Assembly: GCF_026410255.1 (NCBI RefSeq) | Contig: NZ_JAPMLL010000009.1 | Span: 1 to 64,000 of the forward strand | Direction: 5' to 3' | Origin: Xanthomarina sp. F1114 | Lineage (GTDB): Bacteria > Bacteroidota > Bacteroidia > Flavobacteriales > Flavobacteriaceae | Length of the DNA: 64,000 nucleotides | Part shown: in pieces, positions 1 to 64,000 of the stretch | Numbering within the stretch: position 1 is the first letter of the stretch | Layout of the letters: each line of letters begins with the position of its first letter | The notes under the pieces: model-generated | What the model was told of the DNA's origin: nothing | What the model saw: only the letters and a program-made list of their open reading frames with translations | The model's database searches: none | Program-made: the position numbers and the translations under genes

Positions 1-2858
1 CCATCACATAAAAGTGGAGCAGTAGGAGTTCCGTAATCTCCAGTAGCGTTACAACCACCAGATACAGTAAATCCGTCTAACCAAGTATTGAAAGCAGCAT
101 CTACAGCAGCTTGATCTGCATAGTCGCAAGCATCAGTAGTCATAGCAGTAGGAGCGTTAGCAAGAACTTCAGGTGAGTTTATTGTAATAGTTTGTGTATC
201 TGTTGCAGTCGCATCACATGCATCTGTAACAGTAAATGTTCTAGTTACTACTAAAGGACAAGAACCAGACGAACTATCTTGGTAAGAAACACTTACTACA
301 TTATCATCTGTAATTGTTCCACCTTCGGCTAAAAACTCAGCCTCTGTAATTGTAATAATATTTTCATTATAAGGTAAGGATGTTAAATCTCCAGTAACAA
401 CATCTACTTCGGAGCATCCATCTACTTCAAATCCATTAGGAACGGTAATTATAGGCGTATCGTTTTCTTCTTCAAGAACTTCAATACTAGCTGTAGCTGT
501 ACAATTAGAAATTGTATTGCTAACTGTTACAGTATAAGTACCAGCCGCCAGGCCTGAAATATCCTGAGTCGTCGAATTAGCAGGATCGTCCCATGTATAG
601 GTATAATCTTCGGAACCTCCTGTAACTGAAATATCTATTGCTCCAATAGTGGTTTCTAAACAAGTTGTTGGAGTAATGCTTTCTAAAGTAATTTCTATTT
701 CGTCATAGACAGTTACTGTTATAGGTGTTTTTTCACCCACACATGTTGTACTAGGACCTTCAGCAACGTAATAAGTAAAAGTTCCAGCTGTACTTGTAGA
801 AGGTGTTAAAGTTAATAAACCTGGTGTACTTGGATCGTTATCAGGATAGAAAAGAACTACATAATTAGGATCTGTAGGAGTTGCAGTCAAGTCAACAGCT
901 GTTTCATTTAAACAATAAACAACATCTTCTGTAGTAGGCACTGTATTAACCTCAGTAATTTCAATAGTAAAAATATAACTACATCCTGTATCTCCTGGAG
1001 GTACTGCGTAGTACGTGCTTACCCCAATAGTTGCAGGAAAAGGATTGCTTGTAGTGTATTCTATAGAAGAATCTGTTACTGGATAAGAATCATAGAATCT
1101 AGATCCTGCAGGGAAGTTTCCAGACACAGCTGAAATAGGTATAGAATTATTATCAAAATCGCAATAAAAGAAGTCTCTTTGAACAGATACATCTGTACAG
1201 TTATCAATTATATATTGTGCAGAATTAATATCAATTTCGATAGGGTTTACATTAGGTTCACCTTGGCAAACACCTTCTAATTGATATCCTTGAATTAAAG
1301 GTAGACTGTAATCATTTCCAGAAACAACACCTGTTCCAGATATTTCGCCACCCACGATAACAATTTTAGGTGCACAGTCGTTATTAACTAAAATAGAACA
1401 ATCTGTAGTGGTCGATATTTCAAATTGAATATCGGCCATAAGTTCCGAAGCATCTATAGGGTTTAATGGAAGATAAGAAATGTCCCAAACTACAGCACCG
1501 GTAGCCCCTTGATTTGGAGCAAAATATGGTGGTGACGCTTGAAATAATGGGTTGTATTCGTTATAGGTTATACTTCCCGGAACAAAATCTGCAGTATATG
1601 GAATAGGTATAATTAATTTACCATCTTCGATAGCTTCCGTACCAAGGTTTCTTATTTCTACACCATATTCAACAACATCTCCAGGTTCTACCACATACGG
1701 GCTAACAGGAGGCATTCCATTTATAGCATTTGTTGTTAATAAACCTTCAGATTCTGGGATATATGCATCTACAGAAAAAGTTATATTAAAAATAATATAG
1801 GTGTCTTGGGTTGAACCGTAACGGAACTGAGTTGATGTTTGGTTATTCCCTATTACACTATTGTTTAAATTGGGTACATCGAACATGGCAATATCTAAAC
1901 CGGTATTATTATTTAAATTTGGATTTCTAGAATTACCACCAGTTTCTATAGAAGAGTTAAAGAAGTTTCCTGTATAGTTTCCTGAGTGATTTAAACTTTG
2001 GAATTGATTGTCAGATTGTCTTCTAATTTGAAAATAATCGCCAGAAATACTAACATCACCTTCACCGGCCATCATACCTAATCTAACATTTACATCACCA
2101 TTTTGAACGGTATTAAATCCAGAAACGTTTAAAGTATGGTTAATAGACGTAGAACCTTGTACATAAGCATAACCATCAAAAACAGTTACGTCTCTCCAAT
2201 TCATTTTAGAGTTTTCGTAAACAACAACCATTCCCCAGCCACCATAGTAACCAGTTCCTCCTCCAGAACCTTGGGTTAAAGCTATGTCGGCAACAAAATA
2301 CTCACCTAATCCACCATTTCTTACAATATGCGTTACCTCTTTATAAGCAGCAAACATGTTACTGTCTCCAGGATATCTTATATCATCGGCATCGGCTACT
2401 ATAGTTTGATAAGATTGATTAGGTCCTCTAAATTTAACAGTTCGTCTTTGAGTATTTGAAAAACTACTACTATTTCTACCGGTCCAATATAAACCAGCAT
2501 AAACAATATTAGAACATTCAGGGTTTGCACCGTTTTCTGTTGACAGAGCAAGTGTTGAACTCGATGAGTTTGACGTATTTGGATCTCCATCTACATCAAC
2601 AAATCTCATATCGTTAAAACCATTATCTCGTGTGTCTGAGTAATTAACCAATGTTAAGTTGGTATTACCAATCATAGTGAAGTCTCCCTTTACATTATAT
2701 ACCGTTTGCCCCGGGGTATAATCTGAGGTTCTTGGTGTAAAAGGAACTCTAACCTGGCTATAGCTCATAAAACTAGCGCTTAATAACACAACAGTTAATA
2801 AGATTAATTTTATAAACCTTTTGTTAGCTTGAAATTTAATAGCGTATAATTTTTTCAT
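1..2858 (-). CDS. Large secreted SprB-repeat surface protein, C-terminus cut off by window edge
   Basis: About 952 residues are visible and the frame is still open at the window edge, so the gene is partial at its 3' end. The start (MKKLYAIKF) is followed by a 35-residue signal peptide ending SFMSYSQ. An N-terminal domain of about 340 residues is rich in Asn, Ser and Gly. A DUF11-like segment (VEPGDVVEYGVEIRNLG) lies near residues 385-430. A SprB-type repeat (ISVTGGSEDYTYTWDD, then AAGTYTVTVS) lies near residues 720-790. HYR-like modules with the ACDYADQAAVDAAFNTWLDG motif close the visible part. Proteins of this build in Flavobacteriaceae are usually type IX-secreted adhesins or gliding-associated surface proteins. 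The expected C-terminal sorting domain would lie outside the window. A small exported gene sits 31 nt upstream on the same strand. Confidence 0.85.
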   Translation of the reverse strand, partial: MKKLYAIKFQANKRFIKLILLTVVLLSASFMSYSQVRVPFTPRTSDYTPGQTVYNVKGDFTMIGNTNLTLVNYSDTRDNGFNDMRFVDVDGDPNTSNSSSSTLALSTENGANPECSNIVYAGLYWTGRNSSSFSNTQRRTVKFRGPNQSYQTIVADADDIRYPGDSNMFAAYKEVTHIVRNGGLGEYFVADIALTQGSGGGTGYYGGWGMVVVYENSKMNWRDVTVFDGYAYVQGSTSINHTLNVSGFNTVQNGDVNVRLGMMAGEGDVSISGDYFQIRRQSDNQFQSLNHSGNYTGNFFNSSIETGGNSRNPNLNNNTGLDIAMFDVPNLNNSVIGNNQTSTQFRYGSTQDTYIIFNITFSVDAYIPESEGLLTTNAINGMPPVSPYVVEPGDVVEYGVEIRNLGTEAIEDGKLIIPIPYTADFVPGSITYNEYNPLFQASPPYFAPNQGATGAVVWDISYLPLNPIDASELMADIQFEISTTTDCSILVNNDCAPKIVIVGGEISGTGVVSGNDYSLPLIQGYQLEGVCQGEPNVNPIEIDINSAQYIIDNCTDVSVQRDFFYCDFDNNSIPISAVSGNFPAGSRFYDSYPVTDSSIEYTTSNPFPATIGVSTYYAVPPGDTGCSYIFTIEITEVNTVPTTEDVVYCLNETAVDLTATPTDPNYVVLFYPDNDPSTPGLLTLTPSTSTAGTFTYYVAEGPSTTCVGEKTPITVTVYDEIEITLESITPTTCLETTIGAIDISVTGGSEDYTYTWDDPANSTTQDISGLAAGTYTVTVSNTISNCTATASIEVLEEENDTPIITVPNGFEVDGCSEVDVVTGDLTSLPYNENIITITEAEFLAEGGTITDDNVVSVSYQDSSSGSCPLVVTRTFTVTDACDATATDTQTITINSPEVLANAPTAMTTDACDYADQAAVDAAFNTWLDGFTVSGGCNATGDYGTPTAPLLCD

Positions 2859-2889
2859 CTGTATAATAATTAAATATTATAATTTTTAT

Positions 2890-3396
2890 TTATGAAGGAT
2901 TAACAACTTTATAAAACACGGTTGTTACAGACTCAGCGTTTAATAAATAATTATTTATTTGTTGCTCTGTACATTCAAATAAGGATTTGATATAAATATA
3001 TTTTAACGAAGAAAACCCGTTTAAACGAGAAAGGTCAAAGCGGGTATTTAAATCGGAAGGTCTACGTAGAATAATTGTAATTAGTTCTACTTGGTTGTAT
3101 TGCGGATTTGCACCTTCTATAGCAGAAACAGAATTACCATCTAAAAGTTTAATAACTTTAGGAGAGTCTCCACCTGTGTTGTTAATTACTCGAGCGTTCT
3201 CGATATATACAGAAGGATTAAGACCATGCAATAAATTATCTGGTATATCAATAGAAGATCTTAAATTTCTAGTTTCATTTCCATCGTCATATATTCTGAG
3301 AATACGTTCTTGAGCAAAACTGACATTAAAAAATAAGAGGGAGAATACACAAACTGCAAGATAGTTTGAGAATGCTTGTTTAGTTAATTTTTTCAT
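2890..3396 (-). CDS. Small exported protein of unknown function upstream of the adhesin
   Basis: This is a 168-residue protein with a clear signal peptide (hydrophobic core LAVCVFSLLFFNVSFAQ, cleavage about residue 29). I do not recognise the mature domain. It contains a leucine-rich-repeat-like phrase (FDLSRLNGFSSLKYIYIKSL) but only one copy, and a single mature cysteine. The stop codon lies 31 nt before the start of the giant surface protein on the same strand, so the two are probably co-transcribed. A role as a partner or accessory of that surface protein is inference from position only. Confidence 0.7.
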   Translation of the reverse strand: MKKLTKQAFSNYLAVCVFSLLFFNVSFAQERILRIYDDGNETRNLRSSIDIPDNLLHGLNPSVYIENARVINNTGGDSPKVIKLLDGNSVSAIEGANPQYNQVELITIILRRPSDLNTRFDLSRLNGFSSLKYIYIKSLFECTEQQINNYLLNAESVTTVFYKVVNPS

Positions 3397-3871
3397 AATG
3401 AGTCAAGTTTAAATGTTTAAACCTTAAATGTTAAATATGTAAAATCTTAAGTTTTAACTTAATGTGTTAATAATACAACTATGTGTATGTTTACTGAGGG
3501 AAGTACATTGACGCATCAATGCATCATGGATTAAGTGTCTCTTTCGATTTTGGGTTAATTTTTAATAAATAGCTTACACAACAAATAAATAGCGATTCTT
3601 TATTGTAATCAAATATAAATGTTAAAGAACTCATAAATTCGATAAGAGGCTTTTTCAAAACACGTTGTCGATGAAAAAACATAATTAGCCGAACAGAATA
3701 ATGCCCAAAATTTTGAAATTTATATACTGATAGAACTTTTTCTTACAGTTTGGAATGTTTGATAATTTAATTTTATAGTTTTATAATAGCTTAACTTGAG
3801 GATACCAAAATATATTATTTAACCGACAAAAGCAACACTTTGTCGATAATAAATGCTTTTAATCGTATAAA
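3397..3871. other. 475-bp intergenic region between divergent transcription units
   Basis: No gene or RNA was recognised here. On the minus strand a TATATTTG element (complement of 3610-3617) matches the Bacteroidota -7 consensus TAnnTTTG. It could drive the exported-protein/adhesin operon with a leader of about 210 nt, but no -33 TTG was found. Close to the plus-strand gene is a 7-bp inverted repeat, CGACAAA at 3824-3830 and TTTGTCG at 3839-3845. Confidence 0.4.
3824..3845. promoter_or_regulatory. Inverted repeat upstream of the SixA-like gene, possible operator
   Basis: CGACAAA and TTTGTCG form a perfect 7-bp inverted repeat around an 8-nt spacer, ending 26 nt before the ATG at 3872. The size and place would suit a regulator site or a 5' leader hairpin. 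There is no direct evidence of binding. Confidence 0.25.
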
Positions 3872-4360
3872 ATGAAAAAATTAATACTTGTTAGACATGC
3901 AAAATCTTCTTGGAAAGAAGATGTTAAAGACCATGATCGTGGACTTAAGGCTAGAGGATGTACCGATGCAGAACTTGTTTCCTTAAAATTTAAGGAATAT
4001 TCATTATTACCCGATAAAGTGCTTTCTAGTACCGCAAAAAGAGCGAAAACGACTGCTCAAATATTCAGTAAAAAGTTAAATTTAGATTCTGAGCTAATAG
4101 AGTTAAACAAAAATATTTACGACTTTTCTGGAGAAAACCTTATTAAAACCATAAAAGAGACTTCGGAGAATTATGACGTTATTATGGTTTTTGGGCATAA
4201 TTTCGCTCTTACAAATTTTGTAAATACCTTTGGAGATATGCCTATTGAAAATGTACCTACTAGTGGTCTTGTAGTAATAGAGTTTCAAGTGGATTCTTGG
4301 AAGTTTATTTATAAAGGAGAAACTATTAAAGTAATATTTCCTAGAGATTTAAGACCATAA
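3872..4360 (+). CDS. SixA-like histidine phosphatase
   Basis: This is a 162-residue member of the histidine phosphatase superfamily. The RHG-type motif at the N-terminus reads LVRHAKSSW, with R8 and the phospho-acceptor H9. The second catalytic histidine is H109 in VFGHN. The RHAKSSW signature and short length match the SixA branch, which in E. coli dephosphorylates a phosphohistidine on signalling and phosphotransfer proteins. The substrate here is unknown. It lies 202 nt upstream of polyphosphate kinase on the same strand, whose enzyme runs through a phosphohistidine intermediate. A functional link is possible but unproven. Confidence 0.88.
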   Translation: MKKLILVRHAKSSWKEDVKDHDRGLKARGCTDAELVSLKFKEYSLLPDKVLSSTAKRAKTTAQIFSKKLNLDSELIELNKNIYDFSGENLIKTIKETSENYDVIMVFGHNFALTNFVNTFGDMPIENVPTSGLVVIEFQVDSWKFIYKGETIKVIFPRDLRP

Positions 4361-4533
4361 TCTGTATAGTAAACGGAAAAATTTCTATAAACAAATATTT
4401 AAAATTACTTTTCTATTTAACTCTGGACATTACATTTATTTAAGACTATTTTATGGTCTCTATTATATAAATTTACACCAAAACACTTATAGAAGTTAGT
4501 TGTTATTCTATTCAATATTATATATTAATGGAA

Positions 4534-4541
4534 TATATTTG
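4534..4541 (+). promoter_or_regulatory. Candidate -7 promoter element for ppk1
   Basis: TATATTTG is an exact match to the Bacteroidota -7 consensus TAnnTTTG, 21 nt before the ppk1 ATG. No well-spaced TTG -33 element is present. Confidence 0.45.
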
Positions 4542-4562
4542 TAACAGTTAAACCCACTTTTA

Positions 4563-6629
4563 ATGACCAAAAGAGAAAAACCTAATAATAGTTATATAAA
4601 CAGAGAAATAAGCTGGTTACAGTTTAATGCTAGAGTTTTGCAGGAAGCTGCGGACAAGAATGTACCATTAATTGAAAGGTTGAGATTTTTGGGGATTTTT
4701 TCGAATAATCTAGACGAATTTTTTAAAGTAAGATACGCCACAGTTAAACGAATTGTTGAAGCAGGAAAAGGAGCTAAAAGTGAATTAGGGGGAATTAGAG
4801 CAGAAAAACTACTTGAAGAAATAACAGAGATAGTTATAGATCAGCAAAGCTTAAGTTTAGAGATTTTAAGCAATATTGGACAAGAACTTGAAAAAGAAAA
4901 TATTTATATCATTAAAGAAGATAATATAAATGAAAGTCAACATAAGTTCATTAAACAATATTTTATTCAAAAGGTTAGCCCAGCTTTAGTAACAATTATT
5001 TTAAGTAATCAGGTAGAGCTCCCTAACCTTAAAGATAGCGCATCCTACTTAGCGGTTAAAATGTCTTCAGATACACAACAAGAATGTCAATATGCTCTTA
5101 TTGAAATTTCTAAAGCCATGGATCGTTTTGTGGTCTTGCCAGAACAAAATGGAAAGAGCTACATTATTATGTTAGACGATTTACTGCGTTATTGTTTAGA
5201 CGATATATTTAATATTTTTGAATACGATCATATTTCGGCTCACATGATTAAAATTACTAGAGATGGAGAATTAGACTTCGAAAGTGATTTAAGTAAAAGT
5301 TTTATCGAAAAAATTTCGGATAGCGTCAAGCATAGACAAATTGGAGAACCTGTTCGTTTTGTATATGATAAAACCATAGATTTAGAAACGCTAACATATT
5401 TATTGTCGAAAATGGGTATAGATTCCCATGACAGTATTATTCCGGGAGGAAGATATCATAATCGTAGAGATTATATGGGGTTTCCTAGCTTAGGTAGAAC
5501 TGATTTACTTTATAATAAAATTGAACCATTACCAATTAAAAACCTTAGTTTAGAAACTAGTATTTTTGATAGTGTTGCCAAAAAAGATTATTTACTTCAT
5601 GCCCCTTATCAAACATTTTCCTATGTAGTTAAGTTTTTAAGAGAAGCAGCATTAGATCCAACAGTTATAACTATAAAAATTACTATTTATAGATTAGCTC
5701 AAATTTCTCATGTAGCTAGTTCTTTAATTAATGCAGCTAAAAATGGGAAAAAAGTTACGGTTTCTATAGAAATACAAGCACGTTTTGACGAACAAGCAAA
5801 TATAGATTACGCCGAACAAATGGAAAATGAAGGCATAAATTTAATTTTTGGAGTTCAAGGTTTAAAAGTGCATAGTAAAATGTGCGTTATTGAACGGGAA
5901 GAAAATAAAAAGTTAAAACGTTACGGATTTATAAGTACAGGAAACTTTAACGAGTCTACAGCTAAAATATATACGGATTATACCTTGTTTACATCGGACC
6001 AACGAATATTAAAAGACATTAATAAAGTCTTTAGTTTCTTTGAGATCAATTATAGAATTTACAGATATAAACATATAATTACATCACCGCATTATACACA
6101 AAAAGCCTTTTTTAAACTTATAGATACCGAGATTCAAAATGTAAAAGCAGGGAAACCCGGTTATATTAGGTTAAAAATGAATAGTCTCTCTAGTCTTAAA
6201 ATGGCAGATAAGTTATACGAAGCAAGTAGAGCAGGTGTTAAGATTCAAATGATTGTAAGAGGGCTTTGCTGTTTAATTCCTGGAGTAAAAGGTATGAGCG
6301 AGAATATTGAAGCTATAAGTATTGTCGATAAATTTTTAGAGCATACCAGACTCTTTATTTTTTGTAATAATAATGATCCAAAAATATATATATCCTCTGC
6401 AGATTGGATGACAAGAAATATTGAAAATAGGGTGGAAGTAAGTTGTCCTATTTATGACGAAGACATTAAAAAAGAACTTATAGAAACCTTTAATATCTCA
6501 TGGAGCGACAATATTAAAGCTAGAATTTTTGATGAAACTCAGCAAAATAAATACAGAAAAAGTAAAGCGCCAAAAGTGCGTTCGCAATATGCTTTATACA
6601 ATTATTACTCAAAAAAATTAGAAAATTAA
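4563..6629 (+). CDS. ppk1: Polyphosphate kinase 1
   Basis: This 688-residue protein has the normal PPK1 length and all four expected regions. It opens with the N-terminal helical domain (NREISWLQFNARVLQEA, residues about 12-28), followed by the head domain and two phospholipase-D-like catalytic domains. The autophosphorylated histidine is H437 in VQGLKVHSK, and the second active-site histidine is H594 in LEHTRLFIF. They correspond to H435 and H592 of the E. coli enzyme. The enzyme reversibly polymerises the ATP gamma-phosphate into polyphosphate, usually at the inner membrane. The gene is followed after 1 nt by the exopolyphosphatase gene, so synthesis and breakdown are in one operon. Confidence 0.97.
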   Translation: MTKREKPNNSYINREISWLQFNARVLQEAADKNVPLIERLRFLGIFSNNLDEFFKVRYATVKRIVEAGKGAKSELGGIRAEKLLEEITEIVIDQQSLSLEILSNIGQELEKENIYIIKEDNINESQHKFIKQYFIQKVSPALVTIILSNQVELPNLKDSASYLAVKMSSDTQQECQYALIEISKAMDRFVVLPEQNGKSYIIMLDDLLRYCLDDIFNIFEYDHISAHMIKITRDGELDFESDLSKSFIEKISDSVKHRQIGEPVRFVYDKTIDLETLTYLLSKMGIDSHDSIIPGGRYHNRRDYMGFPSLGRTDLLYNKIEPLPIKNLSLETSIFDSVAKKDYLLHAPYQTFSYVVKFLREAALDPTVITIKITIYRLAQISHVASSLINAAKNGKKVTVSIEIQARFDEQANIDYAEQMENEGINLIFGVQGLKVHSKMCVIEREENKKLKRYGFISTGNFNESTAKIYTDYTLFTSDQRILKDINKVFSFFEINYRIYRYKHIITSPHYTQKAFFKLIDTEIQNVKAGKPGYIRLKMNSLSSLKMADKLYEASRAGVKIQMIVRGLCCLIPGVKGMSENIEAISIVDKFLEHTRLFIFCNNNDPKIYISSADWMTRNIENRVEVSCPIYDEDIKKELIETFNISWSDNIKARIFDETQQNKYRKSKAPKVRSQYALYNYYSKKLEN

Positions 6630-6630
6630 T

Positions 6631-7533
6631 ATGCTTACCATTAAAAAGTATGCCGCAATAGATATTGGTTCTAATGCCATTAGACTTCTTATTGCCAATA
6701 TTATTGAAGAAAAAGATAAAGAACCCAGATTTAAAAAAAGCTCTTTAGTACGTGTTCCAGTTCGTTTAGGTTCTGATGTGTTTTTAGAAGAGACAATTTC
6801 AGAATATAATAAAGAAAGAATTGTAGATACCATGAAAGCTTTTAAGTTATTGATGAAAACCAATAATGTAGTCAAGTATAAAGCATGTGCAACTTCTGCC
6901 ATGAGAGAAGCAAACAATGGTCATGAAATTGCAGATTTAGTATATAAAAAAACAAGAATTAAAATTGATATTATTGGAGGTGAAGAAGAAGCAGCAATAA
7001 TTGCTGCAACAGATTTACACACGTTTATAGACAATAGTAAAACATATTTATATGTAGATGTTGGAGGAGGAAGTAGTGAGTTTACTGTAATTAATAAAGG
7101 AAAAACAATAACATCAAAATCTTTTAAAATTGGCACAGTTAGGCTGTTAAATGATATTGTTAAAAAAGAAACCTGGAGCAAACTCGAAAATTGGATTAAA
7201 GACAATACCTCTGCCTACGAAAAAATTGATGTTATAGGTTCTGGAGGAAATATTAATAAAATTTTTAAAATTTCTAGAAAATCTTTAGGTAAGCCTTTAA
7301 CCTATTTTTATTTAACCTCATATTATAAAACATTACAGTCTTATTCTTACGAAGAACGTATTACAGAACTAGATTTAAATCAAGACCGTGCAGATGTAAT
7401 TATTCCTGCTACCAGAATTTTCTTGTCATCTATGAAATGGAGTGGGGCTAGGGATATTTATGTACCAAAAATTGGGTTGTCCGATGGAATTATAAAAAGT
7501 ATCTACCATAAAACCGTTTCTAGCAATACATAG
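6631..7533 (+). CDS. ppx: Exopolyphosphatase, Ppx/GppA family
   Basis: This 300-residue protein has the ASKHA fold signatures of the Ppx/GppA family. They are phosphate-1 AAIDIGSNAIR (D11), the GGEEEAAI segment with the catalytic-type glutamates, phosphate-2 DVGGGSSEF (D143 to E150) and the late IGSGGNINK glycine loop. It corresponds to the two N-terminal domains of E. coli Ppx and lacks the C-terminal HD-like extension, as is usual in Bacteroidota. It should remove terminal phosphate from polyphosphate, and pppGpp hydrolysis is an alternative. The start codon is 1 nt after the ppk1 stop, so the two are translationally linked. Confidence 0.92.
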   Translation: MLTIKKYAAIDIGSNAIRLLIANIIEEKDKEPRFKKSSLVRVPVRLGSDVFLEETISEYNKERIVDTMKAFKLLMKTNNVVKYKACATSAMREANNGHEIADLVYKKTRIKIDIIGGEEEAAIIAATDLHTFIDNSKTYLYVDVGGGSSEFTVINKGKTITSKSFKIGTVRLLNDIVKKETWSKLENWIKDNTSAYEKIDVIGSGGNINKIFKISRKSLGKPLTYFYLTSYYKTLQSYSYEERITELDLNQDRADVIIPATRIFLSSMKWSGARDIYVPKIGLSDGIIKSIYHKTVSSNT

Positions 7534-7633
7534 TAAAAAAGGTGCATTTGGTCTTTATTTTATATCTTTTTTAGACAAAACATATATATTAGCCTCATAA
7601 GTAACCCTAAACTGCTTTTTAAATTATTTTATT

Positions 7634-8161
7634 ATGAAAAAAACATTACTTCTTTTAACCTTTATTATGGTTTCTGTTTTCACTTATGCTCAAGATAATA
7701 TGTATGGTGTTCGTGTAGGATTAAATATTTCTAATTTAGATTTTGAACCTAATCCAACTTTCGATAATACACATAGAAATGGTTTTGCCATCGGTTTTTT
7801 TGGTGAATACGATTTATCTAAGTCCTTCGCCATTGCACCAGAAATTCAATTTTCTGCTGAAGGCGCAAAAGACAAAGATTTAAGAATAGATTATATTCAA
7901 ATTCCTGTATTATTTAAATATAGAATTGGAGAGAATTTTTTAATTGGTGCTGGACCAATGGCAGGTGTTAAAGTATGGGAATTCGAAGATGCTAGCGCTA
8001 ACTTTGCCTTTTCAATGGTTGGAGGTATAGAGTTTTTTATTACAAACGATATCTTTATAGATGCTAGATACCATTACGGGTTTACCAATGTAATGGATAA
8101 GGACTCATCGTTCGAAGCTAAAAACAGCAACATTCAAATAGGTGTTGGTGTAAAGATTTAA
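7634..8161 (+). CDS. Outer-membrane beta-barrel protein, PorT-like family
   Basis: This 175-residue protein has a signal peptide MKKTLLLLTFIMVSVFTYAQ. The mature part shows alternating amphipathic strands and aromatic end-residues typical of an eight-stranded barrel (MYGVRVGLNIS at the start, NIQIGVGVKI at the C-terminal beta-signal). Flavobacterial genomes carry many of these PF13568-type proteins, and their functions are mostly unknown. It is a single gene, ended by a strong hairpin terminator. Confidence 0.85.
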   Translation: MKKTLLLLTFIMVSVFTYAQDNMYGVRVGLNISNLDFEPNPTFDNTHRNGFAIGFFGEYDLSKSFAIAPEIQFSAEGAKDKDLRIDYIQIPVLFKYRIGENFLIGAGPMAGVKVWEFEDASANFAFSMVGGIEFFITNDIFIDARYHYGFTNVMDKDSSFEAKNSNIQIGVGVKI

Positions 8162-8179
8162 AAATAGAACACAAAATAA

Positions 8180-8218
8180 AAAAAACTCCGATAATTTTTT
8201 AAGTTATCGGAGTTTTTT
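8180..8218. terminator. Bidirectional intrinsic terminator
   Basis: A perfect 15-bp stem (8180-8194 with 8204-8218) surrounds a 9-nt loop. The A-rich and T-rich flanks serve both strands, between the convergent barrel-protein and miaE genes. Confidence 0.9.
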
Positions 8219-8253
8219 GGTTTTAAAACACTTCTCAAAATAAGACTGCTTTC

Positions 8254-8853
8254 TTAACCGTGAATAGTTTCTTTTTTACCTAAATCTTTCATGATATCCG
8301 CTTCAAATTCAAGAAGCTCCTGCCACTTTTTGTCCACCTCTTCTCGGTCTCCATACTGTCTGGCAAAACCTAGAAACATGGTATAATGATTGGCTTCACT
8401 TACCATTAAGTTTCTATAAAATTCAGCAAGTTCTTTATCTTCCAATTCTTCCGAAAGTAATCTAAAACGTTCACAACTTCTGGCTTCAATTAATGCCGCA
8501 TATAGCAATCTATGTACAAGTTGTGTGGTTCTACTGCCTCCTTTTGGAAAGAAGGTTATTAGTTTTACAACATACTCGTCTTTTCTGTCTCGACCTAAGG
8601 TCCAACCATTCTCTAAAATACGATCGTGAACCATCTTAAAATGACTGATTTCCTCTTTTACCAAGGCAACCATTTCTTGCACAAGTTCTGTGTATTCTGG
8701 AAAACTTACTATTAAAGAAATAGCCGTACTTGTTGCTTTTTGTTCGCAATAAGCATGGTCGGTTAAAATATCTTCAATATTTTTTTCTACAATATTAACC
8801 CAACGTGGATCTGTTGGTAATTTCAATCCTAACATGATTTTTTGTTTAGTCAT
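8254..8853 (-). CDS. miaE: tRNA-(ms2io6A37) hydroxylase MiaE
   Basis: This 199-residue ferritin-like diiron protein carries the ligands in the MiaE pattern. They are E37 (AYCEQKA), E68 and H71 in EEISH, E123 (LIEARSCERF), and E153 and H156 in SEANHY. The family hydroxylates the isopentenyl side chain of ms2i6A at tRNA position 37. The miaA and miaB genes that make the substrate are not in the window. The lipoprotein gene upstream ends 14 nt before this start, so the genes may be co-transcribed from dnaX. Confidence 0.94.
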   Translation of the reverse strand: MTKQKIMLGLKLPTDPRWVNIVEKNIEDILTDHAYCEQKATSTAISLIVSFPEYTELVQEMVALVKEEISHFKMVHDRILENGWTLGRDRKDEYVVKLITFFPKGGSRTTQLVHRLLYAALIEARSCERFRLLSEELEDKELAEFYRNLMVSEANHYTMFLGFARQYGDREEVDKKWQELLEFEADIMKDLGKKETIHG

Positions 8854-8867
8854 CTTCTTAAAATTAA

Positions 8868-9443
8868 CTAATTTATATATGCATAAAGTTCTTTCACTTC
8901 CTTTAATTTAAAGTTCCCTTCAGAATCTATAATTAGATCACAAAATCTTATTTTTTTACTGTCTATTTTTTCAATCATCACAGATAAAACAACGGTATTA
9001 GCTTTATAAGAAATAGTTTGATCAAATATCAATTTAATGATGGAATTGTTTAGTTTCAGGTTATTTTTGAAAGCGTTAAAAAACTGTTTGTCAATTGTTT
9101 TATTAAAAATTTCTTCTGAGTTTTTTGTTATAACAACTTCTGAAACAAATTCCCTATAGTACTCTTTATAGTTTATACTGTCTTGTCTAAACTCTTTTAA
9201 AACATTCTGCTCCATATGGGAGAAGGTTTTTATTTTTATATGAAATCCATTGTTTAAAATTGTATCAGTTATAACTTCAGAATATGTTTCAGGAATATAA
9301 CTGATATTTTCAGAAAAGGAATCTAATAGTTTGTTTTCCTTTAAAACCTCAGAATTAGATTTATAGACACGATCTCTGCCATCGCAACTTAAAAAAGCAA
9401 GTCCAACACAGATAAAAGCCAATAAAAAAGATAATTTTTGCAT
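8868..9443 (-). CDS. Predicted lipoprotein of unknown function (DUF4738-like)
   Basis: This 191-residue protein has a lipoprotein signal sequence with lipobox AFLSC at residues 16-20, followed directly by DGRD. The rest is charged and rich in Lys, Glu and Asn, with a run of predicted strands (VSEVVITKNSEEIFNKTI). It resembles flavobacterial lipoproteins annotated as DUF4738, which is recalled from family patterns and was not searched. It lies between dnaX and miaE on the same strand. No function is assigned. Confidence 0.7.
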   Translation of the reverse strand: MQKLSFLLAFICVGLAFLSCDGRDRVYKSNSEVLKENKLLDSFSENISYIPETYSEVITDTILNNGFHIKIKTFSHMEQNVLKEFRQDSINYKEYYREFVSEVVITKNSEEIFNKTIDKQFFNAFKNNLKLNNSIIKLIFDQTISYKANTVVLSVMIEKIDSKKIRFCDLIIDSEGNFKLKEVKELYAYIN

Positions 9444-9483
9444 AAGTACTTTTATAAATATAATCTTTCTAAGCTTATTTGTA

Positions 9484-11232
9484 TTAAATGTCTAAATCAA
9501 AAGTTTTTCTTAAAGTCTCAATAGCTGGATTCTTTTCTAACAATTTTTCGTATTTATCTCTAGTTGTGTAAGCGTATTGCTTCTCCATTTCTTCATTGAT
9601 GGAAATAGATAAATGTAAATTGTAATTATTGAGAGACTTTTTCATATACATCATCAAATCGTATTGCTGACGTTCTAACTCTACTTTATTAGTAGAATTT
9701 GGAAACTCCAAATAAATAGTAGTTCCCTCAATTTTTGGAGTATCTATAGATAGAATGGAAGCTAGATTAAATTGGCCTTTTTCTTCTAATTGCTTGACAA
9801 AAGTATTCCAATAAGACATAAAATCTTCTGCAGTAAACTTGTCGGTTGGCAGGTTTTCTTCATCGACAACCACTTCCATCTGTTTAATTTGATGTTCTTT
9901 TTTTGCTCTTATGCTTTTTAGAGATAAACCAGAGGTAGCTTGTTTTCCACTATTTAATGAAATTTTTGGAGTGTCTGCTTTTTTAGGCTCGGCAACTGCT
10001 TTTTCAACTTTAGTTGAAGTCAATGTTTTAGTTGAATTAGCTTTGTTATAAGCTTCCTTCTCCGGTTCTTTTACTGTTGTTTGCTGTTTCTGTTTAGATA
10101 TAGCTACAGGTTTAATACCTTTTTTAATAAAGTAGCTAGCAGGAATTATGTAGTTTTTGCTATTTTTTTTTTCTCCATCAAAAGTGATAGAGGCAAGCTG
10201 CATTAGGCATAATTCAACGAGTAGTCGCTGATTTTTACTGGATTTAAACTTGAGGTCGCAATCGTTTGCTAATTCAATGCCCTGAAGTAAGAATGATTGC
10301 GAAGCTTTTTGAGATTGTATAAGATACTTTTCTTGAGTTTCTTCGCCTACTTCTAATAACTCTATGGTCTCCGAGTTTTTACAAACCAATAAATCTCTAA
10401 AATGAGATGCTAAACCAGCTATATAATGATGTCCATCAAAACCTTTGGCTAAAATACTATTAAACTGAATTAATAAGCTTGGTATATCATTTTCTAAGAT
10501 GTAATCTGTACTTTTAAAAAAGGTTTCGTAATCAAGTACATTTAAATTTTCTGTAACAGCCTGTCTCGTTAAATTCTTTCCAGAAAAACTAACCACACGA
10601 TCAAAGATAGAAAGGGCATCACGCATAGCGCCATCTGCTTTTTGAGCAATAATATGTAGCGCATCATCTTCGGCTTCTATACCTTGTTCTTTGGCAATAT
10701 ATTTTAAATATTCTTTAGCGTCTTTTACTGTAATTCTTTTAAAATCGAATATCTGACAACGCGATAAAATAGTTGGAATAATCTTATGCTTCTCGGTAGT
10801 AGCCAGAATAAAAATACAGTGTTTAGGCGGTTCTTCTAAAGTCTTTAAAAAGGCATTAAAAGCTGCTTGAGAAAGCATATGTACCTCATCGATAATATAT
10901 ACCTTGTATTTTCCAACTTGTGGCGGAATTCTAACTTGATCGGTCAATTCTCTAATTTGATCTACACCATTGTTGGATGCAGCATCTAATTCGAAAATAT
11001 TAAAAGCAAAGTCTTCATCTTCTTTTTCCGTACCATCGCTATTAATCATTTTAGCTAAAATACGAGCACAGGTTGTTTTACCAACACCTCGAGGCCCAGT
11101 AAACAAAAGCGCTTGTGCTAAATGATTGTTTTCAATGGCATTCAATAAAGTATTTGTAATAGCCTGCTGCCCCACAACATCTTTAAATGTTTGAGGTCTG
11201 TATTTACGTGCAGATACTACAAAATGTTCCAA
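9484..11232 (-). CDS. dnaX: DNA polymerase III subunit gamma/tau
   Basis: This 582-residue protein has an AAA+ clamp-loader ATPase module with Walker A GPRGVGKTT (residues 46-54), Walker B YIIDEVHML (D115, E116) and the sensor-1 region ATTEKHKIIPTILSRCQ with an SRC arginine finger. A clamp-loader domain III follows, then a low-complexity Lys/Thr linker near residues 385-440 and a tau-like C-terminal domain. The four-cysteine zinc module that E. coli DnaX carries between Walker A and B is absent. The segment there reads INSDGTEKEDEDFAF, with no cysteine. This appears normal for Flavobacteriaceae. The promoter candidate lies 50 nt upstream. Confidence 0.96.
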   Translation of the reverse strand: MEHFVVSARKYRPQTFKDVVGQQAITNTLLNAIENNHLAQALLFTGPRGVGKTTCARILAKMINSDGTEKEDEDFAFNIFELDAASNNGVDQIRELTDQVRIPPQVGKYKVYIIDEVHMLSQAAFNAFLKTLEEPPKHCIFILATTEKHKIIPTILSRCQIFDFKRITVKDAKEYLKYIAKEQGIEAEDDALHIIAQKADGAMRDALSIFDRVVSFSGKNLTRQAVTENLNVLDYETFFKSTDYILENDIPSLLIQFNSILAKGFDGHHYIAGLASHFRDLLVCKNSETIELLEVGEETQEKYLIQSQKASQSFLLQGIELANDCDLKFKSSKNQRLLVELCLMQLASITFDGEKKNSKNYIIPASYFIKKGIKPVAISKQKQQTTVKEPEKEAYNKANSTKTLTSTKVEKAVAEPKKADTPKISLNSGKQATSGLSLKSIRAKKEHQIKQMEVVVDEENLPTDKFTAEDFMSYWNTFVKQLEEKGQFNLASILSIDTPKIEGTTIYLEFPNSTNKVELERQQYDLMMYMKKSLNNYNLHLSISINEEMEKQYAYTTRDKYEKLLEKNPAIETLRKTFDLDI

Positions 11233-11281
11233 TTTTCTTGAATTTATTTTAGCATTTTAATCATGCTAGGCCATAAAGTAA

Positions 11282-11289
11282 CAAAGTTA
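11282..11289 (-). promoter_or_regulatory. Candidate -7 element for dnaX
   Basis: The complement reads TAACTTTG, an exact TAnnTTTG match, and predicts a leader of about 45 nt before the dnaX ATG at 11232. No -33 TTG at the proper distance was seen. Confidence 0.45.
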
Positions 11290-11468
11290 AAAATAAGGTT
11301 TATAAAACCTGCTATTCCTGACTAAATTTAATAGGAGTTATTAACAAATATCCAACTAAAGTAAATAAATTATTTAGCTGAGTTAAAGTTATTAGTTTTG
11401 ATATTAGAGATTTTGGAAATTATAAAATTGCAAAACTATAAAAACTTATAATTTAAAATTGTTTTAGT

Positions 11469-11476
11469 TAACTTTG
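11469..11476 (+). promoter_or_regulatory. -7 promoter element of rnpB
   Basis: TAACTTTG matches TAnnTTTG exactly. It ends 4 nt before the first base of the predicted P1 helix of RNase P RNA at 11481, which is the spacing expected from a -7 element to +1. Confidence 0.65.
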
Positions 11477-11480
11477 CAGT

Positions 11481-11854
11481 AAGTAGATTGCCTTATCGCT
11501 GTTCTATCTAGATATCTATTTGGATAGAGTGGAGGAAAGTCCGAACACCAAAGTGCAACATAGTGGTTAATGGCCACCAGCCGTGAGGTTAGGAAAAGTG
11601 CAACAGAAAGTATGTACAGGTAATGCTGTAGTGAAACCAGGTAAACTCTATGTGGTGCAATGTCATGTAAACCAACGTCTCGTCCTCAATTTTTATTGGG
11701 TACAACGAGAAAGAGCTGCTCGCTCGATGTTGGAGGGTAGACAGCTAAAGTGTTTTGGTAACAAAACACTCAGATAAATGATAAGGGCTTTTTGTTTTTT
11801 GGTATTTATTATCAAAAAATTGAGAAGTACAGAATTCGGCTTATAGATTTACTT
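11481..11854 (+). ncRNA. rnpB: RNase P RNA, bacterial class A
   Basis: This is the catalytic RNA of RNase P, which matures tRNA 5' ends. The conserved CR-I/P4 sequence GAGGAAAGTCCGAACACC is at about 11530-11547, and the matching CR-V strand ACAGAATTCGGCTTAT is at 11830-11845. The termini pair as P1 (AAGTAGAT at 11481-11488 with ATTTACTT at 11847-11854, one G-U pair). The predicted length of about 374 nt is typical. A small open frame inside this RNA is not a gene. Confidence 0.95.
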
Positions 11855-11862
11855 AAATAAAC

Positions 11863-11892
11863 AATCCCAATTAGAGTTTTCTATTTGGGATT
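11863..11892. terminator. Terminator shared by rnpB and rsmD
   Basis: AATCCCAA at 11863-11870 pairs with TTGGGATT at 11885-11892. After a T-T mismatch, TAG/CTA extends the stem around the loop AGTTTT. It lies between the convergent rnpB and rsmD genes. Confidence 0.8.
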
Positions 11893-11903
11893 TGTTTTAT
11901 AAC

Positions 11904-12461
11904 CTATGCTTCTTCTTCCTTACTTATTGTTTTAAAAAAACTAAACATATTTCCGCCATAAATTTTAGAATGACTATAGTTTTTAGTCTGAGATAAGTCG
12001 GTATGCTTAGAATGCTCAACGATTAATACGCCATCTTCTTCTAATAAATTGTTTAAAAAAACAAGTTCTGGAAGCTTAGAGAAATTCTCTAAAGAAAACC
12101 CATAAGGCGGATCTGCGAAAATAATATCCGATTTTTGAGTTGTTTTTTCTAAAAATGAAAACACATCACTTTTAATAGTTTGTAAAGGCATTTCGAAACT
12201 TTTAGCGGTTTCGTTTATAAACTTGATGCAGCCATAATCTTCATCTACACAAGTAATATTAGTTGTTCCTCTAGAAGCAAACTCATAACTAATATTTCCA
12301 GTTCCAGCAAAGAGGTCTAAAACAGAAATATCGTCAAAATAAAACTGATTGTTTAAGATATTAAATAGAGCTTCCTTAGCCATATCGGTTGTTGGGCGAA
12401 CAGGTAGTTTTTTTGGAGCAGTAATTCGTCTGCCTTTAAATTGTCCAGAAACAATGCGCAT
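11904..12461 (-). CDS. rsmD: 16S rRNA (guanine966-N2)-methyltransferase RsmD
   Basis: This 185-residue Rossmann methyltransferase begins with the family signature MRIVSGQFKGRRI and RPTTDMAKEALFNIL. The SAM-binding loop is LDLFAGTGN (residues 48-56), and the N2-guanine catalytic motif is DPPY at 117-120. The family methylates G966 of 16S rRNA. Its ATG overlaps the stop codon of the DUF3822 gene in a TAATG arrangement, which suggests translational coupling. Confidence 0.95.
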   Translation of the reverse strand: MRIVSGQFKGRRITAPKKLPVRPTTDMAKEALFNILNNQFYFDDISVLDLFAGTGNISYEFASRGTTNITCVDEDYGCIKFINETAKSFEMPLQTIKSDVFSFLEKTTQKSDIIFADPPYGFSLENFSKLPELVFLNNLLEEDGVLIVEHSKHTDLSQTKNYSHSKIYGGNMFSFFKTISKEEEA

Positions 12462-13282
12462 TAAAAACTATGTATTAGAGTAAAATCAGAATAGTCGGAT
12501 TTTGGATTATTAAGGTATTTATAAGTATCGGCTCTGTTGCCAAAACTAATATGTCTTATGTATTTATACAAGATTGCATACAAATCGGATTCTTTTTCTA
12601 TATCTCCTAAAAGTATGATATTTAGTTTTTCAGGATTTAACTGTAATTGTTCCATTGTAAAGAGAATATAATAGATAAAATCTTCTTTACTGGAATATTC
12701 GAAGCTATTAAAAAGCACCAATTTTCCCTGGTCTGAAACAACTATTTCAAAATGATCTTTATTAACATGTACGTACAATTTAACAGTATCGGCATGTTTT
12801 TCAAGTTGCAATATCTTATCAATTAAAATAGAGGAGTAGTGATTGTAGGTAAAATTGCCAAAGGTTTCGTAAATATAGTTGTTAACGTTTACATAAGGTA
12901 CATAAACACATACGCTATCATTAATCTCCAAATTATCGTAAGCAATAAAATCCGATTTCAGGATTTTGGAATTAAACTTTAAATAATCGGCTAGATACTC
13001 TTCGTTAAATAAAGCTTTTGGCACAATAGTAGCTAATTCGTTTACATAAACTACATGGACATTATTAAAGTCTTTTTGGAGAGCCTCTTCGGTATTAAAC
13101 AGATGTTTTAAGTAGTTTAGAGCATCAAAAGGAGAGAGCTTTCTATCTTTCTTAAAATGTTCTAAATAAACAATACTATTTGCTTCCTTGTTTAGGATAC
13201 AAAAAGAAAGTCCATTCAAACTTATTTGAATGGACAAATCTAAATGAGATTGTTTATATTGGATTTTAGTCGCTTTCTCCAT
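12461..13282 (-). CDS. DUF3822 family protein
   Basis: This 273-residue protein is recognised as DUF3822 from its layout. It has an N-terminal segment with LSIQISLNGLSFCILN and a middle PKALFNEEYLADYLKFNSKIL motif. A C-terminal half repeats an actin-like beta-sheet pattern (VKLYVHVNKDHFEIVV, then LVLFNSFEYSSKEDFIYY). The overall pattern resembles an ASKHA-type ATPase fold, but I see no clear phosphate-binding loops. Its position immediately upstream of rsmD is conserved in my recollection of flavobacterial genomes. The molecular function is unknown. Its 5' end overlaps the upstream membrane-protein gene by 17 nt. Confidence 0.85.
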   Translation of the reverse strand: MEKATKIQYKQSHLDLSIQISLNGLSFCILNKEANSIVYLEHFKKDRKLSPFDALNYLKHLFNTEEALQKDFNNVHVVYVNELATIVPKALFNEEYLADYLKFNSKILKSDFIAYDNLEINDSVCVYVPYVNVNNYIYETFGNFTYNHYSSILIDKILQLEKHADTVKLYVHVNKDHFEIVVSDQGKLVLFNSFEYSSKEDFIYYILFTMEQLQLNPEKLNIILLGDIEKESDLYAILYKYIRHISFGNRADTYKYLNNPKSDYSDFTLIHSF

Positions 13283-14000
13283 AAGTTATTGGCCAATTTC
13301 CATTGGTTTTAACTTCGTTCATAGATCCTACTTTTAAAGCGTCGCCATTAACGCCATCTACAGAAATCACTTGGTTTTCTTGAATAACTAGATCTTGATC
13401 TTGATCACTAAGAATAACATTCTTCTTAACGCTAGCTTCAAAAACTGGAATTTTAATATCGTTTTGATCTAATAATCCAGCTTCCATTTTAAATTGATCG
13501 TTTGTATTAGGAACATTCATCATGGTTTTATATCTATCAGAATTCCTAAATAAAGAATCTTTAACAGATTTAAATCCTAATGTATCAATAATGGTAATTT
13601 CTTTAGTTGTTTCAACACCACCGTATCGTTTTGTTAACTCTTCATCTATTACGGTAGAATCTCTACGCTGAGTAATAGTGAATTGTGCAGTATCAATAAA
13701 TTTCACCAAATTATCGAAAGTTGGAGCAAATTGCCCTGTTACTTGTTGGTGTGCTAATTGAGAGTCTCTAATGTCTATTAACCTTTCAATAACGGCAGCA
13801 TAACGCTGTTTCTTTACTTTGTTAAATTGAATTGGTTCGTATATCGACATAAAGGTTAGATATCCTAAATAGAAAATCAAAGCCCAAAGAGCAATAGTTA
13901 ATACTGGTTTAACTTTAGATGGGACATACTTGTCAATTAGCCATACTAAACCAATTGTTACTAATATTACAGCAACAGCTATAAGAATTATTTTAAACAT
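13266..14000 (-). CDS. Membrane protein of unknown function with two N-terminal helices
   Basis: This 244-residue protein has two transmembrane helices (residues about 3-23 and 33-53) and a long hydrophilic C-terminal part of about 190 residues. The soluble part contains a segment beginning KKQRYAAVIERLIDIRDSQLAHQQVTG that resembles the start of a coiled or pilin-like stalk, then Asp/Asn-rich strands. No known catalytic motif was seen. It heads the DUF3822-rsmD operon and overlaps the next gene by 17 nt. A -7 promoter candidate is 35 nt upstream. Confidence 0.75.
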   Translation of the reverse strand: MFKIILIAVAVILVTIGLVWLIDKYVPSKVKPVLTIALWALIFYLGYLTFMSIYEPIQFNKVKKQRYAAVIERLIDIRDSQLAHQQVTGQFAPTFDNLVKFIDTAQFTITQRRDSTVIDEELTKRYGGVETTKEITIIDTLGFKSVKDSLFRNSDRYKTMMNVPNTNDQFKMEAGLLDQNDIKIPVFEASVKKNVILSDQDQDLVIQENQVISVDGVNGDALKVGSMNEVKTNGNWPITYGESD

Positions 14001-14034
14001 AGTGTCAGTTATTAAATTTAATTAAGGTACAACG

Positions 14035-14042
14035 CAAATCTA
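14035..14042 (-). promoter_or_regulatory. Candidate -7 element for the membrane protein-DUF3822-rsmD operon
   Basis: The complement reads TAGATTTG (TAnnTTTG), 35 nt before the ATG at 14000. A CAA (complementary TTG) occurs 24 nt further upstream, slightly beyond the usual spacing. Confidence 0.4.
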
Positions 14043-14088
14043 CAATTTTTTTTTAATCGTAAAAACCAAAGGACGGAAAAATCATTGC

Positions 14089-14096
14089 TATCTTTG
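14089..14096 (+). promoter_or_regulatory. Candidate -7 element for the helicase gene; decides its start
   Basis: TATCTTTG matches TAnnTTTG. It would start transcription near 14102, downstream of the ATGs at 14085 and 14097. This favours the ATG at 14124 as the real helicase start. Confidence 0.45.
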
Positions 14097-14123
14097 ATGA
14101 AATTTCAAAAATTAACAACTTTC

Positions 14124-15551
14124 ATGACATCTTCAGAATTTTATTCTCTTATAAAACAGCAATTTCCATTCCAACCAACCCAAAAACAAGAAATTGTTTT
14201 ATTGCAGCTTTCTGAGTTTATTTTTTCTAAAGATCCAAATGCACTTTATTTATTAAAAGGATACGCCGGAACAGGAAAAACAACTATTGTTGGTACTATT
14301 GTTTCAAATTTATGGAAAATAAAAAAAAGTGCAGTCCTAATGGCACCAACGGGTCGCGCGGCTAAAGTAATTTCAAACTATTCAGGAAAAGAGGCTTTTA
14401 CAATTCATAAAAAAATATATTTTCCCAAAAAAGAAAAAGGAGGAAGTGTAAAATTTGTTATGCAACCAAATAAGCATAAAAACACTATTTTTATTGTAGA
14501 CGAAGCTTCAATGATCCCAGATACGCCAGGAGAATCTAAATTTGTTGAAAATGGATCCTTACTAGACGATTTAATGCAATATGTATATTCTGGTTTTAAT
14601 TGTAAACTCTTATTAATTGGAGATACCGCGCAATTACCACCAGTAAAATTGGATTTAAGTCCAGCTTTAGACGATAGAACTTTAAGTCTAAATTATAACA
14701 AACAGGTTTCTAAAATGGAATTAGACGAAGTTGTTAGACAAGAACAAGATTCTGGAATCTTGGCCAATGCTACCCATTTAAGAGAAACCTTAACAGGCAG
14801 CTTTTTTGATAGTTTTAAATTCGATTTAAACAATTATACAGATATTGTTAGACTGGTTGATGGATATGAAATTATGGATGCCATAAACGATGCTTATAGC
14901 CAATTGGGTAACGAAGAAACTGCCATTATTGTTAGAAGTAATAAACGGGCTAATTTGTATAACGAACAAATAAGAAATAGAATTCTGTTTAACGAAAATG
15001 AATTAACCACAGGCGACTATTTAATGGTGGTTAAGAATAATTATTTTTGGGTAAAACCAACAACTGAAGCCGGATTTATTGCCAATGGCGATATTATTGA
15101 AGTTTTAGAAATCTTTAATATTATAGACTTATATGGATTTAGATTTGCTGAAGTTAAAATCCGAATGGTAGATTATCCTAAAATGAGACCTTTTGAAACT
15201 GTTTTGCTTTTAGATACTATTTCTGCCGAAACCCCTTCGCTTACATATGAAGACTCTAATAGACTTTATCAAGAGGTAATGAAAGACTATCAGAATGAAA
15301 CTAGTAATTATAAAAAGTTTCTAAGTGTAAAGAAAAATAAGTACTTTAATGCCTTACAAGTTAAGTTTTCTTATGCTATAACTTGCCATAAATCTCAAGG
15401 TGGACAATGGAATACCGTATTTGTAGAACATCCTTATTTACCAGAAGGTATTAACAAAGATTATTTACGTTGGTTATACACAGCTGTAACCCGAGCCAAA
15501 GAAAAACTCTACCTGATTGGTTTTCCAAACGAATTTTTTGAAGAAGATTAA
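14124..15551 (+). CDS. ATP-dependent RecD-like DNA helicase
   Basis: This is a superfamily 1 helicase of about 475 residues. Walker A is GYAGTGKTT (residues about 46-54), Walker B is FIVDEASMI, and a Q-rich GDTAQLPPV motif III follows. Motif VI lies near the C-terminus (YAITCHKSQGGQWNTVFV, then WLYTAVTRAKEKL). This is the short RecD/PIF1-like form without an N-terminal RecD2 helix-hairpin-helix extension. It probably acts in DNA repair or recombination, and no partner RecB or RecC is nearby. The start at 14124 (MTSSEFYSL) was chosen over 14085 because of the promoter candidate and because homologues in the family begin here. Confidence 0.85.
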   Translation: MTSSEFYSLIKQQFPFQPTQKQEIVLLQLSEFIFSKDPNALYLLKGYAGTGKTTIVGTIVSNLWKIKKSAVLMAPTGRAAKVISNYSGKEAFTIHKKIYFPKKEKGGSVKFVMQPNKHKNTIFIVDEASMIPDTPGESKFVENGSLLDDLMQYVYSGFNCKLLLIGDTAQLPPVKLDLSPALDDRTLSLNYNKQVSKMELDEVVRQEQDSGILANATHLRETLTGSFFDSFKFDLNNYTDIVRLVDGYEIMDAINDAYSQLGNEETAIIVRSNKRANLYNEQIRNRILFNENELTTGDYLMVVKNNYFWVKPTTEAGFIANGDIIEVLEIFNIIDLYGFRFAEVKIRMVDYPKMRPFETVLLLDTISAETPSLTYEDSNRLYQEVMKDYQNETSNYKKFLSVKKNKYFNALQVKFSYAITCHKSQGGQWNTVFVEHPYLPEGINKDYLRWLYTAVTRAKEKLYLIGFPNEFFEED

Positions 15552-15634
15552 GTCCGTCTAAACCCTTCCGTTTAATACTTATTAAAAAGAGAAAAAGTTT
15601 CAGTTACTAAGAGGATAATATCTTTTAAAAGCCT

Positions 15635-15642
15635 TATTTTTG
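15635..15642 (+). promoter_or_regulatory. Candidate -7 element for the kdsB operon
   Basis: TATTTTTG matches TAnnTTTG and lies 20 nt before the kdsB ATG. No -33 TTG was found. Confidence 0.4.
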
Positions 15643-15662
15643 AAAACACGCATAAAATATAT

Positions 15663-16391
15663 ATGAAAATAATTTCCATGATACCTGCACGCTATAGTGC
15701 ATCTCGTTTTCCAGGCAAGCTAATGCAAGATTTAGGAGGAAAATCTGTTATAAGAAGAACTTACGAAGCAACTGTAAATACCAATCTATTTGACGATGTA
15801 TACGTAGTTACAGACAGTCAGGTTATTTTTGATGAAATTACAAGCCATGGCGGAAAAGCTATTATGAGTATAAAAGAACACGAATGTGGAAGCGATAGAA
15901 TTGCAGAAGCCATCGAGTTTATGGATATTGATATTGTTGTAAATGTGCAGGGAGATGAGCCATTTACTGAAGTCTCTGCTCTAAGAAAGCTAATAGATGT
16001 TTTTAAATACGACGATAAAAAAGAAGTTGATTTAGCTTCTCTAATGGTTAAAATAACCGATTGGGACGAGATTACAAACCCAAATACTGTAAAGGTAATT
16101 GTAGATAATAATAACTTTGCATTATACTTCTCACGGAGTCCAATTCCTTATCCTAGAGACGAAACTGTTCAGGCAGTTTATCATAAACACAAAGGAGTTT
16201 ACGCCTTTAGAAAAGAAGCTTTATTAGATTTTTATAAACTTCCAATGATGACTTTAGAAGCATCAGAAAAAATAGAATGTATTCGATATTTGGAATACGG
16301 AAAAAAAATTAAAATGGTCGAGACAGATGTTCAAGGCGTAGAAATAGATACTCCTGAAGATTTAGAGCGTGCTAAAAAATTATGGAAATAA
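15663..16391 (+). CDS. kdsB: 3-deoxy-manno-octulosonate cytidylyltransferase
   Basis: This 242-residue nucleotidyltransferase opens with [21 protein letters not shown], the KdsB CTP-binding signature. It continues with VNVQGDEPF (metal-binding Asp) and ends with the ...[16 protein letters not shown] motif. It activates Kdo to CMP-Kdo for lipid A-core assembly. In Shewanella a related enzyme is selective for the 8-amino sugar Kdo8N. The KdnB-like dehydrogenase two genes downstream makes that a real possibility here. It is the first gene of a four-gene plus-strand run. Confidence 0.96.
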
Positions 16392-16450
16392 AAAGATATT
16401 CTAAATTATGAGACTGTCTTAATATTAGTTCAAAAACAATTTGAAGAAAA

Positions 16451-17155
16451 TTGAGTAAAGATTACAAAAATATAAAAGTCATAGGTTTCGATGCAGATGA
16501 TACCCTTTGGGTAAACGAAACTTACTTTCGCGAAGCAGAAAAACGCTTTGCCCAATTATTATCTAAATACGAAACTTTAAATAAAATAGATCAAGAGTTA
16601 TTTAAAAAGGAAATCGATAATTTACCACTATATGGTTATGGAGTTAAAGGCTTTGTACTTTCCATGGTAGAAATGGCTTTAGAATTATCGCATAACCAAG
16701 TTTCAAGCAATACTATACAAGCTATTTTAGATATTGGAAAAGATATGTTGAATAAGCCAGTAGAATTATTAGATGGCGTAGAAGAAGTTTTAAAAACACT
16801 TTCAGGAAAATACAAACTTATTCTGGCAACCAAAGGCGACTTACTCGATCAGCAACGAAAATTAGAAAAATCTGGTTTGACAGATTATTTTCATCATATA
16901 GAAGTTTTAATAGACAAACAAGAAGCAAATTATTCTAAGCTTTTAAACCATTTAGATATTAAACCTTCCGAATTTTTAATGATAGGAAACTCATTAAAAT
17001 CGGATGTGTTACCATTAATAAACATTAAAGCACATGCTATTCATGTGCCTTTTCATACAACTTGGGTTCACGAAGAAGTGGACCAAAAAGAAACCAACGG
17101 TAAAACATATAAAACAGCTGCAAGCTTATTAGATGTTTTACCTTTATTAAACTAA
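16451..17155 (+). CDS. HAD-superfamily phosphatase
   Basis: This 234-residue HAD hydrolase has motif I FDADDTLW (nucleophile D14, acid/base D16), motif II LATKG and motif III with MIGNSLKSDVLP. A helical C1 cap lies between motifs I and II. The start codon is TTG at 16451 because no earlier ATG is in frame and motif I begins at residue 13. It is much longer than KdsC (about 170 residues) and has a cap, so it is unlikely to be the Kdo-8-phosphate phosphatase. A nucleotidase or sugar-phosphatase role fits the fold. The substrate is unknown. Confidence 0.85.
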   Translation: MSKDYKNIKVIGFDADDTLWVNETYFREAEKRFAQLLSKYETLNKIDQELFKKEIDNLPLYGYGVKGFVLSMVEMALELSHNQVSSNTIQAILDIGKDMLNKPVELLDGVEEVLKTLSGKYKLILATKGDLLDQQRKLEKSGLTDYFHHIEVLIDKQEANYSKLLNHLDIKPSEFLMIGNSLKSDVLPLINIKAHAIHVPFHTTWVHEEVDQKETNGKTYKTAASLLDVLPLLN

Positions 17156-17182
17156 TTAGATAATTATAGTTATTACATAGTC

Positions 17183-18265
17183 ATGAGTTATAAAAATTTC
17201 CCAATGGTGTCCAAAGTTGTATTTGGACGAGGTAGCTTTAATCAGTTAGAGGAGGTTCTTTCCCCAAAAAGATTAAATGTAAAAGCGCCATTTATTTATA
17301 TTGTGGACGATGTGTTTCAAGGTAATTCTTGGTTAACTTCAAGAATTCCATTGTCTTACGATGATAAGATATATTACGTCTCTGCAAACGAAGAACCTAG
17401 AACGTCTCAGGTGGACAAGATGGTAGAAGATATTATTGTAAAATTTAAAGCGCTGCCTTCTGGTATTATTGGAATTGGAGGTGGTACAGTTCTAGATTTG
17501 GCAAAAGCTATTTCCATTATGCTAACTAATAAAGGCGAATCTAAAGATTATCAAGGTTGGGATTTGGTTAAAAAACCGGCTGTTTATCATGTTGGAATTC
17601 CAACAATTTCAGGTACAGGAGCAGAAGTATCTAGAACAACTGTTTTAACTGGTCCCGATAAAAAATTAGGAATAAATTCAGATTACACTCCTTTCGATCA
17701 AGTAGTTTTAGATCCAGAATTAACTAAAGATGTTCCTGTAGATCAATGGTTTTATACAGGAATGGATTGTTATATTCATTGTATAGAATCTTTAAATGGA
17801 ACCTTTTTAAATGCCTTTAGTCAAAGCTATGGCGAAAAAGCTTACGAACTCTGTGTTGAGTTATTTTTAGACAATAATTTAAGTGAAGAAGAAGCTCAAG
17901 ATAAACTTATGATGGCTTCTTGGCACGGAGGAATGAGTATTGCTTATTCTCAAGTTGGTGTAGCGCATGCAATGAGTTACGGATTAAGTTATTTACTGGG
18001 AACCAAGCACGGAATTGGAAACTGTATTGTTTTTGATCATTTAGAAGAGTTTTATCCAGAAGGCGTGAAGCTTTTTAAACAAATGAAAGAAAAACATGGA
18101 ATTGAATTACCTAAAGGAATTTGTTCAAAGCTAACAGATAAAGAATTCGATATTATGATAGATGTTGCTTTAAGTCTTGTGCCTTTATGGGAAAATGCTT
18201 TAGGAAAACATTGGGAAAAAACCATAACACGAGGTAAATTAAAAGAACTCTACTTGAAAATGTAA
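17183..18265 (+). CDS. Iron-containing alcohol dehydrogenase, KdnB-like (Kdo 8-oxidase)
   Basis: This 360-residue group III alcohol dehydrogenase has a nucleotide-binding loop GIGGGTVLDLAKA (residues about 98-110). The complete metal set is D195 and H199 in MDCYIHC, H262 in VAHAMS and H276 in GTKHGIGN. The N-terminal YKNFPMVSKVVFGRGSF pattern and the placement two genes after kdsB match KdnB of Shewanella. KdnB oxidises C8 of Kdo so that the aminotransferase KdnA can make Kdo8N. No kdnA is in the window. The general enzyme class is certain, and the Kdo substrate is inference from sequence resemblance and context. Confidence 0.85.
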   Translation: MSYKNFPMVSKVVFGRGSFNQLEEVLSPKRLNVKAPFIYIVDDVFQGNSWLTSRIPLSYDDKIYYVSANEEPRTSQVDKMVEDIIVKFKALPSGIIGIGGGTVLDLAKAISIMLTNKGESKDYQGWDLVKKPAVYHVGIPTISGTGAEVSRTTVLTGPDKKLGINSDYTPFDQVVLDPELTKDVPVDQWFYTGMDCYIHCIESLNGTFLNAFSQSYGEKAYELCVELFLDNNLSEEEAQDKLMMASWHGGMSIAYSQVGVAHAMSYGLSYLLGTKHGIGNCIVFDHLEEFYPEGVKLFKQMKEKHGIELPKGICSKLTDKEFDIMIDVALSLVPLWENALGKHWEKTITRGKLKELYLKM

Positions 18266-18266
18266 G

Positions 18267-18815
18267 ATGCAAAGAATCGCTAGTTTTATCTATTTTAAGG
18301 TTATTGGATGGAAATTGGTTGGCAATACCAATATGTCTAAAGACACCGTTAAAAAAGCAGTTTTAATAGCTGTGCCACATACCAGTTGGCACGATTTCTA
18401 TATTGGTTTGCTCTTAAGAACTGTTATTGGAATAAAAGCCAATTTTATTGCTAAAAAAGAATTGTTTACTTGGCCTTTAGGTTATTATATGCGTTCCATT
18501 GGAGGTAGGTCTATAGATAGAACCTCAGGACAAAATAAAGTAGAAGCAATTGCTAAACTTTTTGATAAAAACGAAGAGTTTAGATTAAATATAGCACCAG
18601 AAGGTACAAGGAAAAAAGTATCGGAATGGCGAACCGGTTTTTACTATATAGCCAAGGCAGCAAATGTGCCAATTATTATGTTTACTCTTGATTTTAAAAA
18701 TAAACAAAATAAAATCTCTGAACCTTTTTATCCAACAGATGATATAGCTGCCGATTTTAAATATATGAAACAGTTTTTTGAAGGAGTAGTAGGGAAGGTT
18801 CCAGAATATTCATAG
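18267..18815 (+). CDS. PlsC-like 1-acylglycerol-3-phosphate acyltransferase family protein
   Basis: This 182-residue protein has the acyltransferase motif I as HTSWHD (H38, D43), motif II in IGGRSIDR and motif III in APEGTRKK (111-115 is PEGTR). There is no strong transmembrane segment apart from the weakly hydrophobic N-terminus. It is short for PlsC (about 240) but matches the short flavobacterial branch. The start lies 1 nt after the dehydrogenase stop. The LPS-flavoured operon suggests a membrane lipid or lipid A-linked acyl transfer, but the acceptor is unknown. Confidence 0.88.
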   Translation: MQRIASFIYFKVIGWKLVGNTNMSKDTVKKAVLIAVPHTSWHDFYIGLLLRTVIGIKANFIAKKELFTWPLGYYMRSIGGRSIDRTSGQNKVEAIAKLFDKNEEFRLNIAPEGTRKKVSEWRTGFYYIAKAANVPIIMFTLDFKNKQNKISEPFYPTDDIAADFKYMKQFFEGVVGKVPEYS

Positions 18816-18902
18816 CGTTTTAAAATTACTTTTCTTTTACTATTATAAAAAAACCAATCAGAAAGCAGTAAATTATAATCTTTTAAAAATGTATTTTCTT
18901 AA

Positions 18903-18942
18903 AAAACAAAAAGCTACTTATGTTTAAGTAGCTTTTTGTTTT
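18903..18942. terminator. Intrinsic terminator of the kdsB operon
   Basis: An 18-bp perfect stem (18903-18920 with 18925-18942) closes a TGTT loop, and A/T tails on both sides suit the convergent genes on either side. Confidence 0.92.
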
Positions 18943-19004
18943 ATAATTATTAGAGTTCACTATTCTTAAACTAAATGTTCTAGGAGTTTTTAATAACATA
19001 ATAA

Positions 19005-20471
19005 TTAGTCCATAACCTTAAACTCTTTCATCTCTTTTAAAGGTTCCAGAACATTGTAATCTTTCCAGTAATTTGGATCGAAAGCATTAAGAGTTGTATA
19101 ATCTATTTTTCTTGCTTCGGGAGCTGCTTTGTACTCCATACTAGTAATGTTCTCTTCACTCATAACTAAAATTTCATTCTTTTCTTTAAAAATCCCTTCT
19201 ACTTTAAAATCGAAAGATACTTTATCCCGGCTAGCGTTATCTTTAAACTTTATAGGTCGGTCTACATAGAAATATCTATCCAATTGGTCTATCATGTAGT
19301 TTGGATGATATGTATTGTCTTCGTGTTTTTTATAAATAACAGAACCTCTTTTGTTTTGTTCAACATACTTAACACCCAATAGAAATTTTAAATTAAATTT
19401 CTCTCCTCGTCGGCCTTTGGCATATTTATAATCTGCTTTTAAAACAGCAAAGGTTTCATTAGACACATAAAAGGTGCCTTCAAAATCTGCTGAACCTCTT
19501 TTTGGTTCATATTCTATTATATACACTAATTCAGGACCAATAAAGGTAATGTCCTTAATTTCGTATTTGTACTTTCTGGTATCTGTTATAAAGTTTAGAA
19601 TTGTTTTAGAAGAAAAACTATGTTCATTAATTTCTTTATGCACCATATCTCTAATAAATTGTAAAGAGTTAATAGTGTCTTCCATTTTATTATTATTTTC
19701 TTTTAAAGACACAGAATCCGACATTTTAAACCAGCCAGATTTAACAGTGTACACTTTATCTTTATCTAAGTGATTTAAAACAATATCTTTAGCTTTTTCA
19801 GTAAGTTTCTCAACAGATTGATCATTGCGCTCGTCCAATAATCTTATAGCTTTTGTTACTTCTAATTTTGAATTATCTTCATCTTTAATCTTTAAATTTC
19901 CAACAAATTCGGTGTATTGTTTAGATTTATTTTTTAGAAGAGAAGCGCTTAATTTGTCTAAATCCTTATTAAAAGCCTCTAATTGTTTCTTTTTAAATCC
20001 AGAAGATTTATCAATTTTAAAATCGGCATCTTTTCCTACTATATACTCGGTTCTACGGCTAAAAATATCATAAGACACCAAATTGTTTCTATAATTGCTT
20101 TTTAAGTTTCTATTTACATAATACATAATAGAATCTATGGTTAAAGGTTTGTTGGTTAAATATACCTCGTGAAGTTCGTTAACCTGTTCGTTTAAATTAT
20201 ATGTTTTTGACGTGAAATTTTGTAGTTGTAAACCAAGTTTTTCAAAACCCAGGCAAGAAATATGTACTGAATCCGTAGGTTTAAAACCTTCAGTTTCTAT
20301 AGAGAAACTACCTTCTTCGTTGGTAATAACTCCGTGGTCTTCTCCAATTACAATAGCAGCAAAGGGAATAGGTTCGTTAGTTTTAGTGAGGACTTTTCCA
20401 GACACTTGTTGAGCAATAGCAGTTGAAATAAATCCGAAAGCTAAAACTAGAAATAGATATTTGTTATGCAT
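19005..20471 (-). CDS. Exported protein with carboxypeptidase-like regulatory domain
   Basis: This 488-residue protein has a signal peptide ending AIAQ (about residue 21) and a CarboxypepD_reg-like beta-sandwich at residues 22-110 (VSGKVLTKTNEPIPFAAIVIG, then GVITNEEGSFSIET). A long Lys/Glu-rich region follows, ending with strands such as EYEPKRGSADFEGTFYVS. It lacks a TonB-dependent receptor barrel, so it is not a SusC-type transporter. Similar Bacteroidota proteins sit in the periplasm or outer membrane. Their role is not known. It stands alone, with a terminator from yebC upstream. Confidence 0.8.
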   Translation of the reverse strand: MHNKYLFLVLAFGFISTAIAQQVSGKVLTKTNEPIPFAAIVIGEDHGVITNEEGSFSIETEGFKPTDSVHISCLGFEKLGLQLQNFTSKTYNLNEQVNELHEVYLTNKPLTIDSIMYYVNRNLKSNYRNNLVSYDIFSRRTEYIVGKDADFKIDKSSGFKKKQLEAFNKDLDKLSASLLKNKSKQYTEFVGNLKIKDEDNSKLEVTKAIRLLDERNDQSVEKLTEKAKDIVLNHLDKDKVYTVKSGWFKMSDSVSLKENNNKMEDTINSLQFIRDMVHKEINEHSFSSKTILNFITDTRKYKYEIKDITFIGPELVYIIEYEPKRGSADFEGTFYVSNETFAVLKADYKYAKGRRGEKFNLKFLLGVKYVEQNKRGSVIYKKHEDNTYHPNYMIDQLDRYFYVDRPIKFKDNASRDKVSFDFKVEGIFKEKNEILVMSEENITSMEYKAAPEARKIDYTTLNAFDPNYWKDYNVLEPLKEMKEFKVMD

Positions 20472-20521
20472 AGGTTTTATTATTGAGACGATAGAATTAC
20501 TATAATGTTACCTATAAAGAT

Positions 20522-20552
20522 GAAAAATCCCAAACGATTTGTTTGGGATTTT
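20522..20552 (-). terminator. Terminator downstream of the YebC gene
   Basis: A perfect 13-bp stem (20522-20534 with 20540-20552) surrounds a GATTT loop. It is followed on the minus strand by a T-run. It lies 35 nt past the YebC stop codon. Confidence 0.85.
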
Positions 20553-20586
20553 TAGAAATATTTATGAATTTAATTAAAAACTTCTT

Positions 20587-21306
20587 CTATTCAGAACTTT
20601 CTTCCATAGTATGATACACATTTTGCACATCGTCATCTTCTTCTAATTTTTCAAGAAGTTTCTCTACATCTTCCATTTCTTCTGCAGAGATGGTTTTAGT
20701 AACTTGAGGAATACGTTCAAAACCAGAAGATAGAATTTCTATTTCTCGAGACTCCAATTCTGCTTGAATAGCTCCAAAACTTTCAAAAGGTGCGTAGATT
20801 AATATACCATCATCATCTAGAAAAACTTCCTCAGCACCAAAATCAATTAATTCTAGTTCTAATTCTTCTGGATCTATCCCTTCACTTGGAATTCTAAAGT
20901 TACAGGTATGGTCAAACATAAAGACTACAGATCCGGCAGTTCCAAGACTACCATCGCATTTATTAAAATAACTTCTAACGTTGGCTACGGTTCTTGTATT
21001 ATTATCTGTGGCAGTTTCAATTAAAACGGCAATTCCATGAGGCGCATATCCTTCAAAAATAACTTCTTTATAATCTCCCTGATTTTTATCGCTTGCTTTT
21101 TTAATGGCCCTTTCTACATTGTCTTTTGGCATATTTACAGCCTTAGCGTTTTGTATAACCGCTCGTAATCTAGAGTTAGTAGCCGGATCTGGGCCACCTT
21201 CTTTTACTGCCATTACAATGTCTTTTCCAATACGAGTAAAAGCTTTACTCATAGCAGACCAACGTTTCATTTTACGTGCTTTACGAAATTCAAAAGCTCT
21301 TCCCAT
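20587..21306 (-). CDS. YebC/PmpR family protein
   Basis: This 239-residue protein has the YebC opening pattern (residues 1-40, with KAFTRIGKDIVMAVKEGG), then NAKAVNMPKDNVERAIKKAS and FEGYAPHGIAVLIETATDNN. An acidic C-terminus follows. YebC-type proteins were described as DNA-binding regulators, and family members also act as translation factors that relieve stalling at proline runs. The flavobacterial copy begins MGRAFEFRKARK, as expected for the longer type. It has its own promoter and terminator. Confidence 0.93.
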   Translation of the reverse strand: MGRAFEFRKARKMKRWSAMSKAFTRIGKDIVMAVKEGGPDPATNSRLRAVIQNAKAVNMPKDNVERAIKKASDKNQGDYKEVIFEGYAPHGIAVLIETATDNNTRTVANVRSYFNKCDGSLGTAGSVVFMFDHTCNFRIPSEGIDPEELELELIDFGAEEVFLDDDGILIYAPFESFGAIQAELESREIEILSSGFERIPQVTKTISAEEMEDVEKLLEKLEEDDDVQNVYHTMEESSE

Positions 21307-21369
21307 TTAAAAAATATATTTTTTTGCTTCCACAAAGGTGGAAAACTCTTTTAGTAATTATTTGTTTGA

Positions 21370-21377
21370 CAAATTTA
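21370..21377 (-). promoter_or_regulatory. Candidate -7 element for the YebC gene
   Basis: The complement reads TAAATTTG (TAnnTTTG), 64 nt upstream of the YebC ATG at 21306. Confidence 0.4.
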
Positions 21378-21451
21378 AAAAAAAATGATTGTTGAAAGTG
21401 TTTGTATTTAGAATTTTCACATACATAAAAATAAAATACTTACACTTTAGT

Positions 21452-21742
21452 CTAGTCTTGTACTTCCACAATCATTTCAATTGCTTCTGCTAACTTAAAA
21501 TCTTTGTTTGTTACCCCTTGAGCATCGTGAGTGGACAGAGCAATGGATAAAATATTATAAGTATTTGTCCATTCTGGATGATGGTTTAGAGCTTCGCACT
21601 CAAAAGCAATTCGGCTCATGGCGCTAAAGCAATCTTTAAAGTTATCGAATTCGAATTCAGCATGAAGGGCATTGTCAAAATACTCCCAATCTGGAAAACG
21701 TAATAATTTTTTTTCTATGTCTTCTTTTGATAATTTACTCAT
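21452..21742 (-). CDS. 4a-hydroxytetrahydrobiopterin dehydratase (PCD/DCoH)
   Basis: This 96-residue protein has the pterin-4a-carbinolamine dehydratase signature EALNHHPEW (H54, H55, P56, W58) and the later TH72D motif. The start was set at the ATG of MSKLSKED (21742), which gives the standard family length. An upstream in-frame TTG would add 18 residues with no family counterpart. The enzyme recycles oxidised tetrahydrobiopterin after aromatic hydroxylation, and no hydroxylase is in the window. It follows an SDR gene by 54 nt. Confidence 0.9.
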   Translation of the reverse strand: MSKLSKEDIEKKLLRFPDWEYFDNALHAEFEFDNFKDCFSAMSRIAFECEALNHHPEWTNTYNILSIALSTHDAQGVTNKDFKLAEAIEMIVEVQD

Positions 21743-21796
21743 GATTATTTGATTAAAATTAGTTCTAAATTTAATCATTTTGAATGAGACAGTCAA

Positions 21797-22639
21797 CTAA
21801 ACAGCTAATTCTGTTAAAATATCCTCGCTAGACACTTGCAGATGTTTTGGTAATAGGTTTTTTTGTGGTAAAACAGCTAAATATCGTTCGTCGTTAGTTG
21901 TGTAAACGCGTTTAATAATGGGGCTAAAGTTTCCAAAATTTCCAATGGTTTTTATAATATCTTCTATAAACTCATCGTGGTGTACTAAATCGTTGCTACC
22001 TAAGTGGTAAACTCCATTTTTATTTCGATTTATGATATAGTGTATTTGCTGTGTTAACTTATAATCTGAAGTAACATTCATCACTAAATTTGGAAAAACT
22101 TCAATAGGTTCGTTAGAACTTAATAAATCCTTGATTTCTTGAATTCTTGGAGATTGCGCACCAAAAACCATTGGTAATCTTATAAGCGCGACTTGTTTTT
22201 TTGGCAATCGCATCAGCATGTTTTCAATTTTTATTTTAAAATGTCCATAAACACTATGACTAAGAGTTTTATCCTGTTCGTAGCTTGGGTATTTACTGTA
22301 ACCGTCGAATACATTAGCAGATGAAAGAAAGATAATTTTACATGCTTTATGCGTTTTTAAATAGTCGCAAATATGGGTATGTGCAATTACTTGGGCTGAG
22401 AAATCTCCTCGTAAAGCTGAAATAATAATAGTTGGTCTAACGGCTTCTAGTACTTCAAAAACATCATCTTCTTCAACATTGTATTGAAAAAAATGTTTGT
22501 TTTGTTCAAAAAAAGGATGTGAGATATTATAAGTACCAAAAGTTCTAAAATAGGAGCAGAGTTCTTTGTAAATAGCATTTCCTAAAAACCCGCTTGCGCC
22601 TAAAATTAATATGCGATGTTTATCTTCTCTTTCTTTCAT
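21797..22639 (-). CDS. NAD-dependent epimerase / RmlD-like SDR protein
   Basis: This 280-residue Rossmann protein has the cofactor loop ILGASGFLGN (residues 12-21) and the SDR serine region FLSSANVFDG. The Tyr-Lys catalytic pair is in SVYGHFKIKIE, an extended SDR arrangement like dTDP-4-dehydrorhamnose reductase (RmlD). The dTDP-rhamnose genes rmlA, rmlB and rmlC are not nearby, so the sugar substrate is unknown. It lies 28 nt downstream of glutaminase and is probably in the same transcript. Confidence 0.85.
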   Translation of the reverse strand: MKEREDKHRILILGASGFLGNAIYKELCSYFRTFGTYNISHPFFEQNKHFFQYNVEEDDVFEVLEAVRPTIIISALRGDFSAQVIAHTHICDYLKTHKACKIIFLSSANVFDGYSKYPSYEQDKTLSHSVYGHFKIKIENMLMRLPKKQVALIRLPMVFGAQSPRIQEIKDLLSSNEPIEVFPNLVMNVTSDYKLTQQIHYIINRNKNGVYHLGSNDLVHHDEFIEDIIKTIGNFGNFSPIIKRVYTTNDERYLAVLPQKNLLPKHLQVSSEDILTELAV

Positions 22640-22667
22640 GTCTCTCTCTAAAACGGAAGATTTCTAA

Positions 22668-23582
22668 TTAAAATATAGATTGATTGGTTAATGTTGTGAA
22701 TTTTTCTAAAGCTTCCATGCCTAACTTAGAGTTTCCTCTTTCATTTAAACCTGGAGCCCATACCGAGATAACAAACTCATTAGGAAGAAGCGCAACAATT
22801 CCTCCCCCAACACCACTTTTTCCTGGAAGTCCAACCTCGAAGGCAAACTCTCCTGCTTCATCGTAAAAACCACAGGTTAACATAATGGCATTTATACGCT
22901 TGATTTGGCTTTTTTTAAGTCTTGTTTTTCCTTTTATATTATTTCCTTGATCGGCAAAGGTGTAAAAGGCTCTTGTTAACTGCGCACAAGACATTTCTAA
23001 AGAACACTGATGAAAATAGAAGTCGAGCACGTCTGAAACATCATTATGTAGGTTGTCAAACGACTTTAATAAATTGGCAGCTGCAAAATTATTAAAACCG
23101 GTTTGCATTTCAGAATCGGCCACCGTATAATTGTAATCAATGCTGTAATCTCCCGTTAGTTCTCTAACAAAATCTAAGAAATCTTCCTTTGGATGCTCCA
23201 ATACAGATAATAAAATATCTGCAATAACAATAGCTCCTGAATTGATAAGGGGGTTTCTAGGAATTCCTTTTTCCATTTCTAATAAGGCTAAATGGTTAAA
23301 CGGGTTTCCTGAAGGCTCAACATCAATTCTATTCCATATTTCTGAACCTACGTGAGATAATGCTAAAGCTAAAGTAAGTACTTTGGAGATACTTTGAATA
23401 GAGAATTTTTTTTCTGAATCTCCTACCGAAAATGCATCTCCAGAAACTAATTGTAAATGGATTCCAAAGGTGTTTTTATCTACATTAGCTAACTCAGGAA
23501 TATAAGAGGCAATTTCACCTTTATCCGTTTCTTGAATTATTTCTTGATATATAGTATTTAAAACACCTTTGTAATCAATCAT
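22668..23582 (-). CDS. glsA: Glutaminase
   Basis: This 304-residue protein belongs to the serine-dependent glutaminase family (beta-lactamase fold). The catalytic SxxK is in FSIQSISKV (S64, K67), with the family motifs NPLINSGAIV and GKSGVGGGI at the oxyanion region. It hydrolyses glutamine to glutamate and ammonia. The length is normal. It follows gcvT by 3 nt, so the two are co-transcribed, although a metabolic link to the glycine cleavage system is not obvious. Confidence 0.95.
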   Translation of the reverse strand: MIDYKGVLNTIYQEIIQETDKGEIASYIPELANVDKNTFGIHLQLVSGDAFSVGDSEKKFSIQSISKVLTLALALSHVGSEIWNRIDVEPSGNPFNHLALLEMEKGIPRNPLINSGAIVIADILLSVLEHPKEDFLDFVRELTGDYSIDYNYTVADSEMQTGFNNFAAANLLKSFDNLHNDVSDVLDFYFHQCSLEMSCAQLTRAFYTFADQGNNIKGKTRLKKSQIKRINAIMLTCGFYDEAGEFAFEVGLPGKSGVGGGIVALLPNEFVISVWAPGLNERGNSKLGMEALEKFTTLTNQSIF

Positions 23583-23585
23583 ATA

Positions 23586-24668
23586 TTACACTTTATAAAA
23601 TGGTAGTTTAACAATTGTTGCCGGAACTGCTTTTTTTCTAATTTGAATATGAATTTTAGTATCCACATCGGCAAATACTTTTGGTACATAACCTAGACCA
23701 ATACCAATTCCTAAAGAAGGAGACATGGTTCCTGAAGTTACATGGCCAATTTTTTTACCTTGACTATCTACAATATCATAACCTTGTCTTGGAATTCCAC
23801 GATCATCAATTTTAAAGGCTATTAATTTATTTTCTAAGCCATGAGCTTTTTCAGCTTCTAGAGCTTCCGAATTTGTAAATTTTTTGGTGAATTTAGTCAC
23901 CCAACCTAAACCAGCTTCAAAAGGAGAGGTGGTTTCGTCTATATCATTTCCATAAAGGCAATATCCCATTTCTAAACGAAGTGTATCTCTAGCAGCTAAA
24001 CCAATAGGTTTAATACCATAAGAAGCACCGGCTTCGAATACTTTGTCCCAAATTTGTTTTACCTCGTTGTTTTTACAATAAATTTCAAATCCACCACTAC
24101 CTGTATAACCTGTTGCAGAAATAATAACATTATCGATACCAGCAAAATCTCCAACTACAAAATTGTAAAATTTGATTTCAGATAAGTTATGACTACTTAA
24201 ACTTTGCATCGCTTCAATAGCTTTTGGCCCTTGAATAGCAAGTAAAGAATAGTCTTCGCTTAAATCTCTCATGGTTGCACCAACATCATTTTTTGCAGAA
24301 ATCCAATTCCAATCCTTTTCAATATTTCCAGCATTTACAACCAATAAATAAGTTTCTTCCTTAAGACGGTAAATAATTAAATCGTCTACAATACCACCAT
24401 TCTCATTAGGCAAGTAGCTGTATTGCGCTTTTCCTATACTTAATTTACTGGCGTCGTTACTACATGTTTTTTGAATAAGTTCTAAAGCATGCGGGCCTTC
24501 AATTAGGAATTCTCCCATATGCGACACATCAAAAACACCAACAGCTTTTCTAACGGTTTCGTGTTCTATATTTACGCCCTCATATTGAACAGGCATATTA
24601 AAGCCTGCATAAGGAACCATTTTTGCTCCCAGAGCTTCGTGAGTGGATGATAAAGCGATATTTTTCAT
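23586..24668 (-). CDS. gcvT: Aminomethyltransferase, glycine cleavage system T protein
   Basis: This 360-residue T protein has the folate-binding N-terminus ([18 protein letters not shown]), the catalytic Asp region [12 protein letters not shown] and the C-terminal GCV_T barrel ([17 protein letters not shown]). It transfers the aminomethyl carbon of glycine to tetrahydrofolate and releases ammonia. The gcvH and gcvP genes are not in the window, as is common in Bacteroidota, where the parts are scattered. A promoter candidate lies 83 nt upstream. Confidence 0.96.
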
Positions 24669-24974
24669 TGAAAATATTTTTTTAGTTCCGTGCTTAAATG
24701 TAGTTAAACATAAAGAAGGAAACCTTATTAATTAAACTTCGATTAAACCACAAAAGTATTGAATTAAATCTATTTTGTTCAACCAATAACCGGATAATAT
24801 GGCATTAAAAATTTGTTAAAGATTTATTTGATTTTCTATAAATTATAGATAAAGTCTGTGTTTAAAAAAACTTTAAAAATCAGAAAATAAAATAAAGTGT
24901 AGACTAGAAAACAGGAGGAAAGAAAGTAAACCGGCATAAGCTAATTATTGATTAAAATAACACTATCCTGTTTC
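24669..24974. other. 306-bp intergenic region upstream of gcvT
   Basis: It lies between the gcvT start and the stop of the upstream same-strand esterase gene. Apart from the promoter candidate at 24751-24782, I see no gene, RNA or clear terminator hairpin. Confidence 0.4.
24751..24782 (-). promoter_or_regulatory. Candidate gcvT promoter
   Basis: On the minus strand, TTG (complement of 24780-24782) and TACTTTTG (complement of 24751-24758) are separated by 21 nt, close to the Bacteroidota -33/-7 pattern TTG-N17-23-TAnnTTTG. Confidence 0.55.
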
Positions 24975-25787
24975 TTAGTTGTTTAAAGTCCAAATAAATG
25001 CTTTTTCCTTGGTTGCTCTAAAAATAGTGTTGTGTTTTTCGTTTGGCTCATTAGAGTACTTCCAAGTTAATGTTTCAGGAGCATTAGTTGTTAAGATTGT
25101 TGCTAGTTTATTGGTGCTGTCCGAAATATCTACAGGACTAGAACCCGCAAACCAAAATTTAATATTCTTGTTTGGAAAACGTGCTAAATTGTCTTTTGCT
25201 GTAGTTGTTAAATGCTTATTATTCCACCATAGAGAAGGATCCATCGCAATATAAAAATCGAATAAATTTGGAGTTATAAACAAGGTTTCCACAACAAAAA
25301 GTCCAGCTAGCGACTCGCCCACAAGTCCTTTTTTACCCGTTACCCTATAACGTTTAGCTATTTCTGCAAATAATTCGTTAGAAATAAAGGCTCTATAGTT
25401 CTTAGCTCCATCGGTTTGCGGAGCATATTGTTTATCGTATTCTGTATTAGAAAGCCCAGTCAAATCTCTGCGTCGATCTGTGTTTGCAATTCCAACTAAA
25501 ATAATAGGAGGAATACTTTTATTTTTTACAAGCTTTGCAATGGTATTAGCTATATGAGGAAAATCTTCTCCCTCAATGCCTCCATCTGGCATATATAAAA
25601 CGGGGTATGAAATATCACTTTTCTCATAGTCTTCTGGAGTCCAAATATTGATAGTTCTGGTTTCGTTAACTTCTTCAGACTCTATATTAAAACTGTCATG
25701 TTTAGGAGTGGGATCGTTATATTGTGGTTTGTTAGAACAGCTTAAAAATAAAAACGGAAGGAATAAGAGGAAGCTAAGGTTTTTCAT
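24975..25787 (-). CDS. Alpha/beta-hydrolase esterase lipoprotein, enterochelin-esterase-like fold
   Basis: This 270-residue protein has a lipoprotein signal (lipobox LFLSC, C17). The nucleophile elbow is GESLAG with S159, in place of the usual GHSMGG. The fold pattern SYPVLYMPDGG and the loop MDPSLWW follow the putative esterase (PF00756, Fes/YbbA-like) family. A histidine in EKHNTIF near residue 254 is the likely catalytic His. It probably hydrolyses an ester at the cell envelope. No siderophore genes are adjacent, so a siderophore role is not supported. Confidence 0.85.
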   Translation of the reverse strand: MKNLSFLLFLPFLFLSCSNKPQYNDPTPKHDSFNIESEEVNETRTINIWTPEDYEKSDISYPVLYMPDGGIEGEDFPHIANTIAKLVKNKSIPPIILVGIANTDRRRDLTGLSNTEYDKQYAPQTDGAKNYRAFISNELFAEIAKRYRVTGKKGLVGESLAGLFVVETLFITPNLFDFYIAMDPSLWWNNKHLTTTAKDNLARFPNKNIKFWFAGSSPVDISDSTNKLATILTTNAPETLTWKYSNEPNEKHNTIFRATKEKAFIWTLNN

Positions 25788-25863
25788 ATTTAAAATTATT
25801 AAAAAGTAATATTTCAGGTTTGTGTTCCACGAAAATAAACTTTTTTAGTTAAACTTTGCGTAA

Positions 25864-26382
25864 CTAATTGTAAATCAAAAGCATCTGATGATTTGGATTT
25901 GAATGTGTTTCAGAAATCTTGAAATTGTATTTATCTATAATTTTAAACCCTGCTTTTTTATAAAAATTAATGGCTTTATGGTTTTCAATCCATACGTATA
26001 ACCATATTCCGGTTTGTTGGTTTTTTTGAGATAAATCCAGGTTAAAATTTAAAAGTTCTAATCCTAATTTTAAATGGTGATACTCTTTTAAAATATAAAG
26101 TCTTTCTAACTTTGTAATACCTTTAATTTGAATGTTTTCTTGAGAGCTATTTAAGATTATTTTAGAATATCCAACAGGTGTTTTGTTATAATAAATAATA
26201 TGAAAGATATTATCAGCATTGTTTAATTCAGCCTTAAAAACTTGCTTTGTAAACTTCGAATCTACGTAGTTTGATACGTCTTTTTCTGGAGCACTCATGC
26301 CGTGGGATTCTAGAAAAGTCTGTTTTCCAAGAATTGAAAGACAACGAGCATTATCAATATCCGCTTTATTTATTGTGGTCAT
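25864..26382 (-). CDS. GNAT-family N-acetyltransferase
   Basis: This 172-residue GNAT protein has the beta4-beta5 core KLERLYILKEYHHLKLGLELL, including an R/Q-x-x-G-x-like acetyl-CoA loop as HLKLG. The late motif HKAINFYKKAGFKIIDKY is typical of the family. The substrate amine is unknown. It is divergent from nnr across a 121-nt gap that contains -7 elements for both directions. Confidence 0.88.
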   Translation of the reverse strand: MTTINKADIDNARCLSILGKQTFLESHGMSAPEKDVSNYVDSKFTKQVFKAELNNADNIFHIIYYNKTPVGYSKIILNSSQENIQIKGITKLERLYILKEYHHLKLGLELLNFNLDLSQKNQQTGIWLYVWIENHKAINFYKKAGFKIIDKYNFKISETHSNPNHQMLLIYN

Positions 26383-26413
26383 TAGATAAGGTTTTTGTTT
26401 GTTTTTCGAATTT

Positions 26414-26421
26414 CAAAAGTA
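26414..26421 (-). promoter_or_regulatory. Candidate -7 element for the GNAT gene
   Basis: The complement reads TACTTTTG (TAnnTTTG), 32 nt before the GNAT ATG. Confidence 0.4.
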
Positions 26422-26448
26422 TAATTTTAGTACCTATAAAATTAACTG

Positions 26449-26456
26449 TATTTTTG
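26449..26456 (+). promoter_or_regulatory. Candidate -7 element for nnr
   Basis: TATTTTTG fits TAnnTTTG and lies 47 nt before the nnr ATG. The two divergent -7 elements are 27 nt apart. Confidence 0.4.
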
Positions 26457-26503
26457 AGAGACGTATTGTTTTATTCACATAATTCTAATCGAGAAAATTT
26501 GCC

Positions 26504-28081
26504 ATGAAAATATTATCAAAAGAACAAATTTACGAAGGCGATAAATTAACTGCCCAAAGACAAGGTATTTCTTCTACGGAATTAATGGAACGCGCGGGTG
26601 TTCAAATTTTTAATTGGTTACATACCAGAATGCAAGGTGCTCAAGTACCAATTCATGTGTTTTGTGGAATTGGTAATAATGGTGGAGATGGGTTGGTAGT
26701 TGCCAGACATTTAATTACTTATGGGTATAATGTGCATGTTTATGTAGTTAATTGTAGTAAAAAACGTTCTAAAGATTTTTTAAATAATTACGACAGAATA
26801 AAACAGGTAACAAAGAAATGGCCAATTTTATTAAACTGTAAAGAAGATTTTCCTGCTATAGATGCGAACGATATTATTATTGATGCTGTTTTTGGTATTG
26901 GTTTGAATCGAGAAGTTGGGGTATGGGTAAAACAACTATTTCAGCATTTTAAGACTTCTAAAGCATTTACTTTGGCCATAGATATTCCCTCAGGTTTGCA
27001 TACCAATCAAGTGCCAAAAGATGAAAATGGCGTTGTTTGGGCAAACTATACTTTGAGTTTTCAATCGCCTAAATTAATTTTCTTTTTACCGGATACAGCA
27101 AAATACTCCATAGAATGGGAGGTTTTAGATATAGGAATTGATAGAGAATTTTTAATTAAAATAGAAACTGAAGCTGAATTAATTGGTAAGGATGAAGTGC
27201 TCTCACTCTATCAGCCTAGGGAAAAATATTCCAATAAAGGTGATTATGGTCACGCTTTAATGGTTGGAGGAAGCTACGGCAAAATGGGTGCTGTAACTCT
27301 TGCTAGTCGTGCTACTTTAAGTTCGGGAGCAGGCTTGGTAACGGCTTATATTCCTAAATGCGGATATCATGCTCTCCAATCTTCTTTTCCAGAAGCTATG
27401 GTGTTAACTGATACAGAAGAAAAGGTACTGAGTAAAATAGAATTAGATTTTGTTCCCACGGTTGTAGGGATTGGCATTGGTTTAGGTACAGATACTAAAA
27501 CTATAAAGGCTTTAGAAGATTTTTTAAAAACTAATAAATTACCTTTAGTAGTTGACGCTGATGCTATAAATATCTTATCTAAGAAAAAAAACCTAATTAA
27601 ATTACTGCCAGAGGGAACTGTTTTAACACCTCACCCTAAAGAGTTGGAGCGTTTAATTGGTAAATGGGAAGACGATTTTGATAAGCTTAAAAAAGTAAAA
27701 GCTTTTACAAAAAAATACAATGTAATTATAGTTATAAAGGGAGCCAATACAATTACTGTTTTGGAAGATAAACTTTATGTAAATACTACAGGAAATCCTG
27801 GTTTGGCAACGGGTGGGACAGGAGACGTATTAACAGGGATTATTACAGGTTTAATTGCTCAAGGGTACAATCCGTTAATAGCTTCTGTTTTTGGAGTATA
27901 TTTACAAGGTAAATCGGCAGATATTGCTGTGCAGCACACAGGTTATCAAAGTTTAATTGCCAGTCATGTTATTGAAACTATAGGAGATGCTTATCTAGAC
28001 TTGTTTAGTCAACCAGAGCCTGTAGAACAGGAGCCAAAAACAAAAGAAAACTCCGGTAAGAAAAGGAAAGAAAAGAAATAA
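26504..28081 (+). CDS. nnr: Bifunctional NAD(P)HX epimerase/dehydratase
   Basis: This 525-residue fusion repairs hydrated NADH and NADPH. The N-terminal YjeF_N epimerase domain (residues about 1-215) has the motif CGIGNNGGDGLVVARHL. The C-terminal ADP-dependent dehydratase domain has VVDADAINIL, LTPHPKELERL and the nucleotide loop NPGLATGGTGDVLTG. A short Lys/Glu-rich tail ends the protein. The domain order and length are normal for Bacteroidota. It is followed directly by a terminator. Confidence 0.95.
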   Translation: MKILSKEQIYEGDKLTAQRQGISSTELMERAGVQIFNWLHTRMQGAQVPIHVFCGIGNNGGDGLVVARHLITYGYNVHVYVVNCSKKRSKDFLNNYDRIKQVTKKWPILLNCKEDFPAIDANDIIIDAVFGIGLNREVGVWVKQLFQHFKTSKAFTLAIDIPSGLHTNQVPKDENGVVWANYTLSFQSPKLIFFLPDTAKYSIEWEVLDIGIDREFLIKIETEAELIGKDEVLSLYQPREKYSNKGDYGHALMVGGSYGKMGAVTLASRATLSSGAGLVTAYIPKCGYHALQSSFPEAMVLTDTEEKVLSKIELDFVPTVVGIGIGLGTDTKTIKALEDFLKTNKLPLVVDADAINILSKKKNLIKLLPEGTVLTPHPKELERLIGKWEDDFDKLKKVKAFTKKYNVIIVIKGANTITVLEDKLYVNTTGNPGLATGGTGDVLTGIITGLIAQGYNPLIASVFGVYLQGKSADIAVQHTGYQSLIASHVIETIGDAYLDLFSQPEPVEQEPKTKENSGKKRKEKK

Positions 28082-28107
28082 AAAAGCCACTCTTTCGAGT
28101 GGCTTTT
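28082..28107. terminator. Bidirectional terminator between nnr and the TlpA-like gene
   Basis: An 11-bp stem (28082-28092 with 28097-28107) closes a TTTC loop. A-rich and T-rich flanks suit the convergent genes. Confidence 0.9.
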
Positions 28108-28129
28108 CAGTTTTATAATTTTAAAACTA

Positions 28130-29173
28130 TTAGATATCTAAAGTATTGAATAGCTCTTTAAGTTTTTCACTTGAAGGTCTTGGAGCATCTGGAGTTACAA
28201 TATTTCCAGCTGGATCGATCAAAATAAATCTTGGAATTCCGTTAATTTTATAATCTCTTATAAAAGGTGTTTTCCAACCTTCTGGAGCAAATATTTGAAT
28301 TCCACTTAATTCTTCATCAGCAATCATAGCTTTCCAATTTTCACGAGCTTTATCCCAAGAACCACCATGAGCCTTGTCGTCATCAATAGAAAGACTTACA
28401 AAGTTAATATTTTTTCCATGATATTCTTTTTCCAAAGCTTTTAACGACGGGATTTCTGCCTTACATGGTCCGCACCAAGTAGCCCAAACGTCAATATATG
28501 TGTATTTTCCTTTTAAGTCTTCTAAAGAAGTTGTTGTTCCATCTATATTTTCATAATTCTCAAAAGATGGAGAAGGAGCTCCTTTTGGTAATTCTTTCTT
28601 CAAATTAATAGCATCGGCTATATAGCCTTTATAAAACTTAAGCATTGGCTCAAGATTTTTATTTGCATTTAAAATTAAAGTTGAATCTAAACCCGTTTTG
28701 GAGTTATAAAATTCATCTAGTTGAATTTTTATTTTGTCCATAGCAGTGTCAAGCTCGTCAATCTCAGTTATGGTACTCAACTCATCCATATTTAATAACT
28801 CTTCTTCTTTAAGTGATTTCTGAGCTAAAAAGTTACTATTATCAGAACCAGTTCCTGTATATTTAATGGTTTCATCAAATTCCTTAGTATTTAAAGTCAG
28901 GTTAATATCATAACCATTCTTTAAGAATAAATTCGTGCTTTCATTACCGTCATAAAAATTATATACCCCAGTTTCAACTTTTAGAGTATCGCTAAAACTC
29001 CCATCATCATTCACTTTAATGGTTTTAGAATAGGTTTTTGATCTTACAACAACAGAGTCGCTACTTTTGTTTGTAATTTTTCCAGAAAAGGTTACATAAT
29101 CTTTTGGCTCTTTGGTTTCTTCCTTGCATGAAATAATTGCAATGGCACTTAATAGAAATAATATTTTTTTCAT
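28130..29173 (-). CDS. TlpA-like thioredoxin lipoprotein with N-terminal DUF4369-like domain
   Basis: This 347-residue protein carries a lipoprotein signal with C16 in AIIISCKEE. A DUF4369-like beta domain (YVTFSGKITNKSSDSVVVRS) is followed by a helical linker. The AhpC/TSA-thioredoxin domain has the redox motif WCGPC at residues 233-237 (C234, C237). The start at 29173 was chosen because it gives a proper lipoprotein signal. A longer frame would add 18 residues. Proteins of this build reduce cytochrome or envelope disulfides at the outer face of the inner membrane. Confidence 0.9.
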   Translation of the reverse strand: MKKILFLLSAIAIISCKEETKEPKDYVTFSGKITNKSSDSVVVRSKTYSKTIKVNDDGSFSDTLKVETGVYNFYDGNESTNLFLKNGYDINLTLNTKEFDETIKYTGTGSDNSNFLAQKSLKEEELLNMDELSTITEIDELDTAMDKIKIQLDEFYNSKTGLDSTLILNANKNLEPMLKFYKGYIADAINLKKELPKGAPSPSFENYENIDGTTTSLEDLKGKYTYIDVWATWCGPCKAEIPSLKALEKEYHGKNINFVSLSIDDDKAHGGSWDKARENWKAMIADEELSGIQIFAPEGWKTPFIRDYKINGIPRFILIDPAGNIVTPDAPRPSSEKLKELFNTLDI

Positions 29174-29300
29174 TGTTAGTTTTATATTTTTTATCAAAAG
29201 TAAAAGAATAATTATATTTTTCCTCATTACCGTTAATTATTAACAAATGTTTGCATAAACGATTTGTAATGCTGAATTTTGAATTTAATTTAAAAAGACC

Positions 29301-30809
29301 ATGGATAACATTCATTTAATTTCTACCAAAACACTCGATTTAAAAACACTTTATAGTATTGTTACCGAAAGTAAGCAAATACAACTTTCAGATGAAGCTA
29401 AAGAAAAAATTACTACGTGTAGAAACTATTTAGATGAAAAATTAAAAAATCAAGACGATCCAATTTATGGAATTAATACCGGTTTTGGATCCTTATATAA
29501 TGTAAAGATTACTAAAGATAATCTAACAAACCTTCAAGAAAACTTGATGATGTCTCACGCTTGTGGTACAGGAGATGAAGTTCCAGAATCTATAGTTAAA
29601 TTAATGTTGTTACTTAAAATTCAATCATTGAGTTACGGTCATAGTGGTGTACAATTGGTAACAGTTGAACGTTTGGTAGAGTTTTATAATAAGAATATAA
29701 TTCCAAAAATATATACCCAAGGTTCTTTAGGAGCTTCTGGAGATTTAGCCCCTTTAGCCCATTTAGCTTTACCTTTAATAGGAAAAGGAGAAGTGAATTA
29801 TAAGGGAGAAACATTTTCTGGCAAATCTATTTTAAAAGAATTCGATTGGGAACCAATAACCATGCAGTCTAAAGAAGGTTTAGCGCTTTTAAATGGTTCA
29901 CAATTTATGAGTGCTTATGGTATTAATTTATTATTTGAGTCTTATAAACTGTCTTATTTTGCCGATTTAATAGGAAGTATTTCTTTAGATGCTTTTGATG
30001 GCAGAATAGAACCGTTTAATGAATTGGTACATTTAGTTAGACCACATAATGGACAATTAAAAACAGCTGAACGTGTTCGGGAGTTTTTAGACGGCAGCGA
30101 ATTAATTAAACAAGAAAAAGTACATGTACAAGACCCGTATTCTTTTAGATGCATGCCTCAAGTACATGGCGCAACTAAAGATACTTTGGCTTTTGTAGAA
30201 AAAACTTTTATTACGGAAATTAATTCGGTAACAGATAATCCTAATATTTTCTCTAAGGAAGATGAAATTATTTCTGGAGGAAACTTTCATGGACAGCCTT
30301 TAGCTCTTGCTCTAGATTATTTGAAAATTTCCATGGCTGAATTAGGAAATATTTCTGAAAGACGTGTGTTTCAATTGGTTTCAGGATTAAGAGGGTTGCC
30401 AGCTTTTCTGGTAGATAGTCCAGGTTTAAATTCCGGATTTATGATTCCTCAATACACAGCCGCAAGTATTGTAAGTGCTAATAAACAGCTAGCTTCTCCT
30501 GCAAGTATTGATAGTATTGTGTCTAGTAACGGACAAGAAGATCATGTAAGTATGGGAGCCAATGCTGCAACACAAGCATATAAATTAATTGAAAATGTAA
30601 AACGTGTATTAGCTATAGAATTGTTTAATGCATCTCAAGCATTAAGTTTAAGAACCTATTTAAAATCTTCAGAATTTATTGAAAGCTTTTTAAGCTTTTA
30701 TAGAAAAGAAGTAGATTTTGTTTCTGTAGATAGAGAACTGTATAAAGATATAGAAAGTTCTATATGGTTTTTAGATACAATGCATGTAGATAGTAAAGAA
30801 CTATTTTAA
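29301..30809 (+). CDS. hutH: Histidine ammonia-lyase
   Basis: This 502-residue lyase of the aromatic amino acid lyase family has the MIO cofactor tripeptide ASG at residues 145-147, in GSLGASGDLAPLAH. The catalytic Y56 lies in YGINTGFG. The specificity position holds MSHAC (H86), and QEDHVSMGAN carries the conserved Glu, both of which fit histidine rather than tyrosine or phenylalanine. The enzyme deaminates histidine to urocanate. No hutU, hutI or hutG is nearby, so the remaining pathway, if present, is elsewhere. Confidence 0.93.
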   Translation: MDNIHLISTKTLDLKTLYSIVTESKQIQLSDEAKEKITTCRNYLDEKLKNQDDPIYGINTGFGSLYNVKITKDNLTNLQENLMMSHACGTGDEVPESIVKLMLLLKIQSLSYGHSGVQLVTVERLVEFYNKNIIPKIYTQGSLGASGDLAPLAHLALPLIGKGEVNYKGETFSGKSILKEFDWEPITMQSKEGLALLNGSQFMSAYGINLLFESYKLSYFADLIGSISLDAFDGRIEPFNELVHLVRPHNGQLKTAERVREFLDGSELIKQEKVHVQDPYSFRCMPQVHGATKDTLAFVEKTFITEINSVTDNPNIFSKEDEIISGGNFHGQPLALALDYLKISMAELGNISERRVFQLVSGLRGLPAFLVDSPGLNSGFMIPQYTAASIVSANKQLASPASIDSIVSSNGQEDHVSMGANAATQAYKLIENVKRVLAIELFNASQALSLRTYLKSSEFIESFLSFYRKEVDFVSVDRELYKDIESSIWFLDTMHVDSKELF

Positions 30810-30814
30810 TAAAA

Positions 30815-31186
30815 CTAAGAATTAGGGTTCAATTCTTTGGCCCATTCAATTGCTTTATCTAAGGATTTAAAACTATGAAATGGTTTTGATAAAAACATTT
30901 TTTCTATTTCAATATTATCTAAGCGAATTTCATTTCCTAAAACTACTGCAAACCCAATTAGGTTAGGTATTTGAGAGGTTTTAAAATAAATATTTGGATC
31001 CACAGAATACGAATTAACTCTATGGGTGATATATACAAAGTTTTTGTCTTTAAAATGAGTCTTAGAGATATCCTCCAAAATACTATTGAGTTCTGGATCT
31101 ACAGTAACACCTTCGTTCATTTTCGCAACCATATAAAAGTCGTGAATTGAAACAGTGCCAAACGGGAAAGTCAATATTTCTGACAT
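30815..31186 (-). CDS. Hypothetical protein, possible STAS/SpoIIAA-like fold
   Basis: This 123-residue cytoplasmic protein has no signal or membrane segment. The segments ILTFPFGTVSIHDFYMVAKMNEG and FAVVLGNEIRLDNIEIEKMF, and the ending SLDKAIEWAKEL, resemble the small STAS/SEC14-like proteins of Bacteroidota. The resemblance is loose. No function is assigned. It ends 5 nt from the convergent hutH. Confidence 0.6.
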   Translation of the reverse strand: MSEILTFPFGTVSIHDFYMVAKMNEGVTVDPELNSILEDISKTHFKDKNFVYITHRVNSYSVDPNIYFKTSQIPNLIGFAVVLGNEIRLDNIEIEKMFLSKPFHSFKSLDKAIEWAKELNPNS

Positions 31187-31241
31187 ATCTATAAATGTAA
31201 AAAAGGTATAGTAAAATTAGTAAATAAATAGATACTAAATT

Positions 31242-31275
31242 AAAAACGCCACTACTAAATTTGAGTGGCGTTTTT
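31242..31275. terminator. Terminator between clpC and the hypothetical gene
   Basis: A 12-bp stem (31242-31253 with 31264-31275) surrounds a 10-nt loop. On the minus strand it lies 23 nt beyond the clpC stop and also precedes the next gene. Confidence 0.85.
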
Positions 31276-31298
31276 ATAATTACTATAAACGGTAGGAA

Positions 31299-33848
31299 TT
31301 AAGATTCCGTTGGTTTTTTAGCTTTTTCAATTTTAACTATTAATTCTTGCGACTTTTTATCTAAGTCCATAAAGATAGTATCTCCTTCTTCAATATTAGA
31401 ATTAATAATTTCTTCGGCTAATTTGTCTTCAACATATTTTTGTATAGCTCTTTTTAAAGGTCTAGCACCATATTGTTTATCAAAACCTTTGTCTGCAATA
31501 TAATCTTTAGCGCTTTTACTTAATTTTAAAGTATAGTCTAGAGACTTAATACGTTCAATTAGTTTTTCTAATTCAATATCAATTATTTTATTAATGTCTT
31601 CTTTTTCTAAAGCATTAAATACAACAACATCGTCTATTCTATTTAAAAATTCAGGAGCAAATGCTTTTTTAAGAGCGTTTTCAATAACACCTCTGGCATT
31701 AGCATCTTCTTGGGCTTTCTGAGAAGATGTTCCAAAACCAACTCCGGTACCAAAGTCTTTTAGCTTTCTTGAACCAATATTAGAAGTCATGATAATAATG
31801 GTATTTCTAAAATCAATTTTTCTTCCTAAACTATCAGTTAAATAACCATCGTCAAGAACTTGTAAAAGCATATTAAAGACATCTGGGTGAGCCTTTTCAA
31901 TTTCATCTAAAAGTACTACAGCATATGGTTTGCGTCTAATTTTTTCAGTTAATTGACCACCTTCTTCATAACCTACGTATCCTGGAGGTGCTCCAACTAA
32001 TCTTGAAATGGCAAATTTCTCCATATATTCACTCATATCTATTCTTACAAGAGAATCTTCGCTATCAAACAATTGTTTAGATAAAACCTTTGCTAATTGG
32101 GTTTTACCAACTCCTGTCTGACCTAAAAAGATAAACGACCCAATAGGCTTATTGGGGTCTTTTAGTCCGGCTCTGTTTCTTTGAATAGCTTTTACCACTT
32201 TAGCAACAGCTTCATCCTGACCAATAACTTTTCCTTTTATTAATTCTGGTAATTGCGCTAATTTGGAACTTTCTGCTTGTGCTATTCTATTTACTGGAAT
32301 TCCAGTCATCATGGATACCACATCGGCTACATTTTCTTCAGTTACAACTTCACGATGTAATTTTGTATCCTCTTCCCATTTTTCTTGCGCTACGGCTAAA
32401 TCTTTTTCTATTCGTTTTTCGTCGTCTCTAAGTTTAGCGGCTTCTTCATATTTTTGTTTTTTAACAACCGAAGTCTTAGATTCTTTAACTTCTTCTAATT
32501 GTTTTTCAAGTTCTAAAATTTGTTTAGGAACATTGATGTTTTTAATATGTACACGAGAACCTGCTTCATCTAAAGCATCAATAGCTTTATCTGGTAAAAA
32601 ACGCTCTGTCATGTATCTATTCGTTAATTTTACACAAGCTTCAATAGCTTCAGGTGTATAATCTACATTGTGATGCGTTTCGTATTTGTCCTTAATATTG
32701 TTTAGTATCTCTATAGTTTCTTCAACTGTAGTAGGTTCAATAATTACCTTTTGAAAGCGACGTTCTAATGCACCATCTTTCTCAATATATTGACGGTATT
32801 CATCTAAAGTTGTTGCTCCAACACACTGAATTTCTCCACGGGCTAAAGCAGGCTTAAACATATTTGATGCATCTAAGCTTCCAGTGGCTCCACCAGCTCC
32901 AACAATAGTATGAATTTCATCTATAAACAATATAATGTCATCATTCTTTTCTAGCTCGTTCATAACAGCTTTCATACGCTCTTCGAACTGACCTCTATAT
33001 TTTGTTCCTGCAACTAAGCTGGCTAAATCTAGAGTTACTACACGTTTGTTAAATAGAATTCTAGATACTTTACGTTTAACAATTCTATTAGCTAAACCTT
33101 CGGCTATGGCCGATTTACCAACACCCGGCTCTCCAATTAAAAGGGGGTTGTTTTTCTTTCTTCTACTCAAAATTTGAGAGACACGTTCTATTTCTTTTTC
33201 ACGTCCAACAACTGGATCTAATTTTCCTTCTTCTGCCATGGCAGTTAAATCACGACCAAAATTATCTAATACTGGTGTTTTAGATTTTTTATTGGCTTTC
33301 GAGGAAGGAGAATTAAATAAGTTCTCTTTAGACGTATCGTCATCCATGTTCGCATCATCATCTTGAAATGATTCTGCTTTTGGTTCTATATAATCATCTT
33401 CGTTAGTAATCATAAACTTAAATTGTTCTTTTGCATTATCATAATCTACTTTCAGCTTATTTAAAAGCTTGGTTGTAGGGTCATTTTCATTTCTTAAAAT
33501 ACAAAGCAGTAAATGCGCTGTATTTATAGAAGTGCTTTGAAATAATTTTGCTTCTAAAAATGTTGTTTTTAAAGCTCGTTCTGCTTGTCTGGTTAAGTGT
33601 AGGTTCTTTTTTTCGTTCGAGACTACGGCTACATTAGGGTTTGCAGGACTTAATATTTCAACTTTACGTCTTAAATGGTTTAAATCGATTTCTAAAGCAT
33701 TTAAAATGTTTATGGCTTTGCCATCTCCGTCACGCAGTAAACCAAGCATTAAATGTTCTGTGCCAATAAAATCGTGTCCTAATCGTAAGGCCTCTTCTTT
33801 ACTATAGGCAATTACATCTTTTACTCTTGGGGAAAAATTATCATCCAT
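31299..33848 (-). CDS. clpC: ATP-dependent Clp protease ATP-binding subunit ClpC
   Basis: This 849-residue Hsp100 protein begins with a double Clp_N domain (residues about 1-150). A linker of acidic and Ser residues follows, then AAA+ D1 with Walker A GEPGVGKSA. A middle domain contains the UVR-type motif QKYEEAAKLRDDEKRIEK, which marks ClpC rather than ClpA or ClpB. D2 follows with Walker A GQTGVGKTQ, and a C-terminal D2-small domain closes the protein. It unfolds substrates for ClpP, which is not in the window. An upstream regulatory region of about 260 nt separates it from the divergent gyrA. Confidence 0.96.
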   Translation of the reverse strand: MDDNFSPRVKDVIAYSKEEALRLGHDFIGTEHLMLGLLRDGDGKAINILNALEIDLNHLRRKVEILSPANPNVAVVSNEKKNLHLTRQAERALKTTFLEAKLFQSTSINTAHLLLCILRNENDPTTKLLNKLKVDYDNAKEQFKFMITNEDDYIEPKAESFQDDDANMDDDTSKENLFNSPSSKANKKSKTPVLDNFGRDLTAMAEEGKLDPVVGREKEIERVSQILSRRKKNNPLLIGEPGVGKSAIAEGLANRIVKRKVSRILFNKRVVTLDLASLVAGTKYRGQFEERMKAVMNELEKNDDIILFIDEIHTIVGAGGATGSLDASNMFKPALARGEIQCVGATTLDEYRQYIEKDGALERRFQKVIIEPTTVEETIEILNNIKDKYETHHNVDYTPEAIEACVKLTNRYMTERFLPDKAIDALDEAGSRVHIKNINVPKQILELEKQLEEVKESKTSVVKKQKYEEAAKLRDDEKRIEKDLAVAQEKWEEDTKLHREVVTEENVADVVSMMTGIPVNRIAQAESSKLAQLPELIKGKVIGQDEAVAKVVKAIQRNRAGLKDPNKPIGSFIFLGQTGVGKTQLAKVLSKQLFDSEDSLVRIDMSEYMEKFAISRLVGAPPGYVGYEEGGQLTEKIRRKPYAVVLLDEIEKAHPDVFNMLLQVLDDGYLTDSLGRKIDFRNTIIIMTSNIGSRKLKDFGTGVGFGTSSQKAQEDANARGVIENALKKAFAPEFLNRIDDVVVFNALEKEDINKIIDIELEKLIERIKSLDYTLKLSKSAKDYIADKGFDKQYGARPLKRAIQKYVEDKLAEEIINSNIEEGDTIFMDLDKKSQELIVKIEKAKKPTES

Positions 33849-34107
33849 ATTTCAATCCTTTCTTCATTAAAAATACTAAATTCATCTCAATAAAATCAAA
33901 AACTATACCTTAAAATATAGGTTTTGTGCTAATAGACAAAAAAAACTTTACAAAATCAAAATATTTAACAGCTTACTTATTAAATAAATCGTCTGTAGAT
34001 TGTTAATAAAAAACTTCAAAAAAAACATAAGAAAGACCTACTATGACTGATGAATTGGTTATATTAGCACGATTTGAAAAACTTGAAAAAACTAATTTAA
34101 TTTATAT

Positions 34108-36660
34108 ATGACAGAAGGAGAAAAACTCATTCCAATTAATATTGAAGATGAGATGAAATCGGCTTACATTGATTATTCAATGTCAGTCATTGTGTCACGT
34201 GCCTTACCAGATGTAAGAGACGGTTTAAAACCAGTTCATAGACGTGTACTTTTTGGAATGCACGAACTCGGAATTAGGGCTACTGGAGCACATAAAAAAT
34301 CTGCCAGAATTGTTGGGGAAGTTTTAGGTAAGTATCACCCACATGGAGATACATCGGTTTATGACACTATGGTACGTATGGCTCAAGAATGGAGTTTGCG
34401 TTATATGCTTGTAGACGGACAAGGTAACTTTGGTTCTGTGGATGGAGATAGTCCAGCAGCAATGCGTTATACAGAAGCGCGTATGCGAAAAATATCTGAA
34501 GATATGTTGGCGGATATCGATAAGGAAACCGTCGATCATAAGTTGAATTTTGACGACACGTTAAAAGAACCAACGGTATTACCAACAAGAATTCCTGGGC
34601 TTTTGGTTAATGGAGCTTCAGGTATTGCCGTAGGTATGGCTACCAATATGCCTCCGCATAACTTAAGCGAGGTTGTAGATGGAACTATTGCTTATATCGA
34701 TAATCATGATATTGAAATAGATGAGTTAATTACATATATAAAAGCCCCAGATTTCCCTACAGGGGGAACCATTTACGGTTACGATGGCGTAAAAGAAGCT
34801 TTTCATACAGGTCGTGGACGAGTTGTCATGAGAGCCAAAGCCGTTATTGAAGAAGTTCAAGGAAGAGAATGTATTATTGTAACAGAAATTCCTTACCAAG
34901 TCAATAAAGCAGACATGATTAAAAAGACTGCCGATTTGGTTAATGAAAAGAAAATGGATGGTATTGCTAGTATCCGTGACGAATCTGATAGAAGTGGAAT
35001 GCGTATTGTTTACGTGTTAAAAAGAGATGCCATTCCAAATATAGTTTTAAATAAACTTTTTAAATATACAGCTCTACAGTCTTCTTTTAGTGTAAATAAT
35101 ATTGCATTAGTTAACGGAAGACCACAATTGTTAAATTTAAAAGAATTAATCCATTATTTTGTTGAACATAGACACGATGTTGTAGTTAGAAGAACAACTT
35201 ACGAATTACGCAAAGCAGAAGAACGTGCTCATATTCTTGAAGGATTAATTATTGCTTCAGATAATATAGATGAGGTTATAGCACTTATCCGTGCATCTTC
35301 TAATGCAGATGAAGCTAGAGCCAAACTTATTGAACGCTTTGAGCTTTCAGAAATTCAAGCTAAGGCTATTGTTGAAATGCGTTTGCGTCAACTTACAGGT
35401 TTAGAACAAGATAAATTACGTTCAGAATACGACGAATTGATGATAACCATTGAAGATTTAAAAGACATTCTTGCTAAAAAAGAACGTCGTATGGAAATCA
35501 TTAAAACCGAATTAGAAGAAGTTAAAAATAAGTACGGAGACGATCGTCGTTCTGTTATTGAATACGCTGGAGGAGATTTAAGTATTGAAGATATGATTCC
35601 AGACGAGAAAGTAGTTATTACAATTTCTCATGCAGGATATATTAAACGTACATCTCTTACAGAATACAAAACACAGAATAGAGGAGGAGTTGGACAAAAA
35701 GCTTCGACTACTAGAAACGAAGACTTTTTAGAGTACTTATTTGTTGGTACCAACCACCAGTATATGTTATTCTTTACTCAGAAAGGAAAATGTTTCTGGA
35801 TGCGAGTTTACGAAATTCCTGAAGGAAGTAAAACATCTAAAGGTCGTGCAATTCAAAACCTAATTAACATAGAACAAGACGATTCTGTTAAAGCTTTTAT
35901 TTGTACACAAGATTTAAAAGACGAAGATTATATTAATAGTCATTACGTTATCATGGCAACCAAAAAAGGTCAGGTAAAGAAAACTTCTTTAGAGCAGTAC
36001 TCTAGACCAAGAGCTAACGGAATTAATGCCATTACAATTAAAGATGATGACGAATTACTAGAAGCAAAATTAACTACAGGAGAAAGTGAAGTGATGCTAG
36101 CTTTAAAATCTGGTAAAGCCATTAGATTTGAAGAAGCTAAAACGCGTCCAATGGGAAGAAATGCCTCTGGAGTTAGAGGGATTCGTTTAGCAGATGAAAA
36201 AACAGATGAAGTTGTTGGTATGATTGCTGTAGACGATATGGAAAGCGATATTCTTGTTGTTTCTGAAAACGGTTATGGAAAACGTTCTAGTTTAGAAGAT
36301 TACAGAATTACTAACCGTGGCGGAAAAGGAGTTAAAACCATTTCTATTACAGAAAAAACCGGAAACTTAGTAGCTATCAAGAACGTAACAGATAACGATG
36401 ATTTAATGATTATTAACAAATCTGGTGTTGCTATTAGAATGGCTGTTCAAGATTTAAGAGTAATGGGAAGAGCCACACAAGGTGTCAAGCTTATTAACTT
36501 AAAAGGAAACGATTCTATTGCAGCCGTAGCTAAAGTTATGCATGATGAAGATGAAGTAGAGTTAGATGAAAATGGAGATGTCATTCCTTCCGAATCTACT
36601 GAAATCGAAAATCAAACTGAAGATGGCACAACTCTTGATAAATCAGACGAAGAAGAATAA
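34108..36660 (+). CDS. gyrA: DNA gyrase subunit A
   Basis: This 850-residue protein has the breakage-reunion domain with catalytic Y121 in AMRYTEARM and the [23 protein letters not shown] region. The GyrA box is in QNRGGVG, and the six-bladed C-terminal beta-pinwheel has repeated motifs such as NRGGKGVK and GRATQGVK. An acidic Glu/Asp-rich tail ends the protein. In the quinolone-determining region the residues matching E. coli S83 and D87 are T82 and D86, the usual pair in Flavobacterium-type wild-type sequences. It supercoils DNA together with GyrB. Confidence 0.97.
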
Positions 36661-36688
36661 AAAAAAATAATTTAATAAACTAAAAACA

Positions 36689-37933
36689 ATGAAAAAACAT
36701 TTTATAGCTGCTTTAGCAATCCTAATTTCTACTGTGACTTTTGCTCAGAAAAAGGAATTAAGAGAAGCGGAAAAAGCCATTAAGAAAAGTAATTTCGCAG
36801 AGGCTAAATCTATTTTAGGTCAGTTAGATCCCAATTCAATGGATGATAAGTATAAAGCCAATTATTATTATTTAAATGCTGAAGCTTTATACGCTAATGG
36901 TTCTGCAAATAACGACGATATAGCAAAAGCTCTAAAAAGCTTAGGTTTAATAGAAGAAGGCTTAGAAACCGAAACTGCCGAATTAAAAACAACTATGGTT
37001 CAATCGTTTGTTACACAGGCAAATGAAGCATACGAAGGTAAAGATTATAGTACATCTTCTAAGAATTTTGAAAATGCATATAGAGTTTCAACTAGAGACA
37101 CTCTGTATTTATACTATGCTGCAATTACAGCCTCTGGCGTACAGGAGTTCGATAGAGCACTGGTTCTATATGAAGAGCTAGACGACTTAGGTTATACCGG
37201 AATTGAAGTAGAATATTATGCCATAATAAAAGACTCTGGAGAAGAAGAGGTTTTTGCTAGCAAAACTATGAGAGACTTATCTGTTAAAAGCGGAACTCAT
37301 ATTAAACCAGCAGAACGTATTACCGAATCTAAAAGAGAGGAAATAGTGAAAGCTATTGCATCTATCTACAAAAGTAAAGGAGAAAATGATAAAGCCTTAA
37401 ATGCTATTTCTAAAGCAAGAAAAGAAAATCCAGAAGATTTAAACTTGTTAATTTCTGAAGCTAATTTATATTTTGAATTAGGAAATAATGAGAAATTTAA
37501 AGAATTGTTAGAAGTGGCTACGGCAAAAGATCCTAACAATGCTGAATTGCAATTTAACTTAGGAGTTTTATCTCAAGATTCTGGCGATTTAGATATGGCT
37601 AAGAAATATTATGATAAAGCTATCGAACTAGATCCATCTTATGTAAATGCTAAAATTAACATGGCGGCAATGATTTTAGGAAAAGAAAAAGCTTTAATTG
37701 AAGAAATGAACAGTCTTGGTGGTTCTCCAGCAGATAACAAACGTTACGATGAATTAAAAGCTCAACGTTTAGAAATTTATAAAAGTTCTATTCCTTACTT
37801 AGAATCTGTATTAGAAACGGATCCGTCTAATATCGATGCTGCTAAAACACTAATGAATATCTATAGTGCAACAGGTGATACAGCTAAACAAAAAGCAATG
37901 AAAGCTAAAGTAGAATCTTTAGGAGGAAATTAA
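36689..37933 (+). CDS. Exported TPR-repeat protein
   Basis: This 414-residue protein has a signal peptide (MKKHFIAALAILISTVTFAQ) and many tetratricopeptide repeats, for example FNLGVLSQDSGDLDMAKKYYDKAIELDPSYVNA and KALNAISKARKENPEDLNLL. It starts 28 nt after the gyrA stop and may be read from the same transcript. Periplasmic TPR proteins of this type often act as assembly scaffolds. No partner is identified. It is ended by a strong terminator that also serves the converging gene. Confidence 0.88.
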   Translation: MKKHFIAALAILISTVTFAQKKELREAEKAIKKSNFAEAKSILGQLDPNSMDDKYKANYYYLNAEALYANGSANNDDIAKALKSLGLIEEGLETETAELKTTMVQSFVTQANEAYEGKDYSTSSKNFENAYRVSTRDTLYLYYAAITASGVQEFDRALVLYEELDDLGYTGIEVEYYAIIKDSGEEEVFASKTMRDLSVKSGTHIKPAERITESKREEIVKAIASIYKSKGENDKALNAISKARKENPEDLNLLISEANLYFELGNNEKFKELLEVATAKDPNNAELQFNLGVLSQDSGDLDMAKKYYDKAIELDPSYVNAKINMAAMILGKEKALIEEMNSLGGSPADNKRYDELKAQRLEIYKSSIPYLESVLETDPSNIDAAKTLMNIYSATGDTAKQKAMKAKVESLGGN

Positions 37934-37946
37934 TTTCCTCTCCTAA

Positions 37947-37992
37947 GTGATATAAAAAAAGCTGCAATAATATGCAGCTTTTTTTATATCAC
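37947..37992. terminator. 20-bp terminator overlapping the stop codon of the NlpC/P60 gene
   Basis: A perfect 20-bp stem (37947-37966 with 37973-37992) has loop ATAATA and A7/T7 runs inside the stem. The stop codon of the converging gene (37984-37986) lies inside the 3' arm, so this one hairpin ends both units and includes coding sequence. Confidence 0.9.
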
Positions 37993-38733
37993 TTTTTTTA
38001 TAACTCGTAATTTATGAGTATGTCTGCGTATATCGTGATTGTAAATTCCAGAATGATCTAATCTGTCAATTCTAATTTTACCATGTGCGTGGATAATGTA
38101 GTTGTCTTCCATGATAATCCCTACATGAACAATTTGTCCCTCGCTATTATCAAAAAAGGCCAAATCTCCTGGCTCACTTTCTTCAATAAAACTTAAGGCT
38201 TCTCCTTGAGTTGCTTGCTGAGAAGCATCACGTAAAAGTTTGTAGCCATTTAGCTTATAAACCATCTGGGTAAATCCAGAACAATCTATTCCAAAAGGAG
38301 TTTTTCCTCCCCAGAGATAAGGAGCGTTTATATACATAAAAGCCGTTTCCAAAATATTAGACTTAGGCTTTTGCTCTTTAACAACATTGCCATCATGAGA
38401 ATGACCTAAAATAGAAAGTGCGTTTAAAGAAGCTCCTAACGGAATGGCATAGAGTTGTAAATCCGTATCTTCTACAAATTCAATTAAATCGTGCGATAAT
38501 ATGGGTGTTTCTAAATGAAGACCTTGATATTGTTCTTCAGTAATTTCAACGTATTGCTTATTGTCTATCCAACCTTCATACGTGTCGAAACCAAGACGAA
38601 TTTTGCTCCAATTTTTACGTTGTTCAAGCACTTTAAAATAATCGCCATACAGTACTTGCGAAACGAGTTCGCTAGTATCAGTTGGTTCAAATCTTAAAGG
38701 AACAATGCTTAAGTTACAAATTCCGTATTGCAT
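37984..38733 (-). CDS. NlpC/P60 peptidase with N-terminal SH3-like domains
   Basis: This 249-residue C40 peptidase has a catalytic C151 in GIDCSGF, H203 in VHVGI and a third polar residue H215 in IHAHG. Two bacterial SH3-like segments cover residues about 1-120 (DTSELVSQVLYGDYFKVLEQ and so on). The family cleaves gamma-D-glutamyl-diaminopimelate bonds in peptidoglycan peptides. There is no signal peptide (MQYGICNLSIVPLRFEPT), so it probably acts in the cytoplasm in murein-peptide recycling rather than on the wall. The 3' end overlaps the terminator stem. Confidence 0.88.
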   Translation of the reverse strand: MQYGICNLSIVPLRFEPTDTSELVSQVLYGDYFKVLEQRKNWSKIRLGFDTYEGWIDNKQYVEITEEQYQGLHLETPILSHDLIEFVEDTDLQLYAIPLGASLNALSILGHSHDGNVVKEQKPKSNILETAFMYINAPYLWGGKTPFGIDCSGFTQMVYKLNGYKLLRDASQQATQGEALSFIEESEPGDLAFFDNSEGQIVHVGIIMEDNYIIHAHGKIRIDRLDHSGIYNHDIRRHTHKLRVIKKVI

Positions 38734-38852
38734 AAAATGATTCTATCTTTGATATTACTATTAACTATTTTATGCACTTAAATAAGTAAAAAGTAATAAA
38801 AACATAATTTAGTTGATGTCTTATAATCAATAAATAATAACAATAAAAAATA

Positions 38853-40031
38853 TTAGTTTCTTTCAATAACAACAGCCGAAGCCCCGCCACCACCATTACA
38901 AATGGCAGCTGCACCAATTTTGGCATTGTTTTGTTCTAAAACATTTAATAGAGTAATTAATATTCTTACTCCAGAACAACCTAGTGGGTGACCTAAAGAA
39001 ACAGCACCACCGTTAACGTTTACATTGCTATCGTTAAGGCCTAAAATTTTCATATTAGCTAAGCCAACTATAGAAAATGCTTCATTAAATTCAAAGTATT
39101 CCACATCTTTTAGAGAAACTCCAGCTCGGTTTAAAGCTTTTGGTAGTGCTTTTGCTGGTGCGGTAGTAAACCATTCCGGTTCGTGAGCTGCATCTGCATA
39201 ACCTGTAATTGTAGCTAGTGGCTTTAAACCTAATTCTAAGGCTTTTTCTTTGCTCATTAAAACCATTGCTCCAGCACCATCATTAATAGTAGAAGAGTTG
39301 GCAGCTGTTACTGTTCCGTCTTTTGTAAAAGCAGGACGTAAAGCTGGTATTTTATCTAATTTGACATTGATAAATTCTTCGTCTTTAGAAACAACAATAG
39401 CATCTCCACGACGCTGAGGAACTTCAACAGGAACAACTTCATTATCGAATTTTCCAGCTTCCCAAGCAGCAGCAGAACGTTTGTAGGATTGAACAGCAAA
39501 GGCATCTTGATCTTCGCGAGAGAACTTATATTCTGTAGCACAAGCATCGGCACAAACTCCCATGGCATTGTTGTCGTATGCATCAACTAGACCGTCTTTT
39601 TGCATTCCGTCTTCCATCTTTGCCGGACCAAATTTTGTTCCAGAACGTGCATGGTAATAATGCGGAATTAAACTCATGTTCTCCATTCCTCCAGCTACAA
39701 TAATATCGGCATCTCCTAAAGCAATAGCTTGAGCAGCTTGCATAACACTTTTCATTCCAGAAGCACAAACTTTATTTACCGTTGTACATGGAACAGTATT
39801 TGGAAGTCCAGCATAAATAGCAGCTTGCCTAGCAGGAGCTTGTCCAGTTCCCGCTTGTACCACGTTACCCATGATAACTTCTTGAACTAAATTAGGGTCA
39901 AGGTTTATTTTATCTAAAGCACCTTTAATAGCTACTGCGCCCAATCTTGGTGCAGGTATACTAGATAAAGATCCTAAAAAACTTCCTATTGGCGTTCTTG
40001 CGGCAGACACTATTACAACTTCTTTGCTCAT
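38853..40031 (-). CDS. Acetyl-CoA C-acyltransferase (thiolase)
   Basis: This 392-residue thiolase has a nucleophile C89 in NKVCASGMKS, the histidine-containing GGAVSLGHPLGCSG motif and the second cysteine in ICNGGGGAS. Length and motifs match the biosynthetic/degradative acetyl-CoA acetyltransferase family, and sequence alone does not separate the two roles. No other beta-oxidation genes are near. It has its own -7 candidate and is divergent from the PgpH gene. Confidence 0.94.
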   Translation of the reverse strand: MSKEVVIVSAARTPIGSFLGSLSSIPAPRLGAVAIKGALDKINLDPNLVQEVIMGNVVQAGTGQAPARQAAIYAGLPNTVPCTTVNKVCASGMKSVMQAAQAIALGDADIIVAGGMENMSLIPHYYHARSGTKFGPAKMEDGMQKDGLVDAYDNNAMGVCADACATEYKFSREDQDAFAVQSYKRSAAAWEAGKFDNEVVPVEVPQRRGDAIVVSKDEEFINVKLDKIPALRPAFTKDGTVTAANSSTINDGAGAMVLMSKEKALELGLKPLATITGYADAAHEPEWFTTAPAKALPKALNRAGVSLKDVEYFEFNEAFSIVGLANMKILGLNDSNVNVNGGAVSLGHPLGCSGVRILITLLNVLEQNNAKIGAAAICNGGGGASAVVIERN

Positions 40032-40058
40032 TTTATACGGATTTAAATTTTATTCACG

Positions 40059-40066
40059 CAAAATTA
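40059..40066 (-). promoter_or_regulatory. Candidate -7 element for the thiolase gene
   Basis: The complement reads TAATTTTG, fitting TAnnTTTG. It is 28 nt before the thiolase ATG at 40031. Confidence 0.4.
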
Positions 40067-40133
40067 GTCATTTTTTCAGAGAATTTAGAATGTTTAGAAT
40101 AATATAAGTAATCAATTTCGCTGTTATTTTTAT

Positions 40134-40141
40134 TACATTTG
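40134..40141 (+). promoter_or_regulatory. Candidate -7 element for the PgpH-like gene
   Basis: TACATTTG fits TAnnTTTG and lies 18 nt before the ATG at 40160. The -33 TTG is lacking. Confidence 0.45.
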
Positions 40142-40159
40142 AATACTTGAACCTTATCA

Positions 40160-42208
40160 ATGAAAGACTTTACTAATTATCTATATAGAAATCATTCTCT
40201 TGCTTATAAACTGATTCTCTTTATAAGTGCCACGTTTTTAATTGTTTATTTATTCCCTAAGAGCGGTAAGTTTAAATATAATTTTGAAAGAGGAAAGCCA
40301 TGGCAATCAGAAAATCTGTATGCGCCTTTCGATTTTGCCATTAAAAAAACTGATGAAGAAATTAATGCAGAAAAGAAAAACATTAGGGATAATTCTATTC
40401 TGTATTTTAATGTAGATACCAAAACAAAAGAAAGAGTTATTTCTGGGTTTAAATCTGAGTTTAAAATAGAACTACCTGATTCGTTGGTGACTTCAAATAA
40501 AAACGAATTATATAAGCTTGGACTTAACCTTATTAATACATTTTATGCCAATGGAGTTTTGGACGAAGATTACAGTTTTTCTGAAAATAAAAAGGTTGTT
40601 CTTCTAGAAGGCCGAATAGAGAAGCAAACCGTAAAATATTCTGATTTAATTAAGCAAAATAACATTAGAGATATAATAACTAAGGTGCTTGTTAAAGATG
40701 GTTTAACCGAATTTCAAATTCCTTTTATATCCTTGTTTTTTGATATTATAGAACCCAATCTTACTTATGATAAAACATTTACAGAAAAAGCGGTTCAAAG
40801 CGATATAGAAAAAATTTCTTACACCAGAGGTAGCGTAGAAAAGGAAACTTTAATTATATCAAAAGGAGAAGTAGTAGAAGGCGATAAATTTCAAAAATTA
40901 AAATCTTTAGAATCTGAATATGAGTCTCAGATTTGGACTAAATCTAATTATTATTGGATTGTTTTTGCTTATACATTATTAGTGTCTTTGGCTTTGCTTA
41001 TGCTTTTGTTATTTTTAAGAAAATATAGGAACGACATTTTTGAAAATAATACCAAGGTGACATTTATATTTTTTAATGTCCTTTTAATGGTTTTTCTAAC
41101 CACTTTAGTAATTAATTATAATTCACAATATATTTATGTAGTTCCTTTGTGTATTTTACCTTTAGTTTTAAAGGCGTTTTTTGATGCACGCTTAGGTTTA
41201 TTTACTCATGTAATTACTGTTCTTTTGTTAGGTTCAATTGTGCCTAATAGTTACGAATATATGTTTCTTCAAATAATTGCAGGAATAGTAACTATACTAA
41301 CGGTATCTGAACTATATAAACGAGCCAACTTGTTTATTTCAGTGGGTCAAATTACACTTATTTATATAATTGCATATTTTGCTTTTTTTGTTATTCATGA
41401 AGGAAGTGTAGATAACCTACAATGGGAAACCTTTGGAATGTTTATACTTTGTGGTTTAGCCACTTTATTTGTTCAGCCTTTAATTTATGCGTACGAAAAA
41501 CTTTTCGGATTAGTTTCAGATGTGTCACTTTTAGAACTTTCCGACACCAATACAAAGCTACTAAAAGAATTATCTAATAAAGCTCCTGGAACTTTTCACC
41601 ACTCTTTAAATGTCGCTAATTTGGCTGAGGCTTCTGCTAACGAAATTGGAGCAAATGCCATGTTAGTTAGAGTAGGGGCATTATATCACGATATCGGAAA
41701 AATGATGAATCCTACATATTTTACCGAAAATCAATCTACAGGAATTAATCCGCACGATGAGTTGTCTTCCAGAGAAAGTGCAAAAATTATTATCGATCAT
41801 GTAATTAATGGGATTGAAATAGCTAAAAAGAACAATTTACCAGATCGAGTTATCGATTTTATAAGAACCCATCACGGAACTAGTGTGGTTTATTATTTTT
41901 ATAAAAAGGAAAAAGATATAGATGAATTAACAGATAAGCGGTTATTTACTTATCCTGGTCCAAAGCCTTTTAGTAAAGAAACAGCTATTTTAATGATGTG
42001 TGATAGTGTAGAAGCAGCTTCAAAAAGTTTAAAGGAGCCAACTTCTACAAAAATTGATGCTTTTGTAGAAAAAATCATAAATAAACAGATGGTTGACGAG
42101 CAATTTTTAAATGCGAACATAACTTTTAAAGAAATTCAAACAATAAAAAAAGTGCTAAAACGCAAGCTTGCAAACATTTATCATTTGCGAATTGAATATC
42201 CCGAATAA
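40160..42208 (+). CDS. PgpH-type 7TM-HD phosphodiesterase
   Basis: This 682-residue membrane protein has one N-terminal helix, then an extracytoplasmic 7TMR-HDED domain (residues about 45-260) and about seven transmembrane helices (260-445). A C-terminal HD domain has HHSLNVANLAEASANEIGA, the GALYHDIGK motif and IRTHHGTS. PgpH-type enzymes hydrolyse c-di-AMP to pApA. That substrate is inferred from the family, since no cyclase is in the window. It ends about 26 nt upstream of the tRNA operon promoter. Confidence 0.92.
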   Translation: MKDFTNYLYRNHSLAYKLILFISATFLIVYLFPKSGKFKYNFERGKPWQSENLYAPFDFAIKKTDEEINAEKKNIRDNSILYFNVDTKTKERVISGFKSEFKIELPDSLVTSNKNELYKLGLNLINTFYANGVLDEDYSFSENKKVVLLEGRIEKQTVKYSDLIKQNNIRDIITKVLVKDGLTEFQIPFISLFFDIIEPNLTYDKTFTEKAVQSDIEKISYTRGSVEKETLIISKGEVVEGDKFQKLKSLESEYESQIWTKSNYYWIVFAYTLLVSLALLMLLLFLRKYRNDIFENNTKVTFIFFNVLLMVFLTTLVINYNSQYIYVVPLCILPLVLKAFFDARLGLFTHVITVLLLGSIVPNSYEYMFLQIIAGIVTILTVSELYKRANLFISVGQITLIYIIAYFAFFVIHEGSVDNLQWETFGMFILCGLATLFVQPLIYAYEKLFGLVSDVSLLELSDTNTKLLKELSNKAPGTFHHSLNVANLAEASANEIGANAMLVRVGALYHDIGKMMNPTYFTENQSTGINPHDELSSRESAKIIIDHVINGIEIAKKNNLPDRVIDFIRTHHGTSVVYYFYKKEKDIDELTDKRLFTYPGPKPFSKETAILMMCDSVEAASKSLKEPTSTKIDAFVEKIINKQMVDEQFLNANITFKEIQTIKKVLKRKLANIYHLRIEYPE

Positions 42209-42233
42209 TTATTAAAAATTTTAGAGAAAAGAT

Positions 42234-42264
42234 TTGCGTTCTTTAAGAAGAAGATATACATTTG
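42234..42264 (+). promoter_or_regulatory. Promoter of the tRNA-Ser-Pro-Arg operon
   Basis: TTG at 42234-42236 and TACATTTG at 42257-42264 are separated by 20 nt, a full Bacteroidota consensus promoter. The predicted +1 is near 42270, about 38 nt before the first tRNA. This is the best-matched promoter seen in the window. Confidence 0.75.
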
Positions 42265-42307
42265 CATCCGCATTCAAAAACAAATGCTGAGTTCATACAA
42301 ATTTACT

Positions 42308-42396
42308 GGAGAGGTGCCTGAGTGGCCGAAAGGAGCGGTTTGCTAAATCGTCGTAGGTGGAAACACTTACCCAGGGTTCGAATCCCTGTCTCTCCG
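42308..42396 (+). tRNA. tRNA-Ser(GCT)
   Basis: This 89-nt class II tRNA has a long variable arm. The acceptor GGAGAGG pairs with TCTCTCC, the anticodon GCT lies in the loop TTGCTAA, and the T-loop reads GGTTCGAATCC. The CCA end is not encoded. It is first in a three-tRNA operon. Confidence 0.96.
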
Positions 42397-42422
42397 CTTT
42401 ATTTTTAACAGATAACTGTTAT

Positions 42423-42497
42423 CGGGGTGTAGCGTAGCCCGGTTATCGCGCCGCGTTTGGGACGCGGAGGTCGCAGGTTCGAATCCTGCCACCCCGA
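42423..42497 (+). tRNA. tRNA-Pro(TGG)
   Basis: This 75-nt tRNA has acceptor CGGGGTG/CACCCCG and the anticodon stem-loop GCGTTTGGGACGC with anticodon TGG, with a T-arm AGGTTCGAATCCT. The discriminator is A, and CCA is not encoded. It is the second tRNA of the operon. The antisense strand can be read as a small protein with many prolines, which is a known artefact. Confidence 0.95.
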
Positions 42498-42515
42498 CAA
42501 ATTTTTAAGAGTTAC

Positions 42516-42589
42516 GGGCTCGTAGCTCAGCTGGATAGAGCACCTCCCTTCTAAGGAGGCGGTCACAGGTTCGAATCCTGTCGGGCTCA
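42516..42589 (+). tRNA. tRNA-Arg(TCT)
   Basis: This 74-nt tRNA has the anticodon stem-loop CCTCCCTTCTAAGGAGG with anticodon TCT. The acceptor stem GGGCTCG/CGGGCTC has two wobble pairs, and the discriminator is A. Its 3' half (from 42560) is repeated perfectly at 42906. This copy is intact and should be the functional tRNA. Confidence 0.96.
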
Positions 42590-42628
42590 CACAAGACTTC
42601 ACTAGTAATAGTGGGGTTTTTTTGTTTT
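42560..42628 (+). repeat. Proximal 69-bp direct repeat: tRNA-Arg 3' end plus terminator
   Basis: This 69-bp sequence runs from the base before the tRNA variable region (CGGTCACAGG) through the 3' end of tRNA-Arg and the terminator hairpin to the T-run and GTTTT. It is identical in all 69 positions to 42906-42974. Confidence 0.95.
42597..42628 (+). terminator. Terminator of the tRNA operon
   Basis: An 8-bp stem (42597-42604 with 42609-42616, including two G-T pairs) has loop GTAA and is followed by T7-G-T4. It is part of the duplicated 69-bp repeat. Confidence 0.8.
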
Positions 42629-42630
42629 AT

Positions 42631-42885
42631 ATGGAATTCTATACTTATATACTTTATTCAAAAAACATAGATAGTTATTATGTTGGTCATACTGGCGATT
42701 CGTTAGAAGAGCGCTTACGTAAACATAATACAAACCACAAAGGCTATACTGGTAAAACAAACGATTGGGCTATTGTTTATAAAGAACTTTATGTTAGCAA
42801 AACTGAAGCCTACGCAAGAGAAAGGTATATTAAAAAACAAAAGTCCAGAGTTTATATTGAGCAATTAATAAGTTCTGCTAAATAG
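42631..42885 (+). CDS. Small GIY-YIG nuclease domain protein
   Basis: This 84-residue protein is just the URI-type GIY-YIG core. The paired motif is Y4TYIL and Y16YVG, the catalytic Arg region is LEERLRKHN (R28 to H32), and the metal-binding Glu is E64 in AYARERYIKK. The ATG at 42631 was preferred to an in-frame TTG 9 nt upstream. It lies 3 nt after the terminator T-run of the tRNA operon, so expression must come from terminator readthrough or a weak promoter. The TAG stop codon lies in sequence copied from the tRNA-Arg D arm. It could act as a homing-like endonuclease. Confidence 0.85.
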   Translation: MEFYTYILYSKNIDSYYVGHTGDSLEERLRKHNTNHKGYTGKTNDWAIVYKELYVSKTEAYARERYIKKQKSRVYIEQLISSAK

Positions 42886-42935
42886 AGCATCCCGATTCAT
42901 CGGGACGGTCACAGGTTCGAATCCTGTCGGGCTCA
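42882..42935 (+). pseudogene. Truncated tRNA-Arg copy with replaced anticodon arm
   Basis: It begins with ATAGAGCA, identical to the D-arm end of tRNA-Arg, and from 42906 on matches its 3' half exactly. The 17-nt anticodon arm is replaced by a 16-nt palindrome, TCCCGATTCATCGGGA. The 5' acceptor strand is missing, so it cannot fold as a tRNA. It overlaps the stop codon of the GIY-YIG gene. Confidence 0.8.
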
Positions 42936-42974
42936 CACAAGACTTCACTAGTAATAGTGGGGTTTTTTTGTTTT
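42906..42974 (+). repeat. Distal 69-bp direct repeat
   Basis: This is the perfect second copy of 42560-42628 at an offset of 346 bp, including the terminator hairpin (42943-42962) and T-run. It probably ends the GIY-YIG transcript. Confidence 0.95.
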
Positions 42975-43014
42975 TATGAGAAATAAAATTACTATTTCTA
43001 AGAATTCGCTTTTA

Positions 43015-43452
43015 TTAACTCACAATAAAAATTAAAACCTCAATGGGAATATCCCCCGTAATTGTATACAAAACGGTGTTATAGCTTCCTTTTCCTTGAC
43101 GCAGATATTTGCCATCAAAAGTGTATAGAACTTTTTTATAATCGCCCTTACCTTCTCTAATAAATTCTCCATCCCAAGTAAAAAGTACGTCTTTATAGTC
43201 TCCTTTCCCTTTTCTTAAATATTTTCCATCCCAAGTCGCTAAAACGAGATTGTAATCTCCTTTTCCTTTTCGGAAATATTTGCCGTCATAAGTGACTAAT
43301 ACATTGTTATACATGCCTTTACCTTGTCGTAAATATTTTCCATCCCATGTAAATACAACTTCCTTATAATCACCTTTGCCTGCTCTAATATATGTTTGAG
43401 CATCTATTAAAAAAGATGAAAATAGAAGTGTAAGAGTTAAGATAAACCTCAT
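43015..43452 (-). CDS. Secreted protein of six 19-residue repeats
   Basis: The protein has 145 residues after a start set at 43452. It begins with signal peptide MRFILTLTLLFSSFLIDAQ, and the mature part from residue 21 to 134 is six near-exact 19-residue repeats. The consensus is Y-L-R-x-G-K-G-D-Y-K-x-V-L-x-T-W-D-G-K. The repeats begin at residues 21, 40, 59, 78, 97 and 116. Each should form two strands with a Gly turn, giving a beta-solenoid or propeller-like stack. A hydrophobic tail of 11 residues (IPIEVLIFIVS) follows. I do not recognise the family. An in-frame TTG 18 nt upstream was rejected as a start because it would break up the signal peptide. Confidence 0.8.
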   Translation of the reverse strand: MRFILTLTLLFSSFLIDAQTYIRAGKGDYKEVVFTWDGKYLRQGKGMYNNVLVTYDGKYFRKGKGDYNLVLATWDGKYLRKGKGDYKDVLFTWDGEFIREGKGDYKKVLYTFDGKYLRQGKGSYNTVLYTITGDIPIEVLIFIVS

Positions 43453-43655
43453 GTTTTGTTTAATTGACAAGTTTTAGATGAGATATTCTCATTTTAATAT
43501 TCATTTTCAATAGTTATCTTCTTCTTAATAAAAACAAAATGTAGTCTAAAACATCAGAAATAGCTATTACTTGTTTAAACCATATTAAATGTAATTATCA
43601 TGCTATTATTTTTATAGGCAAGAGGAAAAAGAATATAATTTCAAGACTTTCTGAT

Positions 43656-44315
43656 TTATAAAAATAATTTTTTAATACGATTGTAGCTTATTTCTTTAAA
43701 GTCGTTAATAACATAATCAGCCTTACTATAGTCTTGGTTTTTAGAATTTACACTTTTATAGCCTACGCAGAAGATATCTGCAGCATGGGCTGCTTGAATG
43801 CCATTTGTAGAGTCTTCTATTATTAAACAGTTGTCTTTGTGATGGCCGCTAACTTGGGCTGCATTTAAAAATATTTCTGGATGTGGTTTAGAAGCCTTTA
43901 AATCGGCACCACTCAATTTATCTTTAAAAAATTGATCCAATTCAAATCTATTGAAAACCCCTTCAATAGTTCCCATAGACGCAGACGATGCCAAAACAAG
44001 GGTTAAACCATTATAATGATAATCTTTAATAAGTTCTAAAACACCATCAATTAGTTGCAGATCAGGATCGTTTTTAAACAGGTCTTTAAAAATGTTTCTT
44101 TTAACTTGAACAAGATCAGCTGGGTTATGTGTCAATTTAAAATAATTGCAAAGACTACGACAAACATTTATAGTAGATTGCCCAGTGAAACTTTGGTAAT
44201 GTGAGTCGCTAACCTCCAGTTTGAGAGAGTCAAACATTCCGTAATAAGCTTTGTGGTGCAACGGTTCTGTATCCACAATAACACCATCCATATCGAATAA
44301 AACTGCTTTTAACAC
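43656..44315 (-). CDS. HAD-family phosphatase, beta-phosphoglucomutase-like
   Basis: This 219-residue HAD protein has motif I FDMDGVIVDTEPLHHKAY (nucleophile D8, acid/base D10) with the helical cap characteristic of the beta-phosphoglucomutase branch. Motif II is LASSAS, and motif III/IV is KPHPEIFLNAA then IEDSTNGIQAA. Family members act on sugar phosphates or other small phosphates. The substrate is not predicted. It is the last gene of a long minus-strand run beginning near the parvulin gene. Confidence 0.88.
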   Translation of the reverse strand: MLKAVLFDMDGVIVDTEPLHHKAYYGMFDSLKLEVSDSHYQSFTGQSTINVCRSLCNYFKLTHNPADLVQVKRNIFKDLFKNDPDLQLIDGVLELIKDYHYNGLTLVLASSASMGTIEGVFNRFELDQFFKDKLSGADLKASKPHPEIFLNAAQVSGHHKDNCLIIEDSTNGIQAAHAADIFCVGYKSVNSKNQDYSKADYVINDFKEISYNRIKKLFL

Positions 44316-44329
44316 GTTGATTTTTTTTT

Positions 44330-44337
44330 CAAAGATA
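44330..44337 (-). promoter_or_regulatory. Candidate -7 element for the HAD gene
   Basis: The complement reads TATCTTTG, an exact TAnnTTTG match, only 15 nt before the ATG, so the leader would be very short. Confidence 0.35.
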
Positions 44338-44352
44338 CTGAAGCTTTAATTT

Positions 44353-45537
44353 TTAGGAGAATTTAGAGCATATAATTAGTAGTTTTTGACCCTCTAAATT
44401 AGTTGTGGCAAAAATATAAATATCTCCTCCATTTTTAACTCCTAATTTTTTTCTGATGTTTTCTACGGAATCCGGAAAGTTTCTAGTAGTAATATTAGCT
44501 TTGGTAATTCCCGATTTTCTGAATTGTTTTTTGTTATAAGATAAAATCTTATCAATTTTAAAGGCTCTTCCCGGAAACGCAATAATTTCGTTGGATGTAT
44601 ATAGATGAGAGTGCTGTCGTAGTTTTTTTGCCTTCAGTTGCTCTGATACACTATTAAATCCTCCTGATTTAAGAATAGCAGAATTAGGTTCGTATAGGTA
44701 GGTTAGAGGTAGGCTATACTGGACTTTAGCAGAGTTTTCTTTATAAAAGTTGAAACGAAAAAACTCTTTGTGGTTGTCTTTTATATTAACAGTTTCAATA
44801 TTAATTTTTTGGGTGTTTATATCTTTTTCTAAAATCCAAAGTAATTCTTTTACTTCGTTATTTACAGCTACAATATGAATGCTTTTTACATGTTTCAGCT
44901 CAATAATTCCAACAGATAAATCTAATAGTGGAGAAGTTTTTATAAGAATATTTTCAGAATAACTAAATAATAAATCAAGATGCTCTGGTACGTTTGGTAG
45001 GCAATCTTTTAAGAAAAACACCTTTCCTTTGCTATCATGTCTTCTTGACGGATCTATATAAATCCAATCGAATTTAGAATTGACTTTTTTTAAATAGGAA
45101 ATTCCATCAGCAGCTACTGTTTGAATATTTAGTGTTTTTAATTGCTGATAATTATGTTTGACAATTTCTGAGAGTTGTGTATTTATTTCACAATGCGTAA
45201 CCTTCCTAAACTGCTTGGCAAAATAAAAACAGTCCACACCAAATCCTCCTGTTAAATCGATGATGCTGTTCCCTGAAATAATTTTGGATTTATATTCTGC
45301 TGTAACTTCTGAAGAAGTTTGTTCAATATTTAATTTATTTGGATAGTATATGTTTTTGGTTTGAAACCAGCTAGAAAGTTTTTTTTTACTGCGTTTTTTA
45401 GCTTCAATTTGCTCTAAAAGTAATTTGATGTCTATTTCTAACTCTGAATGACTTCTCAATAACAAAAAGGCAATATCAGTATCTATATGTTTATTTATAA
45501 AATCCTGATTTACAGTATTTAGAATGCCTTTATTCAA
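44353..45537 (-). CDS. Class I SAM-dependent methyltransferase with THUMP-like domain
   Basis: This 394-residue protein has a SAM-binding region IIDLTGGFGVDCFYFAKQF (residues about 92-110) and a catalytic-type IYIDPSRRH motif, in the position of the DPPY-like motif. A C-terminal THUMP-like region ends GGDIYIFATTNLEGQKLLI. The combination is typical of Bacteroidota proteins of PF18096 type and suggests an RNA methyltransferase. The RNA target is unknown. It is in the same minus-strand run as trmH, rsmE and tsaD. Confidence 0.85.
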   Translation of the reverse strand: MNKGILNTVNQDFINKHIDTDIAFLLLRSHSELEIDIKLLLEQIEAKKRSKKKLSSWFQTKNIYYPNKLNIEQTSSEVTAEYKSKIISGNSIIDLTGGFGVDCFYFAKQFRKVTHCEINTQLSEIVKHNYQQLKTLNIQTVAADGISYLKKVNSKFDWIYIDPSRRHDSKGKVFFLKDCLPNVPEHLDLLFSYSENILIKTSPLLDLSVGIIELKHVKSIHIVAVNNEVKELLWILEKDINTQKINIETVNIKDNHKEFFRFNFYKENSAKVQYSLPLTYLYEPNSAILKSGGFNSVSEQLKAKKLRQHSHLYTSNEIIAFPGRAFKIDKILSYNKKQFRKSGITKANITTRNFPDSVENIRKKLGVKNGGDIYIFATTNLEGQKLLIICSKFS

Positions 45538-45544
45538 AGTAAAA

Positions 45545-46636
45545 CTACAATCCTTTAGTTAGTTTTTGAACGACTTTATTTTCAGATAAAAACTCCTTTA
45601 AAATAACCTTTAATGCGGTATAAGTTGGAATGGCGATAATCATTCCTACAATACCAAATAATAGACCAGCTATAATAATAACTAAAAATATTTCTAATGG
45701 ATGAGATTTTACGCTTCTTGAAAAAATTAACGGTTGACTAATAAAGTTATCTATTAATTGACCAATAGCAATCACTATAAGTACATATAGAGTTTCAGGT
45801 AAAATAACTTCACTAAAACTATGTCCTAGATTACTTGTCATGGTTAATAAAATCATAATACATCCACCAATTAGAGGTCCTAAATATGGGATTAGATTGA
45901 TTAGCGCACATAAAAAGGCAATAACTACAGCGTTTTCTACACCTACAACTAGCAGTCCAATAGTGTATATTAAAAATAAAACAGAAATTTGAAATACTAA
46001 ACCTACAAAATATCTTGAGAGTAGGTTTTTAATTTTATCAATAGAAGATTTTAAACGTGTTTTTTTGTTATCTGGAATTACAATCATTAAGCTGTTTTCA
46101 AATAACTTGCTATCTTTTAAAAAGAAAAAAGAAATGAATAATACCGAAAATAATCCCATACTAAAGGTTCCTAAGCTACTAACAACCGAATTTAAAACCT
46201 CTGGAATTACCGCAAAATCAATTTTAGATAATAAAGTTGAATTACCTAATGGGTCATCCTCTGTAGGAAGATGCTCTAGTCTAAAATGAGAAAGAAACTC
46301 TGTATAAATATTTTGGATATTCCCACGTAATTGATCAATATTAAGTAAGGATAAGTTGTGTCCTTGCTCCACTATCAATGGGATAAATAAGCCTATTAAA
46401 CCAAAAATAACACCTAACAACATAATCATTGTTACAATGACAGCAAGTAAGTTGTTAAGTTTTAAACGATTTCTTAAAAAGCCTACAATTGGTCTACCGG
46501 TAAGAGAAATAACGGCAGAAATAGCAATATAAACTATTACTGATTGTATTTTAAATAGAAACAATAATAAGATGCAAATCCCTACTATAGTGGCAAGAGC
46601 TCTTAAAATCCCGTTTGAAATATCTTTTGAATTCAT
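45545..46636 (-). CDS. AI-2E transporter (PerM) family membrane protein
   Basis: This protein of about 363 residues has around eight transmembrane helices and the family segment LINLIPYLGPLIGG in the middle. The C-terminal LEIFLVIIIAGLLFGIVGMIIAIP is the best conserved family stretch. The name reflects the family, and substrates differ among members. The start at MNSKDISNGIL (46636) was preferred to an ATG 15 nt upstream, because that upstream codon lies within 10 nt of a TATATTTG element and adds residues absent in the family. Confidence 0.87.
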   Translation of the reverse strand: MNSKDISNGILRALATIVGICILLLFLFKIQSVIVYIAISAVISLTGRPIVGFLRNRLKLNNLLAVIVTMIMLLGVIFGLIGLFIPLIVEQGHNLSLLNIDQLRGNIQNIYTEFLSHFRLEHLPTEDDPLGNSTLLSKIDFAVIPEVLNSVVSSLGTFSMGLFSVLFISFFFLKDSKLFENSLMIVIPDNKKTRLKSSIDKIKNLLSRYFVGLVFQISVLFLIYTIGLLVVGVENAVVIAFLCALINLIPYLGPLIGGCIMILLTMTSNLGHSFSEVILPETLYVLIVIAIGQLIDNFISQPLIFSRSVKSHPLEIFLVIIIAGLLFGIVGMIIAIPTYTALKVILKEFLSENKVVQKLTKGL

Positions 46637-46640
46637 CTGA

Positions 46641-46648
46641 CAAATATA
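46641..46648 (-). promoter_or_regulatory. Candidate -7 element just before the AI-2E family gene
   Basis: The complement reads TATATTTG (TAnnTTTG) and ends 4 nt before the ATG at 46636, so transcription could begin at or near the start codon. Confidence 0.35.
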
Positions 46649-46658
46649 CATTTTGCTT

Positions 46659-47183
46659 TTAACTGTCCAAGCAATTATTTTCTAAAGCCTGTTTCGTTAT
46701 CTCATAAAGTGCAATACTGGTTGCCTGAACTACATTCATGCTACTGTTTTGTCCAAACATATCAATATGAATAATAGTATCTGAAAGGTTCAATACAGCT
46801 TCAGAAACACCAAAATTCTCATCGCCAATTACGAGAGCTATTTTTTGTTGTTTTGGTTTTATAAACGTTTTTAAAGATTGGCTGGCATTTGTAATTTCTA
46901 AGGAAATAATCTGATGATTATTAGCCTTTAACTGTTCAATTACGGTTAGAATAGACTCTTGCTCTTCGTATAAAACCACTTTCTCTGTGGCTCTAGAGGT
47001 TTTGGTCATTTTTCTACCACTAGGAATTGGAGAACCACAAAATATTATTTTTTCAATACCAAAAGCATCTGCTGTTCTAAATAAACTGCCGATATTTGGT
47101 GCACTTGTAATATTATCGCAGACTAAAATAATTGGAAAAGTCTGTTTGGTGAAATTAGTATTATAATGATTTAGTTGTTTCAC
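46659..47183 (-). CDS. TrmH-family (SpoU) RNA ribose methyltransferase
   Basis: This 174-residue SPOUT protein has motif 1 NITSAPNIGSLFRTADAFG, motif 2 IALVIGDENFGVSEAVL and motif 3 IDMFGQNSSMNVVQATSIALYE, which form the trefoil-knot SAM site. The start is GTG at 47183, with no usable ATG before the family start. It probably methylates the ribose 2'-O of a tRNA or rRNA nucleotide. There is no N-terminal L30e-like extension, so it belongs to the short class. Confidence 0.88.
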   Translation of the reverse strand: MKQLNHYNTNFTKQTFPIILVCDNITSAPNIGSLFRTADAFGIEKIIFCGSPIPSGRKMTKTSRATEKVVLYEEQESILTVIEQLKANNHQIISLEITNASQSLKTFIKPKQQKIALVIGDENFGVSEAVLNLSDTIIHIDMFGQNSSMNVVQATSIALYEITKQALENNCLDS

Positions 47184-47189
47184 AAGTAT

Positions 47190-47846
47190 TTAATTTTCAA
47201 AAACATACTTAATAATATTGGCTCCCATTTTCAATGCTTTTTCTCTCACTTCCGGAGGATCGTTATGGACAATTTCGTCTTCCCAACCGTTGCCTAAGTC
47301 ACTTTCGTACGTAAAAAGAAGAACCAATCTGTTTTCAATAAAAATTCCTAAAGCCTGAGGTCTTTTGCCATCATGCTCATGGATTTTTGGTAAACCTTTT
47401 GGAAAGGAATATGCGGTATTAAAAATTGGGTGACTTGCTGGGAGCTCAATTAATTCATTTTCTGGAAACACTTTAACTAATTCTTTAAGAAGATATGGTT
47501 CTAAACCATAATTATCGTCTATATGCAAAAAGCCACCAGAAACTAAATAGTTTCTTAAATTCTCGGCATCCTCTTCACTAAAAAACACATTTCCATGTCC
47601 TGTCATATGAATAAAAGGATATTGAAAAATTTCTGTGCTACCAGCCTCTACAGTCTCTGGTTTTGCCGTTATTTTGGTGTTAATATTAGAATTGCAATAA
47701 GAAATTAAATTAGGCAAAGAGGTAGGGTTTGCATACCAATCTCCGCCACCTTTATATTTTAAAACAGCTATTTCTTGCGAAAACCCTAGTACAGAGAAAA
47801 GTACAAAGAAGAAAAAAAACAAGCTTGTTTTATTTAAGTTTTTCAT
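47190..47846 (-). CDS. DUF4159 domain-containing exported protein
   Basis: This 218-residue protein has a signal peptide (SLFFFFFVLFSVLGFSQ) followed by EIAVLKYKGGGDWYANPTSL and motifs FIHMTGHG and GGFLHIDDNYGLEPY. These identify the DUF4159 family, which is related to the N-terminal parts of Bacteroidota aerotolerance-type proteins. The mature part looks like a compact Rossmann-like fold (class I glutamine amidotransferase-like). No active residues are assigned. The start was set at the ATG that opens the signal peptide (47846), 9 codons into the longest frame. Confidence 0.83.
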   Translation of the reverse strand: MKNLNKTSLFFFFFVLFSVLGFSQEIAVLKYKGGGDWYANPTSLPNLISYCNSNINTKITAKPETVEAGSTEIFQYPFIHMTGHGNVFFSEEDAENLRNYLVSGGFLHIDDNYGLEPYLLKELVKVFPENELIELPASHPIFNTAYSFPKGLPKIHEHDGKRPQALGIFIENRLVLLFTYESDLGNGWEDEIVHNDPPEVREKALKMGANIIKYVFEN

Positions 47847-47873
47847 GAAATAACTAAAGTAGATATAATTCAT

Positions 47874-48581
47874 TTAAGATTCATTTATAAAAGCAACAGA
47901 ATGACAAGCAACTATTGCAGCTGTTTCTGTTCTAAGTCTTGTTTCTCCCAAAGTTACAGGAATAAATTGAGAGCTAAGCGCTTGCTCGATTTCTTTATAA
48001 CTAAAATCGCCTTCGGGTCCAATTAAAATAGTGATATCCTGATTTGGTATAATTTGACTTTTTAGAGACTTTTTATCAGTTTCTTCACAATGAGCTATAA
48101 ATTTTTGTTTAAATTGTGGAAGACTTACAAACTCTTTAAAAGTTATAGCTTCTTGAAGTTTAGGTATATAACAAGAAAGAGATTGTTTCATAGCTGCTTG
48201 TAATATTTTTTCAAAACGTTCTGGCTTAATAATCTTTCGTTCGCTGTTATCACAAATAATAGGAGTAATAATATCAATGCCAATCTCTGTAGCTTTCTCT
48301 AGAAACCATTCGTATCTATCGTTCATTTTAGTTGGCGCCACAGCTAAGTGTACTTGATAGCTTCTCTTTTCTTGTTTTTCTTTATCCCTAATAATTGCTA
48401 CACAATTTTTTATGTCAGCCATCGATATTTTAGCTGTAAATAGCCAACCACGTCCGTTGGTAATATGGAGAATATCTCCTTCAGACTTTCGCAAGACCTT
48501 TATAATATGTCTGCTTTCATCTTTTGGAAAAATAATTTTAGTGGTCTCTTCTGTAATATCTGGATTATAAAATAACTGCAT
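47874..48581 (-). CDS. rsmE: 16S rRNA (uracil1498-N3)-methyltransferase
   Basis: This 235-residue protein has a PUA-like N-terminus (RHIIKVLRKSEGDILHI) and a SPOUT methyltransferase domain with ILIGPEGDFSYKEIE and the final VTLGETRLRTETAAIVA, which are the RsmE signatures. It methylates U1498 of 16S rRNA at N3. The start codon overlaps the stop of the parvulin gene (TAATG), which points to translational coupling. Confidence 0.95.
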   Translation of the reverse strand: MQLFYNPDITEETTKIIFPKDESRHIIKVLRKSEGDILHITNGRGWLFTAKISMADIKNCVAIIRDKEKQEKRSYQVHLAVAPTKMNDRYEWFLEKATEIGIDIITPIICDNSERKIIKPERFEKILQAAMKQSLSCYIPKLQEAITFKEFVSLPQFKQKFIAHCEETDKKSLKSQIIPNQDITILIGPEGDFSYKEIEQALSSQFIPVTLGETRLRTETAAIVACHSVAFINES

Positions 48582-49210
48582 TAACTTCTTGGTTCTACTA
48601 CTTTTAAAGCTTTAATTTCCTTTATTTCTTTAGGTTTATAAGTGTTTAATATAATGTAATATAAACCTTTCTTGTCGTTTTCTAAAGTGTATAACTCTTT
48701 TTCAATATACTGACTTTCTGTAACATCTATATTTAGAATTGAAGGCAGGTCTTCTTTTATAAACCAGCCAGAATCACCACCTCTAGTAGCATTATCAGCA
48801 TCTGAGAATTTTTTTGCTAAAAAATCAAAAGGTGTACCTTTATCATAATCAGAAATTATTTGATTAATTGTTGCCTGAACGCTAGAAGCTTCCTTGTTTC
48901 TTCTATCTAATAAAATATAGCTTAATCGGTAATGGGTTACTTGATTTTTTTCAACAACTTTATAGGTGGTTTTTTCAAAACCATTTTGACTTGTTGTTGT
49001 ACCACCAACTGGCAACTTAAGAAGTTTTTTAGCTAAAACAGATTTGTGTTTTTCTTCGTTAAAAACAATTAATTTATTGCTTTTGTTTTTGTTTGTTTTT
49101 AGAAATTCTTCGGCAGAAGAAGTATCTGTAATTAAATCTAATTCAATAGCTGCTTCTTGAGCATGTGAAACAGTTGTAAGTAAACTAAGTAAAAGTAATA
49201 ATTTTTTCAT
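48581..49210 (-). CDS. Exported parvulin-type peptidyl-prolyl isomerase
   Basis: This 209-residue protein has a signal peptide MKKLLLLLSLLTTVSHAQ. A PpiC-type parvulin domain runs from about residue 95 to 200, including LSYILLD, FDFLAKKFSDADNATRGGDSGWF and the end segment YYIILNTYKP. It should isomerise proline bonds of envelope proteins. It is shorter than PrsA or SurA and lacks a large chaperone domain, so the isomerase domain is the main feature. A -33/-7 promoter lies just upstream. The start at 49210 was chosen for the signal peptide. Confidence 0.86.
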   Translation of the reverse strand: MKKLLLLLSLLTTVSHAQEAAIELDLITDTSSAEEFLKTNKNKSNKLIVFNEEKHKSVLAKKLLKLPVGGTTTSQNGFEKTTYKVVEKNQVTHYRLSYILLDRRNKEASSVQATINQIISDYDKGTPFDFLAKKFSDADNATRGGDSGWFIKEDLPSILNIDVTESQYIEKELYTLENDKKGLYYIILNTYKPKEIKEIKALKVVEPRS

Positions 49211-49246
49211 TTGGGGTTGTTTTGAAAGTTTAGTTAGACAAAAAAA

Positions 49247-49273
49247 CAAAAATATCAGCTCGAAACAGCACAA
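49247..49273 (-). promoter_or_regulatory. Candidate promoter of the parvulin-rsmE operon
   Basis: TTG (complement of 49271-49273) and TATTTTTG (complement of 49247-49254) are 16 nt apart, and the -7 element is 37 nt before the ATG. Confidence 0.5.
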
Positions 49274-49319
49274 TTTTGTAAGATTATTTATAGCGTTTGA
49301 AAGACCTGTTTAGCTAGGA

Positions 49320-50342
49320 TTAAATTTTTAATCTAGCTGATGCAGTGACATTTTGTTCAGAAAAATTGTTTTCAAGATATTTTAGGTAACCTACAATGGC
49401 TATCATGGCGGCATTATCTGTGGTAAATTCAAATTTTGGAACATAGGTAGTCCATCCAAATTTAGATTCTCCATTTTTTAGGGCTTGTCTAATACCAGAA
49501 TTTGCCGAAACTCCACCACCAATAGCAATATGTTTTATTCCAGTCTGCTTTGAAGCTAGTTTTAGCTTATCTATTAAAATACCTATAATTGTGTATTGGA
49601 TAGACGCACAAATATCGTTGATGTTTTCTTCAATAAAATTTGGATTTACTTTTGTTTCCCTTTGAATAAAGTAAAGAATTCCTGTTTTTAATCCTGAAAA
49701 ACTAAAATTTAAACCAGCAACTTTTGGTTTGGTAAATTGAAAAGCTTTCGGATTTCCTGAATGAGCAAGTTTATCTATTTCTGGCCCGGCAGGATAACCT
49801 AAACCTAAGATTTTTCCACTTTTATCATATGCTTCTCCAACAGCATCATCTATAGTTTCACCAATAACTTCCATCTCAAAATAATTAGAAACCTTGACAA
49901 TCTGCGTATGTCCACCAGAAATAGTCATTGCAAGAAATGGAAAAGGTGGTTTATTAAAACCTTCTTCATCTATAAAATGTGCTAAAATATGAGCTTGCAT
50001 ATGGTTAACATCTATTAAAGGGATGTCCAATCCCATGGCTAGAGATTTTGCAAAAGACGTACCAACTAGCAAGGAACCCATTAATCCAGGACCTCGAGTA
50101 AAGGCAATAGCATGAAGATGCTCTTTAGTAATATTTGCCTTTTTTAGGGCTTGATCTACCACTGGAACAATGTTTTGTTGATGGGCTCTAGAAGCTAATT
50201 CTGGAACAACACCACCATATTCTTCGTGTATTTTTTGGTTGGCGACAACATTGCTTAAAATTTTCCCGTTGTATATCACGGAGGCAGCAGTATCGTCGCA
50301 GGATGACTCAATTCCTAGAATATAAATATTTTGTGAAGACAT
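49320..50342 (-). CDS. tsaD: tRNA N6-adenosine threonylcarbamoyltransferase TsaD
   Basis: This 340-residue ASKHA protein has the metal-binding HxxxH in VNHMQAHIL. Other family segments are ILGIESSCDDTAASV, VAFTRGPGL-type AFTRGPGLMGSLLVGTS, GGHTQIV and GGGVSANSGIR. It transfers threonylcarbamoyl to A37 of tRNAs that read ANN codons, together with TsaB and TsaE, which are not here. It is divergent from tamB, a typical Bacteroidota arrangement. Confidence 0.96.
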   Translation of the reverse strand: MSSQNIYILGIESSCDDTAASVIYNGKILSNVVANQKIHEEYGGVVPELASRAHQQNIVPVVDQALKKANITKEHLHAIAFTRGPGLMGSLLVGTSFAKSLAMGLDIPLIDVNHMQAHILAHFIDEEGFNKPPFPFLAMTISGGHTQIVKVSNYFEMEVIGETIDDAVGEAYDKSGKILGLGYPAGPEIDKLAHSGNPKAFQFTKPKVAGLNFSFSGLKTGILYFIQRETKVNPNFIEENINDICASIQYTIIGILIDKLKLASKQTGIKHIAIGGGVSANSGIRQALKNGESKFGWTTYVPKFEFTTDNAAMIAIVGYLKYLENNFSEQNVTASARLKI

Positions 50343-50380
50343 TAGTGAGTTTTAGGCACAATAATTGTTAATTTTGACTT

Positions 50381-50407
50381 CAAAGTTATAACTTTAAAAC
50401 GTATCAA
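50381..50407 (-). promoter_or_regulatory. Candidate tsaD promoter
   Basis: TTG (complement of 50405-50407) and TAACTTTG (complement of 50381-50388) are 16 nt apart, and the -7 element is 39 nt before the tsaD ATG. It overlaps the sequence where tamB should begin. Confidence 0.55.
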
Positions 50408-50447
50408 AAAATTTTTAAAAATACTATCTAAACTAGTAGCAATTATT

Positions 50448-53400
50448 TTGCTGCTTTTCATCATTTTAGTGTTGTTGCTCTCTATTCCAACTGTTCAAAC
50501 GTATATGGGGAAAAAGGTAACTACTAGACTAAATGACGATTTTGGTACAGATATAAATATAGGGAGAATAGGTCTTCAATTTAATGGAGATGTCCAATTA
50601 AAAGAAGTCCTAATAAGAGATTATAAAAAGGATACTTTGTTTGCTGCAAACGAATTAAATACATCTATTCTTAGCTTTAAAAATATTGTTAATAACAAGT
50701 TAGTTTTTGGAGATATAAGTTTAGAAGGATTGATTTTTAATTTAAAAACTTATAAAGGGGAAGAGGATACAAATCTTGATATTTTTGTGGCTAGATTTGA
50801 CGAAGACAACCCCTCACCAGATAAAAGTAACTTTCTACTGTCGTCAAGCGATGTATCTATTTATGATGGTGTTTTTAGATTGATTAATCAAAATAACGAA
50901 ACTCCTACAATTTTAGAATTCACAAATATACAGGCTAATACCACAAATTTGTTAATTAATGGAAGCGATGTAAGTACCCGTATAAATACATTAGCTTTTA
51001 ATGATAGTCGTGGGTTAGAGGTTAAAAACTTGGTAAGTAATTTTACATACACTCCTAGTAATATTTTACTTGAAAATTTAAGTATTAAATCGGCAAACTC
51101 TTCGTTGGAAGGTGAGGTTAAATTCTATTTTGATAGAGAGGAACTTAAAAACTTTACAGATAAGGTTAAAATAGACGCTACTTTTACAAAAAGTGATATA
51201 GCATTAAATGAATTAAACACTTTTTATAATGAATTTGGTGTTAATCAAAGAGCCAAACTTAGTGCTAAATTTAGCGGTACTCTTAATGACTTAATGGTTG
51301 ATAATCTAGAAGTATTTACCAGTACAAGAAGTAAAATTATTGGTAATATTCATTTTAAAAACCTGTTTAAAACTGAAACCGAGAGCTTCTATATGAAAGG
51401 AGATTTCGATCAGTTAAACTCGAATTATAGAGATTTAAAGGCTTTGTTGCCTAATATTTTAGGGGCATCTATTCCTTCATCTTTCGATAAGCTTGGTAAC
51501 TTTAATATTATTGGTAAAACCGAAATTACCAAATCTACCATTTTTGCTAATTTATTGATTAATACAGAAATTGGACTTATTGATACCAATTTAGATATGC
51601 ATAGAATTAACGATATTGATAATGCATCATACTCTGGGAATGTGGTGTTAAAAGATTTTGATATTGGAGAGTTTATTAACGACAAAACTCTAGGGAAAAC
51701 CTCCTTAAATCTAGATGTAGATGGCTCTGGGTTTACTAAAGAAAACGTGAACACGCAATTAAACGGAGATATATTCTCACTTATTTATAATAATTACACA
51801 TACGAAAACATTGATGTTTCTGGAATCTTGAGAAATAAGATTTTTAATGGAAGACTAATTTCTTACGACAAGAATTTTCAACTTGAATTTAATGGTTTAG
51901 CTAATTTTTCAGAAGATATTAATACTTTCGATTTTGTAGCAGACGTTTCTTATGCCAATTTGAATGCCTTAAATTTTGTAAAAAAAGATAATGTTTCTAT
52001 TTTTTCTGGTGTGGTAGATATGAAAATGGAAGGAACTACTATTGATGACGCCATTGGAAGAATTCAGTTTAATAAAACATCCTATAAAAATCAAAATGAC
52101 GAATATTTCTTCAACGATTTTGAAATAACCTCTTCTTTCCAGGATAATGAAAGAAATATTAGTGTGAATTCTCCAGATATTATAGAAGGAGAACTTAGTG
52201 GTGAATTCGTGTTTGCAGATATAGGAAAGTTATTTGAAAATGCCATTGGAAGTATTTATACTAATTTTAAACCTCATAAAGTAAAAGAAAATCAATATAT
52301 AGATTTCAATTTTAAAATTTATAATAAGATTGTTGAAGTATTTGTGCCAGATTTAAAACTTGGAAAAAACACCTATGTGCGTGGGCGGGTAGAAAGCGAT
52401 GAAAAGGAGTTTAAACTTACTTTTAAATCGCCAAAGATTAAACTCTTCGATTATTTTGCTAATAAAATAGAACTTCAATTAGATAATAAAAACCCGGTAT
52501 TTAATACATATGTTGAGATTGATAGTCTAAATACCAAATTTTACGATGTTTCCAAATTCAATTTAATTAATGTTACACTTAATGATACCTTATATGTGCG
52601 TACGGAGTTTAAAGGAGGAAAAAGCAATAAGGATATTTATAACTTAAATTTCTATCATACAATAAACCCTAACAATAAATCGGTTGTTGGTTTAAAAGAA
52701 TCGGACGTAACTTTTAAAGGGAACACCTGGACTATTAACGAAAATAGAGATCATCTACATAAAATTGTTTTCGATAATAAGTTTTCGAATATTAATATTG
52801 AGGAAATAATAATGAATCATAAACATGAAGAAATAAGGCTTTCAGGCGTTTTAAGAGATTCTACTTATAAAAACATTAACCTCAATTTTAACGATGTGGA
52901 TTTATCTAAAATCACTCCAGAAGTGGATGGTCTGGAAATGTATGGAAATGTTAACGGCAGGCTAGAGATACTTCAGAAAAGAGGTGCCTATTTACCAAGT
53001 TCACAGATTTCTATAGATAACTTTACGGTTAACGAATTGGCTTTAGGCTCTTTTGATGCAGCCATTACAGGCAACGAGAACTTAACAAATTATGCAGTAG
53101 ATATTAGAATTAAAGATAAAAGAGCACAGTCTTTGGCTGTTGTTGGAAATATTGGTTTAGTAAATGATGTTTCCACAATAAATGTTGATTTTCTGTTTAA
53201 TAAATTCAAATTAGATTTTCTAAATCCATTTTTAGAAGACATTTTAAGTGATATAAGAGGAGATGTTACCGGAGTAGCTAATGTATCTGGAAAACTTGAA
53301 AAACCCGATATAAGTGGTAATTTAAGACTTAATAACTCCGGACTAAAAATCCCTTATCTTAATGTTGATTACAATTTTGCAAATAACTCTCAGGTAAGTT

Positions 53401-54842
53401 TAAACAATCAGAGTTTTGTTTTTAATTCTTTACAATTAGAAGACACTAAATACAACACCAATGGAGTGTTAAATGGCTCTTTAAGTCATACTAATTTTTC
53501 TAATTGGGAATTAAATTTAGATGTATCTACAGATAATTTAATTGTACTTGACACCCATGCAGACGACGACGAAGAAGCCTTATACTATGGAACAGCATTT
53601 ATTGGTGGTTCGGCTAAAATTATAGGACCGGCAGAGCAACTAACTATTAGTGTTATTGCCGAAACAAAACCCAATACTACTTTTGTAATTCCATTAAGCG
53701 ATATGGAGTCTTTTGGTGATAACTCTTATATTCATTTTTTAACCAGAGAGGAAAAAGAAGCTAAACTTAAGGGAGAAGATTTAATTACTCAAGAAGTCTC
53801 TGGATTAGAGTTAGATTTTGATTTAGATATAACCCAAGATGCAGAAATAGAAATTGTTATAGATAAAGATTCCGGAAGTACTATTAAAGGGAAAGGAGAA
53901 GGAGGTTTGCTAATTGAAATTAACACCAATGGAAAGTTTAGAATGTTTGGGGATTTTATTGTTTTCGAAGGGGTTTATAATTTTAAATATGGCGGAATTA
54001 TAGAAAAGAAATTTATAGTTCAAGAAGGAAGTTTAGGTTGGGATGGAGACCCAATGAGTGCTAGAATTGATATAAAAGCACTATATGCCACTCAAGCTAA
54101 TCCATCGCCATTACTGGATAACCCTATAAATAGAAGTATTCCGGTTTATGTCGAAACCTCCCTTACCGGACAATTAGAAAAACCAGATATTGATTTCGGA
54201 TTTACCTTCCCTAATTTAAACTCAACCGTAAAATCTGAAATACAATACAGACTTAGCTCGAAACAAGATAGAGACAACCAGGCTATTTACCTGTTGGCTA
54301 CTGGAGCTTTTTCTAATAGGTTAAACGAAGTTAATTTTACAGGAACTATCGCCGAACGTTTAAACGGGATTATCAATGGGTTATTTACTAGTAGCAACAA
54401 TAAATTAAATATTGGGTTAAATTATGAAGCTGGAGAGAATACTCCTGAATATCATACAGACGATAGGCTTGGAGTTACTCTGCAAACAAATATTTCTGAA
54501 CGCGTTATAATTAATGGAAAAGTTGGGGTTCCTGTTGGAGGTGTTAGCGAAACTGTTGTAGCTGGAGATGTGCAAATAGATTTCCTTTTAAATGAAGAAG
54601 GTACTCTAACGGCAAAGGTTTTTAATAGAGAAAATAGTATCCGTAATTTTGGTGAAGAAATAGGCTATACTCAAGGTATTGGTATTGCATATAATGTAGA
54701 TTTCGATACATTTAAAGAGTTGTTGAATAAGATTTTTAAGGGTAAAGTAAAAACTCCAAAACAAACTTCTAGCAAGAGCACTGAAGATCAAGAAAACCCT
54801 CTTCCTGACTATCTTGGTTTTAAGAAAGAGGCTCTAGATTAA
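50448..54842 (+). CDS. TamB-like translocation and assembly module protein (DUF490)
   Basis: This is a giant envelope protein of at least 1464 residues with one N-terminal membrane anchor (LLLFIILVLLLSIPTVQTY). A very long beta-rich body of AsmA/TamB repeats follows (for example GDISLEGLIFNLKTYKG). The C-terminal DUF490 domain is from residue about 1030 to 1420, with segments such as GGSAKIIGPAEQL and GEGGLLIEINTNGKFRMFGDF. TamB-type proteins form a lipid or protein conduit between inner and outer membranes. The start is uncertain. The first usual codon is TTG at 50448, inside the anchor. The open frame goes back to 50349 and would add a positively charged stretch (KRIKKFLKILSK) without an ATG, GTG or TTG. 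Confidence 0.9.
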   Translation: MLLFIILVLLLSIPTVQTYMGKKVTTRLNDDFGTDINIGRIGLQFNGDVQLKEVLIRDYKKDTLFAANELNTSILSFKNIVNNKLVFGDISLEGLIFNLKTYKGEEDTNLDIFVARFDEDNPSPDKSNFLLSSSDVSIYDGVFRLINQNNETPTILEFTNIQANTTNLLINGSDVSTRINTLAFNDSRGLEVKNLVSNFTYTPSNILLENLSIKSANSSLEGEVKFYFDREELKNFTDKVKIDATFTKSDIALNELNTFYNEFGVNQRAKLSAKFSGTLNDLMVDNLEVFTSTRSKIIGNIHFKNLFKTETESFYMKGDFDQLNSNYRDLKALLPNILGASIPSSFDKLGNFNIIGKTEITKSTIFANLLINTEIGLIDTNLDMHRINDIDNASYSGNVVLKDFDIGEFINDKTLGKTSLNLDVDGSGFTKENVNTQLNGDIFSLIYNNYTYENIDVSGILRNKIFNGRLISYDKNFQLEFNGLANFSEDINTFDFVADVSYANLNALNFVKKDNVSIFSGVVDMKMEGTTIDDAIGRIQFNKTSYKNQNDEYFFNDFEITSSFQDNERNISVNSPDIIEGELSGEFVFADIGKLFENAIGSIYTNFKPHKVKENQYIDFNFKIYNKIVEVFVPDLKLGKNTYVRGRVESDEKEFKLTFKSPKIKLFDYFANKIELQLDNKNPVFNTYVEIDSLNTKFYDVSKFNLINVTLNDTLYVRTEFKGGKSNKDIYNLNFYHTINPNNKSVVGLKESDVTFKGNTWTINENRDHLHKIVFDNKFSNINIEEIIMNHKHEEIRLSGVLRDSTYKNINLNFNDVDLSKITPEVDGLEMYGNVNGRLEILQKRGAYLPSSQISIDNFTVNELALGSFDAAITGNENLTNYAVDIRIKDKRAQSLAVVGNIGLVNDVSTINVDFLFNKFKLDFLNPFLEDILSDIRGDVTGVANVSGKLEKPDISGNLRLNNSGLKIPYLNVDYNFANNSQVSLNNQSFVFNSLQLEDTKYNTNGVLNGSLSHTNFSNWELNLDVSTDNLIVLDTHADDDEEALYYGTAFIGGSAKIIGPAEQLTISVIAETKPNTTFVIPLSDMESFGDNSYIHFLTREEKEAKLKGEDLITQEVSGLELDFDLDITQDAEIEIVIDKDSGSTIKGKGEGGLLIEINTNGKFRMFGDFIVFEGVYNFKYGGIIEKKFIVQEGSLGWDGDPMSARIDIKALYATQANPSPLLDNPINRSIPVYVETSLTGQLEKPDIDFGFTFPNLNSTVKSEIQYRLSSKQDRDNQAIYLLATGAFSNRLNEVNFTGTIAERLNGIINGLFTSSNNKLNIGLNYEAGENTPEYHTDDRLGVTLQTNISERVIINGKVGVPVGGVSETVVAGDVQIDFLLNEEGTLTAKVFNRENSIRNFGEEIGYTQGIGIAYNVDFDTFKELLNKIFKGKVKTPKQTSSKSTEDQENPLPDYLGFKKEALD

Positions 54843-54964
54843 GTGATAAAAATCATAGTATTATAAAATAACTGTTTTCCTACAGGATTAGTCTTAAATT
54901 TATTGTAAATCCAAGTCTTTATTGGTGATTGTTTATTAAATTTACTATAATTATTAGCAAATAA

Positions 54965-55951
54965 ATGAGTGATAAAATAACTAAAATAGGCGTTTTAACT
55001 TCTGGAGGAGATGCGCCAGGTATGAATGCGGCCATTCGTTCTGTTGTTAGAACCTGTGCTTATCATAATATTGAATGTGTTGGTATCTACAGGGGTTTTG
55101 AAGGCATGATGGAAGGCGATTTTAAAGACTTTACGGCCAGAAACGTCAATCATATTATTAATACAGGGGGAACTATCTTAAAATCGGCTCGTTCTAACGA
55201 GTTTAAAACTAAAGAAGGAAGAGCTAAAGCACATAACTATTTAGTCAAAAAAGGGATTCAAGCACTTGTTTTAATTGGAGGAGATGGAACTTTTACGGGA
55301 GGTATGGTTTTTAATAAAGAGTTTAATTTTCCAATTATAGGTATTCCAGGAACCATTGATAACGATATTTATGGAACCAATTTTACTATTGGTTACGATA
55401 CAGCCATTAATACGGTTGTGGAAGCTATAGATAAAATTAGAGATACTGCTAGTTCGCATAAGCGTTTGTTTTTTGTTGAAGTTATGGGCAGAGATGTTGG
55501 CCATATAGCTTTAAATGCTGGTGTTGGAGCAGGAGCTGAAGAGATTCTAATTCCTGAAGAAGATTTAGGCCTGGACAGACTAGTTGAATCTTTAAAACGT
55601 AGTAAAGCTTCTGGGAAGTCTTCCAGTATAGTAGTGGTTGCAGAAGGCGATAAAATTGGTAAAAATGTTTTCGAACTTAAAGATTATATAGATGAAAATA
55701 TGCCGGAATACGATGTTCGTGTCTCAGTGTTAGGTCATATGCAACGTGGAGGATCGCCTAGTTGTTTCGATCGCGTATTGGCAAGTAGAATGGGAGTAAA
55801 GGCTGTAGAATCTTTATTAGAAGGGAAATCTAATTATATGGTTGGAATTTTAGATAATAAAATGGAATTGACTTCTTTGAATAAAGCTGTAAAAGGAAAG
55901 TCAAAAATAAATTTAGAATTACTTCGTGTGTCTGATGTCATGACAACATAA
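54965..55951 (+). CDS. pfkA: ATP-dependent 6-phosphofructokinase
   Basis: This 328-residue PFK has GVLTSGGDAPGMNAAIR near residue 8 and the phosphate loop LVLIGGDGTFTGG. The substrate motif PGTIDNDIYGTN follows, with MGRDVGHIA and MQRGGSPSCFDR. The GGDGT (rather than GGDDT) pattern indicates ATP as phosphate donor. It catalyses the committed step of glycolysis. The gap gene follows 65 nt later on the same strand. Confidence 0.96.
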   Translation: MSDKITKIGVLTSGGDAPGMNAAIRSVVRTCAYHNIECVGIYRGFEGMMEGDFKDFTARNVNHIINTGGTILKSARSNEFKTKEGRAKAHNYLVKKGIQALVLIGGDGTFTGGMVFNKEFNFPIIGIPGTIDNDIYGTNFTIGYDTAINTVVEAIDKIRDTASSHKRLFFVEVMGRDVGHIALNAGVGAGAEEILIPEEDLGLDRLVESLKRSKASGKSSSIVVVAEGDKIGKNVFELKDYIDENMPEYDVRVSVLGHMQRGGSPSCFDRVLASRMGVKAVESLLEGKSNYMVGILDNKMELTSLNKAVKGKSKINLELLRVSDVMTT

Positions 55952-56007
55952 ATAGTTAAAAGTCATTTTTTAAGCTAAAAAATAAAATTAAGAATTAAAA
56001 TAAATAA

Positions 56008-57018
<1,011 letters not shown>

Positions 57019-57047
57019 AATACAATCTTAAATAACATTTCATAAAT

Positions 57048-57099
57048 AATTCCACAGAGTAATTCTAATAATAAAAGAGTTTATCTGTGGAATTTTTTT
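57048..57099 (+). terminator. Terminator after gap
   Basis: An 11-bp stem (57048-57058 with 57084-57094) has a 25-nt loop and a T-run at 57093-57099. It separates gap from the kinase-mgsA pair and may allow partial readthrough. Confidence 0.65.
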
Positions 57100-57110
57100 A
57101 ATTTTAACGC

Positions 57111-57983
57111 ATGATATTAATTGCCGATAGTGGTTCTACAAAATGCGATTGGATTTCCGTCGATTCTCAAGGAAATCAACTTTTAGATAAATTGGATACT
57201 AAAGGACTTAACCCTGCACTTTTAACAGAAAAAGAACTTTCTGAAATTATACAAGCCAATCCAAATTTAATAAGGGTTAAAGATCAAGTTTCACATGTAT
57301 TTTTTTACGGAGCAGGTTGTGGTACAGAAAACCCCAGGCTTTTATTGAAGGAGGTTTTACAAAACATCTTTCAAAAAGCATTTATTGAAGTTAAAGAAGA
57401 CACTTTAGCAGCAGTAAGAGCAAGTTTAAACCATAAAAATGAAGCGGCTGTAGTATGTATTCTTGGAACCGGTTCCAATTGTAGTTTTTTTGATGGAGAA
57501 CAAATACATCAACGCGTAGCTTCTTTAGGTTATAGTATTATGGACGATGCTAGCGGAAATTATTACGGCAGACAATTAATTAGAGGATATTACTTCAATC
57601 AGATGCCAGAAAAATTGAAAGTTTTATTTGCTGAAAAATTCAATTTAGAAGCAGACGCTATAAAAAATAAACTTTACAAACAAGCTAATCCCAACGCTTA
57701 TCTGGCCACTTTTGCTGAATTCATATTTACACACAAAGACTCCGATTATATAAAAAACCTCATTATTGAAGGTCTTCGTTTGTTTTCTAAAAATATGATT
57801 TTACAGTATTCTGAAGAAATTAAAACAATTCCTGTTCACTTTGTAGGTTCCATTGCTCATTTTTCAAAAGAAGAAGTTTTAGAAGTCGCAGAAGAGTTTC
57901 ATTTTAAAGTTGGAAATATTATTAGACGTCCTATTGAAGGACTCGTTAAATATCATATAAATCATTTAGATTCATGGAAATAG
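57111..57983 (+). CDS. BadF/BadG/N-acetylglucosamine kinase family ATPase
   Basis: This 290-residue ASKHA kinase has phosphate-1 ADSGSTKCDWISVD (residues 5-18) and adenosine-region ILGTGSNCSFFDG. A sugar-site-like LGYSIMDDASGNYYGRQLIRGYY follows. It matches the N-acetylglucosamine kinase-type branch of the BcrAD/BadFG family, so an amino-sugar or other sugar kinase is likely, but the sugar cannot be told from the sequence. The 3' end overlaps mgsA by 10 nt. Confidence 0.85.
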   Translation: MILIADSGSTKCDWISVDSQGNQLLDKLDTKGLNPALLTEKELSEIIQANPNLIRVKDQVSHVFFYGAGCGTENPRLLLKEVLQNIFQKAFIEVKEDTLAAVRASLNHKNEAAVVCILGTGSNCSFFDGEQIHQRVASLGYSIMDDASGNYYGRQLIRGYYFNQMPEKLKVLFAEKFNLEADAIKNKLYKQANPNAYLATFAEFIFTHKDSDYIKNLIIEGLRLFSKNMILQYSEEIKTIPVHFVGSIAHFSKEEVLEVAEEFHFKVGNIIRRPIEGLVKYHINHLDSWK

Positions 57984-58339
57984 CAATTATTGCACACGAT
58001 GGTAAAAAAGCCGAGATGGTTCAGTTTTTAAATGAACATAAAGAAACATTTCTTCAAAAAAACATTTCTTTAGTTTCTACAGGAACTACTGGTAAAAAAG
58101 TTAAGAAAGCCGGTTTTCAAGTGTTAAGATTACTTTCTGGACCTTTGGGTGGCGATGCGCAAATAGCAGCTCGCGTAGCCGAAGGAAAATGTAATATGGT
58201 TTTATTTTTTAGAGATCCTTTAGAAAAGCACCCTCACGAACCAGATGTTCTTATGCTCATGCGTTTATGCGATGTACACGACGTGCCACTAGCTACAAAT
58301 CCCGCTACTGCAGAGTTGTTAATGAAAGGGTTATTGTAA
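57974..58339 (+). CDS. mgsA: Methylglyoxal synthase
   Basis: This 121-residue enzyme has the family motifs AIIAHDGKKAEM (H8, D9), STGTTGKK, LSGPLGGDAQIAARV and FFRDPLEKHPHEPD. It converts dihydroxyacetone phosphate into methylglyoxal and phosphate. It works as an overflow route that frees phosphate when lower glycolysis is slow. It is translationally coupled to the sugar-kinase gene (10-nt overlap) and lies beside pfkA and gap. The stop codon directly abuts the stop of the convergent GMP reductase. Confidence 0.94.
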   Translation: MEIAIIAHDGKKAEMVQFLNEHKETFLQKNISLVSTGTTGKKVKKAGFQVLRLLSGPLGGDAQIAARVAEGKCNMVLFFRDPLEKHPHEPDVLMLMRLCDVHDVPLATNPATAELLMKGLL

Positions 58340-59380
58340 CTATTCCGTATAAACTCTATTTTCCTGTTCTGCCACACGAATAAAAGTAGTCCTTTTAGTC
58401 AGCTCTTTTAAACGTAGCGCACCTACATAGGTACATGTACTTCGTAAACCGCCTAGAATATCCTGAAGTGTTCCTTCAACCTCACCTTTATATGGAACTT
58501 CCACTGTTTTCCCTTCGCTGGCACGGTATTCTGCTACGCCACCCACATATTTATCCATAGCAGTGGTAGAACTCATCCCATAAAATTGTTTATATGTTTT
58601 TCCGTCACGCTCTTTGGTTTCTCCACCACTTTCGTCATGTCCTGAAAACATCCCACCAAGCATGACAAAATCGGCACCAGCTCCAAAAGCCTTTGCTACA
58701 TCGCCAGGAGTAGAGCAGCCTCCATCGCTAATTATCTGTCCGCCTAACCCATGAGCAGCATCGGCACATTCAATAATAGCAGATAATTGCGGATATCCAA
58801 CACCTGTTTTAACACGAGTCGTACAAACAGAACCAGGACCTATGCCAACCTTTACAATATCAGCACCAGATAATAGAAGTTCTTCAACCATTTCGCCAGT
58901 TACCACATTTCCAGCAATAATGGTTTTGTCTGGATACTGTTTTCTTGTTCGTCTTACAAAATCCACAAAATGTTCGGAGTAGCCATTAGCAACATCTATA
59001 CAAATAAATTTTAATTGAGAATCTAATTTAAATATACCAGCCAATTTGCTTAGATCTTCTTTTCCTGTTCCCGTACTAACAGCAATATATTCTCCAATAT
59101 TTTTAGGCGCCTTTTTTAGGAACTTTTCCCATTCAGCAAGCGAATAATGTTTATGTATAGCAGTAAATAATTTATTTTTGGCTAAAGCCAATGCCATTTC
59201 AAAAGTGCCCACAGTATCCATATTAGCAGCCATTATAGGAATGCCATTCCAGCTGTTTTCACTGTTTAAGAACTTAAAATTTCGCTCTAAACTAACTTGA
59301 GACCGACTCTTGAGTGTGGAGCGTTTTGGTCTAATCATTACATCTTTAAAACCTAATTTGATGTCTTGTTCTATACGCAT
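58340..59380 (-). CDS. guaC: GMP reductase
   Basis: This 346-residue member of the IMPDH/GMPR family has catalytic C186 in [15 protein letters not shown], the same number as in the human and E. coli enzymes. The CBS pair of IMP dehydrogenase is absent. Other matches are [16 protein letters not shown] and [24 protein letters not shown]. It reduces GMP to IMP with NADPH. The start ATG at 59380 ([11 protein letters not shown]) gives this numbering. A longer frame from a TTG was rejected. Confidence 0.95.
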
Positions 59381-59575
59381 TTTAAAAGAATATTGGGTTA
59401 CAATCAAAAGTACGAGTTCTTTTAGTTATCTTAAAGTCAAATTCATCTTTTAATCTTTGTTCTTATTAACAATTGTTTATAGGTATATTGGAACGAATAA
59501 GCTATTCCGGTTTTGAATTTTTGTCCTAGAAAGCCTAACTTCGTACGTTTATTACTTCTATTGAATCTATTTATT

Positions 59576-61951
59576 ATGAAATTGAAAACAACTCTCTTAT
59601 TTTCAAGTATTTACTTGATGTGTTTTTTCGTAACAGCTCAAGAAATCAACCTTTCAGAATTACACATAAAAGATATTATGCAAGGTGAAGACTTTGTTGG
59701 TCATTTACCTTCTAATGTTAGTTGGTCGAATAATAGCGATACCATTTATTTTAAGTGGAATCCAGAAAATGCGTTAAGTGATTCTCTTTATGGGTATGAT
59801 CTAAAAAATGATAAAATTTCTAAAATTGATTTTGAAACGGAGTTTGCTTTACCAGCTTCAAATGCGGTTTTTAATAGAGACAAAACTAAAAAAATATACA
59901 GCAAGAATGGCGATGTTTTTATAGTAGATGTTGTTACAAATACCATAACTCAAATAACGAATACAACGGCTTATGAAAGATCTGTTCATTTTACAGATTC
60001 TTATCAGCAAGTAGCTTATGTAAAAAATAAAAACTTATTTACATGGGATATAGAAACAGGAACCACCACACAGGTCACCAGCTTTTTAAAGAAAGAGAAA
60101 AAGGAGAAATCTAATAGTGAAAAAGATGACTGGCTTAACCAGGATCAACTAGAACTTTTTGATGTTTTAAGAGAGCGTAAAGAAAAATTGGATACGCGTG
60201 ATAGCCTAATGAAGCGATTCAATTCCAAGAAACCTTTAGAAATTTATTTGGGCGATAAATCGATTTTAAATCAAAGAATGAGTTCAGATGGAAATTTTGT
60301 AACCTATCTAACTGCAAAACGTCCAAAAAACAAGAAAACTATCATGCCACATTATGTGACAGAATCTGGGTATACCGAAAATGAAAACACACGTTCTAAA
60401 GTAGGTGATGAGCAGCCGGAATATACCTTGTATATCTACAACCTTATTGATAAGAAAGTCTATCCTGTTGTTTTAGATAATTTAGAAGGCTTAGATTATA
60501 TACCAGAATACACCAAAGAGTATCCAGATAAAGTTTATAAAAACGACAATCGGATTGGATATATTTCAGGACCTACTTGGAGTCCGGATGGCTCATATGG
60601 TGTTTTAGATATTATTGCAAACGATTATAAAGACCGTTGGCTGGTATTATTAAATCCAGAAAATGGAACTGTAGAAAACTTAGACCATCAGCATAATGAA
60701 GCTTGGATTGCTGGTCCTGGAATTGGTGGTTATGGAGGTGGAGACTTAGGATGGATGCCAGATAATAAAAGCATTTGGTTTCAGTCTGAAAAAACAGGTT
60801 ATTCGCATATATATGCCATGGATGTCACTTCAAAAAAAGTAAAAACACTTACAAAAGGAAGTTTTGAAATTTATAACCCTCAAATTTCTAAAGATGAAAA
60901 ACGCTGGTATTTTACGGCTAATATGAATCATCCTGGAGATAGACAGTTTTATAGTATGCCTATAAAAGGAGGGAAGTTTACAGCTTTGACTAATAGGATA
61001 GGAAATAATAACGTAACACTTTCTCCAGATGAAAAACAGATGGCTATTTTGTATTCCTATTCAAATAAGCCTACGGAATTATATATAAAAGAAAATCCAT
61101 TGTTTACTTCAACAGAAAGTACGCCAAAACAAATCACCCATTCTACAACCAAGACTTTTGAGAGTTATGCATGGAAAGATCCAGAAATAATCACTTTTAA
61201 AGCCGATGATGGCGCTGAAGTTTTTGCCAGATTATATCAGCCAAAAACAGAGGTAAAAAATAAAGCAGCCGTTATTTTTGTTCATGGTGCAGGTTATTTA
61301 CAAAACGCTCATAAATGGTGGAGTTCTTATTATAGAGAATATATGTTTCACAATTTTTTAGTAGATAATGGCTATACGGTTTTAGATATAGATTATCGTG
61401 GAAGCGCTGGTTATGGCGGAGAATGGAGAACAGGAATTTACAGGCATATGGGAGGAAAAGATTTGTCTGATCAAGTAGATGGAGCCAAGCATTTAATAAG
61501 TAAATACGGTATCGATACAGATAAAGTTGGTATTTATGGTGGTTCTTATGGAGGATTTATAACACTTATGGCCATGTTTAATGAAGCTGAAACATTTCAG
61601 GCTGGTGCTGCTATTCGTTCGGTGGGAGATTGGGCTGCCTATAATCATGGCTATACAGCAAGAATTTTAAATACACCAGTAACTGATAGTTTAGCTTACA
61701 GAAGAAGTTCGCCTATATATTTTGCCGATGGTTTAGAAGGCGATTTACTGATTTTACACGGTATGATAGACGATAATGTGCATTTTCAAGACATGGTTCG
61801 TTTATCCCAACGTTTAATTGAATTGGGAAAAGAAAATTGGGAAATGGCCATCTATCCAATCGAAAGACATGGTTTTGTAGAGCCAAGTAGTTGGACAGAT
61901 GAATATAAAAGAATATACAAGTTGTTCCAGGAAAGTTTATTAGGTAAATAA
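59576..61951 (+). CDS. S9-family serine peptidase (prolyl oligopeptidase/DPP IV type), exported
   Basis: This 791-residue protein has a signal peptide (MKLKTTLLFSSIYLMCFFVTAQ). A seven-bladed beta-propeller-like N-terminal domain occupies residues about 50-520 (GPTWSPDGSYGVLD and similar). The catalytic alpha/beta-hydrolase domain has S657 in YGGSYGGF, D732 in HGMIDDNV and H765 in ERHGFV. The family removes dipeptides or cleaves after proline. The start at 59576 was chosen because it gives a signal peptide. The longest frame begins 63 nt earlier with a non-signal leader. A methyltransferase gene follows 14 nt later. Confidence 0.92.
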   Translation: MKLKTTLLFSSIYLMCFFVTAQEINLSELHIKDIMQGEDFVGHLPSNVSWSNNSDTIYFKWNPENALSDSLYGYDLKNDKISKIDFETEFALPASNAVFNRDKTKKIYSKNGDVFIVDVVTNTITQITNTTAYERSVHFTDSYQQVAYVKNKNLFTWDIETGTTTQVTSFLKKEKKEKSNSEKDDWLNQDQLELFDVLRERKEKLDTRDSLMKRFNSKKPLEIYLGDKSILNQRMSSDGNFVTYLTAKRPKNKKTIMPHYVTESGYTENENTRSKVGDEQPEYTLYIYNLIDKKVYPVVLDNLEGLDYIPEYTKEYPDKVYKNDNRIGYISGPTWSPDGSYGVLDIIANDYKDRWLVLLNPENGTVENLDHQHNEAWIAGPGIGGYGGGDLGWMPDNKSIWFQSEKTGYSHIYAMDVTSKKVKTLTKGSFEIYNPQISKDEKRWYFTANMNHPGDRQFYSMPIKGGKFTALTNRIGNNNVTLSPDEKQMAILYSYSNKPTELYIKENPLFTSTESTPKQITHSTTKTFESYAWKDPEIITFKADDGAEVFARLYQPKTEVKNKAAVIFVHGAGYLQNAHKWWSSYYREYMFHNFLVDNGYTVLDIDYRGSAGYGGEWRTGIYRHMGGKDLSDQVDGAKHLISKYGIDTDKVGIYGGSYGGFITLMAMFNEAETFQAGAAIRSVGDWAAYNHGYTARILNTPVTDSLAYRRSSPIYFADGLEGDLLILHGMIDDNVHFQDMVRLSQRLIELGKENWEMAIYPIERHGFVEPSSWTDEYKRIYKLFQESLLGK

Positions 61952-61965
61952 TTGTAGCTAACTAA

Positions 61966-62514
61966 ATGAAGGCCTTAGATAGATTTTTACAAAACGAACG
62001 CATAAAGAAAGCTAAAAAGTTTATTAGAACAAACGATGCTGTTTTAGATATTGGAAGTGTAGATGGTGTGATGTTCGAGAAATGGAAAAAGGATATTTCT
62101 TATAGTTATGGCATTGATCCTATTTTAGAAAAGGAAATTAAAACGGAGACTTGTACACTTTTACCTGGGAAATTCCCTGAAGATCTTCCTGAAAATTTGA
62201 GTTTTGATATTATTACTATGCTTGCCGTTTTAGAACATATTCCAAAGGAAGTTCAAGCAGGAATGGCTGAAAATTTCTATAATATATTAAAAACTAAAGG
62301 CCGGGTGATTATAACAGTACCTTCTCCTCAAGTAGATTTTATTCTGGAAATCTTGTTGAAATTAAGATTAATTGATGGTATGAGCCTAGAAGAACATTAT
62401 GGTTTTAAACCTAGCGACACAGAAAAAATCTTTGCTAAAGGCTTTAAACTTATAAAGAAAAAGAAGTTTCAATTAGGACTGAATAATCTTTATGTTTTTG
62501 AAAAAATAGATTAA
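61966..62514 (+). CDS. Class I SAM-dependent methyltransferase
   Basis: This 182-residue Rossmann methyltransferase has SAM loop VLDIGSVDGVMFEKW (residues about 26-40), an acidic ribose-binding residue in YGIDPILE and motif LAVLEHIP. It belongs to the Methyltransf_11/23-like class. The substrate is unknown. It begins 14 nt after the peptidase gene and converges on RidA with only 2 nt between stops. Confidence 0.82.
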   Translation: MKALDRFLQNERIKKAKKFIRTNDAVLDIGSVDGVMFEKWKKDISYSYGIDPILEKEIKTETCTLLPGKFPEDLPENLSFDIITMLAVLEHIPKEVQAGMAENFYNILKTKGRVIITVPSPQVDFILEILLKLRLIDGMSLEEHYGFKPSDTEKIFAKGFKLIKKKKFQLGLNNLYVFEKID

Positions 62515-62516
62515 AC

Positions 62517-62897
62517 CTATTTAGAAGCCATCATACTAATTTCCACATTTACAAATTTAGGTAAGTTAGCAACTTCAACAGTTTCACGTGCTGGTGCAGT
62601 TTCTTCATTAAAATAAGTAGCATAAACCTCGTTTATTTTAGAGAAGTTATGCATATCGCTAACAAAAATAGAAGCTTTAAAAACATTTTCAAAAGTCATG
62701 TCGGCAGCTTTTAATACGGCTTTTAGGTTTTCCATGACCTGGTTTGTTTCAGATTTAATATCTTCCAAAACCAATTCCATAGTTTCTGGATTTAAAGCTA
62801 TTTGTCCAGAGGTATATAAAATATCGTTTACTAATACAGCTTGATTATATGGTCCAATTGGAGCAGGAGCGTGGGGAGTATTAATTATTTTTTTCAT
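62517..62897 (-). CDS. RidA family reactive intermediate deaminase
   Basis: This 126-residue protein has the RidA pattern: IGPYNQAVLVNDILYTSGQIALNPETMEL, FENVFKASIFVSD, and APARETVEVANLP, with the binding Arg. Proteins with this pattern hydrolyse 2-aminoacrylate and related enamines, protecting PLP enzymes. The gene is 46 nt downstream of the LptD-like gene, an arrangement seen in other flavobacteria. Confidence 0.93.
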   Translation of the reverse strand: MKKIINTPHAPAPIGPYNQAVLVNDILYTSGQIALNPETMELVLEDIKSETNQVMENLKAVLKAADMTFENVFKASIFVSDMHNFSKINEVYATYFNEETAPARETVEVANLPKFVNVEISMMASK

Positions 62898-62943
62898 AAT
62901 AAATGGTTTTTATTAGCAAATGGAAATGATGAAATTAAGGTAT

Positions 62944-64000
62944 TTATAGTTGCTTATCTTGTTGTCTTCGTTTGTCGTATTTAATATCCTTAAGCAGGTT
63001 AGATTTAATTCCTATAAAGAAATTCCATTGAGAGTTATTTCCAAAAGGAATCCAATTTAGGCTCATTCGCCAACTTAATAAATCTCTTTCAAATCTCAAA
63101 GAAGTATAGGTGAAGCCTTTATTTTTAAAGTCGTATCCGGAAGATGCACCAACTTTCCAGCGTGGTGATAATTCTACATCTCCAGAAAACATTAAGGAAT
63201 GCGAAGAAATATCATCTTCACGTCTCGCATTTGCATAGTTAACTGCATAGGCAAAGCGTATACTCCATGGAATAACACTAGTATATAAGTCGCTTGGTGT
63301 ATTTTCCTCTTCATCGTCGTCCTCTTCATAAAAACTCTGATTTGCAAAATCTTGAGAACGTCCAAATAAATCGTCAGCACGACCACCACTTCTAATATTT
63401 TCAGCATAGCTTTCTTCAGTTTCGCCACCGGTAAATGTGGTGTTAGAAATAGAATAATTCATAGTAACATTGGCGCTAGTTAATCTGAATAAACTTCCTC
63501 CATTATCAATATTCCAACGGTCAATCATATTATTGTTGTTGTCTAAAGCGTAAGGATTTAAAACTGCTCCAAAATTAACAGACATTTTCCCTTTTAATAA
63601 TTGAGTGCTTCCAGAAATGGTAACATTATTCCAGTTTAAAGAATCTGCAGCAATATCATAACCTGTATTAATATTTAGGTTGTCTAATAGTTTTATTTTT
63701 CTAGGTTCGGTTGCCGTAGAATCTTTATCGCGAACCTTCATTTCAATATTATTTCCTAAAGCAAATCCAACCATATTAGAGTGTCTGTTGTTTGGAGAAC
63801 CAAAAACAGATTTCTCAAATTTAGAATATTCAACTTGCTCTTTAGTTAAACCATCTGCACTTACCACTTCGTAAGTGTCGTAATATTGGTCGAAAGACGG
63901 GTTGATACTATAACTTATAGATGGTCTCATTACGTGTCTAAGAGCTTTAATCTTCTTGTCTTCACCTTCTTTTTCAAAATTAAACATTCCGTAAAGAGTG
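62944..64000 (-). CDS. lptD: LptD-like outer-membrane LPS assembly protein, partial
   Basis: At least 351 C-terminal residues are visible, and the frame continues past the window edge at its 5' end, so the gene is partial. The sequence has long beta-strand patterns ending in aromatics, for example LMFSGDVELSPRWKVGASSGYDF, FTYTSLRFERDLLSWRMSLNW and FFIGIKSNLL. An acidic loop YEEDDDEEENTP lies between strands. The layout and the neighbour RidA match the flavobacterial putative LPS assembly protein LptD. Cysteine-based contacts, as in E. coli LptD, are not visible in this part. The visible methionine at 63987 is internal, not the start. Confidence 0.8.
   Translation of the reverse strand, partial: TLYGMFNFEKEGEDKKIKALRHVMRPSISYSINPSFDQYYDTYEVVSADGLTKEQVEYSKFEKSVFGSPNNRHSNMVGFALGNNIEMKVRDKDSTATEPRKIKLLDNLNINTGYDIAADSLNWNNVTISGSTQLLKGKMSVNFGAVLNPYALDNNNNMIDRWNIDNGGSLFRLTSANVTMNYSISNTTFTGGETEESYAENIRSGGRADDLFGRSQDFANQSFYEEDDDEEENTPSDLYTSVIPWSIRFAYAVNYANARREDDISSHSLMFSGDVELSPRWKVGASSGYDFKNKGFTYTSLRFERDLLSWRMSLNWIPFGNNSQWNFFIGIKSNLLKDIKYDKRRQQDKQL

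Follow-up and report, generated by a model that had tools for sequence, protein, structure and literature searches.

The window, the whole stretch of 64,000 nucleotides from Xanthomarina sp. F1114 that was analysed, carries a Ser-Pro-Arg tRNA cluster of which tRNA-Arg(tct) was found by ARAGORN to be the last member. The features at this tRNA are given in Table 1. Two 69-nt direct repeats, 100% identical and 346 nt apart from start to start, flank a gene for an 84-residue GIY-YIG protein whose ATG lies 2 nt past the end of the first repeat. A tRNA end is thus present at both borders of the cassette. The repeat comparison and the ARAGORN call agree with the original prediction, which had described these two copies around the gene and an intact tRNA-Arg upstream. 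At full length, tRNA-Arg(tct) was observed to have one match in its own genome, the runner-up (81% identity) being the pseudo-tRNA.

Table 1. Features of the tRNA-Arg locus in the window
Feature	Position	Strand	Basis
Intact tRNA-Arg(tct), target	42516..42590	+	ARAGORN
First 69-bp copy: tRNA-Arg variable loop to 3' end, with terminator	42560..42628	+	direct repeat, 100% identical
Single-domain GIY-YIG nuclease gene, 84 aa	ATG 42631..stop 42885	+	PF01541, E 1.7e-14
Pseudo-tRNA-Arg	42882..42936	+	alignment to tRNA-Arg; same design in relatives
Palindrome TCCCGATTCATCGGGA (TCCCGAT-TC-ATCGGGA) in the anticodon-arm position	42890..42905	+	pattern count, tRNA alignment, stem covariation (55 relatives)
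Second 69-bp copy: 3' part of the pseudo-tRNA, with terminator	42906..42974	+	direct repeat

The downstream copy had been described as a remnant that holds the tRNA 3' end. It is a remnant, but not a mere 3' end, as it consists of the D-arm end, a hairpin instead of the anticodon arm, the variable loop, the T-arm and the 3' strand of the acceptor, in that order, and therefore forms a hairpin-bearing pseudo-tRNA. The sequence ATAGAGCA (42882-42889) matches the tRNA D-arm and the downstream tRNA copy thus starts before the 69-bp repeat. The stop codon of the GIY-YIG gene (42883-42885) falls within this D-arm piece. The pattern TCCCGA-N0..8-TCGGGA occurs once in the 64 kb of the window against a shuffle mean of 0.01. 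Besides the GIY-YIG gene, the space between the two copies was observed to hold one ORF of at least 50 aa (52 aa, opposite strand, 42602-42760), and neither a tyrosine nor a serine integrase was found among the ORFs of this size, as had been predicted. Beyond the locus, an ordinary protein with a 57-bp internal repeat and the Pfam 6-fold beta flower (PF21786) is encoded on the minus strand at 43015-43470.

The Pfam GIY-YIG match (PF01541, E 1.7e-14) covers residues 3-73. Residues Y6, Y17, G19, R28, H32 and E64 are invariant in 26 diverse relatives, where eleven columns are invariant overall, and these columns include what we take to be the catalytic Tyr, Tyr-x-Gly, Arg and Glu of the domain. 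By the match and these columns, the protein belongs to the GIY-YIG nuclease superfamily (PF01541). Its closest solved structures by profile are the UPF0213 entries PDB 1zg2 (E 2.6e-15) and 1ywl (E 8.8e-13), followed by Slx1 (E 2.5e-8), with I-TevI far behind (E 0.033). Neither NCBIfam nor PADLOC returned a match for the window protein; some of its relatives had weak, partial ones. No PHROG matched the window protein at E 0.01; of two relatives, one weakly matched homing endonuclease PHROGs. Carriage by phages or plasmids was considered and set aside, as no match was found among 50,697 phage records, a single one (40%) among 72,556 plasmid records, and no relative among the 89 stretches of viral contigs that fitted peptide patterns.

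GIY-YIG genes beside tRNA genes in the Bacteroidota

The window protein was used as a query (E <= 1e-8) against 149 Flavobacteriaceae genomes from 148 genera, and 43 of the 149 were found to contain a match. The 82 listed matches examined fall into 60 loci, of which 49 have a tRNA no more than 400 bp from the gene or gene array, always on the same strand (49/49). That GIY-YIG genes adjoin tRNAs in other flavobacteria, which the original prediction had mentioned, is therefore borne out, and the tRNA neighbours listed for the homologues show that most loci adjoin a tRNA, on the same strand wherever one was found. In three of the 49 loci the nearest ARAGORN call is named Stop, SeC or unknown; a genuine tRNA-Val is also present in two of these (L039 and L043), and the third (L049), at a contig end, probably has only a pseudo-tRNA. 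Of the eleven loci without a tRNA call, five contain T-arm motifs (L040, L069, L077, L086 and L092). Five others lie less than 250 bp from a contig end and have no T-arm motif, and tRNA-like remnants were recognised by eye in two of them (L093 and L062).

A profile (A1) built from 26 relatives and applied at E <= 1e-16 to 296 genomes of the phylum, from 140 genera, matched 137 genomes and 81 genera. A same-strand tRNA adjoins the gene in 27 of 30 phylum-wide loci given by this search, two of the 30 being repeats of the Flavobacteriaceae loci above. Furthermore, an adjoining tRNA was observed in 70 of 80 named loci (three of whose genomes were already among the 149), with 63 of the 70 showing a clear tRNA-Val or tRNA-Arg in the 3' type of arrangement described below and seven showing unusual tRNA calls, some of which are probably pseudo-tRNAs. 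No tRNA neighbour on the opposite strand was found in the sets of 60, 30 and 80 loci. The named loci are nearly all from Bacteroidota such as Psychroserpens, Bizionia, Algoriphagus, Niastella, Cytophaga, Pedobacter and Marivirga. A few metagenome bins labelled Streptomyces griseus, Bifidobacterium breve, Limnohabitans and Paraglaciecola are probably misbinned.

Thirteen named kinds of tRNA occur within the 60-locus set alone. All seven loci of genome G384 (17 matches) adjoin tRNAs, which are of seven kinds. In genome G442 only four of eleven loci adjoin a tRNA; at another (L219) a GIY-YIG gene, with direct repeats of 23 and 25 nt on either side, follows a tmRNA. A search by genus gave 20 GIY-YIG matches, 14 of which have no tRNA in the fetched stretch, and linkage to tRNAs is therefore a property of part of the GIY-YIG superfamily. 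Three GIY-YIG genes in other settings were also noted. The gene at L021 (genome G006), of another subfamily, lies before what we presume to be an E2 acyltransferase gene, and a duplicated 5' fragment of the acyltransferase gene with a palindrome of the CCTGC..GCAGG type inside it is found upstream, which is the same design on a protein gene. At L082, the last of the eleven loci without a tRNA call, whose gene looks like a different GIY-YIG subfamily, inverted palindromes lie on both sides of the gene (GTCATTCCTGCGAAGGCAGGAATCTC and a near inverse of it). At L215 the palindromes around the gene are CCCCGTCAAATA..TATTTGACGGGG, and the gene apparently lies within a protein-coding gene, as an insertion sequence would.

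A protein tree was built from 171 rows and 81 columns, with 79 of its 165 inner branches left open. When the kind of tRNA is placed on this tree, the 136 labelled rows need 33 changes, a figure that stands without a shuffle control; with the 35 unlabelled rows counted as a group of their own, 52 changes are needed against a shuffled mean of 99.8 (0 of 200 shuffles as low), although near-copies in the tree favour such clustering. The small number of changes suggests that a clade tends to stay with one tRNA, switching at times to another.

Two mirror-image types were recognised. The 3' type begins with the tRNA and a terminator, followed by one or more units of GIY-YIG gene, 3' part of a pseudo-tRNA with hairpin, and terminator. 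In the 5' type, one or more units of tRNA flank, 5' part of the tRNA with hairpin, and GIY-YIG gene precede the intact tRNA, and the hairpin often follows tRNA position 22, or position 14 or 27 in others. The original prediction had proposed a family of tRNA-hitchhiking elements that use the tRNA 3' end; the family exists and is large, but the mirror-image elements upstream of tRNAs show that the 3' end is not the sole site. On the far side of the gene, the second copy of the tRNA has a higher score than any of 100 shuffles in 25 of 28 3'-type loci and in 17 of 20 5'-type loci, no clear copy being found in three loci of each type (L079, L084 and L085; L025, L034 and L073). More than one GIY-YIG copy is present in 17 of the 60 Flavobacteriaceae loci. 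L113 and L117, from the phylum-wide set, have five units each. In L074 (genome G129), five GIY-YIG units of 391 bp lie behind a tRNA-Met, with two further copies, one of them partial, about 7 kb on. The start codon was observed at a median of 42 nt from the tRNA end (120 loci) and this stretch held a terminator in the loci inspected. Such an arrangement leaves little room for a promoter, and our guess is that the gene is reached by readthrough from the tRNA.

The hairpin within the tRNA copy

Hairpins were counted among the 98 gene copies of the 80 named loci, excluding 35 copies with no T-arm motif within 160 bp. In the remaining 63 units, a hairpin with a stem of at least 5 was observed near the T-arm in 58, and in 54 it is located exactly 9 nt before the motif GTTCGA. 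When the stem is required to be at least 6, the share with a hairpin is 90%, compared with 2.5% after shuffling. Among 55 aligned distinct units, the stem positions pair in 96% of cells and the two-sided changes number 42 against 10.6 in shuffles (0 of 500 as high). The covariation score of 0.267 likewise exceeds both the shuffled value of 0.093 (0 of 500) and that of a slid alignment (at most 0.087). The compensating changes include C-G to T-A in ten units, and A-T to C-G in nine and to T-A in four. Two other measures did not rise above the shuffles: how many pairs show any two-sided change (4; 154 of 500 as high) and how many further pair types the hairpin has (107 of 500 as high).

Because the hairpin takes the place of the anticodon arm, the pseudo-tRNA might act as RNA: the nuclease would act on the tRNA or be tamed by it, the pseudo-tRNA would be a transcribed decoy or antitoxin, and the system would be one of addiction and not of homing. 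A decoy of this kind would be encoded beside its parent tRNA, and the tendency of clades to keep one tRNA fits as well. All seven acceptor pairs are possible in two of the 63 pseudo-tRNAs (L128 and L146). L146 folds as a cloverleaf (z -3.2) with the hairpin as its anticodon arm, and L128 has a stable fold (z -4.1) of a different shape. However, no other pseudo-tRNA of the 63 can form the whole acceptor stem and at least six pairs are possible in only five, while units of the 5' type have their hairpin in the D-arm region and lack the 3' half. The tandem arrays and the occupied and empty alleles described below also point to recombination of DNA, and we know of no GIY-YIG RNase. We consider this RNA-level explanation quite unlikely.

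Some units were found to lack the gene. A tight pattern of the hairpin in its tRNA context occurs in 20 places in 10 of 148 genomes, against none for the reversed control. Nine of these places lie 2-38 bp behind a GIY-YIG gene. The other eleven are not preceded by such a gene; an intact tRNA follows them at 29-290 bp, in some cases with a GIY-YIG gene behind it. For example, at least four GIY-less units, mostly 78 bp apart, precede a tRNA-Arg in genome G079 and a GIY-YIG array lies behind the same tRNA, while in G049 the hairpin of the GIY-less unit is that of a GIY-YIG unit on another contig. Genome G100 has three GIY-less units and a single GIY-YIG match, within a 690-aa frame; no tRNA-type GIY-YIG partner was found there. 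The GIY-less units suggest that the hairpin in the tRNA copy is the cis-acting part.

Two hairpins, in the D-arm and anticodon-arm positions, were seen in L256 and L260 (genomes G080 and G100), before tRNA-Arg and tRNA-Asn respectively, and the pseudo-tRNA of L019 also has two. A fuller model is needed for these two-hairpin pseudo-tRNAs and for the GIY-less units. We also considered the hairpin as an abundant dispersed repeat by counting a loose pattern (TYCCG..CGGRA) and its reverse, as control, in 12 genomes. This is not favoured for the window genome (51 against 31), and the pattern falls below its control in six of the 12 genomes. A large excess occurs in G384 (134 against 13) and G442 (208 against 24), where the hairpin pattern may also be a dispersed repeat.

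Occupied and empty sites and a proposed mechanism

The orthologous locus was found in seven of seven sister species, and five of these have the tRNA-Arg and a terminator with no insert. The site thus exists in an occupied and in an empty form, as for a free-standing homing endonuclease. The original prediction, a self-inserting element that uses a tRNA end, is supported by these empty sites; the comparison of empty and filled loci in sisters had been set in advance as a test of it, and the outcome favours insertion. A gain of the cassette is likely, although an empty site could also arise by loss through the repeats. For a tRNA-Met locus in the genus of genome G319, the stretch was taken from 30 of 58 matched genomes. 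Leaving aside one genome that has no tRNA there, the site is empty in 28 of 29 congeners and filled with a five-unit array in the other.

The terminators of filled and empty sites were also compared. Over 38 ungapped positions, the window terminator shows 4 differences from a Bizionia locus that carries a relative, 5-6 from four of the empty sisters, and 18 from the fifth (L015), which has another terminator. Four of the five, or five of the six, differences from the four sisters are bases common to Bizionia, which is no more than a hint, by a small margin, that the terminator might not be the host's, as the original prediction took it to be. At the filled site of G319 the six terminators are of one type, with the last of the array the same as the first. 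This type is absent from the 28 empty sites, where 18 terminators share a common type and 10 vary, and at the tRNA-Met site the incoming element may have replaced the terminator. Evidence for co-conversion from the terminators is weak, given the ten varying empty sites and the window margin of 4 against 5-6. Foreign terminators would have to include the last of the array, which simple insertion by a single crossover does not predict. A single crossover inside the tRNA was considered in its own right and is not favoured, because it would leave a terminator of the resident type at the far end, where G319 has the same terminator last as first.

A purely passive history would explain part of these observations. 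GIY-YIG genes would have become trapped at tRNAs, with the arrays and empty sites produced by unequal recombination and the nuclease having no role in the spread. Direct repeats recombine in any case, the 69-bp repeats would allow a unit to be lost and the empty site to be restored perfectly, and terminators change at empty sites too. Such a history sits poorly with the thirteen named kinds of tRNA in the 60-locus set, with a hairpin that keeps its position and has a covarying stem, and with array copies that differ mainly at silent sites (dN 0.010 and dS 0.181 in G120; pS up to 0.214 and pN up to 0.048 in G129). Furthermore, for one filled and 28 empty tRNA-Met sites a gain is easier than 28 losses, by a count that takes no host tree into account. 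We regard passive trapping as unlikely.

The other two sister species (L012 and L018; genomes G001 and G007) have a different insert after the tRNA-Pro of the same cluster and no tRNA-Arg in the fetched stretch. The first ORF of the L012 insert shows integrase Arm DNA-binding and SAM-like domains in Pfam. As tRNA 3' ends are common attachment sites, this neighbour could be taken to suggest that the cassette is itself an island of the integrase type that carries the GIY-YIG gene as cargo and was inserted by a tyrosine integrase in trans, attaching at the tRNA 3' end. Mirror-image elements on the 5' side of tRNAs, a repeat that takes in the terminator and a hairpin within the tRNA copy, which is foreign to the attachment sites we know, all count against such an origin, and we consider it very improbable.

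We prefer to read the locus as a minimal cassette of about 346 bp that resides on tRNA genes without an integrase and spreads through a structure-specific GIY-YIG nuclease and host recombination, with the tRNA as homology. We put the probability of this reading at roughly 57%. Its observed parts are the one-domain GIY-YIG gene, the hairpin-interrupted copy of its target tRNA and the terminator. The nuclease may recognise the tRNA gene, the hairpin in branched or single-stranded form, or both, and would break the DNA there. Host recombination would then repair the break using the tRNA sequence as homology, so that the incoming copy leaves the tRNA gene whole and sometimes replaces the tRNA 3' end and terminator by co-conversion. 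Breaks within an array would lead to tandem amplification. The gene might be expressed from the promoter of the tRNA itself, which would explain why it lies on the strand of the tRNA. By inference, as in the original prediction, the mobility enzyme would be the GIY-YIG protein. The intact tRNA exactly matches that of an empty site (L013), and a nuclease cutting the tRNA gene itself would therefore attack its host; no immunity is visible in the sequence. Also counting against this reading are the two hairpin measures at shuffle level, the six loci with no clear second tRNA copy, the hairpin pseudo-tRNAs of G100 for which no tRNA-type GIY-YIG partner was found, and the low share of tRNA-adjoining loci in G442.

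A broader proposal, which we put forward tentatively and with less than even confidence, is that these cassettes form a new class of minimal elements widespread in Bacteroidota. The nuclease and the hairpin in the tRNA copy would make up a self-targeting unit, the tRNA would offer a nearly universal homology, and GIY-less copies would be moved or amplified in trans. If true, tRNA genes would be colonised with no integrase, transposase or DNA-binding domain.

Comparison with known systems

If our reading is right, tRNA genes in much of the phylum host unrecognised, self-propagating DNA of about 350 bp with one enzyme of about 80 residues, to our knowledge among the smallest such elements. Annotated genomes contain orphan "GIY-YIG nuclease" genes and tRNA fragments, which the cassettes could account for as well. 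Since clades tend to match one tRNA and the hairpin covaries, the family would offer a ready test of how a lone GIY-YIG domain finds its target. In the literature on GIY-YIG proteins with tRNAs or homing, covered for a minority of the subscription papers, no chromosomal tRNA-linked GIY-YIG cassettes were found described.

Islands and ICEs that target tRNAs are also located at tRNA genes, where the tRNA stays whole and its end is repeated. The cassette differs from them in having no integrase, a length of about 0.35 kb, a place on either side of the tRNA, a terminator included in the unit and a hairpin. REP palindromes with their RAYT transposases likewise place a nuclease gene beside short palindromes, some copies of which have no gene, but the enzyme fold is different and the palindrome of the cassette is fixed inside a tRNA copy.

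UPF0213, a group of single-domain GIY-YIG proteins, and Slx1 are the closest solved relatives of the window protein by profile. Slx1 is a eukaryotic, structure-specific endonuclease with further domains. The Ssn proteins are single-domain GIY-YIG nucleases that reportedly cut a cognate, repeated palindromic site as single-stranded DNA. By this description they resemble the cassettes in combining a single GIY-YIG domain with a palindrome, which is conserved in the cassettes, and the Ssn family may be related to the tRNA-linked family. We know of no tRNA-linked cassettes in the Ssn work.

The working precedent is SegB of T-even phages, a GIY-YIG homing endonuclease whose gene lies beside tRNA genes and which cuts within tRNA genes (PMC13096335). 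Its cleavage motif is given as RAWTSGAAC (PMC13096335), which by our own reading would fit the tRNA T-arm. SegB is required for tandem amplification of the tRNA-segB segment, for which phage recombination genes are also needed, and the parts of that account available to us describe no hairpin pseudo-tRNA units such as the cassettes carry (PMC13096335). SegB is borne by phages, whereas the cassettes are chromosomal, occur across Bacteroidota and leave the tRNA intact. The likeness, drawn from these descriptions, lies in a GIY-YIG nuclease gene beside tRNA genes and in tandem arrays, and the cassettes, if our reading is right, would supply chromosomal parallels to the phage SegB amplification system.
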